Shown here: in pieces, positions 1 to 39,139 of the stretch
How the letters are laid out: the number at the start of each line of letters is the position of its first letter
Numbering within the stretch: the first letter of the stretch is position 1
NCBI GenBank assembly: GCA_903891755.1
Contig: CAITFY010000022.1
Span: 1 to 39,139 of the forward strand
Direction: 5' to 3'
From: an uncultured Actinomycetes bacterium
GTDB lineage: Bacteria > Actinomycetota > Actinomycetes > Nanopelagicales > Nanopelagicaceae
Length of the DNA stretch: 39,139 nt
Program-made: the position numbers and the translations under genes
Notes under the pieces: generated by a model
Databases searched by the model: none
What the model was told of the DNA's origin: nothing
What the model saw: only the letters and a program-made list of their open reading frames with translations

Positions 1-42
1 CGCACCTTAGAAGATGAGGATTACGCCCGCAGCGCAGGGCGG

Positions 43-48
43 TAACCT
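43..48 (+). promoter_or_regulatory. -10 element (TAACCT) of a probable leaderless ponA promoter
   Basis: TAACCT fits the actinobacterial -10 pattern TANNNT and ends 7 nt before the ATG at 56, so transcription would begin at or next to that start codon. No convincing -35 is visible. The same spacing recurs at twelve other genes here. It supports ATG 56 over ATG 14 as the ponA start. Confidence 0.5.
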
Positions 49-55
49 TTCACTC

Positions 56-2038
56 ATGGAAAAACCCTCCCGCGAGAATCTACGTACCTGGTTCATTCGC
101 GGTGCGATCTTTACGATCGGCGGAGGCTTTGTCATTGGCACCTATCTATTTGCATATGCATACTTCACCGTCAAAATTCCAGATCCCAATCAATATGTAA
201 ACAGCCAAGCAACCATCATTCAATATGCAGACGGCTCTGAGATTGGGCGCGTAGGGGCGCAAGATCGCACCAGTGTTCAGCTCGCGACAATTCCTATCAA
301 TGTACGCCATGCAATATTGGCCGCAGAAGACCGCAACTTTTATACCGAGCATGCATTCAGCCCGACCGGAATCCTGCGTGCCCTCTGGCACGATCTTCGC
401 GGCGGAAGCTTGCAAGGTGGTTCCACAATCACACAGCAGTACGCAAAGACTGCATTCTTATCTCCTGCGCAGAGCGTGCAGCGCAAGATAAAAGAGATAG
501 TAATTGCGGTTAAGTTAGAGCAGCAGTTATCAAAAGATCAAATCTTTGAAGATTATCTCAACACTATTTATTTTGGACGCGGCTCATATGGCGTGCAGAC
601 GGCATCCCAGGTTTACTTTGGCCGCACTGTTAATCAATTAAATATCTCTCAAGCTGCAGTGCTCGCAAGTATTTTGAATGCGCCTGGTTATTACGATCCC
701 GCAAACGGTCCGAATTATCTGGCCAGACTTCAAGCTCGTTGGAAATATGTTTTAAACGGAATGACAAAAGCTGGATGGATAACCGCAGCGCAAGAGAAGG
801 CTCAAGTATTTCCATTTATCCAACCGCGTGTTACCTCTGGTTCATTGGCTGGTCCAAAGGGATATGTTGTTTCATGGATTGAAAACCAATTAGCGAAATT
901 TGGTTTTACCCAGGATCAGCTCATGCAAGGTGGCTTGGTTGTGAAAACGACCCTTGTAAAGAAAGACCAACAAGCAGCCGTTGACGCCGTTGCTAAACGA
1001 ACTCCAAAATCCCCATTTAAGAATTTGCGGGTTGCACTTGTTTCCATTCAACCGGGCACTGGCGCTGTACTTGCAATGTATGGTGGTCAGGACTATCTGC
1101 TGAATCAATACAACAATGCCACGCAGGCAACGACGCAAGCCGGTTCCTCATTTAAGCCATTTGCCTTAGTAGCAGCGCTGGAATCAGGAATTAGTCTGCA
1201 CTCCATCTGGAACGGTCGCTCACCACAGGTCTTCTTCGATCCAGGTTCACAAGGACCTTATCCAGTATTCAATTACGGAAACGAACAATTCAAAAACATT
1301 AACCTATTAGATGCAATCGCTAACTCTGTAAACACCGTCTTTGTTCCACTTGGTATCAAAGTGGGGCCAGATAAGGTGATCGATGTGGCTCGTAGAGCGG
1401 GTATCCCAACCTCTGTTCAAATGGTTTCAGGACCATCAGTCACTCTCGGCGTTGCTAGCCCACATGTCATCGATTTGGCCTCTGCTTATGCAACATTTGC
1501 CGCGCAAGGCGTATATGCCAAGCCTTATATCGTCTCAGAAGTAGTCGGCAATAATGGCGGCATCTTGTACCAAGCTCAACCTCAAACAAATCAAGTATTT
1601 GCTAGCGATGTCATGGCTGATTTAACAACTGCCTTACAGACAGTTACACAATATGGAACAGCATCTGGCGCCGTTGCTGATTTAGGTCGACCAAGTGCAG
1701 GTAAGACGGGAACTACCACCGATAATGCCAGCGCATGGTTTACGGGTTATGTTCCGCAAATGGCTACGAGTGTGGCTCTCTTTAGAGACAACGCATCACA
1801 ATCACTCAATGGCATCGGTGGCTTGAACGCAGTTACTGGTGGAACTTTCCCTGCAAAAATTTGGGATCAATATATGCGCACAGCTTTAGCGCACACACCA
1901 GTTATGGATTTCCCACCACCTGCAGATATCGGCGGTACTGATCCAACTCCAATGCAGAGTGCGGTCCCAACGCTTGATCCCAAGCTTGCGCTCACACCAA
2001 AACCTACTCCTGCGCCTTCACCAAAGAAGAAGAAATAA
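56..2038 (+). CDS. ponA: Class A penicillin-binding protein (bifunctional transglycosylase/transpeptidase)
   Basis: Polymerises lipid II glycan strands and cross-links them at the outer face of the membrane. A membrane anchor (about residues 13-37) is followed by a GT51 transglycosylase domain with the catalytic glutamate in AAEDRNFYTEHAF (E91), GGSTITQQ and the LNTIYFGRGSYGVQ stretch. The transpeptidase domain has SSFK (S364-K367), SVN (424-426) and KTGTT (550-554), so both activities look intact. The tail is rich in Pro, Thr and Lys and ends KKKK. An in-frame ATG at 14 would add 14 residues, but ATG 56 has a TAACCT -10 seven nt upstream. No PASTA domain is present. The position before a GT87 gene and rpsF matches ponA1 of Mycobacterium. 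Family assignment is certain; the start is inferred. Confidence 0.95.
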   Translation: MEKPSRENLRTWFIRGAIFTIGGGFVIGTYLFAYAYFTVKIPDPNQYVNSQATIIQYADGSEIGRVGAQDRTSVQLATIPINVRHAILAAEDRNFYTEHAFSPTGILRALWHDLRGGSLQGGSTITQQYAKTAFLSPAQSVQRKIKEIVIAVKLEQQLSKDQIFEDYLNTIYFGRGSYGVQTASQVYFGRTVNQLNISQAAVLASILNAPGYYDPANGPNYLARLQARWKYVLNGMTKAGWITAAQEKAQVFPFIQPRVTSGSLAGPKGYVVSWIENQLAKFGFTQDQLMQGGLVVKTTLVKKDQQAAVDAVAKRTPKSPFKNLRVALVSIQPGTGAVLAMYGGQDYLLNQYNNATQATTQAGSSFKPFALVAALESGISLHSIWNGRSPQVFFDPGSQGPYPVFNYGNEQFKNINLLDAIANSVNTVFVPLGIKVGPDKVIDVARRAGIPTSVQMVSGPSVTLGVASPHVIDLASAYATFAAQGVYAKPYIVSEVVGNNGGILYQAQPQTNQVFASDVMADLTTALQTVTQYGTASGAVADLGRPSAGKTGTTTDNASAWFTGYVPQMATSVALFRDNASQSLNGIGGLNAVTGGTFPAKIWDQYMRTALAHTPVMDFPPPADIGGTDPTPMQSAVPTLDPKLALTPKPTPAPSPKKKK

Positions 2039-2048
2039 GCGTTAAAAG

Positions 2049-3257
2049 GTGAAGATCTCTTTCTCCACTAAAGTTGTGATCGCTCTCGCATTTCTGGCAG
2101 TTCTTTTATCAGTTGTGAAATTTAATCATTGTTACACAACTAATTGGACTGGTGTTGGAGTTGATGTCCATGAGTGTTACAGCGATCTACCTGCCCTTTT
2201 TGATGCGCGAGGTTTGGTCAATCACATCTGGCCGTATTCTAGTGCAACAAATTCAGTTGAGTACCCTCCACTTACTGGAGTAGTCATGTGGGCAACGGCT
2301 CTGATCACTCCTCACGGCGACAACGCCGATAAATATTATTATCTTATAAATATCGCTCTCATCGCACTTCTGTTTATTGGATCTGCACTTTTAGTTTCAA
2401 AGATGAATCCCAAGAAATGGTACTTGCTTCCAGTGCTACCTGCAGTTATAGCTTCGATGTATATCAATTGGGATATGTGGGCCGTAGTAACAGCGCTGCT
2501 CGCAATATATTTTTTCGACAAGAAGAGATATGAGTTGAGTGCGGTGGCTTTAGCTATCTCCATCGCAACAAAATTCTTTCCGGTAGTTCTACTAATCCCT
2601 ATAGCTCTTATATTTTTCATGAGACGTGAATTTCGATTGGCTATTCGATATGGCTTACAGACATCTATTTTGTGGTTAATTATTAATCTTCCTTTTGTTC
2701 TGACGACTCCAACTGGCTGGTGGAGATTTTTCAAAATGAACTCAACGAGGCCAGCTGACCTTGGCTCACTATGGCAAGCGTTGAGTATTTACGGGATTGA
2801 TGTTCCACATCTCAATTTCTACTGGATGGCGCTCTTCGCACTGGGCTCTCTAGCGACACTTGGATATTTGTATCGAAGCGCAATTACCCCGACTCTGGCT
2901 CAAATCGCCTTTATCTTTGTGGCGATATTTACCGCCCTTAATAAGGTTTATTCGCCTCAATATGTTCTCTGGTTGGCACCTTTGGCAGTGATCGCCTTGG
3001 TAAATAATCGTGATCGAGCCGCCTTCTGGATCTGGCAGGGCGCTGAAGCTTTTTACCACTTTGCCATTTGGGAGTACCTGGGCGGATATGCGGGAGCGAA
3101 ATTTGCTCTTCCTGCCAGGTGGTACGCCGGGGCGATATTGGTTCGGGTGGCAACCAGCCTCTTCTTCGCCTTTCGCACGCTCAAATCCACGCAATCACAA
3201 GTATCCACAGAGCCAGAACCTTCACAGGAGGATGAATTTCTCCTATCTAACCCCTAG
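2049..3257 (+). CDS. Polytopic GT87-family (DUF2029) glycosyltransferase, probable polyprenol-phosphate mannosyltransferase
   Basis: A 402-residue integral membrane protein with about ten hydrophobic segments. After the first segment comes a loop with GVDVHECYSDLP and, further on, EYPPLTGVVMW. The acidic pair and the YPP motif are typical of actinobacterial GT87 enzymes, which use polyprenyl-phosphate sugars to build lipoglycans outside the membrane. The C-terminal tail is short, polar and acidic. It starts at GTG 2049, only 10 nt after ponA, with a weak ribosome-binding site, so co-transcription and coupling with ponA are likely. The same neighbour (Rv0051) follows ponA1 in Mycobacterium. 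The sugar and acceptor cannot be read from the sequence. Confidence 0.8.
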   Translation: MKISFSTKVVIALAFLAVLLSVVKFNHCYTTNWTGVGVDVHECYSDLPALFDARGLVNHIWPYSSATNSVEYPPLTGVVMWATALITPHGDNADKYYYLINIALIALLFIGSALLVSKMNPKKWYLLPVLPAVIASMYINWDMWAVVTALLAIYFFDKKRYELSAVALAISIATKFFPVVLLIPIALIFFMRREFRLAIRYGLQTSILWLIINLPFVLTTPTGWWRFFKMNSTRPADLGSLWQALSIYGIDVPHLNFYWMALFALGSLATLGYLYRSAITPTLAQIAFIFVAIFTALNKVYSPQYVLWLAPLAVIALVNNRDRAAFWIWQGAEAFYHFAIWEYLGGYAGAKFALPARWYAGAILVRVATSLFFAFRTLKSTQSQVSTEPEPSQEDEFLLSNP

Positions 3258-3321
3258 GAGTTAGGCTTACCCTTCCTACACGTTCAGGGCACCCGTCCTT
3301 TCCGCTGCTAGGAGCAGTAAC

Positions 3322-3365
3322 CCTCCTGCCGTGGAAATACCACGGCCGCTTTAGTCCAGAGGAGG
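3322..3365 (+). promoter_or_regulatory. Structured rpsF leader that pairs with the Shine-Dalgarno; candidate S6:S18 autoregulatory motif
   Basis: The spacer between the GT87 gene and rpsF contains a perfect hairpin, CCGTGG-AAATA-CCACGG (3329-3345), followed at once by CCG (3346-3348). Flanking CCTCC (3322-3326) is complementary to GGAGG (3361-3365), the rpsF ribosome-binding site, so the outer helix would hide it. A hairpin next to a CCG trinucleotide in front of rpsF is the hallmark of the known leader bound by the S6:S18 complex. A smaller hairpin, CTGCT-AGG-AGCAG, lies just upstream (3304-3316). The pairing is seen directly; the regulatory role is inferred. Confidence 0.55.
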
Positions 3366-3377
3366 TGGGGTTAACGC

Positions 3378-3674
3378 ATGCGTCATTATGAAATCATGGT
3401 CATTCTCGATCCTGACCTAGAAGAACGCACAGTCGCACCAAGTCTTGAGACATACCTCAAGATCATCAAAGACAGTGGTGGAACCGTCGACAAGCTCGAT
3501 ATTTGGGGACGTCGCCGCATGACCTTCGAAATCAATAAAAAAGCCGAAGGTATCTACGCTGTTGCAGATCTGCACTGTGGTCCAGATGCGATTAAAGAAC
3601 TTGATCGCCAACTCAATTTGAACGAGGCCGTGCTTCGCACAAAGGTCGTACGTCCAGATTCACTCAATTCATAA
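3378..3674 (+). CDS. rpsF: 30S ribosomal protein S6
   Basis: A 98-residue S6 beginning [19 protein letters not shown], with the conserved [18 protein letters not shown] core and ending close to the family's usual length. S6 forms a dimer with S18 on the platform of the 30S subunit. It opens the rpsF-ssb-rpsR-rplI cluster, so both members of the S6:S18 pair are made from one transcript. The ATG at 3378 is preceded by GGAGG twelve nt upstream, which can be sequestered by the leader hairpin. Confidence 0.98.
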
Positions 3675-3704
3675 TCAGATAACAGTTAATTAAGCGAGAG
3701 AAAA

Positions 3705-4196
3705 ATGGCAGCTGGCGATACAACAATCACAATGATCGGTAACTTAACAAGCGATCCTGAACTGCGCTTCACACCTTCTGGTGCTGCAGTCGCAAAGTTC
3801 ACCGTTGCATCAACTCCTCGTTATCTCGATAAGGCAACGAACGAGTGGAAAGATGGCGATAGCCTCTTTCTAAACTGTCAGATCTGGCGTCAAGCTGCAG
3901 AGAATGTCGCAGAATCTTTGACACGCGGAATGCGCGTCATTGTTTCTGGTCGTCTCAAGCAACGCTCTTATGAGACTAAAGAAGGCGAGAAGCGCACAGT
4001 ATTTGAGGTTGAAGTTGACGAGGTAGGTCCATCACTTCGTAATGCAACCGCAAAGGTCACAAAGACAACTCGCGGAGCGGGTACTGGTGGCTTCACCGCT
4101 ACAACAGAGACTGCTTCATCAGATGATCCTTGGTCAGCCGCACCAGTAGGTGGCGGTTGGGCAACCGGCGCATCAGATGATCAACCTCCATTCTAA
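3705..4196 (+). CDS. ssb: Single-stranded DNA-binding protein
   Basis: A 163-residue SSB. The OB fold covers about residues 1-115 ([20 protein letters not shown], then [18 protein letters not shown] and [19 protein letters not shown]). A flexible linker rich in Gly, Thr and Ala leads to the acidic tip DDQPPF, which docks replication and repair partners. It sits 30 nt after rpsF with a modest GCGAGAG ribosome-binding site. SSB is a replication protein placed within a ribosomal-protein cluster, a conserved bacterial arrangement, and dnaB follows the cluster. Confidence 0.97.
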
Positions 4197-4217
4197 GTAA
4201 TTAATTAATCAACCATT

Positions 4218-4233
4218 CCTGTTTAATTACAGG
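4218..4233 (+). other. Small intercistronic hairpin between ssb and rpsR
   Basis: CCTGT-TTAATT-ACAGG forms a 5-bp stem with a 6-nt loop in the 59-nt spacer before rpsR. There is no following T-tract, so it is not a terminator. It could be an RNA processing or stability element; this is a weak inference. Confidence 0.3.
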
Positions 4234-4255
4234 GCCCTCTTAAAGGAGCACCACA

Positions 4256-4543
4256 GTGGGAGCAAGAAGTAATAAGACCTTAAAACCAAAGAAGGTCGCG
4301 CCGAAGATGTCGGCTGCGGCCCTCAAAAAGTTTAAGAAGAAGCCATGTTCTTTCTGCCAACAGAAAGTTACTTATATTGACTATAAGGACATCGCGACTC
4401 TTCGTAAGTTCATCTCAGATCGCGGCAAGATCCGCGCTCGCCGAGTAACGGGTGCATGCACCCAACATCAACGTGCAATTGCTGCCGCGGTTAAGAACTC
4501 CCGCGAAATGGCGCTTTTGCCTTACACCTCAACAGCAAGATAA
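4256..4543 (+). CDS. rpsR: 30S ribosomal protein S18, zinc-binding (C+) form
   Basis: A 95-residue S18 with the conserved core [19 protein letters not shown] and RARRVTG. It carries CSFC near residue 31 and CTQH further on, a CxxC plus CxxH set that marks the zinc-binding C+ form. Actinobacteria often keep a second, zinc-free copy for zinc starvation; none is in this window. The start is GTG 4256 with AAAGGAG upstream at good spacing. The long Lys-rich N-terminus is typical of the family. It partners S6, encoded two genes upstream. Confidence 0.97.
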
Positions 4544-4555
4544 GGAGAGCAGCAC

Positions 4556-4999
4556 ATGAAACTCATCCTTACTCGTGAAGTTGCAGGACTCGGACAAGCT
4601 GGCGACGTTGTAACCGTTAAAGATGGTTACGCACGCAACTTCCTCGTACCAAATGGCAATGCAATTGCATGGTCACTCGGTGGAGAGAAGCAGATCGAAG
4701 GAATTCGCCGCGCACGTAGTGCACGAGAGATTCGCGATCTTGATCATGCCCGCGAAATCAAGGCAGCTTTGGAGGGCGCTCCAATAGTTGTGAAGGCAAA
4801 GGTTGGCGCAACAGGCTCACTCTTCGGTTCAGTCACCGATAAGGACCTCATTGCAGCAATCAAGTCATCAGTCGGAATTGATATCGACCGCCACCGTTTG
4901 AAGGCCCCTGCTATGAAGAAGCTTGGTAACTACACCGCCAAGGTAAACCTTCATGCCCAGGTTGCTGCCAACATTCAGGTTCAGGTAGTCGCTGCTTAA
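4556..4999 (+). CDS. rplI: 50S ribosomal protein L9
   Basis: A 147-residue L9 starting MKLILTREVAGLGQAGDVV, followed by the signature KDGYARNFLVPNGNA. The long central helix and the C-terminal RNA-binding domain (SVTDKDLIAAIKSSVGIDID) are both present at normal family length. ATG 4556 lies 12 nt after rpsR and has AAGGAG upstream. It is the last gene of the rpsF cluster and is followed by an intrinsic terminator. Confidence 0.98.
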   Translation: MKLILTREVAGLGQAGDVVTVKDGYARNFLVPNGNAIAWSLGGEKQIEGIRRARSAREIRDLDHAREIKAALEGAPIVVKAKVGATGSLFGSVTDKDLIAAIKSSVGIDIDRHRLKAPAMKKLGNYTAKVNLHAQVAANIQVQVVAA

Positions 5000-5013
5000 T
5001 ACGCTCAAGAGTT

Positions 5014-5047
5014 AAACCCCGCCTCCTATGAGACGGGGTTTTCTCAT
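5014..5047 (+). terminator. Intrinsic terminator after rplI
   Basis: AAACCCCG (5014-5021) pairs with CGGGGTTT (5034-5041). After one mismatch the stem continues as CTC/GAG with a 4-nt loop. A T-rich tail (TTTTCTCATTT) follows. It should end the ribosomal-protein transcript and so separates it from dnaB. Confidence 0.85.
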
Positions 5048-5071
5048 TTATTGAGATTCCAAAATAATTCT

Positions 5072-5208
5072 TTATCCCCAGCCTTGTGGGTGAAATTGAG
5101 CGTGAATTAGCTGGAAAAGGGAGATCTATCCCCAGACTGGGGCTAGTTACCCACAGTGCCTCCACACCGAAACCCAGGTTATCCCCAGCAATACAAAGGT
5201 TTCCCACA
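5072..5208 (+). promoter_or_regulatory. Cluster of five DnaA-box-like 9-mers upstream of dnaB
   Basis: Five same-strand 9-mers resemble the DnaA box TTATCCACA: TTATCCCCA (5072-5080 and 5179-5187), CTATCCCCA (5126-5134), TTACCCACA (5147-5155) and TTTCCCACA (5200-5208). Their starts are 54, 21, 32 and 21 nt apart, close to whole helical turns, so all would face the same side of the DNA. Each has one or two mismatches to the E. coli consensus. DnaA binding is inferred. Confidence 0.45.
5126..5146. repeat. 21-bp near-perfect inverted repeat in the dnaB upstream region
   Basis: CTATCCCCAG-A-CTGGGGCTAG is symmetrical around A5136 with a single mismatched pair. It looks like an operator for a dimeric regulator, and each half also contains a DnaA-box-like sequence, one on each strand. 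It is not followed by a T-run, so termination is unlikely. Confidence 0.45.
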
Positions 5209-5258
5209 CCAGGGCGCACATGCCACCCTAAGAAAAATAGGGAATGTCAGTTGCCCGT

Positions 5259-5265
5259 AAGAGGA
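5259..5265 (+). promoter_or_regulatory. Shine-Dalgarno (AAGAGGA) that decides the dnaB start
   Basis: AAGAGGA ends 8 nt before GTG 5274. The alternative upstream ATG at 5244 has only TAGGGA directly against it, which is too close to act as a ribosome-binding site. Confidence 0.6.
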
Positions 5266-5273
5266 TTACGCCC

Positions 5274-6674
5274 GTGAGCATCGCAGAGTTACCCAATCGC
5301 GGAAATAACAATCTGCCTGCCCGTCCCATTGAATTCGAGCGGACCCCTCCACAAGATTTAGTCGCAGAACAATCTGTTCTCGGCGGAATGTTGCTCTCCA
5401 AAGATGCAATTGCCGATGTTGTAGAGATTATTAAAGAGCGAGATTTCTATCGCCCAGCACACGAACTTATCTATGATGCAATTCTTGATCTCTATGGCCG
5501 TGGAGATCCTGCTGATCCCGTCACTGTCGCCGCTGAGTTAACAAAGCGCGGCGATATTGCACGAGCAGGTGGCGCCCCATATTTGCACACCCTTATCTCC
5601 TCTGTGCCAACCGCAGCTAATGCAGGTTACTACGCACGCATCGTTCGCGATCGCGCAATCTTGCGTCGACTTGTCGAAGCGGGTACCAAGATTGTTCAAC
5701 TTGGATACTCAGAGGCCGGTGATGTTGATGATGCAGTTGATGCAGCGCAAGCCGAGGTTTACCAGGTAACAGAATCTCGAATGACTGAAGATTATGTGCA
5801 GCTCTCTGAATTACTTCCCGCCGCACTCGATGAGATTGAAGCTATCTCCTCTGGTGTTGCCGAAGAGGGCGTGAAGAGTGGATTTAGAGATCTTGATGCA
5901 CTCACTAATGGATTCCACCCAGGCAACATGATTGTTCTTGCAGCGCGTCCTGCGGTTGGTAAATCAACACTCGGCCTTGATATTGCGCGTTACGCATCAA
6001 TTCACAAAGGCGATACCTCTGTAATCTTCTCACTTGAAATGAGCCGATCTGAGATCACGATGCGCATGCTCTCTGCTGAAGCAAAGGTTGGCTTAAACAA
6101 TATTCGTTCCGGATCACTCTCTGATGATGAGTGGGGTCGTTTAGCAAAGCGTATGGGTGAGATTTCACAAGCCCCGCTCTTCATCGATGATTCACCAAAT
6201 CTTTCGCTGATGGAGATTCGCGCAAAGGCTCGTCGTCTCAAGCAACGTCACAATCTCAAACTCATTGTTATCGATTACTTACAGCTCATGACTTCCGGTA
6301 AGCGCGTTGAGAGCCGTCAACAGGAAGTATCTGAGTTCTCTCGTAACCTTAAATTGCTCGCCAAGGAACTCAATGTTCCAATTATCGCAATCTCGCAGCT
6401 CAACCGTTCTCCAGAACAGCGCGCAGATAAGAAGCCGATGCTCTCTGATCTCCGTGAATCAGGCTCAATCGAACAAGATGCAGATATGGTTATTTTGTTG
6501 CACCGCGATGATTTATATGACAATCAAAATCGTTCCGGCGAGGCTGATTTAATCGTGGCTAAGCACCGTAATGGTCAGACCCGCACAATTACCGTTGCAG
6601 CCCAACTCCACTTTGCACGCTTTGCAGATATCGCTCCCGCTTATAGCGGCGGCGAAAACTTCGTAAAGGATTAA
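5274..6674 (+). CDS. dnaB: Replicative DNA helicase DnaB
   Basis: Hexameric 5'-3' helicase that unwinds the fork ahead of DNA polymerase III. The N-terminal DnaG-interacting domain (FERTPPQDLVAEQSVLGGM onward) is followed by a linker and a RecA-like ATPase with Walker A ARPAVGKST, Walker B LIVIDYLQLM, the QQEVSEFSRNLK stretch and SDLRESGSIEQDAD. From GTG 5274 it has 466 residues, the usual length; no intein interrupts it, unlike several mycobacterial homologues. ATG 5244 would add ten residues but has no properly spaced ribosome-binding site. It is transcribed apart from the ribosomal genes and is preceded by DnaA-like boxes. Identity is certain; the start is inferred. Confidence 0.97.
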   Translation: MSIAELPNRGNNNLPARPIEFERTPPQDLVAEQSVLGGMLLSKDAIADVVEIIKERDFYRPAHELIYDAILDLYGRGDPADPVTVAAELTKRGDIARAGGAPYLHTLISSVPTAANAGYYARIVRDRAILRRLVEAGTKIVQLGYSEAGDVDDAVDAAQAEVYQVTESRMTEDYVQLSELLPAALDEIEAISSGVAEEGVKSGFRDLDALTNGFHPGNMIVLAARPAVGKSTLGLDIARYASIHKGDTSVIFSLEMSRSEITMRMLSAEAKVGLNNIRSGSLSDDEWGRLAKRMGEISQAPLFIDDSPNLSLMEIRAKARRLKQRHNLKLIVIDYLQLMTSGKRVESRQQEVSEFSRNLKLLAKELNVPIIAISQLNRSPEQRADKKPMLSDLRESGSIEQDADMVILLHRDDLYDNQNRSGEADLIVAKHRNGQTRTITVAAQLHFARFADIAPAYSGGENFVKD

Positions 6675-6688
6675 CTCTTAAGAAACCC

Positions 6689-7183
6689 CTAGTTGATGGG
6701 ATTAAGTAATCCACTCTTAACATCGTAGATAGCGCCCATTACCCGCACCTCGTCGTGAAGCAGTGGATAGCTCTCGATCTTTACGATGTCTTTAAGAAGC
6801 GCACCCAATTGGTCATCAGTGGTTTGAAAATCCAGGCTACGTGTATCGACGCCACTCTTCTTAGAGATCGCCTCATGAATCCCAGCTTCATCGGTGCTCG
6901 CCATACGGCAATCTGTATGCGGCATCACCAAAACTCGATTTACTCCAAGTAGGTGAGTTGCTAGAACCAAGGTACGAAGTACGTCATCAGTAACTCTGGC
7001 TCCAGCGTTACGCAAAATCTTTGCATCCCCAGAGCTCATACCAACAATGCGAAGTGGATCAATCCGCGAATCCATGCAAGTGACAATTGCCAAACCTTTA
7101 ACAGCGGTACCGGTTAGATTTTCAGAGGTGAAGCGCGTTGCAAAGTTCTGGTTTGCGCTCAAGATATCGTCAAACTTATCCAT
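6689..7183 (-). CDS. Beta-class carbonic anhydrase
   Basis: A 164-residue beta-carbonic anhydrase of the short actinobacterial type. The zinc ligands are C36 (in TCMDSR, with the D38/R40 dyad), H89 and C92 (in PHTDCRM); GDAKILRNAGARV is also conserved. It interconverts CO2 and bicarbonate in the cytoplasm. Its ATG overlaps the end of the EamA gene by 8 nt, and GAGGGGG within that gene serves as ribosome-binding site, so the two are translationally coupled. Activity is well predicted; a carbon-supply or pH role is inference. Confidence 0.92.
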   Translation of the reverse strand: MDKFDDILSANQNFATRFTSENLTGTAVKGLAIVTCMDSRIDPLRIVGMSSGDAKILRNAGARVTDDVLRTLVLATHLLGVNRVLVMPHTDCRMASTDEAGIHEAISKKSGVDTRSLDFQTTDDQLGALLKDIVKIESYPLLHDEVRVMGAIYDVKSGLLNPIN

Positions 7184-8120
7184 TGATTTCCCCCTCTAAC
7201 TTTTCACCTTCTGGAATCTTTTCGTTAGCAATAAAGATTCCAACGAGCACAACGCTTGCTCCAACAAGTTGGATGGTAGTGAAAGTTTCCTTCAAAAGTA
7301 TCCAACCAAAGATTCCTGCAAGTACAGGTTCCAACATTCCAATGATGCTCGCAGCTTGAGGCGAGAGGGCATTAACTCCCGCAAGCACGCAGAGATAAGG
7401 CAGAACCGTGCCCACGATGATGATGAAAATAATCAATAACCAGCCAGGAAGGTGATGACCGGCGAAGTGTCCGTTGAGATTAATCTGCTTACTAAAGATG
7501 TGAAAGGGAAAGGACCACCATGGTTGAACGAAAGCAAAGAGAACAGATGTAATTCCAAATCCCCAGACGAGTGCGGTATCTGTGCCGCGGGTCTTTCCAA
7601 GTTCACGCCCTAGGACAAAGTACGCAGCCAAACTCAGAGCGTCTAGAAATGATGAGATAACACCTAATCCATTAAGTGTGAGGCCCTTCCACACCTCTCC
7701 CACTAAAACTAGACCGATGAATGCAGCGACAAGTCCCAGCCACATGGAGTTTGCAATCTGAACCTTCTTGATAAACCTGAGGTAAAGAACAATCCAGATA
7801 GGAGCGGTAAATTCAATAATGAGGGCGATGGAGACATGGAGTCTGAGAATTGAGAAGAAATAAAAGGATTGCACCGCCGCGATCCCAATAACTCCAAAAA
7901 GAAGGAGTAAGCCCATCTCGCCCTTGGCGGGGCGCAAGAGAGGCAGGCGTCCCTTGATTGCTAAATAAATAAGTAGGGCTACGAGTGAGCCAGTCGTTCT
8001 GATCTCAGTCAGGCGCCAGGGTGAGAGTCCAGCTTCCATGACCCATTTGGAGACAATTCCATTTATTGAGTAAAGCAGCGCCGCGCAGGTAAGTAATAGA
8101 TAGGCGCGACGAGTACTCAT
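7176..8120 (-). CDS. EamA/DMT-superfamily permease (ten membrane segments)
   Basis: A 314-residue protein with about ten hydrophobic helices in two EamA repeats. The first repeat begins LLLTCAALLYSINGIVSKWVM and has the ...WRLTEIRTTGSLVA loop; the second ends with ASIIGMLEPVLAGIFGWILL. The family moves small metabolites, mostly out of the cell, but substrate cannot be read from sequence. A charged tail carries a GEKLEGE repeat and overlaps the carbonic anhydrase start. TAAGTT six nt before the ATG suggests a leaderless transcript. Confidence 0.85.
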   Translation of the reverse strand: MSTRRAYLLLTCAALLYSINGIVSKWVMEAGLSPWRLTEIRTTGSLVALLIYLAIKGRLPLLRPAKGEMGLLLLFGVIGIAAVQSFYFFSILRLHVSIALIIEFTAPIWIVLYLRFIKKVQIANSMWLGLVAAFIGLVLVGEVWKGLTLNGLGVISSFLDALSLAAYFVLGRELGKTRGTDTALVWGFGITSVLFAFVQPWWSFPFHIFSKQINLNGHFAGHHLPGWLLIIFIIIVGTVLPYLCVLAGVNALSPQAASIIGMLEPVLAGIFGWILLKETFTTIQLVGASVVLVGIFIANEKIPEGEKLEGEING

Positions 8121-8126
8121 TGTCCA

Positions 8127-8132
8127 AACTTA
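8127..8132 (-). promoter_or_regulatory. -10 element (TAAGTT) of the leaderless EamA promoter
   Basis: TAAGTT on the minus strand is six nt from the EamA start ATG, so the transcript would begin at the start codon. It fits the TANNNT pattern shared by other genes here. Confidence 0.5.
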
Positions 8133-8186
8133 TCGGCTCTAGCCCAGGGTGAGAGCCAGGTAGACCGCCGTGATTGCCTTGGCTGA

Positions 8187-8192
8187 TAGGGT
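8187..8192 (+). promoter_or_regulatory. -10 element (TAGGGT) that decides the dcd start
   Basis: TAGGGT ends 7 nt before GTG 8200. This places the transcription start at GTG 8200 and so rules against the upstream in-frame GTG 8170, which would then be untranscribed. Confidence 0.5.
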
Positions 8193-8199
8193 TTTGGGC

Positions 8200-8778
8200 G
8201 TGCTACTAAGTGATCGCGATATTGCCGCTGAAGTCTCTGCTGGACGCGTAAAGGTTGAGCCTTTTAGCGAAGGGATGATTCAACCATCAAGTGTGGATGT
8301 CAGACTCGATCGTTTCTTTCGAGTCTTTGAGAACCACAAGTACTCAGTAATAGACCCATCTATTGAACAGGCTGAGCTCACTCGCGAAGTCGCGGTGAAC
8401 CACGATGAGCACTTCATCTTGCACCCAGGGGAGTTTGTTCTTGCAAGCACCTATGAAGTCATTACCTTGCCTGATGACATCGCAGGGCGCCTTGAAGGTA
8501 AATCATCACTTGGCCGTCTTGGACTTTTGACCCACTCCACCGCAGGCTTTATCGATCCAGGATTCTCTGGACACATCACCCTAGAACTTTCAAATGTGGC
8601 AAACCTGCCGGTGAAATTGTTTCCAGGTATGAAAATCGGTCAGCTCTGTCTCATCAAACTCTCATCTCCCGCAGAACATCCATACGGCTCAGCACTGTAC
8701 GGTTCTAGGTACCAAGGTCAGCGCGGCCCAACGCCAAGTAAATCGTGGTTGAATTTCCACCAGTCAAAAATTCAATAA
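8200..8778 (+). CDS. dcd: dCTP deaminase, probably bifunctional deaminase/dUTPase
   Basis: A 192-residue trimeric enzyme that deaminates dCTP; actinobacterial members also hydrolyse dUTP to dUMP. The N-terminus [17 protein letters not shown] matches the canonical family start. Motifs include [16 protein letters not shown], the [10 protein letters not shown] loop, [18 protein letters not shown] with the catalytic Glu, and [10 protein letters not shown] near the C-terminus, all close to the Mycobacterium enzyme that is bifunctional. An in-frame GTG at 8170 gives ten extra residues with no family counterpart. The start at GTG 8200 has a -10 seven nt upstream. It is divergent from the EamA gene. 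Confidence 0.95.
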
Positions 8779-8803
8779 CTGATTATTAAATAAGGAGCAG
8801 TTC

Positions 8804-9358
8804 ATGAAGGCAGTTCTCTTCGTAGTGGTCATCCTTGTAATCCTCGCTCTTCTTGCAATCATGTCTCGCAACCGCTTGGTGCGCGCCAACATTTCTGTTG
8901 ATGAAGCTTTCGCACAAATTGAAGTTCAACTCAAGCGCCGCTCGGATTTGATTCCAAACTTGGTCGAAACTGTAAAGGGATATGCATCCCACGAATCAGG
9001 AACACTCGAAGCAATTGTGGCAGCTCGCGCGAAATCAACTTCGGCTACAACTGTTGCTGATGTCGCAGCAGCTGACGGACAATTAACACAAGCCCTTCGT
9101 GGTTTGCTCGCCGTTACCGAAAATTACCCAGATCTCAAGGCCTCAACAAACTTCTTGGCACTTCAAGAAGAGTTGTCTTCTACGGAAAACAAAGTTTCTT
9201 TCGCGCGTCAGTTCTACAACGACAGCGTTCGCACCTTGAACTCTGCAATTAAAACTTTCCCTAGTAGCCTCTTTGTGAATTCAGCGGGAGTGAGCGTTCG
9301 TCCATTCTATGAAGTGGATGACCCACAAGACCGTAAGGCTCCACAGGTCAAGTTCTAG
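8804..9358 (+). CDS. lemA: LemA family membrane protein
   Basis: A 184-residue protein with an N-terminal membrane helix (about residues 2-20) and a helical-bundle domain starting NISVDEAFAQIEVQLKRR. The SDLIPNLVETVKGYASHE stretch and the ENYPDLKASTNFLALQEEL motif are diagnostic of LemA. Function is poorly known. In many bacteria lemA stands beside the metalloprotease htpX, as here (2-nt gap), suggesting a joint role in membrane-protein quality control. It has a good ribosome-binding site (AAGGAG). Confidence 0.92.
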   Translation: MKAVLFVVVILVILALLAIMSRNRLVRANISVDEAFAQIEVQLKRRSDLIPNLVETVKGYASHESGTLEAIVAARAKSTSATTVADVAAADGQLTQALRGLLAVTENYPDLKASTNFLALQEELSSTENKVSFARQFYNDSVRTLNSAIKTFPSSLFVNSAGVSVRPFYEVDDPQDRKAPQVKF

Positions 9359-9360
9359 TT

Positions 9361-10263
9361 ATGGATTTTAGAAAACTTCAATCTGCTAACCGTCTTAAAA
9401 CCACCGAACTCCTGTTCGGTATGGCTTTACTCGTTGGCGTAGTTATCTGGGCGCTTATGACCTATTTCGGTAAAACCGGAATAGGAGTAGTCCCATTTGC
9501 CGTAGGCGTTGCTCTCTTATCTGTCTGGGGTTCTTACTGGAGCTCAGACAAGATCGTTTTAACAATGACCGGCGCCAAGATTGTTACTGAATCAGAGAAT
9601 AAGCAGCTCTATGACTTAGTCACGGAGATCTGCATTGCCGCAGGTTTGCCTGTTCCAAAGATTGCAATTGTTGAAGATAACGCCCCAAATGCCTTTGCAA
9701 CTGGTCGAAATCCCGAACACGCAGTCATCGCATTCACTACTGGAATCTTGCGAGTTATGGACCGCGAGGAGCTACAAGGTGTAACTGCTCATGAGTTAGC
9801 GCACGTTGCCAACCGCGATACCTTGGTTTCGGCTGTTGCCGCGACAACGGCAGGAGCGCTCGCGCTACTTAGCGACTTTATGATGCGCATGATGATCTTC
9901 GGCGGAGGAAATCGTCGCGACAATAACAACAACGAACAGAACCCACTTGCGCTTATTGCTTCACTCGTAATTTTGATTCTCGCACCGCTTGCAGCGTTGC
10001 TTTTGCGCTTGGCAATCTCTCGTAAGAGGGAAGCTCTTGCAGATGTGACCGCTGTTGCATTTACTCGAAATCCAACAGGTCTGCGCCGGGCACTGGAAGT
10101 GTTAGCTTCAGATAGCACCGTCGTGCATCAGAAATCTACAGCCGTGGCACATATCTGGATTGAATCCCCACTTGATGGAAGCAAGACTTCTCAACTCTTC
10201 TCCACCCACCCATCACTTGCATCCAGAATCGCGACGCTTCGCAAGATGGAAGGCAATGCCTGA
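9361..10263 (+). CDS. htpX: HtpX-like membrane zinc metalloprotease (M48B)
   Basis: A 300-residue protease with two N-terminal membrane helices (about 17-35 and 41-57), then a cytoplasmic catalytic domain with HELAH (H144, E145, H148) and the third zinc ligand E224 in RKREALADV. Further hydrophobic segments lie at about 158-172 and 197-219. An Asn/Arg-rich linker, RRDNNNNEQN, separates them. HtpX degrades damaged membrane proteins. The gene follows lemA by 2 nt and its stop overlaps the next ATG by one base (TGATG), so lemA-htpX-SCO1 are coupled. Confidence 0.95.
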   Translation: MDFRKLQSANRLKTTELLFGMALLVGVVIWALMTYFGKTGIGVVPFAVGVALLSVWGSYWSSDKIVLTMTGAKIVTESENKQLYDLVTEICIAAGLPVPKIAIVEDNAPNAFATGRNPEHAVIAFTTGILRVMDREELQGVTAHELAHVANRDTLVSAVAATTAGALALLSDFMMRMMIFGGGNRRDNNNNEQNPLALIASLVILILAPLAALLLRLAISRKREALADVTAVAFTRNPTGLRRALEVLASDSTVVHQKSTAVAHIWIESPLDGSKTSQLFSTHPSLASRIATLRKMEGNA

Positions 10264-11030
10264 TGCGTAGAGCCCTTGGTGCGCTTGTAGCGGGAGCACT
10301 GCTTTTAAGTGGTTCTTCTAGTTTTGCCGCATCCACTCCTCCTTTGGTCGGTCACGCAGCTAAGGCCGGCGGAACAATCTTGGATGTTCCTATTCCAAAA
10401 GAGTTGCTTAGCATTCCCCTGGTTGATGCCAATGGAAAGAGTTTTACCCTCGCCTCACTCAAGGGTAAGACAATTGTGATGACTGATTTCCTTACCTTGT
10501 GCAATGAGATTTGCCCGATGACTAGTGTGAATATGCGAGATATTGGAGATGCAATTATCCACTCCAAGCTCTCAAAGAGTTTTGTCAGTCTTGAGGTAAC
10601 AGTTGATCCAAAGCGAGATACCCCGGCGCGATTAAAGTCTTATCAATCACTCTTTAATGGCTCAAGCTGGACAATCGCTACCGGTACATCCAAGGGGATT
10701 AGTGACCTTTGGGCCTGGTTCGGGGCGTACACCACAACGCAGAAGGCTGAAGAGGGTGTTATTGATTGGATGACTGGGAAACAGATTGCCTACGATGTTA
10801 ACCATACCGATGTGGTTGTGATTATTGGACCAGATCTTCATTGGCGCTGGCTGGCCTTAGGTGCTCCTGCCGTCAACAATCCAAAGGGTAAGAATGTGGT
10901 TCCCGGCAAGCTCTATACCTACCTATCTAGTACGGGTAAATCCAATTTAGTGAAACCAGAGGAACCATTCTGGTCAACCGCCTCCGTCTACGGAGCTATT
11001 AATGAGATATTTAAAGTAAAAATAGGGTAA
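10263..11030 (+). CDS. SCO1/SenC-family copper chaperone
   Basis: A 255-residue exported thioredoxin-fold protein. A signal peptide (RRALGALVAGALLLSG, residues 2-17) precedes the domain. Copper ligands are C80 and C84 in LCNEIC and H181 in VNHTDV, the full SCO set. Family members load or reduce the CuA centre of cytochrome c oxidase. The start overlaps the htpX stop by one base and the gene ends 2 nt before a CopC-like gene, suggesting a periplasmic copper-handling pair. Insertions after residue 140 and at about 160-172 make it longer than many SCO proteins. Confidence 0.9.
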   Translation: MRRALGALVAGALLLSGSSSFAASTPPLVGHAAKAGGTILDVPIPKELLSIPLVDANGKSFTLASLKGKTIVMTDFLTLCNEICPMTSVNMRDIGDAIIHSKLSKSFVSLEVTVDPKRDTPARLKSYQSLFNGSSWTIATGTSKGISDLWAWFGAYTTTQKAEEGVIDWMTGKQIAYDVNHTDVVVIIGPDLHWRWLALGAPAVNNPKGKNVVPGKLYTYLSSTGKSNLVKPEEPFWSTASVYGAINEIFKVKIG

Positions 11031-11032
11031 CG

Positions 11033-11407
11033 ATGAAAACTAAAATCTTTCTACTTAGCGGTGCGCTATTTCTATCTTTGGGAATGGGGCAAGCTTCAGC
11101 TCACACCACATTAATTGCTTCGACGCCAAGTAAAGGCGCGATTTTGAAAACCGCTCCATCTAATATCTCTTTGAAATTCGAGGAACCGTTACTCACTTTA
11201 AAAGGTCACATCATTAACAAGATAACACTTACAGATCCCAAGAACGCGAATATTGCCTTAGGCAAGATTGTTGTAAGTGGGGCGAGTGTCACCGCACAAA
11301 TTCTAACGAGAGTAACAACGCTCGGAAAATACAGAGTTACTTATCGAGTTGCAGCACAGGATGGTCACGTAGTGACGGGAAGCTTCCTCTTTACGCTTCA
11401 GAATTAA
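11033..11407 (+). CDS. copC: CopC-domain periplasmic copper-binding protein
   Basis: A 124-residue protein with a signal peptide cleaved after ASA, which leaves H24 as the mature N-terminus, the start of the copper-binding His brace. The beta-sandwich domain ends with DGHVVTGSFLFTL, whose His is also conserved. Unlike YobA/YcnJ forms there is no C-terminal anchor or CopD fusion. It follows the SCO1 gene by 2 nt. Its last 17 bases overlap the 3' end of the histidine kinase on the other strand. Confidence 0.85.
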   Translation: MKTKIFLLSGALFLSLGMGQASAHTTLIASTPSKGAILKTAPSNISLKFEEPLLTLKGHIINKITLTDPKNANIALGKIVVSGASVTAQILTRVTTLGKYRVTYRVAAQDGHVVTGSFLFTLQN

Positions 11408-12866
11408 TTGGGAAGTGCAGGGTGAATGTTGCACCCTCCCCAACGTTTGATTCCACGGTTACTGAACCGCCATGTGCTTGCATAACTGCATCCACAATTG
11501 ATAAACCAAGTCCACTACCTTCTCCAGCATGACGCGCGCGAGATGGATCAACACGGAAGAAACGTTCGAAGATTCGAGATTGATCAGCCTCGGTTAATCC
11601 GGGACCTGAATCTTTCACGGCAATTGTGATCTCATCATCAGATGAAATGGCGCGAACTTCAATTTCAGTTCCCGAAGGCGTATGTGTTCTGGCATTAGCT
11701 AAGAGATTTGCCAAGGCTTGATGTATGCGCTTGTTATCACCAAGTACATAGAGATCATCTGGAGCATCAACGTGAATACGATGATTTGGACCGGCGGCTT
11801 GGGCCGAGGCGACACACTCATGGATAAGGTGAGTTAGATCCACTGGTTCTAGAGTGAATGGACGAGCCTCATCCATGCGAGCCAATAGCAATAGGTCTTC
11901 TACTAGCGAACCCATGCGGATAGATTCTTTCTCAATTCGTCCAACAAGCTCCTTGGTCTTCTCTTCCCCGGAGACTGCTCCTTGGCGGTGCAACTCTGCG
12001 AAGCCGCGAATGGCGGTGAGAGGTGTACGAAGTTCATGTGAGGCATCAGCGACAAAACGGCGAAGTTTTGATTCAGATGCATTCTTCTGCGCAAAGGACT
12101 CTTCAATTCGTCCCAACATAGTGTTGAGAGATTGAGTTAAGCGGCCCACCTCTGTTGATGGTTCTAGCTCAGGTAGACGAGCGGAGAGATCGCCATCGGC
12201 AATAGCTGCAGCAATAACTTCTACTTCCAAGAGTGGTTTGAGGCTTAGGGTAATCAACCAGCGCGAGATAACCCCAATAAGAATCAAGACTGCCAAGCTG
12301 ATAAGAAGGAAGAGCCAACTTAGTTCATGAAGGGTCTTTTCTACACTTGTGAGCGAAACTGCAATAACAACCGATCCAAGATTTGATGGCAGCACAAATG
12401 CAACAGCACGCGTTGAAGAAGGAGGAGATTCAGTATGGATCGTAAATGCTTTTCCATTTTTAGCCGCAACTTGCGCAAGGGCCATTCCTGTAAATGTTGC
12501 TTGCGCTCCACCCGTTGAGATATCCCCACCTAGTTGTCCGAGAACTACGCCAGTGGGATCAAGAAGTGTTACCGAGGTTGCAGTGGGTACTCCACGCAGA
12601 GGACTTACCGCGCGAAATGGTTGAGCATCAGTGGTGGTTGCTGCAGATTCGTCAGCGTTGGGTTCGATGCCAGCCCTAACTAGTCTCGAGACAGTTCCGG
12701 TTGCAACGCTTGTTAGTTGAGAATCAACTTGTCTAATCAGAAATCCGCGCAGTTCGGCATTCGCCGCAAAATCAGATGCGCCTATGCCTATTGCCGCCAC
12801 TACAAGTGTGGCGAGCAGGAGGCGGTTGCGCAGGCTCCATTGCGAGAAGACCGACAATTTGTGCAT
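11391..12866 (-). CDS. Sensor histidine kinase (HAMP-HisKA-HATPase)
   Basis: A 491-residue membrane kinase. TM1 (about 15-32) and TM2 (about 183-206) flank an extracytoplasmic domain of about 150 residues. A HAMP domain (about 207-260) follows, then HisKA with phosphoacceptor H277 in ADASHELRTPLT, and HATPase with N box QALANLLANARTH, DSGPGL and GSGLGLSIV. The architecture is that of MprB/TcrY-like kinases. It lies 11 nt after the response regulator. Its stimulus is not readable; proximity to copper genes is suggestive only, since they are convergent. Confidence 0.93.
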   Translation of the reverse strand: MHKLSVFSQWSLRNRLLLATLVVAAIGIGASDFAANAELRGFLIRQVDSQLTSVATGTVSRLVRAGIEPNADESAATTTDAQPFRAVSPLRGVPTATSVTLLDPTGVVLGQLGGDISTGGAQATFTGMALAQVAAKNGKAFTIHTESPPSSTRAVAFVLPSNLGSVVIAVSLTSVEKTLHELSWLFLLISLAVLILIGVISRWLITLSLKPLLEVEVIAAAIADGDLSARLPELEPSTEVGRLTQSLNTMLGRIEESFAQKNASESKLRRFVADASHELRTPLTAIRGFAELHRQGAVSGEEKTKELVGRIEKESIRMGSLVEDLLLLARMDEARPFTLEPVDLTHLIHECVASAQAAGPNHRIHVDAPDDLYVLGDNKRIHQALANLLANARTHTPSGTEIEVRAISSDDEITIAVKDSGPGLTEADQSRIFERFFRVDPSRARHAGEGSGLGLSIVDAVMQAHGGSVTVESNVGEGATFTLHFPINSEA

Positions 12867-12877
12867 GCTGAATTATC

Positions 12878-13621
12878 TTAGTTTCCGGCAGGAATACGCA
12901 TTCGGTAGCCGACGCCACGCACAGTGTGAATCAGAGCTGGCTCATAAATATCAATCTTCTTGCGAAGATATGAGACATATGTTTCAACAATTCCAGCATC
13001 TCCACGGAAGTCGTACTGCCAGACGTGATCCAAGATTTGAGACTTGCTCACAACACGATCAGCGTTGATCATGAGGTAGCGAAGAAGTAGGAACTCGGTA
13101 GGCGAGAGGTCGATGAGGTGGCCTGCGCGACGAACTTCGTGAGTTGCCTCATCGAGTTCAAGATCAACGAAGCGAACCTTCTCTTCATCAACACTTGCCT
13201 CTACGGCGCCGATGCGACGCAAGAGTGCGCGAAGACGAGCGACCAACTCTTCAAGTGAGAAAGGCTTAGTCACATAGTCATCTCCACCAATGGTGAGGCC
13301 GGCAATCTTGTCCTCGACTGTATCTTTTGCTGTTAAAAATAGAACGCCAACGCTATGTCCCTCAGAGCGAAGTTGGCGACAGACTTCAAAGCCATCTTGG
13401 TCTGGGAGCATTACATCGAGAATGAGGGCATGGGGCTTGAACTCTTCCGCGATGGTCAGAGCCTGGGAGCCGGTTGCCGCGGTGCGAACATCAAAGCCCA
13501 CGAAACGAAGGCTGGTCGCAATAAGTTCACTGATTGAACTCTCATCATCAACAACAAGAATTCGCTGCAAGTTGCTCTGGGATGTATCTGCCACGGTGAC
13601 TCTCTCTTTAAGTGCGGTCAT
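12878..13621 (-). CDS. OmpR/PhoB-family response regulator
   Basis: A 247-residue two-domain regulator. The receiver has the acidic pair VVDDE (about 23-27), phosphoacceptor D69 in LILDVMLP, T97 and K119 in VTKPFS. The C-terminal winged helix has LSPTEFLLLRYLM, RVVSKSQILDHVW and HTVRGVGYRMR. It is followed after 11 nt by its kinase. An in-frame GTG at 13636 would add five residues, but ATG 13621 has GGAGG eight nt upstream. The region upstream contains DnaA-like boxes. MprA-like by architecture; target genes unknown. Confidence 0.95.
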   Translation of the reverse strand: MTALKERVTVADTSQSNLQRILVVDDESSISELIATSLRFVGFDVRTAATGSQALTIAEEFKPHALILDVMLPDQDGFEVCRQLRSEGHSVGVLFLTAKDTVEDKIAGLTIGGDDYVTKPFSLEELVARLRALLRRIGAVEASVDEEKVRFVDLELDEATHEVRRAGHLIDLSPTEFLLLRYLMINADRVVSKSQILDHVWQYDFRGDAGIVETYVSYLRKKIDIYEPALIHTVRGVGYRMRIPAGN

Positions 13622-13629
13622 TTTTCGAT

Positions 13630-13634
13630 CCTCC
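13630..13634 (-). promoter_or_regulatory. Shine-Dalgarno (GGAGG) that decides the response-regulator start
   Basis: GGAGG on the minus strand is eight nt from ATG 13621, which is ideal spacing. The upstream GTG 13636 overlaps this sequence and has no ribosome-binding site of its own. Confidence 0.7.
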
Positions 13635-13720
13635 ACATTAATTACCCTGTTACCCCACAGGAGGGGTACAGGAGAGAGGATTCTCTATCTGACTGGGGAT
13701 TTCCTGAGAAATAGCAGAAG

Positions 13721-13752
13721 TTTTCCACAGGGTTTATCCACGATGTGGAGAA
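13721..13752. promoter_or_regulatory. Three DnaA-box-like sequences between the response regulator and crgA
   Basis: TTTTCCACA (13721-13729, plus), TTATCCACG (13734-13742, plus) and TTCTCCACA (13744-13752, minus strand) each match TTATCCACA at eight of nine positions. They sit within 32 bp in the 150-nt spacer upstream of the response regulator. DnaA binding is inferred, not shown. Confidence 0.4.
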
Positions 13753-13786
13753 TTACAGCGGTGTAATTAAGCGTGATGTGGCGGAA

Positions 13787-14044
13787 TTAGCGCCAGCGGG
13801 TGGCCAAGGTGAAGCCAAAACCGATGAAGCCAAAACCGATGACCATATTCCAAGCCCCAATATGAGGGACTGGATAGCTGGTGTTGCTTACATAGTAGAT
13901 AACAATCCAGACCAAGCCGATAAGGAAGCCGGCAAGCATCGCGGGAGCGAGCCACTTTGGGCTCTCCTTAGGAAGTGGCGCGTGATGGGCGACCTCATCC
14001 GGAATGTAGACCGGATCCTTCTTGCGGCTCTTGGACTTAGGCAT
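13787..14044 (-). CDS. crgA: Cell-division protein CrgA
   Basis: An 85-residue protein with the family pattern: a basic start MPKSKSRKK, a cytoplasmic stretch, a first membrane helix (WLAPAMLAGFLIGLVWIVIY), a short outer loop and a second helix ending RWR. CrgA is an actinobacterial divisome protein that recruits FtsI and other late factors and helps time septation. A longer reading frame exists upstream, but the canonical MPKSK start at 14044 has TACCTT six nt ahead. The gene lies beside trpG and pknB as in Mycobacterium. A perfect 15-bp tandem repeat encodes part of helix 2. Confidence 0.92.
   Translation of the reverse strand: MPKSKSRKKDPVYIPDEVAHHAPLPKESPKWLAPAMLAGFLIGLVWIVIYYVSNTSYPVPHIGAWNMVIGFGFIGFGFTLATRWR
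13811..13840. repeat. Perfect 15-bp tandem repeat inside crgA
   Basis: GAAGCCAAAACCGAT occurs twice in tandem (13811-13825, 13826-13840). It is in frame and encodes the IGFGF IGFGF stretch of the second CrgA membrane helix. The helix keeps normal family length. Confidence 0.85.
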
Positions 14045-14050
14045 AAGCAA

Positions 14051-14056
14051 AAGGTA
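14051..14056 (-). promoter_or_regulatory. -10 element (TACCTT) of the leaderless crgA promoter
   Basis: TACCTT on the minus strand is six nt from the crgA ATG. It supports the short crgA start. Confidence 0.5.
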
Positions 14057-14092
14057 CACCAATATTAAAAATGTCACGATCATTCCACTCGG

Positions 14093-14098
14093 TAGCCT
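14093..14098 (+). promoter_or_regulatory. -10 element (TAGCCT) of the leaderless trpG promoter
   Basis: TAGCCT ends 7 nt before ATG 14106. Together with the crgA -10 it forms a divergent promoter pair within the 61-nt crgA-trpG spacer. Confidence 0.5.
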
Positions 14099-14105
14099 TA
14101 CCCCC

Positions 14106-14732
14106 ATGACCCGTGTCCTCGTCGTTGATAACTATGACTCCTTTGTCTACAACTTGGTGCAATATCTTGGCCAGCTGGGAGCAGAGGTCACTGTTCGCCG
14201 CAATGATGAGGTCGATTTCTCCACCCTTGATAGCTTTGACGGAATTTTGATCTCACCTGGTCCAGGAACACCAGAGGCTGCCGGATCGAGTATCGAATTA
14301 GTGAAATACGCGGCAGCTCACAAAATCCCATTACTTGGGGTCTGTCTCGGACATCAAGCAATTGGCGTTGCCTTTGGTGCGACAGTTTCAAGAGCTCCAG
14401 AACTGTTGCATGGAAAAACTTCTGTGGTCACTCATCGCAATAAAGGTTTGTTGGCAGATCTACCATCTCCATTTATTGCTACTCGTTATCACTCGCTTGC
14501 AATCGAACCAGAAACACTTCCTGATGAATTAGAAGTAACAGGCAAAACGGAGTCTGGTGTTGTGATGGCGATTGAACACACCACTCTTCCAATCTCAGGT
14601 GTGCAGTTCCATCCAGAATCAGTATTAACAGAACACGGCCACCAGATGCTTGGAAATTGGTTAGAACGTTGTGGAGATGTTGGAGCACGCGCTCGCTCCG
14701 AAGGATTATCTCCGGTAGTTAATCGCTCCTAA
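14106..14732 (+). CDS. trpG: Glutamine amidotransferase subunit of anthranilate/aminodeoxychorismate synthase
   Basis: A 208-residue class I glutaminase that delivers ammonia to TrpE or PabB for tryptophan or folate synthesis. The start MTRVLVVDNYDSFVYNLVQ is canonical. The catalytic triad is C80 in GVCLGHQAIG, H169 and E171 in QFHPES. Reading frame extends further upstream, but those residues have no family counterpart and the -10 lies at 14093. TrpG and PabA cannot be told apart by sequence alone; the orthologous position beside pknB in Mycobacterium is annotated trpG. It ends exactly where the convergent pknB begins, with no spacer. Confidence 0.92.
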   Translation: MTRVLVVDNYDSFVYNLVQYLGQLGAEVTVRRNDEVDFSTLDSFDGILISPGPGTPEAAGSSIELVKYAAAHKIPLLGVCLGHQAIGVAFGATVSRAPELLHGKTSVVTHRNKGLLADLPSPFIATRYHSLAIEPETLPDELEVTGKTESGVVMAIEHTTLPISGVQFHPESVLTEHGHQMLGNWLERCGDVGARARSEGLSPVVNRS

Positions 14733-16286
14733 TTAATTTGTTGGTTGCGTATTGACTGTGATTGTCACAGCAGATCCAATGCTCTGAGTTGTTCCCGCAT
14801 CAGGTGCTTGAGCCAATACTGTTTGCAGAGGTTGTGTGGAATCAAATGCTGTTGCTGTTCGCACCAAGAAACCTGCTTGAGTCAAAGTAGTGATTGCTTG
14901 CACCTCAGTGAAACCGACGAGGTTTGGAACTTGCAAACTACCGCTTGCTATTTGTAATACAACCCCAGCGCCCGCTTGCAGAATACTTCCGGGTGAAGGG
15001 TTAACCCCCAATACCGTTCCTGGAGCTTGATTGGAGTCCATTGACACAGTCTGTGCAACTGAGAGACCAACTGCTGTTAATGCACTTCTCGCATCCGCTA
15101 AGGAGAGACCAACTAAATTAATTGGCACAGATGTGTTTCCTGCTCCCGAAGATTCCGTGAGAGTGATGCTGCTACCTGGTATCACCTTTGAATCAGCGAG
15201 TGGTACCTGGCCAGAGATTCGCCCCTTGGGAATTGTGGATGATGGACCGCTTTGAATATTGATCGTGAAATTAGGTAGGAGCGCTCGCGCCTGCGCTTCG
15301 GTTAAGCCAACCACATTCGGAACCTGAAGTGATGGAGCGACTGGTGCATGCGAACGTGTCAGCAGAGTTGAGCCGGCAATCACAACTAGTGCAACTACTA
15401 CTCCTCCAATAGCGATAAGACGCTTTCGGGGTGAAGTCTTTCGAATCTTGGTTGTTACTTGTTCGCCACGAACAGCTCTACGCAAATCCGCCAGCATCGC
15501 TCCTGCATCTTGGTAACGATCATCAGGATTTTTATGGAGCGCGACTTTAATGATCGTATCTAAGTTCGGATCAATATCTGGATTGATATCTGAAGGCGCT
15601 GGAAGAGGGGCAGAGACATGCTGGAAAGCAATGGATACAGGTGTATCTCCTATAAAAGGTGGTCTTCCAACTAATAATTCATACATTAAACAACCGACGG
15701 AATAAATATCACTTCGCGCGTCTGCGCTATCGCCAGTTGCCTGCTCTGGTGAGAGATATTGCGCTGTTCCAACCACGCTCCATGTATTGGTCATGGTGGC
15801 GCCGATATCATCAAGCGCTCGCGCAATTCCAAAATCCATCACCTTCACCTTGCCGGATTCAGTGATCATGATATTTCCAGGCTTTATATCGCGATGGATA
15901 ATTCCCTCGTTGTGCGAGTACTCCAAAGCTTCCAAAATTTCAGCAACGATTTGAACTGCTTCATCTTGAGAAATTTCTGCATCGGATTGCAAGACCTGGC
16001 GCAAGGTATGACCCTTAACGAGCTCCATCACGATGTAAGAGTTAGGCCCATCTTCTCCTGAATCAAAAACTGCCACAATGCCGGGATTATTTAAACCGCC
16101 TGCAGCTAGAGCTTCCTTCTTAAATCGAGCAACGAAAGCCGGGTCACGAGCTAAATCACTGCGCAAAATCTTTACCGCCACCTTGCGATGCAAACGTAGA
16201 TCCTCGGCGATATAAACATCTGCCATGCCGCCGGTTCCGATCATGGCACCAATCTCGTAGCGACTATTAAATATCTTGTTATTCAT
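14733..16286 (-). CDS. pknB: PASTA-domain Ser/Thr protein kinase
   Basis: A 517-residue transmembrane kinase that senses muropeptides or lipid II and phosphorylates cell-wall and division targets. Kinase domain: GTGGMADVY (17-25), K39, HRDIKPGN (131-138), D151 in DFGIA. After a basic juxtamembrane stretch, one membrane helix (about 291-311) leads to three extracellular PASTA repeats, beginning near VPNVVGLTEAQA, VPINLVGLSLADA and VPNLVGFTEVQA. Mycobacterial PknB has four repeats. The start overlaps the phosphatase stop (TAATG), so phosphatase and kinase are coupled. pknA, rodA and pbpA, usual operon members, are absent. Confidence 0.95.
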   Translation of the reverse strand: MNNKIFNSRYEIGAMIGTGGMADVYIAEDLRLHRKVAVKILRSDLARDPAFVARFKKEALAAGGLNNPGIVAVFDSGEDGPNSYIVMELVKGHTLRQVLQSDAEISQDEAVQIVAEILEALEYSHNEGIIHRDIKPGNIMITESGKVKVMDFGIARALDDIGATMTNTWSVVGTAQYLSPEQATGDSADARSDIYSVGCLMYELLVGRPPFIGDTPVSIAFQHVSAPLPAPSDINPDIDPNLDTIIKVALHKNPDDRYQDAGAMLADLRRAVRGEQVTTKIRKTSPRKRLIAIGGVVVALVVIAGSTLLTRSHAPVAPSLQVPNVVGLTEAQARALLPNFTINIQSGPSSTIPKGRISGQVPLADSKVIPGSSITLTESSGAGNTSVPINLVGLSLADARSALTAVGLSVAQTVSMDSNQAPGTVLGVNPSPGSILQAGAGVVLQIASGSLQVPNLVGFTEVQAITTLTQAGFLVRTATAFDSTQPLQTVLAQAPDAGTTQSIGSAVTITVNTQPTN

Positions 16287-17059
16287 TATTTCGCCGCCCC
16301 AAGTAATTCAACGTGAGTTTCACCTTCATCAGCTACTACTTCAACCCAGAGGATAGTTACATTGTCAGGTGCACCTTTGTCATGAACTGCATCGATAAGT
16401 TGATCAACAACGGCGCTCGGATCTGATTTCTTAATGATTGTTGCAATCTCGTAATCACTCAAGACCGAGGAGAGTCCATCGCTACATAAAAGGAATTGAT
16501 CGCCAATCTTGCTCTCATATATATGAAGAATGGGATCGATTCCAGAATCACCAATCAGTGCTTGTGTAAGCAATGAACGTTGTGGGTGATTAATCACCTC
16601 TTCTGCAGTCAGACGTCCTTGATCAAGCAACTCTTGCATAACGGTATGGTCGTAACTTAATTGAACGAGCTTCTTGCCCCGCCATTGATAACATCTGGAA
16701 TCGCCGATGTGCAGAAGTTCTACCTCCTCACCGTTGAGATGCAGCGCGGTGAGCGTTGTACCCATTCCCTGCAAGGATCTGTCAGCGTTTGATACTTCAG
16801 CAATCTCATGGTCGATTGAAAAGGAAATATTGAGAAGTAAATCTTCGCGAGATTCTGCATCTAACGCTGGATCGCCCAAGACCTTCCCTAAATCTCTCAC
16901 TGAGGTAATCGCTATTTTGGAGGCAACTTCTCCGCCAGCATGTCCGCCCATGCCATCTGCAACGGCAACTAAATTCGAAGAGACTAGAGCGGCATCTTCA
17001 TTGCCGTCTCGAACCAATCCAAGTTCACTTCGCGCAATAACCTTGAATGAGCGGTTCAT
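16286..17059 (-). CDS. pstP: PP2C-family Ser/Thr protein phosphatase
   Basis: A 257-residue metal-dependent phosphatase that reverses PknB phosphorylation. Motifs are RDGNEDAA, VADGMGGHAGGE with metal-binding Asp and Gly, HIGDSRCYQW, LLCSDGLSSVL and APDNVTILWVEV. It consists of the catalytic domain only; the membrane helix and outer domain of mycobacterial PstP are missing, so it is probably cytosolic. It begins the pstP-pknB operon at ATG 17059 with TACGCT six nt upstream. The start lies 36 nt from the divergent tRNA-Leu. Confidence 0.93.
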   Translation of the reverse strand: MNRSFKVIARSELGLVRDGNEDAALVSSNLVAVADGMGGHAGGEVASKIAITSVRDLGKVLGDPALDAESREDLLLNISFSIDHEIAEVSNADRSLQGMGTTLTALHLNGEEVELLHIGDSRCYQWRGKKLVQLSYDHTVMQELLDQGRLTAEEVINHPQRSLLTQALIGDSGIDPILHIYESKIGDQFLLCSDGLSSVLSDYEIATIIKKSDPSAVVDQLIDAVHDKGAPDNVTILWVEVVADEGETHVELLGAAK

Positions 17060-17065
17060 AGAATT

Positions 17066-17071
17066 AGCGTA
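17066..17071 (-). promoter_or_regulatory. -10 element (TACGCT) of the leaderless pstP-pknB promoter
   Basis: TACGCT on the minus strand is six nt from ATG 17059, giving a transcript that starts at or next to the start codon. Confidence 0.5.
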
Positions 17072-17095
17072 ATGGTGCTAACCTCTTATGAGTAA

Positions 17096-17178
17096 GCCCG
17101 AGTGGCGGAACGGCAGACGCGCACGATTCAGGTTCGTGTACTCGAAAGGGTGTAGGGGTTCAAATCCCCTCTCGGGCA
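17096..17178 (+). tRNA. tRNA-Leu (anticodon CAG)
   Basis: Acceptor stem GCCCGAG pairs with CTCGGGC. The anticodon stem CACGA/TCGTG encloses the 7-nt loop TTCAGGT with anticodon CAG (17129-17131). A long variable arm, typical of class II tRNAs, and T-arm GGGG-TTCAAAT-CCCC follow. The 3' CCA is not encoded. A possible -10 (TAACCT, 17079-17084) lies 11 nt upstream. Confidence 0.95.
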
Positions 17179-17193
17179 CTCTCCGTTGTTGAG

Positions 17194-17199
17194 TAGAGT
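17194..17199 (+). promoter_or_regulatory. -10 element (TAGAGT) of the leaderless pheA promoter
   Basis: TAGAGT ends 6 nt before GTG 17206, in the 27-nt spacer after tRNA-Leu, so pheA need not depend on tRNA read-through. Confidence 0.5.
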
Positions 17200-17205
17200 T
17201 CGCAG

Positions 17206-18039
17206 GTGAGTAAATATGCCTATTTGGGACCTGCCGGGACATTTACTGAAGCGGCTCTATTAGGCATCACCTCTTCATCGGATCAACTGATTGCCTACGC
17301 AAATGTCACCGCCGCGCTTAATGCGATCCGCGACGGGAGCGCTGAATTCGCACTTGTCCCCATTGAAAATTCCGTGGAGGGCGTCGTGGCTCGCACCCTG
17401 GATGAGCTCGCAACTGGGGAGGCGCTTGAGATTGTCGCTGAAACGACGATTCCAGTGAGCTTCTTCCTCATGACTCTGCCAGAGAACGCCACCAAAGAAA
17501 TCACTCGAGTAGCCACTCACCCTCACGCAGAATCACAATGTCGGGCATATATCGCTCGAGTTTTACCAACAGCTGAAATCATTGCGACCCCCTCGACCGC
17601 AGCTGCGGCAGAAGGTTTGAAGGATGGAAATTGGGACGGCGCCATCGCCGCGAAAATTGCCGCTGATAAATATGGTTTAACTATCGTTGCGGAAAATATT
17701 GGGGATAACGAAGGCGCCGTTACGCGATTTGTCCTAGCTCGCAAACCAGGTGAATTATCGGTCGCGACGGGAAATGATCGAACCTCACTTGTTGCATATA
17801 TTGGTATCGACCACGCAGGTGCTCTTTTGGAAATTCTCACTGAATTCGCAAAGAACGATGTGAACCTAACTTTCATTCAGAGTCGTCCGACTGGACGCGA
17901 ATTAGGGCACTACCACTTCATTATCGATGTGGAGGGTCACCAAAATGACGCTGGTGTAGCGAAATCTATTGAGGGCCTACGCGGTATTTGTGAGGATATT
18001 CGTGTTCTCGGTTCATACCCACGTTCCACCACTAGATAG
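17206..18039 (+). CDS. pheA: Prephenate dehydratase
   Basis: A 277-residue monofunctional enzyme that turns prephenate into phenylpyruvate for phenylalanine synthesis. The PDT domain (YLGPAGTFTEAAL, FALVPIENSVEGVV and TRFVLA, with the catalytic Thr) covers about residues 3-185. An ACT domain at the C-terminus has AGALLEILTEFAKNDVNL and FIQSRPTGRELGHYHF. The phenylalanine-binding ESRP motif reads QSRP here, which might alter feedback inhibition. The GTG start has a -10 six nt upstream. Synteny with serS matches Mycobacterium. There is no chorismate mutase domain. Confidence 0.95.
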   Translation: MSKYAYLGPAGTFTEAALLGITSSSDQLIAYANVTAALNAIRDGSAEFALVPIENSVEGVVARTLDELATGEALEIVAETTIPVSFFLMTLPENATKEITRVATHPHAESQCRAYIARVLPTAEIIATPSTAAAAEGLKDGNWDGAIAAKIAADKYGLTIVAENIGDNEGAVTRFVLARKPGELSVATGNDRTSLVAYIGIDHAGALLEILTEFAKNDVNLTFIQSRPTGRELGHYHFIIDVEGHQNDAGVAKSIEGLRGICEDIRVLGSYPRSTTR

Positions 18040-18042
18040 GCT
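18037..18042 (+). promoter_or_regulatory. -10 element (TAGGCT) of the leaderless serS promoter, overlapping the pheA stop
   Basis: TAGGCT begins with the pheA stop codon TAG and ends 6 nt before GTG 18049. It would allow serS to be transcribed independently of pheA. Confidence 0.5.
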
Positions 18043-18048
18043 TATCCC

Positions 18049-19311
18049 GTGATTGATTTAAAGATACTTCGTGAAGATCCAGAACGAGTTCGCCTCTCCC
18101 AAAAAGTTCGTGGCGAGAACGTGGAGATTGTTGACCAACTCCTTGAACTCGATGAGGCCCGCCGAGTAGCAATCACAACATTTGAAGCGCTTCGTGCAGA
18201 ACAGAATATTCTCTCTAAATCAATAGGCGCTGCTAAGGGCGATGAGAAAACTGCGCTCCTTGAAAAAGCCAAAGATTTATCTACCCGCGTAAAAGAGGCA
18301 GATGCGGCACGTGCGCTCGCGGAGAGTGCGGCAGATGCTGCGCTTTTGCAAATTCACAATCTCATTAGCCTGGAAGCTCCTGTTGGAGGAGAAGAAGATT
18401 TCGTTGTGCTCGAACATGTCGGTACGCCACGTGATTTCGCAGCCGCTGGCTTCGAACCGAAAGACCATGTAGAACTTGGAAAGATTCTAAAAGCAATTGA
18501 TACAGAGCGCGGAGCGAAGGTTTCAGGATCTCGCTCTTACTATCTCACCGGCGTTGGAGCGCTCTTAGAGTTCGCCCTAGTTAACTACGCAATCTCTTCT
18601 GCAACAAAAGCCGGCTTTACTCCAGTTATTCCACCAGTACTCGTTAACCCTCCAGCAATGGAAGGAACGGGATTTCTCGGTCAAGCGGCAGAGAATGTTT
18701 ATCGCCTTGATGCAGATGATATGTACTTGGTTGGAACGAGTGAAGTTCCACTAGCTGCGTATCACATGGATGAGGTACTTCCACAACTTCCTTTGCGTTA
18801 CGCCGGATACTCAACCTGTTTTCGACGCGAAGCTGGTACTTACGGAAAAGACACTCGCGGAATTATCCGCGTGCACCAATTTGATAAAGTCGAAATGTTC
18901 ATCTTCTGTGAACCTAAAGATGCCCTCGCGGAACACCAAAAGTTATTGCAATGGGAGAAAGATTTCCTCAATGCAATGGAGATCCCTTATCGAGTGATTG
19001 ATGTTGCTTCAGGAGATTTGGGAGCTAGCGCAATTCGTAAATTCGATATTGAGGCATGGATCCCTACTCAGAGCGCTTATCGCGAGGTTACAAGTACCTC
19101 TAATTGCACAGAGTTCCAAGCTCGTCGTTTAAATATTCGTTACCGAGATGAAGATGCAACGAAACATGTTGCGACTCTTAACGGAACTTTGGTCGCGATC
19201 CCTCGCATGATCGTGGCAATTTTAGAGAATCATCAAGAGGCAGATGGATCAGTTAATGTTCCAAACGCGCTTCGCCCCTTCTTAGGAGTCGACAGATTAC
19301 TTCCCGCATAG
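18049..19311 (+). CDS. serS: Seryl-tRNA synthetase
   Basis: A 420-residue class II synthetase that charges tRNA-Ser. The N-terminal antiparallel coiled coil (about residues 28-105) binds the long variable arm. Motif 2 is [21 protein letters not shown] and motif 3 includes [25 protein letters not shown] is also conserved. The GTG start follows pheA by 9 nt. The 3' end overlaps the inferred start of the HAD gene by 16 nt. A tRNA-Ser lies 1.6 kb downstream. Confidence 0.97.
19282..19288 (+). promoter_or_regulatory. Shine-Dalgarno (TTAGGAG) before an ATT start codon
   Basis: TTAGGAG inside the last codons of serS ends 7 nt before ATT 19296. No ATG, GTG or TTG is available in frame between the last upstream stop (19254) and the essential HAD motif I. 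Confidence 0.5.
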
Positions 19312-20123
19312 CAGGTTCACGCCCGAAGGTAATTGCAACAGACCTCGATGGGACAATCGTCTCTTCTTACGAACGTATTACCTCCCGCACAGTTTCAGCA
19401 TTTACTGCTGCGCGCGATGCCGGAGTAGAGATCTTCTTCGTTACCGGTCGCCCACCGCGCTGGATGCGCGAAATCAAAGAGACATTTGGCTTCGGAAATG
19501 CCATCTGTGCCAATGGTGCGATGCATTATGACTTACTGGGTGAACGCGTTATTGAAGAGTGGTTGATTCCACTCGAGAACCAATTTGAATTTGTAAAGCG
19601 GATGCGCGAAGCAGTTCCATCAATCTCGTTTGCAACTGAGTACGGAGATGAATTCCACCACGAGAGCGCTTACATCCCACGATGGGACGTTGGCGTTGAT
19701 AACTCACCTGTTCCACGAATTGAAGAGAAATTACTTAAGCCTGCTTTTAAAATGTTGGCCCGTTGTTCTAATTTTGAATACACCTCAGATGAATTGCTTG
19801 AGATTGCAAAACGTGAAGTGGGCGACCTTGTCACGATTACACACTCCAACGCAGGGGAGTCGCTCTTAGAAATTTCTGCGCTCGGAGTAAGCAAAGGTGA
19901 AACGCTGGCAAAGCTCACCGCCCGACTTGGATTTACCGCGAGCGATGTCGTGACCTTTGGAGATAATCCAAATGATTTCTCAATGCTCTCGTGGGCTGAG
20001 CGCTCATGGGCGATGGCAGATGGCCACCCCGATGCTCCCAAGTATGCAAAGTTTGTAGCCGATCCCCACCACTTAGATGGGGTCGCTATCGTCATTGAGC
20101 AACTCTTGGAGTTGCCCGCCTAA
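19296..20123 (+). CDS. HAD-superfamily (Cof-type) phosphatase with an apparent ATT start
   Basis: About 275 residues. Motif I ATDLDGT, motif II FVTGR, the motif III Lys in GVSKGETL and motif [13 protein letters not shown] show a complete HAD phosphatase with a Cof-type C2 cap; substrates are usually small phosphorylated metabolites. The first in-frame ATG (19464) lies after motifs I and II, so starting there would remove the catalytic Asp. The open frame from 19257 has no ATG, GTG or TTG before motif I. ATT 19296 with TTAGGAG upstream is the best candidate, giving N-terminus [20 protein letters not shown] if initiated with Met. An ATA at 19308 is a weaker option. Confidence 0.85.
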
Positions 20124-20129
20124 ATCTAT

Positions 20130-20783
20130 TTATTCAGTAGCTCCAGTAAAGATGGTTTCGACTTCACCATCTCGGTTCTCAAATGCCTCAATATATTTCT
20201 TTGCGATGAGATTTGGCGCAAATGGCGTCGCGGGAGCAACTGTTCCCCCGATAGTGATGGTTGCTACGCGGATCCCCTGCGGTTTTAACTCTTGCGCAAG
20301 TAGCAGAGCAGCGGAACGAATCATTGCCTTTCCAACAGACAAGACTCCGTAGTCACTTGAAGGGTAGAGCGCGAAGCCACCACCAGTAACGAGAAGGGCG
20401 CTTCGACCTGCTGTCATATTAGGAAGTGCGGCTTTAGCAGCGCTGAGGAGGCTGTAAAGATTCACTTCAGTGGCTACGCGAACTTCTTCGACTGGGGTTG
20501 CCAGTAGCGGACCGCCAAATGCAGCCGCGTTGTAGACCAAGGCATCAATTGGTTGATCTACAGCCTCAACTGCTCGAGCTACATCATTCGGCACGGAAGC
20601 ATCAGCCACAGCCACATCCACTGTCGCCCCAAGAATTCGCAGCGCCGCCGCCATCTCTTCAAGATTTTCGATATTTCTGGAGATGAGAAGAATTGGATGC
20701 CCCTTTTCGGCAAATGCCTGGGCAACACCTATTCCAACGCCAGGTCCTGCTCCTACAACAACGACGAGTTCAGGGTTATTCAT
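20130..20783 (-). CDS. Short-chain dehydrogenase/reductase lacking the usual catalytic Tyr
   Basis: A 217-residue Rossmann-fold protein. The cofactor motif is GAGPGVGIGVA near the N-terminus, followed by VYNAAAFG (in place of NNAG). Where most SDRs have YxxxK it reads LSVGK, so Lys is kept but Tyr is replaced by Leu; a Tyr stands four residues earlier. Some SDR subfamilies share this pattern. The start at ATG 20783 has GGAG eight nt upstream; the longer open frame upstream runs antisense into tRNA-Ser and is not real. Substrate unknown. Confidence 0.85.
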   Translation of the reverse strand: MNNPELVVVVGAGPGVGIGVAQAFAEKGHPILLISRNIENLEEMAAALRILGATVDVAVADASVPNDVARAVEAVDQPIDALVYNAAAFGGPLLATPVEEVRVATEVNLYSLLSAAKAALPNMTAGRSALLVTGGGFALYPSSDYGVLSVGKAMIRSAALLLAQELKPQGIRVATITIGGTVAPATPFAPNLIAKKYIEAFENRDGEVETIFTGATE

Positions 20784-20912
20784 TCGATATCTCCTATAAA
20801 TCTTTAGATAACTGTGCCCCAAAGCGGGATCAGGGCTCTGACGATACCTTTGAAGAGCGCGCGCTTCCCGTTGAATTTTGCGACCCTGCACTACTCCAGT
20901 AAGTTTGCCCAC
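20784..20912. other. Spacer between the SDR and tRNA-Ser
   Basis: 129 nt without a supported gene. It must carry the promoters of the SDR (minus) and tRNA-Ser (plus), but no convincing -35/-10 pair was found for either. Confidence 0.4.
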
Positions 20913-20998
20913 GGAGGGCTCGCATAGCGGCCGAGTGCACCGGTCTTGAAAACCGGCAAGGGAAACCTTCGTGGGTTCAAATCCCACGCCCTCCGCCA
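20913..20998 (+). tRNA. tRNA-Ser (anticodon TGA)
   Basis: Acceptor stem GGAGGGC pairs with GCCCTCC, followed by discriminator G and an encoded CCA (20996-20998). The anticodon stem CCGGT/ACCGG holds loop CTTGAAA with anticodon TGA (20947-20949). A long variable arm and T-arm GTGGG-TTCAAAT-CCCAC complete a class II tRNA that reads UCN codons. Confidence 0.97.
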
Positions 20999-21099
20999 GT
21001 TTTCACTCTTGCCCGATTTGCCCTGCTTGTGGGCGATTTCACCCCTAGAACCTATGAACCTACCTAGCGTTATTAGGTGACTGGTAGGAAACTTCCCCC

Positions 21100-21921
21100 A
21101 TGGCAATTGATACCTCAGGCAACGGCGTCTTCTCAGAGGGTCGAGCAAAGTTAAGCGCTCGCACGCTTCGTACGGACAAGTGGTGGCTCCAACCTCTCAT
21201 CACTGTGATCGTTCTTTTCTCCTTCATCGTATACGCAACTCTCCGAGCATTTGAAAACGGAAAATATTTTGCGCAACCATTGATCTCGCCTTTCTACTCT
21301 CCATGCTTATCTACTGATTGCGTTAAAGGTTCTCCTTCCTTTATCGGAACAATCTTCGGGACGTATCACATCTTTGGAATGACGGTCTCACCATCACTCT
21401 TCATCTTGATCTTCCCACTCGCATTCCGCATGACCTGTTACTACTACCGCAAGGCGTACTACCGCTCCTTCTGGATGTCACCACCTGCATGTGCAGTTGC
21501 TGAACCTCATGCCAAGTACACGGGTGAAACTCGCGCGCCGCTCATTATTCAAAATGGTCACCGTTACGCTTTTTATGCAGGTCTAGTTTTCAATGTATTC
21601 CTTACTATTGATGCGATTGGTGCCTTTAGGAATGAGAAGGGTCAATGGGGCCACATGTCCATTGGCACATTAGTACTACTTGCAAATGCAACCTTCTTGT
21701 GGCTGTACTCGATGTCATGTCACACCTGTCGTCACACAGTGGGTGGGCGCCTTCGTAACTTCTCGAAGCACCCGATCCGTTACAAGCTCTGGACCTGGGT
21801 TTCAATTTTGAATCATAAGCACCAGAACTTCGCATGGATCTCACTCTTCGGTGTAGCACTTGCCGATCTCTACGTCCGCCAGGTTTCTGGTGGCTCAATC
21901 CGCAATCTCTACTTCTTCTAA
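21100..21921 (+). CDS. sdhC: Succinate dehydrogenase membrane anchor (Sdh1-type)
   Basis: A 273-residue anchor with about five hydrophobic helices, the same size as the Mycobacterium Sdh1 anchor (Rv0249c). It conducts electrons from SdhB to quinone. C207, H208, C210 and H212 form a CHTCRH motif near a helix end, and other paired Cys lie at 69/74. In mycobacterial Sdh1 the anchor is known to hold a membrane-embedded Rieske-type 2Fe-2S cluster in place of haem; this motif is a candidate ligand set, though that is inference. ATG 21100 has GGTAGGAA upstream. It is first in sdhC-sdhA-sdhB. Confidence 0.88.
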   Translation: MAIDTSGNGVFSEGRAKLSARTLRTDKWWLQPLITVIVLFSFIVYATLRAFENGKYFAQPLISPFYSPCLSTDCVKGSPSFIGTIFGTYHIFGMTVSPSLFILIFPLAFRMTCYYYRKAYYRSFWMSPPACAVAEPHAKYTGETRAPLIIQNGHRYAFYAGLVFNVFLTIDAIGAFRNEKGQWGHMSIGTLVLLANATFLWLYSMSCHTCRHTVGGRLRNFSKHPIRYKLWTWVSILNHKHQNFAWISLFGVALADLYVRQVSGGSIRNLYFF

Positions 21922-21934
21922 AGGCGAATAGAAA

Positions 21935-23821
21935 ATGACAGCACAGATCGAACGTCACAAGTATGACATCGTCGTTATCGGCGCCGGCGGAGCAGGATTG
22001 CGCGCTGCCGTTGAAGCTCGTGAAGCGGGACTCTCGGTAGCGATTGTCTGCAAATCTTTATTTGGTAAGGCTCACACCGTTATGGCTGAAGGTGGCGCTG
22101 CTGCATCAATGGGTAATGTCAACGACAATGACAACTGGATGGTGCACTTTAGAGACACCATGCGCGGTGGAAAATTCCTTAACCATTATCGAATGGCAGA
22201 ACTCCATGCAAAGGAAGCCCCAGATCGCATCTGGGAGCTCGAGACCTGGGGCGCGCTCTTTGATCGCACTAAAGAGGGAAAGATTTCCCAACGCAACTTT
22301 GGTGGACATGAATATCCCCGTCTAGCTCACGTTGGCGACCGTACCGGTCTAGAACTCATCCGCACCATGCAGCAACGCATTGTTGCTCTACAGCAGAAGG
22401 ATGGTCGTGACTTTGGAGATCCAGAGAAGAAGATTCGCGTATTTGCTGAAGTAACCATCACTGAAATTCTTAAAGAGAATGGCAAGGTTGCTGGTGCATA
22501 TGGGTATCGCCGCGAGAATGGCGAAGAAGTTCTCTTTGAAGCCCCCGCAGTAGTTATTGCAACAGGTGGCGTTGGTAAGACCTTTAAAATTACCTCAAAC
22601 TCCTGGGAGGGCACTGGCGATGGCCACGCTCTAGCCCTCAAAGCCGGCGCAAACTTGGTTGATATGGAGTTCTTGCAATTCCATCCAACTGGAATGGTCT
22701 GGCCGCTTTCAGTTAAGGGAATTTTGGTTACCGAATCTGTTCGCGGTGAAGGTGGAATCTTGACCAACTCACTCGGTGAACGTTTCATGTTCAAATACAT
22801 TCCAGATGTATTTAAAGACAAGTACGCCGATAACGAAGCTGAGGCTGATCGTTGGTATGTCGATCAAGACAATAACCGTCGCCCACCTGAGTTGTTGCCT
22901 CGTGATGAAGTTGCGCGCGCAATTAACAGCGAAGTAAAAGCTGGTCGCGGAACTGAACACGGCGGAGTATTCCTCGATGTATCAAAGCGACTCTCTGCTG
23001 AAATTATTAAGAAGCGCCTGCCATCTATGTGGCACCAGTTCTATGAACTCGCTGGCGTAGATATCACGAAAGAGGCGATGGAAGTTGGACCTACCTGCCA
23101 CTATGTAATGGGTGGCGTAGAAGTGGATCCAGATTCAGCTGCCGCAGTTGGCGTCGATGGTCTCTTCGCTGCAGGAGAAGTTGCGGGCGGTATGCATGGT
23201 TCAAATCGCCTTGGCGGTAACTCACTCACTGATCTCTTGGTCTTTGGTCGTCGTGCTGGAATGGGCGCGGTCGCCTATGTGAAATCACACGGTGAAAATC
23301 CGGTCAGCCAATCAACACTCGATAGGGCAGCTGCACGAATCGAAGCTCCATTTAGCCGTGTTGGTGGCGAGAATGCATATTCTCTGCACCAAGAGTTACA
23401 GGAAATTACGCACAACTTGGTTGGAATTATTCGTACCGGCGCAGAGCTCACTGAAGCAATTGAAAAGATTGCTGAGATTAGAAAGCGCAGTGCAAATATC
23501 TCAGTAACCGGAGATCGTAAGTTCAATCCCGGCTTCCACCTCGCCTTCGACTTGGACAATATGTTGTTGGTCGCAGAGAGCACAGCGAAATCTGCTCTGC
23601 TTCGCGAAGAGTCACGCGGTGGTCACACTCGCGATGATTTCCCTGGCATGAACTCCACGTGGCGCCAGGTTAACCACATCTCCAGCTTTGATGGCGAGAA
23701 GGTCAACATCAAATCTCAGCCACTACCTGTCCTACCTAAAGAGCTCTTCGATCTCTTTGATGTTCACGAACTAGAGAAGTACATGACCCCAGAGGAAATC
23801 TCGAAAGGCGGTTCCAACTAA
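21935..23821 (+). CDS. sdhA: Succinate dehydrogenase flavoprotein subunit
   Basis: A 628-residue FAD subunit that oxidises succinate to fumarate. The dinucleotide fold is GAGGAGLRAAVEA (16-28). H47 in KAHTVMAEGG is the expected site of covalent FAD attachment. Substrate-site motifs QFHPTG and SVRGEGG and the NRLGGNSLTDLLVFGR signature are present. It follows sdhC by 13 nt and overlaps sdhB by one base (TAATG). Orientation in the TCA cycle (succinate oxidation rather than fumarate reduction) is inferred from the Sdh1 type and aerobic gene context. Confidence 0.96.
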   Translation: MTAQIERHKYDIVVIGAGGAGLRAAVEAREAGLSVAIVCKSLFGKAHTVMAEGGAAASMGNVNDNDNWMVHFRDTMRGGKFLNHYRMAELHAKEAPDRIWELETWGALFDRTKEGKISQRNFGGHEYPRLAHVGDRTGLELIRTMQQRIVALQQKDGRDFGDPEKKIRVFAEVTITEILKENGKVAGAYGYRRENGEEVLFEAPAVVIATGGVGKTFKITSNSWEGTGDGHALALKAGANLVDMEFLQFHPTGMVWPLSVKGILVTESVRGEGGILTNSLGERFMFKYIPDVFKDKYADNEAEADRWYVDQDNNRRPPELLPRDEVARAINSEVKAGRGTEHGGVFLDVSKRLSAEIIKKRLPSMWHQFYELAGVDITKEAMEVGPTCHYVMGGVEVDPDSAAAVGVDGLFAAGEVAGGMHGSNRLGGNSLTDLLVFGRRAGMGAVAYVKSHGENPVSQSTLDRAAARIEAPFSRVGGENAYSLHQELQEITHNLVGIIRTGAELTEAIEKIAEIRKRSANISVTGDRKFNPGFHLAFDLDNMLLVAESTAKSALLREESRGGHTRDDFPGMNSTWRQVNHISSFDGEKVNIKSQPLPVLPKELFDLFDVHELEKYMTPEEISKGGSN

Positions 23822-24582
23822 TGGCGCGCACATTGAAACTTCGCATCTGGCGCGGAAGTGACCAAGATGGTGCATTACAAGATGTCACCGTCGAGGCAAA
23901 TAGTGGTGAGGTTGTTCTCGACATTATTCATCGCGTTCAAGCAACACAGATGGGTGACCTTGCTGTTCGTTGGAATTGCAAAGCGGGTAAGTGCGGATCT
24001 TGTTCTATGGAGATCAACGGAAAGCCTCGCCTTGCCTGCATGACCCAAGTCTCTGCTTACGCAGAGGATGAGGTCATCACAATCACCCCACTTCGTGCAT
24101 TCCCAGTAATTAAAGATCTCGTCACCGACGTCTCTTTCAACTACAAGAAAGCCCTAGAAGTTCGCGCGTATGAGCACCCTGCTGATTTGGCGCCTGGTGA
24201 GGCTCGTATGGAACAGATCGATGTCGAGCGCTCACAAGAGTTCCGCAAGTGCATCGAATGTTTCCTCTGCCAGAACACCTGCCACGTCATCCGCGATCAC
24301 GAAGAGAATAAGAAGTCCTTCGCTGGTCCTAGATTCTTTATCCGTTTAGCTGAACTTGATATGCACCCACTGGATACTCTGCGTAATCGTAAGCAGAGCG
24401 CTCAAGAGGAGCACGGCCTGGGCATGTGCAACATCACCAAGTGCTGCACCGAGGTCTGCCCAGAGCACATCCGCATCACGGATAACGCGATCATTCCAAT
24501 GAAGGAGCGCGTTGTTGACGTTAAGTACGACCCACTTCGCTGGTTAGGCTCGGTTATCAGAAAGCGAGAAGGTATCCTTTAA
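23821..24582 (+). CDS. sdhB: Succinate dehydrogenase iron-sulfur subunit
   Basis: A 253-residue protein passing electrons from FAD to the anchor. The N-terminal plant-type ferredoxin domain binds 2Fe-2S through C53, C58, C61 and C73. The C-terminal domain has C144, C147, C150 and C154, then a second set starting at C203 with C208/C209 and C213 for the 4Fe-4S and 3Fe-4S clusters. ATG overlaps the sdhA stop by one base, so expression is coupled. It ends 2 nt before the next gene. Confidence 0.95.
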   Translation: MARTLKLRIWRGSDQDGALQDVTVEANSGEVVLDIIHRVQATQMGDLAVRWNCKAGKCGSCSMEINGKPRLACMTQVSAYAEDEVITITPLRAFPVIKDLVTDVSFNYKKALEVRAYEHPADLAPGEARMEQIDVERSQEFRKCIECFLCQNTCHVIRDHEENKKSFAGPRFFIRLAELDMHPLDTLRNRKQSAQEEHGLGMCNITKCCTEVCPEHIRITDNAIIPMKERVVDVKYDPLRWLGSVIRKREGIL

Positions 24583-24584
24583 GT

Positions 24585-24938
24585 ATGAGGATATTTGTTC
24601 GTTGGGGAGTTCTAGCTCTAGCAGTGTGGGCCGCAACCGGCTTAGTTCCAGGAATTAAGGTGCATGGCGGAGCTTGGGACTACCTCTGGGTTGCCCTCAT
24701 CCTCTCTCTCATTAATACCTTCTTGGGATCATTCTTAAAGTTAATGACGCTACCCGCTGTAATCCTGAGCGCTGGGCTATTTCTGATTGTGATTAATGCC
24801 GCGATGCTTGAAGTGACAACACATATCAGTAGCGCGCTAACGATTACCTCATTCTGGTCAGCCATCTTTGCCTCAATCATCATTAGCTTGGTTTCAGGCA
24901 TAGGTTCGCGGCTTACCTCCAAGCGCAATTGGAGTTAA
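24585..24938 (+). CDS. Small membrane protein, phage-holin-IV-like (DUF family)
   Basis: A 117-residue protein with four hydrophobic segments, beginning MRIFVRWGVLALAVWAATGLVPGIKV and containing LILSLINTFLGSFLKLMTLP, both typical of the Phage_holin_4_2 family. The name is historical; members are widespread chromosomal proteins of unknown role. It follows sdhB by 2 nt and overlaps crcB by 10 nt, so it belongs to the same transcript. No phage gene is nearby. Confidence 0.75.
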   Translation: MRIFVRWGVLALAVWAATGLVPGIKVHGGAWDYLWVALILSLINTFLGSFLKLMTLPAVILSAGLFLIVINAAMLEVTTHISSALTITSFWSAIFASIIISLVSGIGSRLTSKRNWS

Positions 24939-25312
24939 AGAAACTCTCTCTCGTATCACTTGGCGGAATTGTAGGATCCCTCGCCAGGTGGGGAATCTCA
25001 TTACTGATTGTTGATCCTGGCTTTCCATGGGCAACGCTCACAGTTAATTACATCGGCGCCGTCCTATTAACAATCATCATTGTTTACTCCAAACATCATC
25101 AAAATCCACGCTGGTGGTGGCGCCCGGCGCTAGGCACAGGTTTCTGCGGAGGATTTACAACCTACTCTGCCTTCGCACTAAAAGTTGATCAAGATATTTC
25201 AGCACATAACTATCATGGGGTGGCGACTTATGCGCTCGCCTCACTAGTGGGAACTTTTATATTAGTTTTTGTTACTCACGAATATCTCGATAAGAAATTG
25301 GCGAAGAAATGA
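24929..25312 (+). CDS. crcB: Fluoride channel subunit CrcB/FluC (first copy)
   Basis: A 127-residue, four-helix membrane protein exporting fluoride. Conserved features are GGIVGSLARWGI, TLTVNYIGA with the pore Asn, and GTGFCGGFTTYSAFAL with the phenylalanine/threonine box. It probably starts at TTG 24929, the only plausible start in this frame, overlapping the previous gene by 10 nt. ATGA overlap joins it to the second crcB. Paired copies usually form a heterodimer. No fluoride riboswitch fits upstream. Confidence 0.9.
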   Translation: MELKKLSLVSLGGIVGSLARWGISLLIVDPGFPWATLTVNYIGAVLLTIIIVYSKHHQNPRWWWRPALGTGFCGGFTTYSAFALKVDQDISAHNYHGVATYALASLVGTFILVFVTHEYLDKKLAKK

Positions 25313-25647
25313 GAGCGCTTCTTATCTCACTCGGTGCTGGCGTTGGAGCGCCACTTCGCTACCTCATCGATAAGAACCTTCGGAAGAGTCGTATCAATTT
25401 GCTCCCGATCGAAACCATGCTAATAAATATTCTGGGCTCTTTTGTTCTGGGTGTAACCGTGCATCGCTCCGCGAATATCGGATTTCTCATTGGTACCGGA
25501 TTTGCCGGTGCGTTCACTACCTGGTCAGCTTTTGCTTTGGAAACGCATGATCTCTTTAAGAGATCAAAGCACTTAACAGCTTGGAGTTACTTAACTTTGA
25601 CCTTAGTACTTGGAGTGAGCGCAGCGGCTCTTGGTAACGCCATTTAA
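25309..25647 (+). CDS. crcB: Fluoride channel subunit CrcB/FluC (second copy)
   Basis: A 112-residue partner of the preceding protein. It has GAGVGAPLRYLIDK, MLINILGSFVLG with the pore Asn, and GTGFAGAFTTWSAFALE. The ATG overlaps the first copy by 4 nt (ATGA). The two are divergent in sequence, consistent with an obligate antiparallel heterodimer, but that is inferred. The 3' end overlaps pepP on the other strand by 4 nt. Confidence 0.9.
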   Translation: MRALLISLGAGVGAPLRYLIDKNLRKSRINLLPIETMLINILGSFVLGVTVHRSANIGFLIGTGFAGAFTTWSAFALETHDLFKRSKHLTAWSYLTLTLVLGVSAAALGNAI

Positions 25648-27098
25648 TTATTTAAGTTAAGCGCGTTGGAAACCCAGACCTCAACCTCATCAGGGTGGCG
25701 AGGCAATGCCCCACTTAATACTCGCGCCCCTGAGCTTGTTACAAGCACATCGTCCTCAATGCGAACTCCAATACCGCGATATTCAGCAGGGAAGAGGAGA
25801 TCGTCGGGTTGTATGTAAAGCCCTGGCTCTACCGTGAGAACCATTCCCTCTTCTAAGAGACCTTTGCGATAACTTTCAGCACGCGCTGCGGCGCAATCGT
25901 GCACATCTAATCCCAACATATGCCCTGTGCTGTGTATCGTCCAACGGCGATGGAATCCCGCATCTGGATCAAGTGACTCCTCGGCAGTTCCGGGCAGCAC
26001 CCCTAGCTCTTCTAATCCGCGGGCTAAAACTGCGCTGGCTGCTTCGTGGAAAGCAATCCAAGGTGCGCCAGGCTTAACAGCAGCAATTCCTGCCTGCTGT
26101 GCCTCATAAACAAGTTGATAGATCTTGCGCTGCGCAGGAGAGAACTTTCCATTGATAGGAATAGTGCGAGTGATATCTGCGGTGTACATAGATTCAACTT
26201 CAGCCCCGGCATCAATCAAAATGAGATCACCAGGCAGAACATCGCCATCGTTCTTGATCCAATGCAGCACGCAGGCATGAGAACCGCTGGCTGCGATTGT
26301 GTCATAGCCGAGTTCGTTCCCCTCTAGTCGTGCCCGACCATAGAAAGCTGCCTCGATAATTCTCTCGCCTCGTTTTGTGGAGGTCGCTGCAGGGAATGCT
26401 TGAATCATGTCGTTGAATCCACGCATGGTCACATCGACCGCCTTCTGTAATTCAGCAATCTCGTAACTATCTTTAATAAGGCGGTGCTCTGAAAGAATTC
26501 CCTTTAACTTCGCCTCACGCTTCTTATGCTTCTCAACAAGCGAATCAATAATTGGATCTTCACCTCGAATAGCGAGTGTTTCGACCTCATCAGATAAAAG
26601 TTCTGGAAGTGAGTCGATATGTCGCACTGAAATTCCGTAGCGCTTTTGAGCCTCATCAGTAGAGAGTCTGCGACCTACCCAGAATTCTCCGTGGCGACGG
26701 TCAGAGTGAAATTCATCGGTATCTCGAGGTGAACGTGGGTGGATGAAGAGCAAAGCTTGGTGCCCATCTGGCATTGGCTCAAGTACGAGTACAGAATCGG
26801 GAACGCTATCGCTGGCGCTAATTCCAGTTAGGTAAGCGAAATCTGTGAGGACGCGAAATTTGTAGTCGGTATCGTTGCTGCGGGCTTTAAAAGTTCCGGC
26901 AGGAATCACAATACGAACTTCAGGATATAAAGCTGAAAGTTTTGCACGTCTCGCTGCAGCAAACTTCACAACTTCGGCAGCAGATACTCCCTCCAGCGAG
27001 GAATCGGCCCAACCCTGAGACATAAACTCCGCTAAGACCTCACCCTTAGGAATGTCATGTGACTGAGTACTTGGTGCGCGCGAAGGAAGATTGTTCAT
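25644..27098 (-). CDS. pepP: Xaa-Pro aminopeptidase (M24B)
   Basis: A 484-residue dinuclear metallopeptidase that removes N-terminal residues preceding proline. An N-terminal creatinase-like domain precedes the pita-bread domain with metal ligands in LIDAGAEVESMYTADITRT (two Asp), HSTGHMLGLDVHD (His), EPGLYI (Glu) and GIGVRIEDDVLV (Glu). It is transcribed away from the aldehyde dehydrogenase gene over a 26-nt spacer. TACCCT seven nt before the ATG suggests a leaderless message. Sitting beside hydroxyproline catabolic genes, it may feed them with peptide-derived imino acids; that is inference. Confidence 0.93.
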   Translation of the reverse strand: MNNLPSRAPSTQSHDIPKGEVLAEFMSQGWADSSLEGVSAAEVVKFAAARRAKLSALYPEVRIVIPAGTFKARSNDTDYKFRVLTDFAYLTGISASDSVPDSVLVLEPMPDGHQALLFIHPRSPRDTDEFHSDRRHGEFWVGRRLSTDEAQKRYGISVRHIDSLPELLSDEVETLAIRGEDPIIDSLVEKHKKREAKLKGILSEHRLIKDSYEIAELQKAVDVTMRGFNDMIQAFPAATSTKRGERIIEAAFYGRARLEGNELGYDTIAASGSHACVLHWIKNDGDVLPGDLILIDAGAEVESMYTADITRTIPINGKFSPAQRKIYQLVYEAQQAGIAAVKPGAPWIAFHEAASAVLARGLEELGVLPGTAEESLDPDAGFHRRWTIHSTGHMLGLDVHDCAAARAESYRKGLLEEGMVLTVEPGLYIQPDDLLFPAEYRGIGVRIEDDVLVTSSGARVLSGALPRHPDEVEVWVSNALNLNN

Positions 27099-27105
27099 AT
27101 TGGCA

Positions 27106-27111
27106 AGGGTA
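27106..27111 (-). promoter_or_regulatory. -10 element (TACCCT) of the leaderless pepP promoter
   Basis: TACCCT on the minus strand is seven nt from ATG 27098. One base separates it from the divergent -10 of the aldehyde dehydrogenase gene. Confidence 0.5.
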
Positions 27112-27112
27112 C

Positions 27113-27118
27113 TAGTCT
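27113..27118 (+). promoter_or_regulatory. -10 element (TAGTCT) of the leaderless aldehyde dehydrogenase promoter
   Basis: TAGTCT ends 6 nt before ATG 27125. It lies back to back with the pepP -10, so the two promoters cannot be occupied by polymerase together. Confidence 0.5.
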
Positions 27119-27124
27119 TGGCTT

Positions 27125-28639
27125 ATGTCATTACAGCATTTTCAAGCGGTAAATCCTGCTGACGGTTTAGCCTTCGGCGTCACGTATCCTGAACAAGATC
27201 GCGCGGAAGTTGAGGCAACAATTGCTCGCACCTTCGCAACCAAGGGCGCCTTTGCGGCTCTCACCCTGTCTGCTCGCGCAAAGTTCCTAGATGCGATTGG
27301 CGCAGAGTTAGAGAGTTCAAGAACTAGCCTGGTCGAGATTGCTCACCTAGAAACAGGGCTTCCGGAAGCGCGAATCAACGGCGAAATTTCTCGCACGATT
27401 ATTCAATTACAACTCTTCGCCGCAATGGTCCGGACCGGCACCCACCTTGGCGCAACTATTGATCTCGCTGATCCTGACTATAAGCCAGTGGCACGTCCGG
27501 ATATGCGCAAAGTTAACCTCCCAATTGGAGTAGTCGCAGTATTTGGCGCCTCCAATTTCCCATTTGCTTACTCTGTTATTGGCGGAGATAGCGCTGCTGC
27601 GCTCGCCGCTGGATGTCCAGTGGTCGTTAAGGCGCACCCATCACATCCAGGTACATCACAACTGACTTATCAGGCGGTGCAGAGCGCTCTCTCCAAAGAG
27701 GGCCTCTCCAGCGATATCTTCACAATGGTTGAAGGTCGCAGCCCAGAGATCACACATTGGATTGCTCTTGATGAGAAGGTGAGCGCAATCGGATTTACTG
27801 GTTCAGCTCTCGTTGGAAAGCTCTTGGTTGACTTGAGCCATTCTCGTAAAACTCCCATTCCGGTCTTCGCTGAAATGGGTAGCTTAAATCCAATCTTTGT
27901 TACAGCGGCAGCACTTGCTGAACGCGGTGGCGAAATTGGTGGAGCGCTCTTTGATTCAGTCACTCTCGGCTCTGGACAGTTTTGTACCAAGCCTGGGTTA
28001 ATTTTCCTTGGCGCAGAGAGCGAAGATTTCTTAGCGGCAATGCGCGAGAAGATGAAGAGCGTTGGAGATCAACCACTTCTCAATAAAGGTATTGCTGAGC
28101 GCTATAACAACTCCATTTCAGATCTCTCCAAGATTGCCGGAGTAGAGAGCATTGTTGGAAGTGTTAATGAAGTTGGATTCCGAGTACCAGCAACTCTCTT
28201 TGTGCTTGATTACGCTACCTACAAAGCGCACCCAGAGTTCAGTCATGAACATTTTGGACCAACAACAGTAATCGTAAAGTGTGTTGAATCTGATTTTGCA
28301 GAAATCGTTGAGCACTCTGAAGGCAACCTCACAGCGACTCTTCATCTCGGAGCAAATGAGAAAGAAGCTGCATTGGTAAACGCTCTAAGCAATATCGCTG
28401 GACGATTGATTCTCAATGGTGCTCCTACAGGAGTATCTGTTACTGCTGCGCAAAATCACGGCGGTCCTTGGCCATCATCATCCACTCACACGACTTCAGT
28501 AGGAACGGATGCGATCTACCGATTTATGCGCCCCGTTTCCTATCAAGGTTTTCCTGATGAATTGCTTCCACCAGCGTTGGCTCGCACCAACCCGGAAGGA
28601 ATCGCACGACGTACAAATGGAGTGCTTGGTTTAGAGTAA
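27125..28639 (+). CDS. 2-Oxoglutarate semialdehyde (2,5-dioxopentanoate) dehydrogenase
   Basis: A 504-residue aldehyde dehydrogenase of the KGSADH type, oxidising 2-oxoglutarate semialdehyde to 2-oxoglutarate. The hallmark FGASNFPFAYSVIGGDSAA and KAHPSHPGTS stretches, E250 in FAEMGSLNP and catalytic C287 in GSGQFCTKPG are present. This is the last step of hydroxyproline, and in other species of sugar-acid, degradation. The neighbouring genes point to hydroxyproline. It lies on the opposite strand and its end overlaps the epimerase by 9 nt. Confidence 0.92.
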   Translation: MSLQHFQAVNPADGLAFGVTYPEQDRAEVEATIARTFATKGAFAALTLSARAKFLDAIGAELESSRTSLVEIAHLETGLPEARINGEISRTIIQLQLFAAMVRTGTHLGATIDLADPDYKPVARPDMRKVNLPIGVVAVFGASNFPFAYSVIGGDSAAALAAGCPVVVKAHPSHPGTSQLTYQAVQSALSKEGLSSDIFTMVEGRSPEITHWIALDEKVSAIGFTGSALVGKLLVDLSHSRKTPIPVFAEMGSLNPIFVTAAALAERGGEIGGALFDSVTLGSGQFCTKPGLIFLGAESEDFLAAMREKMKSVGDQPLLNKGIAERYNNSISDLSKIAGVESIVGSVNEVGFRVPATLFVLDYATYKAHPEFSHEHFGPTTVIVKCVESDFAEIVEHSEGNLTATLHLGANEKEAALVNALSNIAGRLILNGAPTGVSVTAAQNHGGPWPSSSTHTTSVGTDAIYRFMRPVSYQGFPDELLPPALARTNPEGIARRTNGVLGLE

Positions 28640-29632
28640 GAATCCATCTGGGAAAGGGTCACTGGAATCTAAAATCCACGTGGCCTCTCCCATGATCCAA
28701 GCGCGTCCGGTAATCGTGGGAACGATTGCTTCATAACCTACAACTGTTGTGTGCTCTTTTACTCTCGCTTCAAAGCGAGAGCCAATCCAAGACTCATTGA
28801 TTAGCACATCGCCATCTTTAAATTCACCTCGGGCGACGAGTTGAGCTAACCGAGCACTTGTTCCAGTTCCGCAAGGGGAGCGGTCGAACCACCCAGGATA
28901 GATTGCCATCGCATTCTTCCAATGCAGAGGTGATTCTCCTTGAGTAATGAAATCAATGTGATGACAGATTGCAATCTCTGGATTCTCAGGGTGAACCGGG
29001 CGATTCTGCTCATTAATGGCATCGGATATCGCCAAGCCGGCCTCTAGAAACTTAGCGCCGTTCTTACGTTCAAAGGCTATGCCGACCTCTTCGATAGGAA
29101 CAATCGCGTAGAAATTTCCACCGTAGGCCATGTCATATTTAATGGTTCCAACACCCGGTACCTCAATTACTTGATCTCGTTGATAGAGAAATGAAGGAAC
29201 GTTGGTAATTGTTACTGCAGTTGCTTTGCCATCTTTTACCTGCACATCAACAACAACAAGTCCGGCCGGAGTATCAAGGCGAAGAGTCGTGACTGGCTCG
29301 ATTACGGGCACGAGTTGCTTCTCTATAAGTACTGTCGCAACCCCGATAGTTCCATGACCACACATCGGCAGACAGCCCGATACTTCGATGTAAACAACAC
29401 CGATATCAGCATCTTCTCGAGTGCTCTTCTGCAAGATGGCACCGCTCATCGCTCCATGTCCGCGTGGTTCAAACATTAACCATTGACGGATGTGATCCAT
29501 GTGCTCCATAAAATAAGCACGTTTTTCAAATGCGGTGTTTCCGGGGATCTCACCAATTCCATCAATAACAACCCGAGTCGGCATACCCTCGGTATGCGAC
29601 TCAACGGTTCTGACAGAACGAATCGTCGACAT
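28631..29632 (-). CDS. 4-Hydroxyproline 2-epimerase (proline racemase family)
   Basis: A 333-residue enzyme that inverts C2 of trans-4-hydroxy-L-proline to give cis-4-hydroxy-D-proline. Both catalytic cysteines are present: C91 in LPMCGHGT and C254 in RSPCGTGTSA, so it is a racemase/epimerase and not a 3-hydroxyproline dehydratase, which lacks one Cys. Epimerase over proline racemase is inferred from the cluster. ATG 29632 lies one base after the preceding stop (TAACATG). A TTG at 29656 would extend it by eight residues without family support. Last gene of the minus-strand operon. Confidence 0.92.
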   Translation of the reverse strand: MSTIRSVRTVESHTEGMPTRVVIDGIGEIPGNTAFEKRAYFMEHMDHIRQWLMFEPRGHGAMSGAILQKSTREDADIGVVYIEVSGCLPMCGHGTIGVATVLIEKQLVPVIEPVTTLRLDTPAGLVVVDVQVKDGKATAVTITNVPSFLYQRDQVIEVPGVGTIKYDMAYGGNFYAIVPIEEVGIAFERKNGAKFLEAGLAISDAINEQNRPVHPENPEIAICHHIDFITQGESPLHWKNAMAIYPGWFDRSPCGTGTSARLAQLVARGEFKDGDVLINESWIGSRFEARVKEHTTVVGYEAIVPTITGRAWIMGEATWILDSSDPFPDGFLL

Positions 29633-29633
29633 G

Positions 29634-30527
29634 TTAGCGATTCTTGAAGAAGGCAACTGCCCTTGCTACATCGGCGCGTAACTTTGCATCATCTGATGCA
29701 GGCAGAGGTAGGCGTGGAAGTCTGGTTGCGCCACCGTAGCGCCCGAGAATATCCATGGCCAACTTAATCGCTTGGATAAATTCCTTCTTGGAGTCCCAGT
29801 TGAAGAGATCGTGTACCGCTGCATACATTGGAGCTGCAGCTGCATACTCTCCGGAAGTTACAAGATTGTAGAGCTCCAGTGATTCAGCTGGCATTGCATT
29901 GGGGAATCCTGCGATCCAACCGACAATTCCCGCTGTCGATAGTTCGAGAAGCACATCATCGGCTCCAACTAATACTTCAATACGTGGAGCACGTTGGTGA
30001 ATCTGCCACACTCGCTTTACATCGCCAGAGAACTCTTTAATGGCAACTACTTCTGGAACTGCATCGGCAATTCGACCGACAAGGTCTGGGTTGAGATCAA
30101 CTCTCGTATCAAAGGGATTGTTATAGGCAACGATCGGAATTCCAACCTTCGCTACTTCTTTATAGTGCGCAACGACTTCATCATCGTTTGCGCGGTAGGC
30201 ATTGGGAGGGAGCAACATCACCGCTCCAGCGCCTCTCTCTGCTGCATGCTCCGCCCAACGGCGTGACTCATAAGCACCGTATGCGCCTACTCCTGCGACA
30301 ACGTGAAATCCTTCTGGAGCTGCTGCGAGAGCGGTTTCTAGCATCTTTCCGCGCTCATCTGAAGTGAGGACCTGGTATTCACCCAACGATCCATTGGGAA
30401 CGACGCCATGAGTTCCGTTAGCAGCGAGCCATTGGACATGCTCTGCATACTTATCGAAATCAACATCAAGGTTGGCTTTAAATGGGGTTGCTGTTGCGGT
30501 GAGAATTCCATGCCATGGTCTTGTCAT
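29634..30527 (-). CDS. Pyrroline-4-hydroxy-2-carboxylate deaminase (DapA family)
   Basis: A 297-residue class I aldolase-fold enzyme. The Schiff-base lysine is K164 in VAIKEFSGD and the assisting tyrosine Y135 in VAYNNPF. NGSLGEY replaces the GTTGE of dihydrodipicolinate synthase, arguing against lysine synthesis. In hydroxyproline catabolism the enzyme deaminates and dehydrates the pyrroline to 2-oxoglutarate semialdehyde, which fits the neighbours. ATG 30527, 4 nt after the preceding stop, gives the usual start TRPWHGILTATATPF; a longer frame overlaps the upstream gene. Confidence 0.9.
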   Translation of the reverse strand: MTRPWHGILTATATPFKANLDVDFDKYAEHVQWLAANGTHGVVPNGSLGEYQVLTSDERGKMLETALAAAPEGFHVVAGVGAYGAYESRRWAEHAAERGAGAVMLLPPNAYRANDDEVVAHYKEVAKVGIPIVAYNNPFDTRVDLNPDLVGRIADAVPEVVAIKEFSGDVKRVWQIHQRAPRIEVLVGADDVLLELSTAGIVGWIAGFPNAMPAESLELYNLVTSGEYAAAAPMYAAVHDLFNWDSKKEFIQAIKLAMDILGRYGGATRLPRLPLPASDDAKLRADVARAVAFFKNR

Positions 30528-30531
30528 GGCG

Positions 30532-31899
30532 TCACAATAATCCCTCTTGTGCGAGTTCTCCAAGGGTTATCGGTGTGATTATTGGTCTCTGGCTTCCTCG
30601 AATTCGATCCTCTTCACTGCTCTGCAAGAGATCAAAAATATTTCTAGAGCAGATTCGACCCTGACACATTCCCATGCCACAGCGAGTCATTAATTTCATT
30701 GTTCTTGCATCACTAGCACCAAGCACCTGCCCAGCTTCGAGAAATTCTTGATAATCGACCTCTTCACAGCGACAGATGGTTGTGTCGTTCTTCAACCAAC
30801 CCTTCCAACCATTAGGTACTGGGTAAACCTTAAGTAGCGCCTGCGCGAATCGAGCTGAACGCCTTCGCAATTTCAGAAGAGTCTTTTTGTTCTGAGAAGA
30901 TCCGGCTGCAGCTAATCCGGCGATGGCACCCTCCACCAAGGCTAAATCAGAGCCCCCTACTCCAGTTAATTCGCCCGCAGCAAAGATTTGATATTTCGCA
31001 TCTAAAGTCGTGGCACGTTGCTCGGCATCCACTTCAATAAAAGTCGATCCATCGCTCGCGACTTTTGCCTTGAGGCTAAGTGATGCAGCGAGTGCAATAT
31101 CGGGAGTAAATCCATAGGAAATTGCCACGACATCACATGGAACTTCTCGCTCTGAAAGAACTTTGTAGTTGGAATCTATCTTCGCAACTGTGACAGATTT
31201 GAGCAGCCCAGAATCATCTGCATGAGCCGCAACAACTGCGCTGTGATACTGCATTTTCACTTTGTTGTTCCGCAACGTTTTAAAGTAACCGAGAGCGCCA
31301 AAAATTTTTGAAGGATTTTGTAGCAGGATATGAAGTTGGGAAAGCCAGGCGTTCCAAGGTGTTGCTTCATACAGTTCTACTGATTCTGCGCCATGTGTGG
31401 AGAGCGCAGCAGCAACAGGAAGTAAGAATGGACCGGTTCCGGCGACAACTATCTTCTTTCCTGCAATAACACCGCTTCCCTTAAGGAGTGATTGTGCAGC
31501 GCCAGCGGTCATAACCCCCGGAATATCCCAACCTGGAAATGGAATGGTGCGATCGTATGCACCTGTAGCAAGTACCAAGCGTTGGGTAATAAATGCACCG
31601 TTCTTGGTTCGCAAAATTATTTGCTCATCGAGGATGGAAGCGCTCCAGATTGAAGTATCTGAGCAGATGGTTATACGGGGGTTAGCTCGAACCGCATCCA
31701 CTAATAGAGAGGCAGAATCAAAGTCATCGTGGAGTGATTGATCAAAATCTTGGACTCCCGTGTGGCGCCAGTATTGGCCACCTAGCCTTTTGCCGGAATC
31801 TATCAACGCCACATCGCAACCCGCATTTGCAGCATATTTAGCGGCGTTGAGGCCTGCAGGACCAGCGCCTACAACCACCACCTGATGTCTACGCTCCAT
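30532..31899 (-). CDS. D-hydroxyproline dehydrogenase, FAD/NAD-type subunit with BFD-like 2Fe-2S domain
   Basis: A 455-residue flavoprotein. VVVGAGPAGLNAAKYAA (9-25) is the first nucleotide site; VVAGTGPFLLPVAAAL is a second. Near the C-terminus, TTICRCEEV and RCGMGMCQGRIC supply four Cys in a BFD-like 2Fe-2S domain. This set matches the larger subunit of heteromeric D-hydroxyproline or opine/octopine dehydrogenases. The ATG overlaps the ferredoxin-like gene by 11 nt with GAGG eight nt ahead. An alternative is a nopaline/octopine oxidase subunit; epimerase and deaminase next door favour hydroxyproline. Confidence 0.87.
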   Translation of the reverse strand: MERRHQVVVVGAGPAGLNAAKYAANAGCDVALIDSGKRLGGQYWRHTGVQDFDQSLHDDFDSASLLVDAVRANPRITICSDTSIWSASILDEQIILRTKNGAFITQRLVLATGAYDRTIPFPGWDIPGVMTAGAAQSLLKGSGVIAGKKIVVAGTGPFLLPVAAALSTHGAESVELYEATPWNAWLSQLHILLQNPSKIFGALGYFKTLRNNKVKMQYHSAVVAAHADDSGLLKSVTVAKIDSNYKVLSEREVPCDVVAISYGFTPDIALAASLSLKAKVASDGSTFIEVDAEQRATTLDAKYQIFAAGELTGVGGSDLALVEGAIAGLAAAGSSQNKKTLLKLRRRSARFAQALLKVYPVPNGWKGWLKNDTTICRCEEVDYQEFLEAGQVLGASDARTMKLMTRCGMGMCQGRICSRNIFDLLQSSEEDRIRGSQRPIITPITLGELAQEGLL

Positions 31900-32137
31900 C
31901 TTGGATCCTCACCTGCATTCCATCAGAGACTTCTACAAGGCAACTTCGCTGATTGCTCTCTCCATTAATTATTACTAAGCAATCAAAGCAAGCACCAATT
32001 CCACAGAAGATTCCTCGCGGTTTCGATTTTCCTCGCGTCAATCGCGTGATTCGCTCGTGGTTTGCGAGCAGAGCAGCAGCAAGAGTCTGCCCTTCCCTCG
32101 CCTCGAGAGATTCACCTTCAAAGAAGAAATGGATCAT
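31889..32137 (-). CDS. D-hydroxyproline dehydrogenase, small 2Fe-2S subunit
   Basis: An 82-residue ferredoxin-like protein. C45, C50, C53 (FCGIGACFDCLV) and C66 (RSCL) are ordered as in 2Fe-2S ferredoxin folds used by heteromeric amino-acid dehydrogenases. It would pass electrons between the two FAD subunits. ATGA overlap with the upstream FAD gene and 11-nt overlap with the downstream one show tight coupling. Too short to be an independent enzyme. Confidence 0.87.
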   Translation of the reverse strand: MIHFFFEGESLEAREGQTLAAALLANHERITRLTRGKSKPRGIFCGIGACFDCLVIINGESNQRSCLVEVSDGMQVRIQDGA

Positions 32138-33294
32138 GCGACTGCGCCTTGCATAAACCGTGCGGGAGAAAAGGGGGTTGAGTCCATGAAAGCTCTCTGC
32201 CCCGTCAGGCTCTCTGCAATTAATTGGGCGCTGGCAGGAGCGAGACCAATCCCCGCACCTTCATGACCCGCGTTATGCCAAAGCCCTTTAATCTGTGCAT
32301 CTTCTCCAATAACTGGCAGGTGATCAGGAGCATAGGGTCTAAAGCCGCGGTAAGCGCGTAGGAGTTGTACCTCAGCCAAGATTGGGAAGAGCTCAATTGC
32401 CTGTCGTGCTAAGAGACGCAAGACGGAGTAATCAATTCCCTCTTTAAATCCAACTCGCTCTCTTGAGGCGCCAATCAAGATAGTCCCGCTCTGTGTACCT
32501 TCAACGACAGCGCTCGACTGCAAATCTGCAGCTCCACTTGCTACGTTTGCTACATATTCTGCATCGTAAACTTTATGGAAGATTAGCTTGCGCATTGGGA
32601 CGGTAACTAAAATAAATCCACGCCTGGGTGCAATAGGTAGATGTGAACCAGCAAGTTCGGCAATCTCACCTGCCCAGGTTCCTGCAGCGTTAATAACTAC
32701 TGGACTGCTGATAAAACCTGACGTTGTTTCTACCCCAACAATTTTCCCGCCCGAGCTCTTGATACTGGTTACTTCAAGATTTGGTAGAAATTGCCCACCT
32801 CTATCTATGATGTATTTGAGTGTCTGTGCAGTCGCAAGCATTGGTTGACATTGCGAATCCTGCGGATAGAAGGCGCCTTCTGTTATTGAATGGGAGAGAT
32901 GAGGTTCTAACTTACGTAGCTCAGTCGCTGAGATATCTTCTGCAGAAACTCCGGCACCTCGTTGCCGTGAGGTAAGTTCACGCAAACCTGAAACGCCAAC
33001 CTCACTTCGAGCAACAACAATTCCGCCCTTTGCCTCTAATTCAAAAGAATTACCGATCTCTTGCGCTAACTCAAACCAAGCGTCCCTAGAGCGAAGTGCC
33101 AGATCTAACTCTGGACCTGGCTCCTTATCGCTAACAAGAATATTTCCTTCACCGGCGCTCGTCGTGCCGCTCGCTAGAGTTCCGCGATCTATCACCAGTA
33201 CTTTTAATCCAGCCCTGGTAAGTGCGTATGCGCTAGTGGCCCCAACTATGCCCGCGCCAATGACTATGGCATCGCATCGATCAGGTCGGCTCAC
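32134..33294 (-). CDS. D-hydroxyproline dehydrogenase, DadA-like catalytic FAD subunit
   Basis: A 386-residue DAO-family oxidoreductase with AIVIGAGIVGATSAYALTRA at the N-terminus and RAYRGFRPYAPDHLPVIGE plus GLWHNAGHEGAGIGLAP near the C-terminus. It is expected to oxidise cis-4-hydroxy-D-proline to the pyrroline. It leads the five-gene operon and begins with GTG 33294. TATTAT six nt upstream is the strongest -10 seen in this window. Alternatives are D-amino-acid or sarcosine oxidase subunits; context decides. Confidence 0.87.
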   Translation of the reverse strand: MSRPDRCDAIVIGAGIVGATSAYALTRAGLKVLVIDRGTLASGTTSAGEGNILVSDKEPGPELDLALRSRDAWFELAQEIGNSFELEAKGGIVVARSEVGVSGLRELTSRQRGAGVSAEDISATELRKLEPHLSHSITEGAFYPQDSQCQPMLATAQTLKYIIDRGGQFLPNLEVTSIKSSGGKIVGVETTSGFISSPVVINAAGTWAGEIAELAGSHLPIAPRRGFILVTVPMRKLIFHKVYDAEYVANVASGAADLQSSAVVEGTQSGTILIGASRERVGFKEGIDYSVLRLLARQAIELFPILAEVQLLRAYRGFRPYAPDHLPVIGEDAQIKGLWHNAGHEGAGIGLAPASAQLIAESLTGQRAFMDSTPFSPARFMQGAVA

Positions 33295-33300
33295 TCGACA

Positions 33301-33306
33301 ATAATA
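33301..33306 (-). promoter_or_regulatory. -10 element (TATTAT) of the hydroxyproline operon
   Basis: TATTAT on the minus strand is six nt from GTG 33294. It is close to the TATAAT consensus and implies a leaderless operon mRNA. No -35 or clear operator is seen. Confidence 0.55.
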
Positions 33307-33336
33307 GGGACACTAGCCTCATTTAATAGGTGTAGA

Positions 33337-33342
33337 TAGACT
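33337..33342 (+). promoter_or_regulatory. -10 element (TAGACT) of the leaderless Gfo/Idh/MocA promoter
   Basis: TAGACT ends 7 nt before ATG 33350, divergent from the hydroxyproline operon promoter in the same 55-nt spacer. Confidence 0.45.
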
Positions 33343-33349
33343 CTTTCAT

Positions 33350-34324
33350 ATGAGCGGATTACGTTGGGGTTTCTTAAGTGCTGGCGGCATTGCGACCGCA
33401 GTAGCAGATGATTTTCGTATCGCAGGAATTAACATCCAAGCAGTTGGTGCGCGGGATCTTGAAAAGGCGAACGCCTTCGCAGATAAATTTGGAATCCCCA
33501 ATCGCCATCAAGGTTATGAAGCCCTTGTAAATGACCCTGAGGTGGATGTTGTCTATGTATCGACCCCTCATCCTTGGCACCACCAGCACACTCTTCTCGC
33601 CCTCAACGCCGGCAAGCACGTGCTCCTTGAAAAGCCATTTACTATTAATGCTCGCGAAGCCCAAGAGATTAAAGAGTTAGCTGAAAGCAAGAAGCTATTT
33701 GTCTTGGAAGCGATGTGGACCAGATTCTTACCTTCGATGGATGCAATCTTTGATGTTATTCGTTCTGGAGTGCTCGGAGAAATAAAGTTAATTACCGCCG
33801 ATCACAGCCAATACCTGCCACACGTTCCACGACTCTGGGAACCAGAGCTTGGCGGTGGAGCACTTCTGGATCTAGGTATTTATCCTGTCTCCTTTGCGAT
33901 TCGCGTACTGGGTTTTCCAGAGAAGGCAACAGCAAAGGCAACGCTCACCAGTGACAAAGTTGATGAGACAACCTCAATCATCTTTGAATATGAAAGTGGA
34001 GCACAGGCAAGCCTTACAACGACGATGGCTGCAGCCGGTCCCGTCACAGCAACTGTTGTCGGCACATTCGGGCGCATCGAAATTGATAAATCTTTTTACA
34101 ACCAAACATCATTCCGGGTTTACAACCAAGGTGGCGAAGTAATTCAGAGCTACAACGAAAAAATTTCTGGGATTGGTCGCCAGTATCAAGGACTACATCT
34201 CGAAAAATGTGTAGCCGAAGGGTTAGCCGAGAGTCCAGTACTGAGCGTGAGCGAATCAGTTCGCATCATGGAGGTCATGGATGGGCTACGTGCACAGATT
34301 GGCGTCAAATACCCAACCGAGTAA
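33350..34324 (+). CDS. Gfo/Idh/MocA-family NAD(P)-dependent oxidoreductase
   Basis: A 324-residue dehydrogenase. The Rossmann domain begins GFLSAGGIATAVADDF, followed by VYVSTPHPWHHQHTLLAL and the EKPF catalytic-lysine motif (KHVLLEKPFTI). The C-terminal alpha/beta domain contains GGGALLDLGIYP. Similar proteins act on sugars, inositols or dihydrodiols; the substrate is not readable. Its stop directly abuts the stop of the convergent aldo-keto reductase inside CCGAG-TAATTAAT-CTCGG. Confidence 0.85.
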   Translation: MSGLRWGFLSAGGIATAVADDFRIAGINIQAVGARDLEKANAFADKFGIPNRHQGYEALVNDPEVDVVYVSTPHPWHHQHTLLALNAGKHVLLEKPFTINAREAQEIKELAESKKLFVLEAMWTRFLPSMDAIFDVIRSGVLGEIKLITADHSQYLPHVPRLWEPELGGGALLDLGIYPVSFAIRVLGFPEKATAKATLTSDKVDETTSIIFEYESGAQASLTTTMAAAGPVTATVVGTFGRIEIDKSFYNQTSFRVYNQGGEVIQSYNEKISGIGRQYQGLHLEKCVAEGLAESPVLSVSESVRIMEVMDGLRAQIGVKYPTE

Positions 34325-34334
34325 TTAATCTCGG
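34317..34334. repeat. Inverted repeat at the Gfo/aldo-keto reductase junction
   Basis: CCGAG-TAATTAAT-CTCGG is a 5-bp stem whose loop contains both stop codons. It could act as a weak two-way terminator, though no T-run of useful length follows on either strand. Confidence 0.35.
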
Positions 34335-35299
34335 AAAGGTGGCTGATCTACCAATTCATATTGAATAGGACCATCTGCTGGGCAGGTGGCATTGAGTTCT
34401 GCAATCTCTTGCTCGCTCAATTCAATTGAGGCACCGCTCAGAGAATCAAGTATCGAAGCGGCTTTTGATGCACCTGGAATGGGAATTGCAGTTGGGAATT
34501 GATTGAGATGCCAAGCAACCGTCAACGCATAAGCGGAGACTCCCTTTGCGGCGGCGATTCGATCAAAGGCGCCAAACTCACCAGTTGCAATCTTTTCAAA
34601 ATTTGAACCGCCACCAAGTGGGGACCATGGCAAGAAGGCAATTCCGTATTCGGTACAGATATCAATCACGTCAGCAGAGAGTCTGTAACGCGGACTAAAT
34701 TCATTTTGGACTGAGATGACACCGCCTTGCTCCGGTGTTCCACCAATCTTTATCGCTCTACGCAACTGTTCTGCATTCACATTACTTAAGCCGATTGTTT
34801 CAACATAACCATGCTCTTTGAGAGTTAAAACGTTCTCAAACTGCTCTTCAAAGGTGATTGAGGTATCAAGACGGTGATGCTGCCAGAGCGGAATCTTCGA
34901 TAATCCCATCTTGGCGGCAGATGCTTCAACAGCGCGATAGAGGTAGTGCTTAGAAGCATTTCTCCCTGGAACACCCCACCAGTCATCACCCTTAGCCCTG
35001 GTGATACCACCCTTGGTTGCTATAACAACCTTTGCCTTAGCCTCAGCAGAGCCACCCCACGTTCTAAAGGCCTCACCCACAACGCGCTCGTTATGCCCCA
35101 TGGCATTCCACGCCGGAGCGTAAATATCGGCGGTATCAAGGAGTTGGACGCCTGCATCAAGCGCAGCATGGATAACGCCAATCGCGTAATCAGGATCATC
35201 AAGGATCCATTTATTGCGCTCAGTTGCCATGGAAAGCGGCATACATCCCAGACCAACAGCTGTAACTTCAAAGGGACCTAATTTACGAGTTGATGTCAT
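34325..35299 (-). CDS. Aldo-keto reductase
   Basis: A 324-residue TIM-barrel NADPH reductase. The tetrad Asp and Tyr are in LLDTADIYAP, Lys in VVIATKGG; LWQHHRLDTS supplies the His. The WSPLGGGSNF and PIPGASKAASILDSL cofactor motifs are present. An insertion, APAWNAMGHNERVVGEAF, follows the Tyr. Substrate unknown. TAAAGT seven nt before ATG 35299 implies its own leaderless promoter. Confidence 0.88.
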   Translation of the reverse strand: MTSTRKLGPFEVTAVGLGCMPLSMATERNKWILDDPDYAIGVIHAALDAGVQLLDTADIYAPAWNAMGHNERVVGEAFRTWGGSAEAKAKVVIATKGGITRAKGDDWWGVPGRNASKHYLYRAVEASAAKMGLSKIPLWQHHRLDTSITFEEQFENVLTLKEHGYVETIGLSNVNAEQLRRAIKIGGTPEQGGVISVQNEFSPRYRLSADVIDICTEYGIAFLPWSPLGGGSNFEKIATGEFGAFDRIAAAKGVSAYALTVAWHLNQFPTAIPIPGASKAASILDSLSGASIELSEQEIAELNATCPADGPIQYELVDQPPFRD

Positions 35300-35306
35300 G
35301 CGACAA

Positions 35307-35312
35307 ACTTTA
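35307..35312 (-). promoter_or_regulatory. -10 element (TAAAGT) of the leaderless aldo-keto reductase promoter
   Basis: TAAAGT on the minus strand is seven nt from ATG 35299, downstream of the cydC stop (35320). Confidence 0.45.
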
Positions 35313-35319
35313 GCCTGAT

Positions 35320-36900
35320 TTATAAAGTTATGGTTTTCACAGAATTCGGAAGACTTAGATGGCTCGCGACAATAACTGCCTTATCGCGCAGAGCGTCAAG
35401 AACTCTGATGGAGATTCGTTCCACCATTTGTGCATCTAAGAATTCAAAGGGTTCATCGAGAATTACTATTGGCGTTTCTCGCAGCAAAACCCTCGCCAAC
35501 TTGAGTCGTTGCTTCTCCCCGCCAGAGAAATTCAATCCAAGAGGGCCAACCATCGTATCTAGACCTTCTGGAAGTTCTGAAACGAATTTATCAAGCTCGA
35601 CAAGCTTAAGTGCTTCAAGTAATTCTTCATCACTCGCCTCTGGGTTGCCAATCTTTAAATTTTCGCGGATTGATGTTCCAAAGAGGTAATCATCTTGAAG
35701 CAGAGTCGTGACGAGATGTTGATCGCCAGCTTTTAGATTTTCTCCATTTAGTACTACTCGCCCTGTAAATGGGAGGAAACCCAAGATTGCATTAATGATC
35801 GAAGATTTACCTGCTCCAGATCTTCCGGTTATTAAAAGCACATCCCCAGGTGTAATAACCGCGCTGATACTTCGGGTATGTGCTCCTTCGATGAGTGGGT
35901 GGAGTTCAATCAACTCAAGTTTTACAGTGGCAGGTACCGGCGAAGCAACGATTTGCAGATCTTTACTCTCCTCCAACATTGGTGCTAAGTTCTCTACAGC
36001 TCCTAGCACTTGTCGTAACTGCGAAAATGCCGCTGGGAGTGGAGTCATACCATCGAAGATTGCGAGTGGTACGAGTGCAATTACCGCAACGTTTATTCCA
36101 GCTAACTGGTGGGTAAATACTCCGCGGGCTGCAAACCAAAGCGCGATCGCGATAGTAAATCCCAGGATAAGAAAATATGCACCAGATGCCAAACCAGATC
36201 GTTGAGCATTCTTGCTCTCAACATGGGCAATTTTCTTCTGAGCTGATTCAATCTGCTTCAAGAGCTCGTTATCATAATTAAAAATCAATGATTCAGGAGC
36301 AGATTCAGAGATCTGCAATATTTGATCGAAGAGTTCTCCCTCATATTTACGTGTATCTGACTTACTAGAAGAGAGCGTGGCTAAGAATGGAATCAGGAAC
36401 ATAGCGAGTAAAAAGAGCAGACCAATTACCTTGCCGCAGCTCGGTAGAAGCCAATGAATAATCGTGATTCCAGATACTCCGGAGATCAGCGCAGCGAGCC
36501 ATGGTGATGCAATTCGAAGCCAGAGATCTTGCGCTAACTCCACATCATTCATGATCTGAGAGAGAACGTTTCCACGATGTAACCCGGCAAAATCAGAGGG
36601 GAGTAAGCGACTAAATCTCTCGTAAATGCGCACTCGCAATGCAGTCTGAATCTTCAGCGCGCTGTTATGTTCCAATATTCTGCTGGCATATTTCAGCGCT
36701 CCGCGGGAGAGACCGAAGAAACGCACGCTCACAATTGCGACTTCCAGCACCAAGACGGGAGGTTTGGTTGATGCCATTGAGATCAGCCAGGCACTTGTTG
36801 CAAGCAAGCCCACTGCAGCTCCAAGTGAGCAACCACCGAGGAATACCGCAGCAAACATCTCTGTGCGCTGTGCTTTAAAGAGACGCAATAAATTTTTCAT
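35320..36900 (-). CDS. cydC: Heterodimeric ABC exporter subunit CydC
   Basis: A 526-residue half-transporter with six membrane helices (about residues 1-290) and an ATPase domain: Walker A GRSGAGKSS, signature FSGGEKQR, Walker B IVILDEPFEFLD and switch His in VASHLS. CydDC exports thiols and moves haem, which is needed to assemble cytochrome bd oxidase. ATGA overlap with cydD shows coupling. Both this order and the adjacency to cydB are typical. Confidence 0.93.
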   Translation of the reverse strand: MKNLLRLFKAQRTEMFAAVFLGGCSLGAAVGLLATSAWLISMASTKPPVLVLEVAIVSVRFFGLSRGALKYASRILEHNSALKIQTALRVRIYERFSRLLPSDFAGLHRGNVLSQIMNDVELAQDLWLRIASPWLAALISGVSGITIIHWLLPSCGKVIGLLFLLAMFLIPFLATLSSSKSDTRKYEGELFDQILQISESAPESLIFNYDNELLKQIESAQKKIAHVESKNAQRSGLASGAYFLILGFTIAIALWFAARGVFTHQLAGINVAVIALVPLAIFDGMTPLPAAFSQLRQVLGAVENLAPMLEESKDLQIVASPVPATVKLELIELHPLIEGAHTRSISAVITPGDVLLITGRSGAGKSSIINAILGFLPFTGRVVLNGENLKAGDQHLVTTLLQDDYLFGTSIRENLKIGNPEASDEELLEALKLVELDKFVSELPEGLDTMVGPLGLNFSGGEKQRLKLARVLLRETPIVILDEPFEFLDAQMVERISIRVLDALRDKAVIVASHLSLPNSVKTITL

Positions 36901-38534
36901 TGCGAGGCTCCGAGGACGGTTACAGATGCTGATGTGCCAATGAGCAATTCTCGGTGGGAGATGAGCAGGATGCTGGTACCGGACTTTGCGCGTTTTTCTA
37001 ACAATCGGGCAATTGTTGCTTCGGATATGTCATCGATTGAAGCAGTAGGTTCATCAAGAATTACTAACGAAGATTCTTTGAGTAGCGCTCTAGCAAGTGC
37101 AATCTTTCGCATCTGCCCGATTGATAACTTCTGACGAACAGTTCCAAGTTCAGTCTCTAGTCCATTGGGGAGATCATCGATTTTAAGATCCACCTCAATG
37201 AGAGCATCAATCAATTGAGCATTGGTGGTGCTAGGTGCGGCATATCTCAAAATCTCCGCGACGCTTCCAATTGGATACTTCGGCTCTTGTGGTTGCCAGG
37301 CGATTAGTTTTCGCCACGCCTTGATATCTAAATCTTGAAGGCGATGCACTCCAGAATCCGAATCCACCCGGACCTCTCCCGCGCTTGGATTAATGAACCC
37401 GAGCAATATCGACGCAAGAGTTGATTTTCCAGATCCCGAAGGCCCCACCAAAGCATGGATTCGTCCGGGTTCTATCTCTCCAGATGGGATCACAACTTCA
37501 CTTCGCCCTGGGTATGAAACTTTGAGTTCGCTCCATGAGATACGTGAAAACGAGGTGAGTTGTGCTGCGCCGTTGGAATTCGGCTTTTCAAGAATAGTAA
37601 AGAGTTGATCAAATGCAGCTAAACCATCGGTCGCAGAGTGAAAGTAAGCGGAGACTTGTCGAATTGGCCAGTAGACCTCCGGGGCGAGTACGAGAACGAA
37701 TAAACCAACGCTCAATGGCATTGAACCATTTACTAAACGCAGACCAATCGTGACCGCTAAGAGCGCCACGGAGAGGGTAGCTACCAACTCAAGAGCGAGT
37801 GAGGTAAGAAATGAGATACGCAGAACCTGCATCGTCTCCTTGCGATACTTCTCGCCAACCTCGCGAAGTCGCTGTGACTGCAGCTTCTCGCGCCCGTATA
37901 CCTTCAAAGTGGTGAGTCCACTTAAGAGATCGAGGAAGTAACCACCGAGCAGTCCCAGAGTTTTCCATTTCTTCTCAGTAGCACTTGCGGTAAATCTTCC
38001 GATAAGAATGCCAAATATAGGAATAAGAGGGAGAGTGAAAAGAATGATCGCCCCGGATTTCCAATCGCGTAAGGCAATGCTCACGCCGACCGCAACTGGA
38101 ACAACCACTGCGATAAAGAGTTGTGGCAGAAACTTTGCAAAGTACCCATCAAGGTTATTAATCCCCTTTGTCACCAGGACGGCCAGACCCGCCGTACCTA
38201 GGCTCTGGGTATCACTTCCACCATTTGAAAGCGATTTCTTCATCACCTCGGTGCGAAGTTCGTTGCGCATCTTGCTACTTGCTCTGGCGCCCAATCGATC
38301 ATTTATGTAAGCCAGCAATGCTCTTGCGATAAAGACTGCTGCGAGGGCAACGACCTCATGGGTCAGGGAGGAGAAGGTGCGTTTCTGTTGAAAGAATTTG
38401 CAGATCAAATCAACGAGCAAGAACGCCTGCCCAATGGTTGCAATGGCACCCACAACTGCAATGAGAACGAGGGTGAAAATAAAACCCCGGCTGCTTCGAG
38501 AGTACCGAAGCAGCCGGGGGTCAAATGGTTTCAC
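36897..38534 (-). CDS. cydD: Heterodimeric ABC exporter subunit CydD
   Basis: A 545-residue partner of CydC with six helices and an ATPase domain: Walker A GPSGSGKST, Walker B LVILDEPTASID and H-switch in LISHRE. The signature reads LSIGQMRK rather than LSGGQ, leaving one degenerate nucleotide site. The N-terminus MKPFDPRLLRYSR fits actinobacterial CydD, so the GTG at 38534, overlapping the cydB stop by one base (TAGTG), is probably right. The first codons overlap a strong intrinsic terminator hairpin. Confidence 0.93.
   Translation of the reverse strand: MKPFDPRLLRYSRSSRGFIFTLVLIAVVGAIATIGQAFLLVDLICKFFQQKRTFSSLTHEVVALAAVFIARALLAYINDRLGARASSKMRNELRTEVMKKSLSNGGSDTQSLGTAGLAVLVTKGINNLDGYFAKFLPQLFIAVVVPVAVGVSIALRDWKSGAIILFTLPLIPIFGILIGRFTASATEKKWKTLGLLGGYFLDLLSGLTTLKVYGREKLQSQRLREVGEKYRKETMQVLRISFLTSLALELVATLSVALLAVTIGLRLVNGSMPLSVGLFVLVLAPEVYWPIRQVSAYFHSATDGLAAFDQLFTILEKPNSNGAAQLTSFSRISWSELKVSYPGRSEVVIPSGEIEPGRIHALVGPSGSGKSTLASILLGFINPSAGEVRVDSDSGVHRLQDLDIKAWRKLIAWQPQEPKYPIGSVAEILRYAAPSTTNAQLIDALIEVDLKIDDLPNGLETELGTVRQKLSIGQMRKIALARALLKESSLVILDEPTASIDDISEATIARLLEKRAKSGTSILLISHRELLIGTSASVTVLGASQ
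38476..38519 (-). terminator. Intrinsic terminator inside the first codons of cydD
   Basis: On the minus strand CCCCGGCTGCTTCG pairs perfectly with CGAAGCAGCCGGGG (14 bp, loop GTACTCT), directly followed by TTTTATTTT. It lies 16-59 nt inside cydD, so cydB transcripts should end here unless translation or a factor allows read-through. The structure is seen directly; its strength is judged by eye. Confidence 0.85.
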
Positions 38535-39139
38535 TAGTGGACGGTATCCAAAACTCCAGCTTCTGGGGTAGAAATCTGGTTTGGATTAATACGCTTACGG
38601 AAGACCCAATATGACCAGCCCTGATAGAGCAAGACGATTGGGGTTAAGACCACTGCAACCCAAGTCATAACGCCCAAGGTGTAGTGAGTACTTGAAGCGT
38701 TAAAGATTGTGAGGCCAGGACCACCGGCGGTGATATTTGGCATCACATTTGGATAGAGACCAGTGAAGAGGGTGATTACCACCGCGGCTGTTGCAATTGC
38801 GGAGAATAGGAAGGCATAACCTTCACGCCCCCTGGCATTTGAAGCCAGAGCAGTCAACCAGGCAACAACAACAACGACTGATCCTGCGATGACGCCACCC
38901 TTAGAGGTAAGTCCCAACATCGTCCAACCCAAGAAGAGCACAGCGAGAAGAGCTGTAACTAGTCCGACGCGTTGACCGAGTTTGTTGGCACGAACTCGAA
39001 TCTCGCCTTCGGTCTTGAGTGCCAAGAAAAATGCACCATGAGAGACGAAGAGTGAGAGTGTCGTGAGGCCTCCGAGAAGTGCATATGGATTTAGCAAGTT
39101 CCAGAAGCCACCGCTGTATTGAATATATCCAGCGGAGAC
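38534..39139 (-). CDS. cydB: Cytochrome bd ubiquinol oxidase subunit II (5' end outside window)
   Basis: The C-terminal 201 codons of CydB; the frame is open to the window edge, starting GYIQYSGGFWNLLNPYALL just after three edge residues. At least five membrane helices remain. CydB supports the haem-bearing CydA in the high-affinity terminal oxidase. A TTG near 39097 is an internal Leu codon, not a start. cydA is expected beyond the right edge. The stop overlaps the cydD GTG. Confidence 0.95.
   Translation of the reverse strand, partial: VSAGYIQYSGGFWNLLNPYALLGGLTTLSLFVSHGAFFLALKTEGEIRVRANKLGQRVGLVTALLAVLFLGWTMLGLTSKGGVIAGSVVVVVAWLTALASNARGREGYAFLFSAIATAAVVITLFTGLYPNVMPNITAGGPGLTIFNASSTHYTLGVMTWVAVVLTPIVLLYQGWSYWVFRKRINPNQISTPEAGVLDTVH

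Follow-up and report, generated by a model that had tools for sequence, protein, structure and literature searches.

The DnaA boxes between rplI and dnaB in this actinomycete probably form a cis-regulatory DnaA-binding element of dnaB, one predicted from its sequence to act on a leaderless promoter of the PafBC type. The window analysed, 39,139 bp, is contig C22 of an incomplete genome of 1.27 Mb. Direct observations were made of the sequence, its conservation, the orientation and phase of the boxes, their phase lock to the promoter, and the presence of PafBC genes. Binding of DnaA upstream of dnaB is already known in mycobacteria; what is new here is that the array is strictly helical in its spacing and keeps a constant register with a promoter of the DNA-damage type.

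Organisation of the rplI-dnaB region

The gene order is rpsF-ssb-rpsR-rplI, followed by a terminator, about 230 bp of non-coding sequence and dnaB. The whole intergenic region is 274 bp, and the hairpin at its start sets the array apart from the rpsF-ssb-rpsR-rplI operon. Boxes were scored with a matrix built from 218 oriC boxes of 23 genus members. The features are as follows.

4556..4999, plus strand: rplI (ribosomal protein L9), the upstream neighbour; NCBIfam TIGR00158
5015..5042, plus strand: terminator-like hairpin and T run 3' of rplI, from the sequence
5042..5056, no strand: dyad TCTCA-N5-TGAGA, whose two arms vary little or not at all among 11 close relatives
5072..5080, plus strand: DnaA box 1, TTATCCCCA; oriC-derived matrix and conservation
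5096..5106, plus strand: TTGAGCGTGAA, conserved, in either orientation in relatives
5126..5134, plus strand: DnaA box 2, CTATCCCCA; matrix and conservation; left arm of a 21-bp inverted repeat
5147..5155, plus strand: DnaA box 3, TTACCCACA; matrix and conservation
5158..5166, plus strand: weak box, GCCTCCACA
5179..5187, plus strand: DnaA box 4, TTATCCCCA; matrix and conservation
5200..5208, plus strand: DnaA box 5, TTTCCCACA; conservation; its first base is 45 bp upstream of TGTCAG, a distance shared by many relatives
5212..5220, plus strand: box-like GGGCGCACA, partly conserved with a poor matrix score; doubtful
5245..5266, plus strand: PafBC-type (RecA-independent DNA damage) promoter, TGTCAG-N10-GAGGAT
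5274..6674, plus strand: dnaB; NCBIfam TIGR00665; start GTG 5274 conserved in relatives; probably leaderless

An earlier note on this DNA had placed five same-direction 9-mers at 5072, 5126, 5147, 5179 and 5200. These positions are exact and all five are on the plus strand. The note did not mention the weak box at 5158, nor did it notice the box-like sequence at 5212 or the promoter (5245-5266). The 9-mer at 5158 counts as a weak sixth box because its TCCACA (5161-5166) is invariant in close relatives and it starts 11 bp after box 3.

Conservation and taxonomic breadth

In 11 close relatives, the bases of the boxes are 98% identical and those of the spacers 71% (Mann-Whitney p=1e-14), with 87% of box columns and 20% of spacer columns invariant. 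The 21-bp inverted repeat at 5126-5146 that the earlier note described does exist, with 9 of 10 positions paired. As a functional dyad it was rejected, its right arm varying freely in the close relatives; two further stretches of the window also pair as inverted-repeat arms. No known binding protein suggested itself for the conserved dyad at 5042-5056 or for TTGAGCGTGAA at 5096-5106. The latter was also considered as a widespread site and rejected, occurring at 13 places in 5 genomes without a clear theme.

Boxes were counted in the 400 bp upstream of dnaB, as observed and in shuffled sequence. The genus averages 4.3 boxes (4.22 forward and 0.11 reverse) against 0.59 after shuffling, and across its 27 members about 114 boxes point forward and 3 in reverse. 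For 21 further members of the class Actinomycetes the figures are 3.6 against 0.58. Other classes of the phylum (n=25) have 0.8 against 0.36, with a local excess in a few. Arrays are found in named genomes of Streptomyces, Cellulomonas, Nonomuraea, Microbacterium, Arthrobacter, Nocardioides and others, while Sediminivirga, Nesterenkonia and Frankia have one box or none. Among the named genomes checked, there were no boxes upstream of dnaB in Clostridia or Desulfuromonas, and one reverse match in Chloroflexia. The array is directly upstream of dnaB, conserved in the class and mostly missing from other classes, its distance from the start codon being variable outside the family.

Two public MAG records are titled Bifidobacterium breve (L258 and L259), and their DnaB shares 81-82% identity with the DnaB of the present lineage. 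For Bifidobacterium asteroides (L316) the figure is 56%; the two names look wrong.

Helical spacing of the boxes

The earlier note had called the spacings of 54, 21, 32 and 21 bp near multiples of 10.5. Within the window, comparison with random spacings gives modest support for this (p=0.015), and over 15 diverged relatives, those with less than 55% alignable identity over the region, the support is very strong. At the three stricter score cut-offs, all spacings of up to 65 bp in these relatives are 10-12, 21-22, 32-33, 43-44, 53-54 or 64-65 bp. The best period is 10.7-10.8 bp, with R of 0.92-0.95, which no jittered set out of 5000 equalled; since the relatives share descent, such p-values are generous and overstate independence. 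In the remainder of the class, R is 0.77 at a period of 10.5-10.7 bp. The lattice is common to the lineages and the slots that are occupied differ among them. At oriC, changes of spacing by part of a turn are harmful and a whole turn is tolerated (PMC4285127), which is the pattern seen in the spacings of the dnaB array. It is thus a natural case in which helical phase has been kept while whole turns were gained or lost.

Same-strand boxes at oriC are also phased, less sharply. Phasing alone therefore points to co-operative DnaA binding and not to regulation.

The dnaB promoter and its register with the array

The sequence TGTCRG-N10-NANNNT is present upstream of dnaB in 26 of 27 genus members, where 0.11 would be expected, and in all but one of the 26 it lies 28-29 nt upstream of the conserved start codon. 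The mycobacterial PafBC motif is TGTCGG or TGTCAG, ten bases, TA, three bases and T (PMC8151990). The promoter in the window agrees with it in TGTCAG, the spacing, the A and the final T, and differs in the first base of the -10 element, which is G rather than T here and C in many relatives. This -10 element is seven bases before GTG 5274, implying a leaderless message, and dnaB probably starts at that codon. The ATG at 5244 in the open reading frame list was rejected as the start, since it falls within the promoter and a single base there differs in relatives.

The array is phase-locked to this promoter. In nine diverged genus members R is 0.94, and none of 20000 random shifts was as good. Distances from box to TGTCRG of 45, 66, 77, 88, 98, 119, 142 and 173 bp recur.

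Probable control of dnaB by DnaA

Pull-down sequencing in M. tuberculosis and ChIP-seq in M. smegmatis place DnaA upstream of dnaB, at one of five strong mycobacterial DnaA sites (PMC7738170). A DnaA I282T mutant has less binding there and under-expresses dnaB (PMC7738170). The site in the M. tuberculosis Rv0057 region and its M. smegmatis homologue share with the present array the gene, the position and the oriC type of the boxes (PMC7738170). They differ in that binding was demonstrated in vitro and in vivo in the mycobacteria, and is deduced from sequence here, in a lineage of small genomes; the helical lattice and the promoter phase lock are described for the array in this work.

The reading of the earlier note that is best supported is co-operative binding of DnaA controlling dnaB, given boxes of the oriC type, a single orientation, a conserved helical phase and the lock to the promoter, together with the mycobacterial binding and mutant data (PMC7738170). 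DnaA would bind head to tail along one face of the helix, to all five strong boxes and to one or more weak ones. The bound molecules would contact each other and act on RNA polymerase at the PafBC-type leaderless promoter. With a predicted transcription start near GTG 5274, the box centres would be near -70, -91, -123, -144 and -198, and such upstream positions on a single face suit an activator. Judged from one mycobacterial mutant and the predicted start, the effect of the array on dnaB is most likely activating. The supply of helicase would then follow the level or activity of DnaA, and PafBC could additionally raise the dnaB promoter on DNA damage.

Outside oriC, E. coli datA and the box clusters described close to the Streptomyces origin are multi-box sites as well, described as sites of titration or DnaA inactivation, whereas the dnaB array is read as a control element. 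The array could likewise be a reservoir for titration or control of DnaA-ATP, upstream of dnaB by happenstance and without dnaB as its target. It is kept by the class, and its several boxes are about 20 kb from dnaA in those genus and family relatives whose genomes are complete or in long contigs, as a reservoir might be. This explanation is unlikely. The array is in phase with the dnaB promoter, something that pure titration would not need and that argues against a site with titration as its sole role; it accompanies dnaB in the class as a whole; and dnaB expression drops in M. tuberculosis when DnaA binding is reduced (PMC7738170). Alongside the control of dnaB, the array may also titrate DnaA.

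Control of dnaB by DnaA would account for a non-coding element that is conserved across the class and lies close to oriC. It also enables a sharp and cheap test of DnaA as a phase-dependent transcription factor acting on the helicase that it later loads.

Identity of the boxes

The 218 genus oriC boxes include TTATCCACA (79), TTACCCACA (32), CTATCCACA (27), TTCTCCACA (21), TTATCCCCA (16) and TTTTCCACA (15). No DnaA domain was found in the present assembly. At its end, contig C88 carries an apparent 3' portion of dnaA and then dnaN, and the gap between the two contains TTATCCACA, TTACCCACA and two copies of TTTTCCACA. The variants in the array are also those of oriC in this genome and its relatives; the clear difference from the true oriC boxes that the earlier note said would refute its reading was not found.

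The CCCCA variant makes up three of the five array boxes and is commoner there than at oriC, where TTATCCCCA is 16 of 218. This enrichment, and the two additional conserved motifs within the array, would fit conserved TCCMCA repeats bound by a protein other than DnaA. Such a protein is very improbable, as identical variants are present at the genus oriC and DnaA binds the corresponding place in two mycobacteria (PMC7738170).

That the array is itself a second or ancestral replication origin can hardly be maintained. Its box types and phasing are those of oriC, both having head-to-tail steps of 10-12 bp and multiples of these. However, the genome has its own oriC between dnaA and dnaN on a different contig, and the array has neither gene among its neighbours, no evidence of unwinding and a link to a promoter. 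The GC skew, which the earlier note had suggested checking in cumulative form, has no inversion at 5 kb. The earlier note was therefore right to disfavour an origin, and identity with the chromosomal oriC was rejected.

Chance C/A-rich repeats are scarcely credible as an explanation: 9-mers within two mismatches of TTATCCACA are common across the window, 119 against 101 expected, which is little signal, but the phylogenetic footprint refutes chance and the rplI-dnaB region has six matrix matches against 0.25 expected, with none of 2000 shuffles having as many. Five of the ten top matrix matches in the 39-kb window are in the array. More than one box is found in just two of the ten intergenic regions of the window, this one included; the others are less dense, and the equal density of 9-mers named by the earlier note as a refutation is thus absent from the window. 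Genome-wide, a strict box pattern occurs 25 times and 21 times in the reversed control, so it is the cluster that carries the signal and single boxes carry little.

PafBC-like genes and promoters in the lineage

The genome encodes a PafB/PafC-like pair as adjacent WYL genes on contig C8, one of which matches PF19187 (HTH_PafC, E=9e-29). This pair (L115, G000:C8:12500-17500) adjoins two genes, one for a methyltransferase and one for an FKBP-type isomerase that has two FKBP domains; the 5-kb piece showed no proteasome gene.

In M. tuberculosis, dnaB is partly PafBC-dependent (PMC8151990). The lineage has in common with the mycobacterial system the TGTCRG-N10-xAxxxT promoter and the PafB/PafC-like pair, and differs in the first -10 base and the leaderless start (PMC8151990). 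It also differs in recA: other members of the class, serving as a positive control, have the full motif before this gene, and the present genus does not. The motif does precede other repair genes of the lineage, namely RmuC, a DEDDh exonuclease and a DUF6504 gene. The bare pattern is not enriched in the genome itself (6 against 7). Its leaderless form occurs 48 times against 13 in the reversed control in three relatives, and 10 against 8 in the genome itself.

At L205:1531-1914, the start of the DUF6504 gene overlaps an SOS-box-like TTCGAACATATGTTCGAA, with a PafBC-type promoter before it and a DnaE-like frame after it. In three genomes of the family (L197, L203 and L184), a Cys-rich protein of 56-69 amino acids follows a PafBC-type leaderless promoter; the L197 copy has no Pfam match.

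It is possible, and we suggest it tentatively, that the dnaB region is a composite element common to the actinomycetes, in which DnaA, assembled head to tail on the helical lattice and phase-locked to a PafBC promoter, helps to set the helicase supply. The initiator and a sensor of single-stranded DNA would then govern this supply together. Among the papers searched, none names PafBC and DnaA boxes together. The joining of DnaA control with the PafBC damage response is also open to testing.

A second cluster of DnaA boxes

The window has a second cluster of DnaA boxes at 13721-13752, just downstream of crgA (13787-14044, minus strand). It consists of TTTTCCACA on the plus strand and a near-perfect palindromic pair, TTATCCACG-A-TGTGGAGAA. 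In M. tuberculosis, crgA is presumably Rv0011c. A DnaA site between Rv0010c and Rv0011c is a two-box palindrome (PMC7738170). Of the five DnaA sites in mycobacteria, two therefore have counterparts in the window, namely the dnaB array and the palindrome beside crgA. A matching dyad, with up to three mismatches, follows crgA in six of about 29 relatives (L227, L235, L238, L239, L241 and L254), a patchy distribution.
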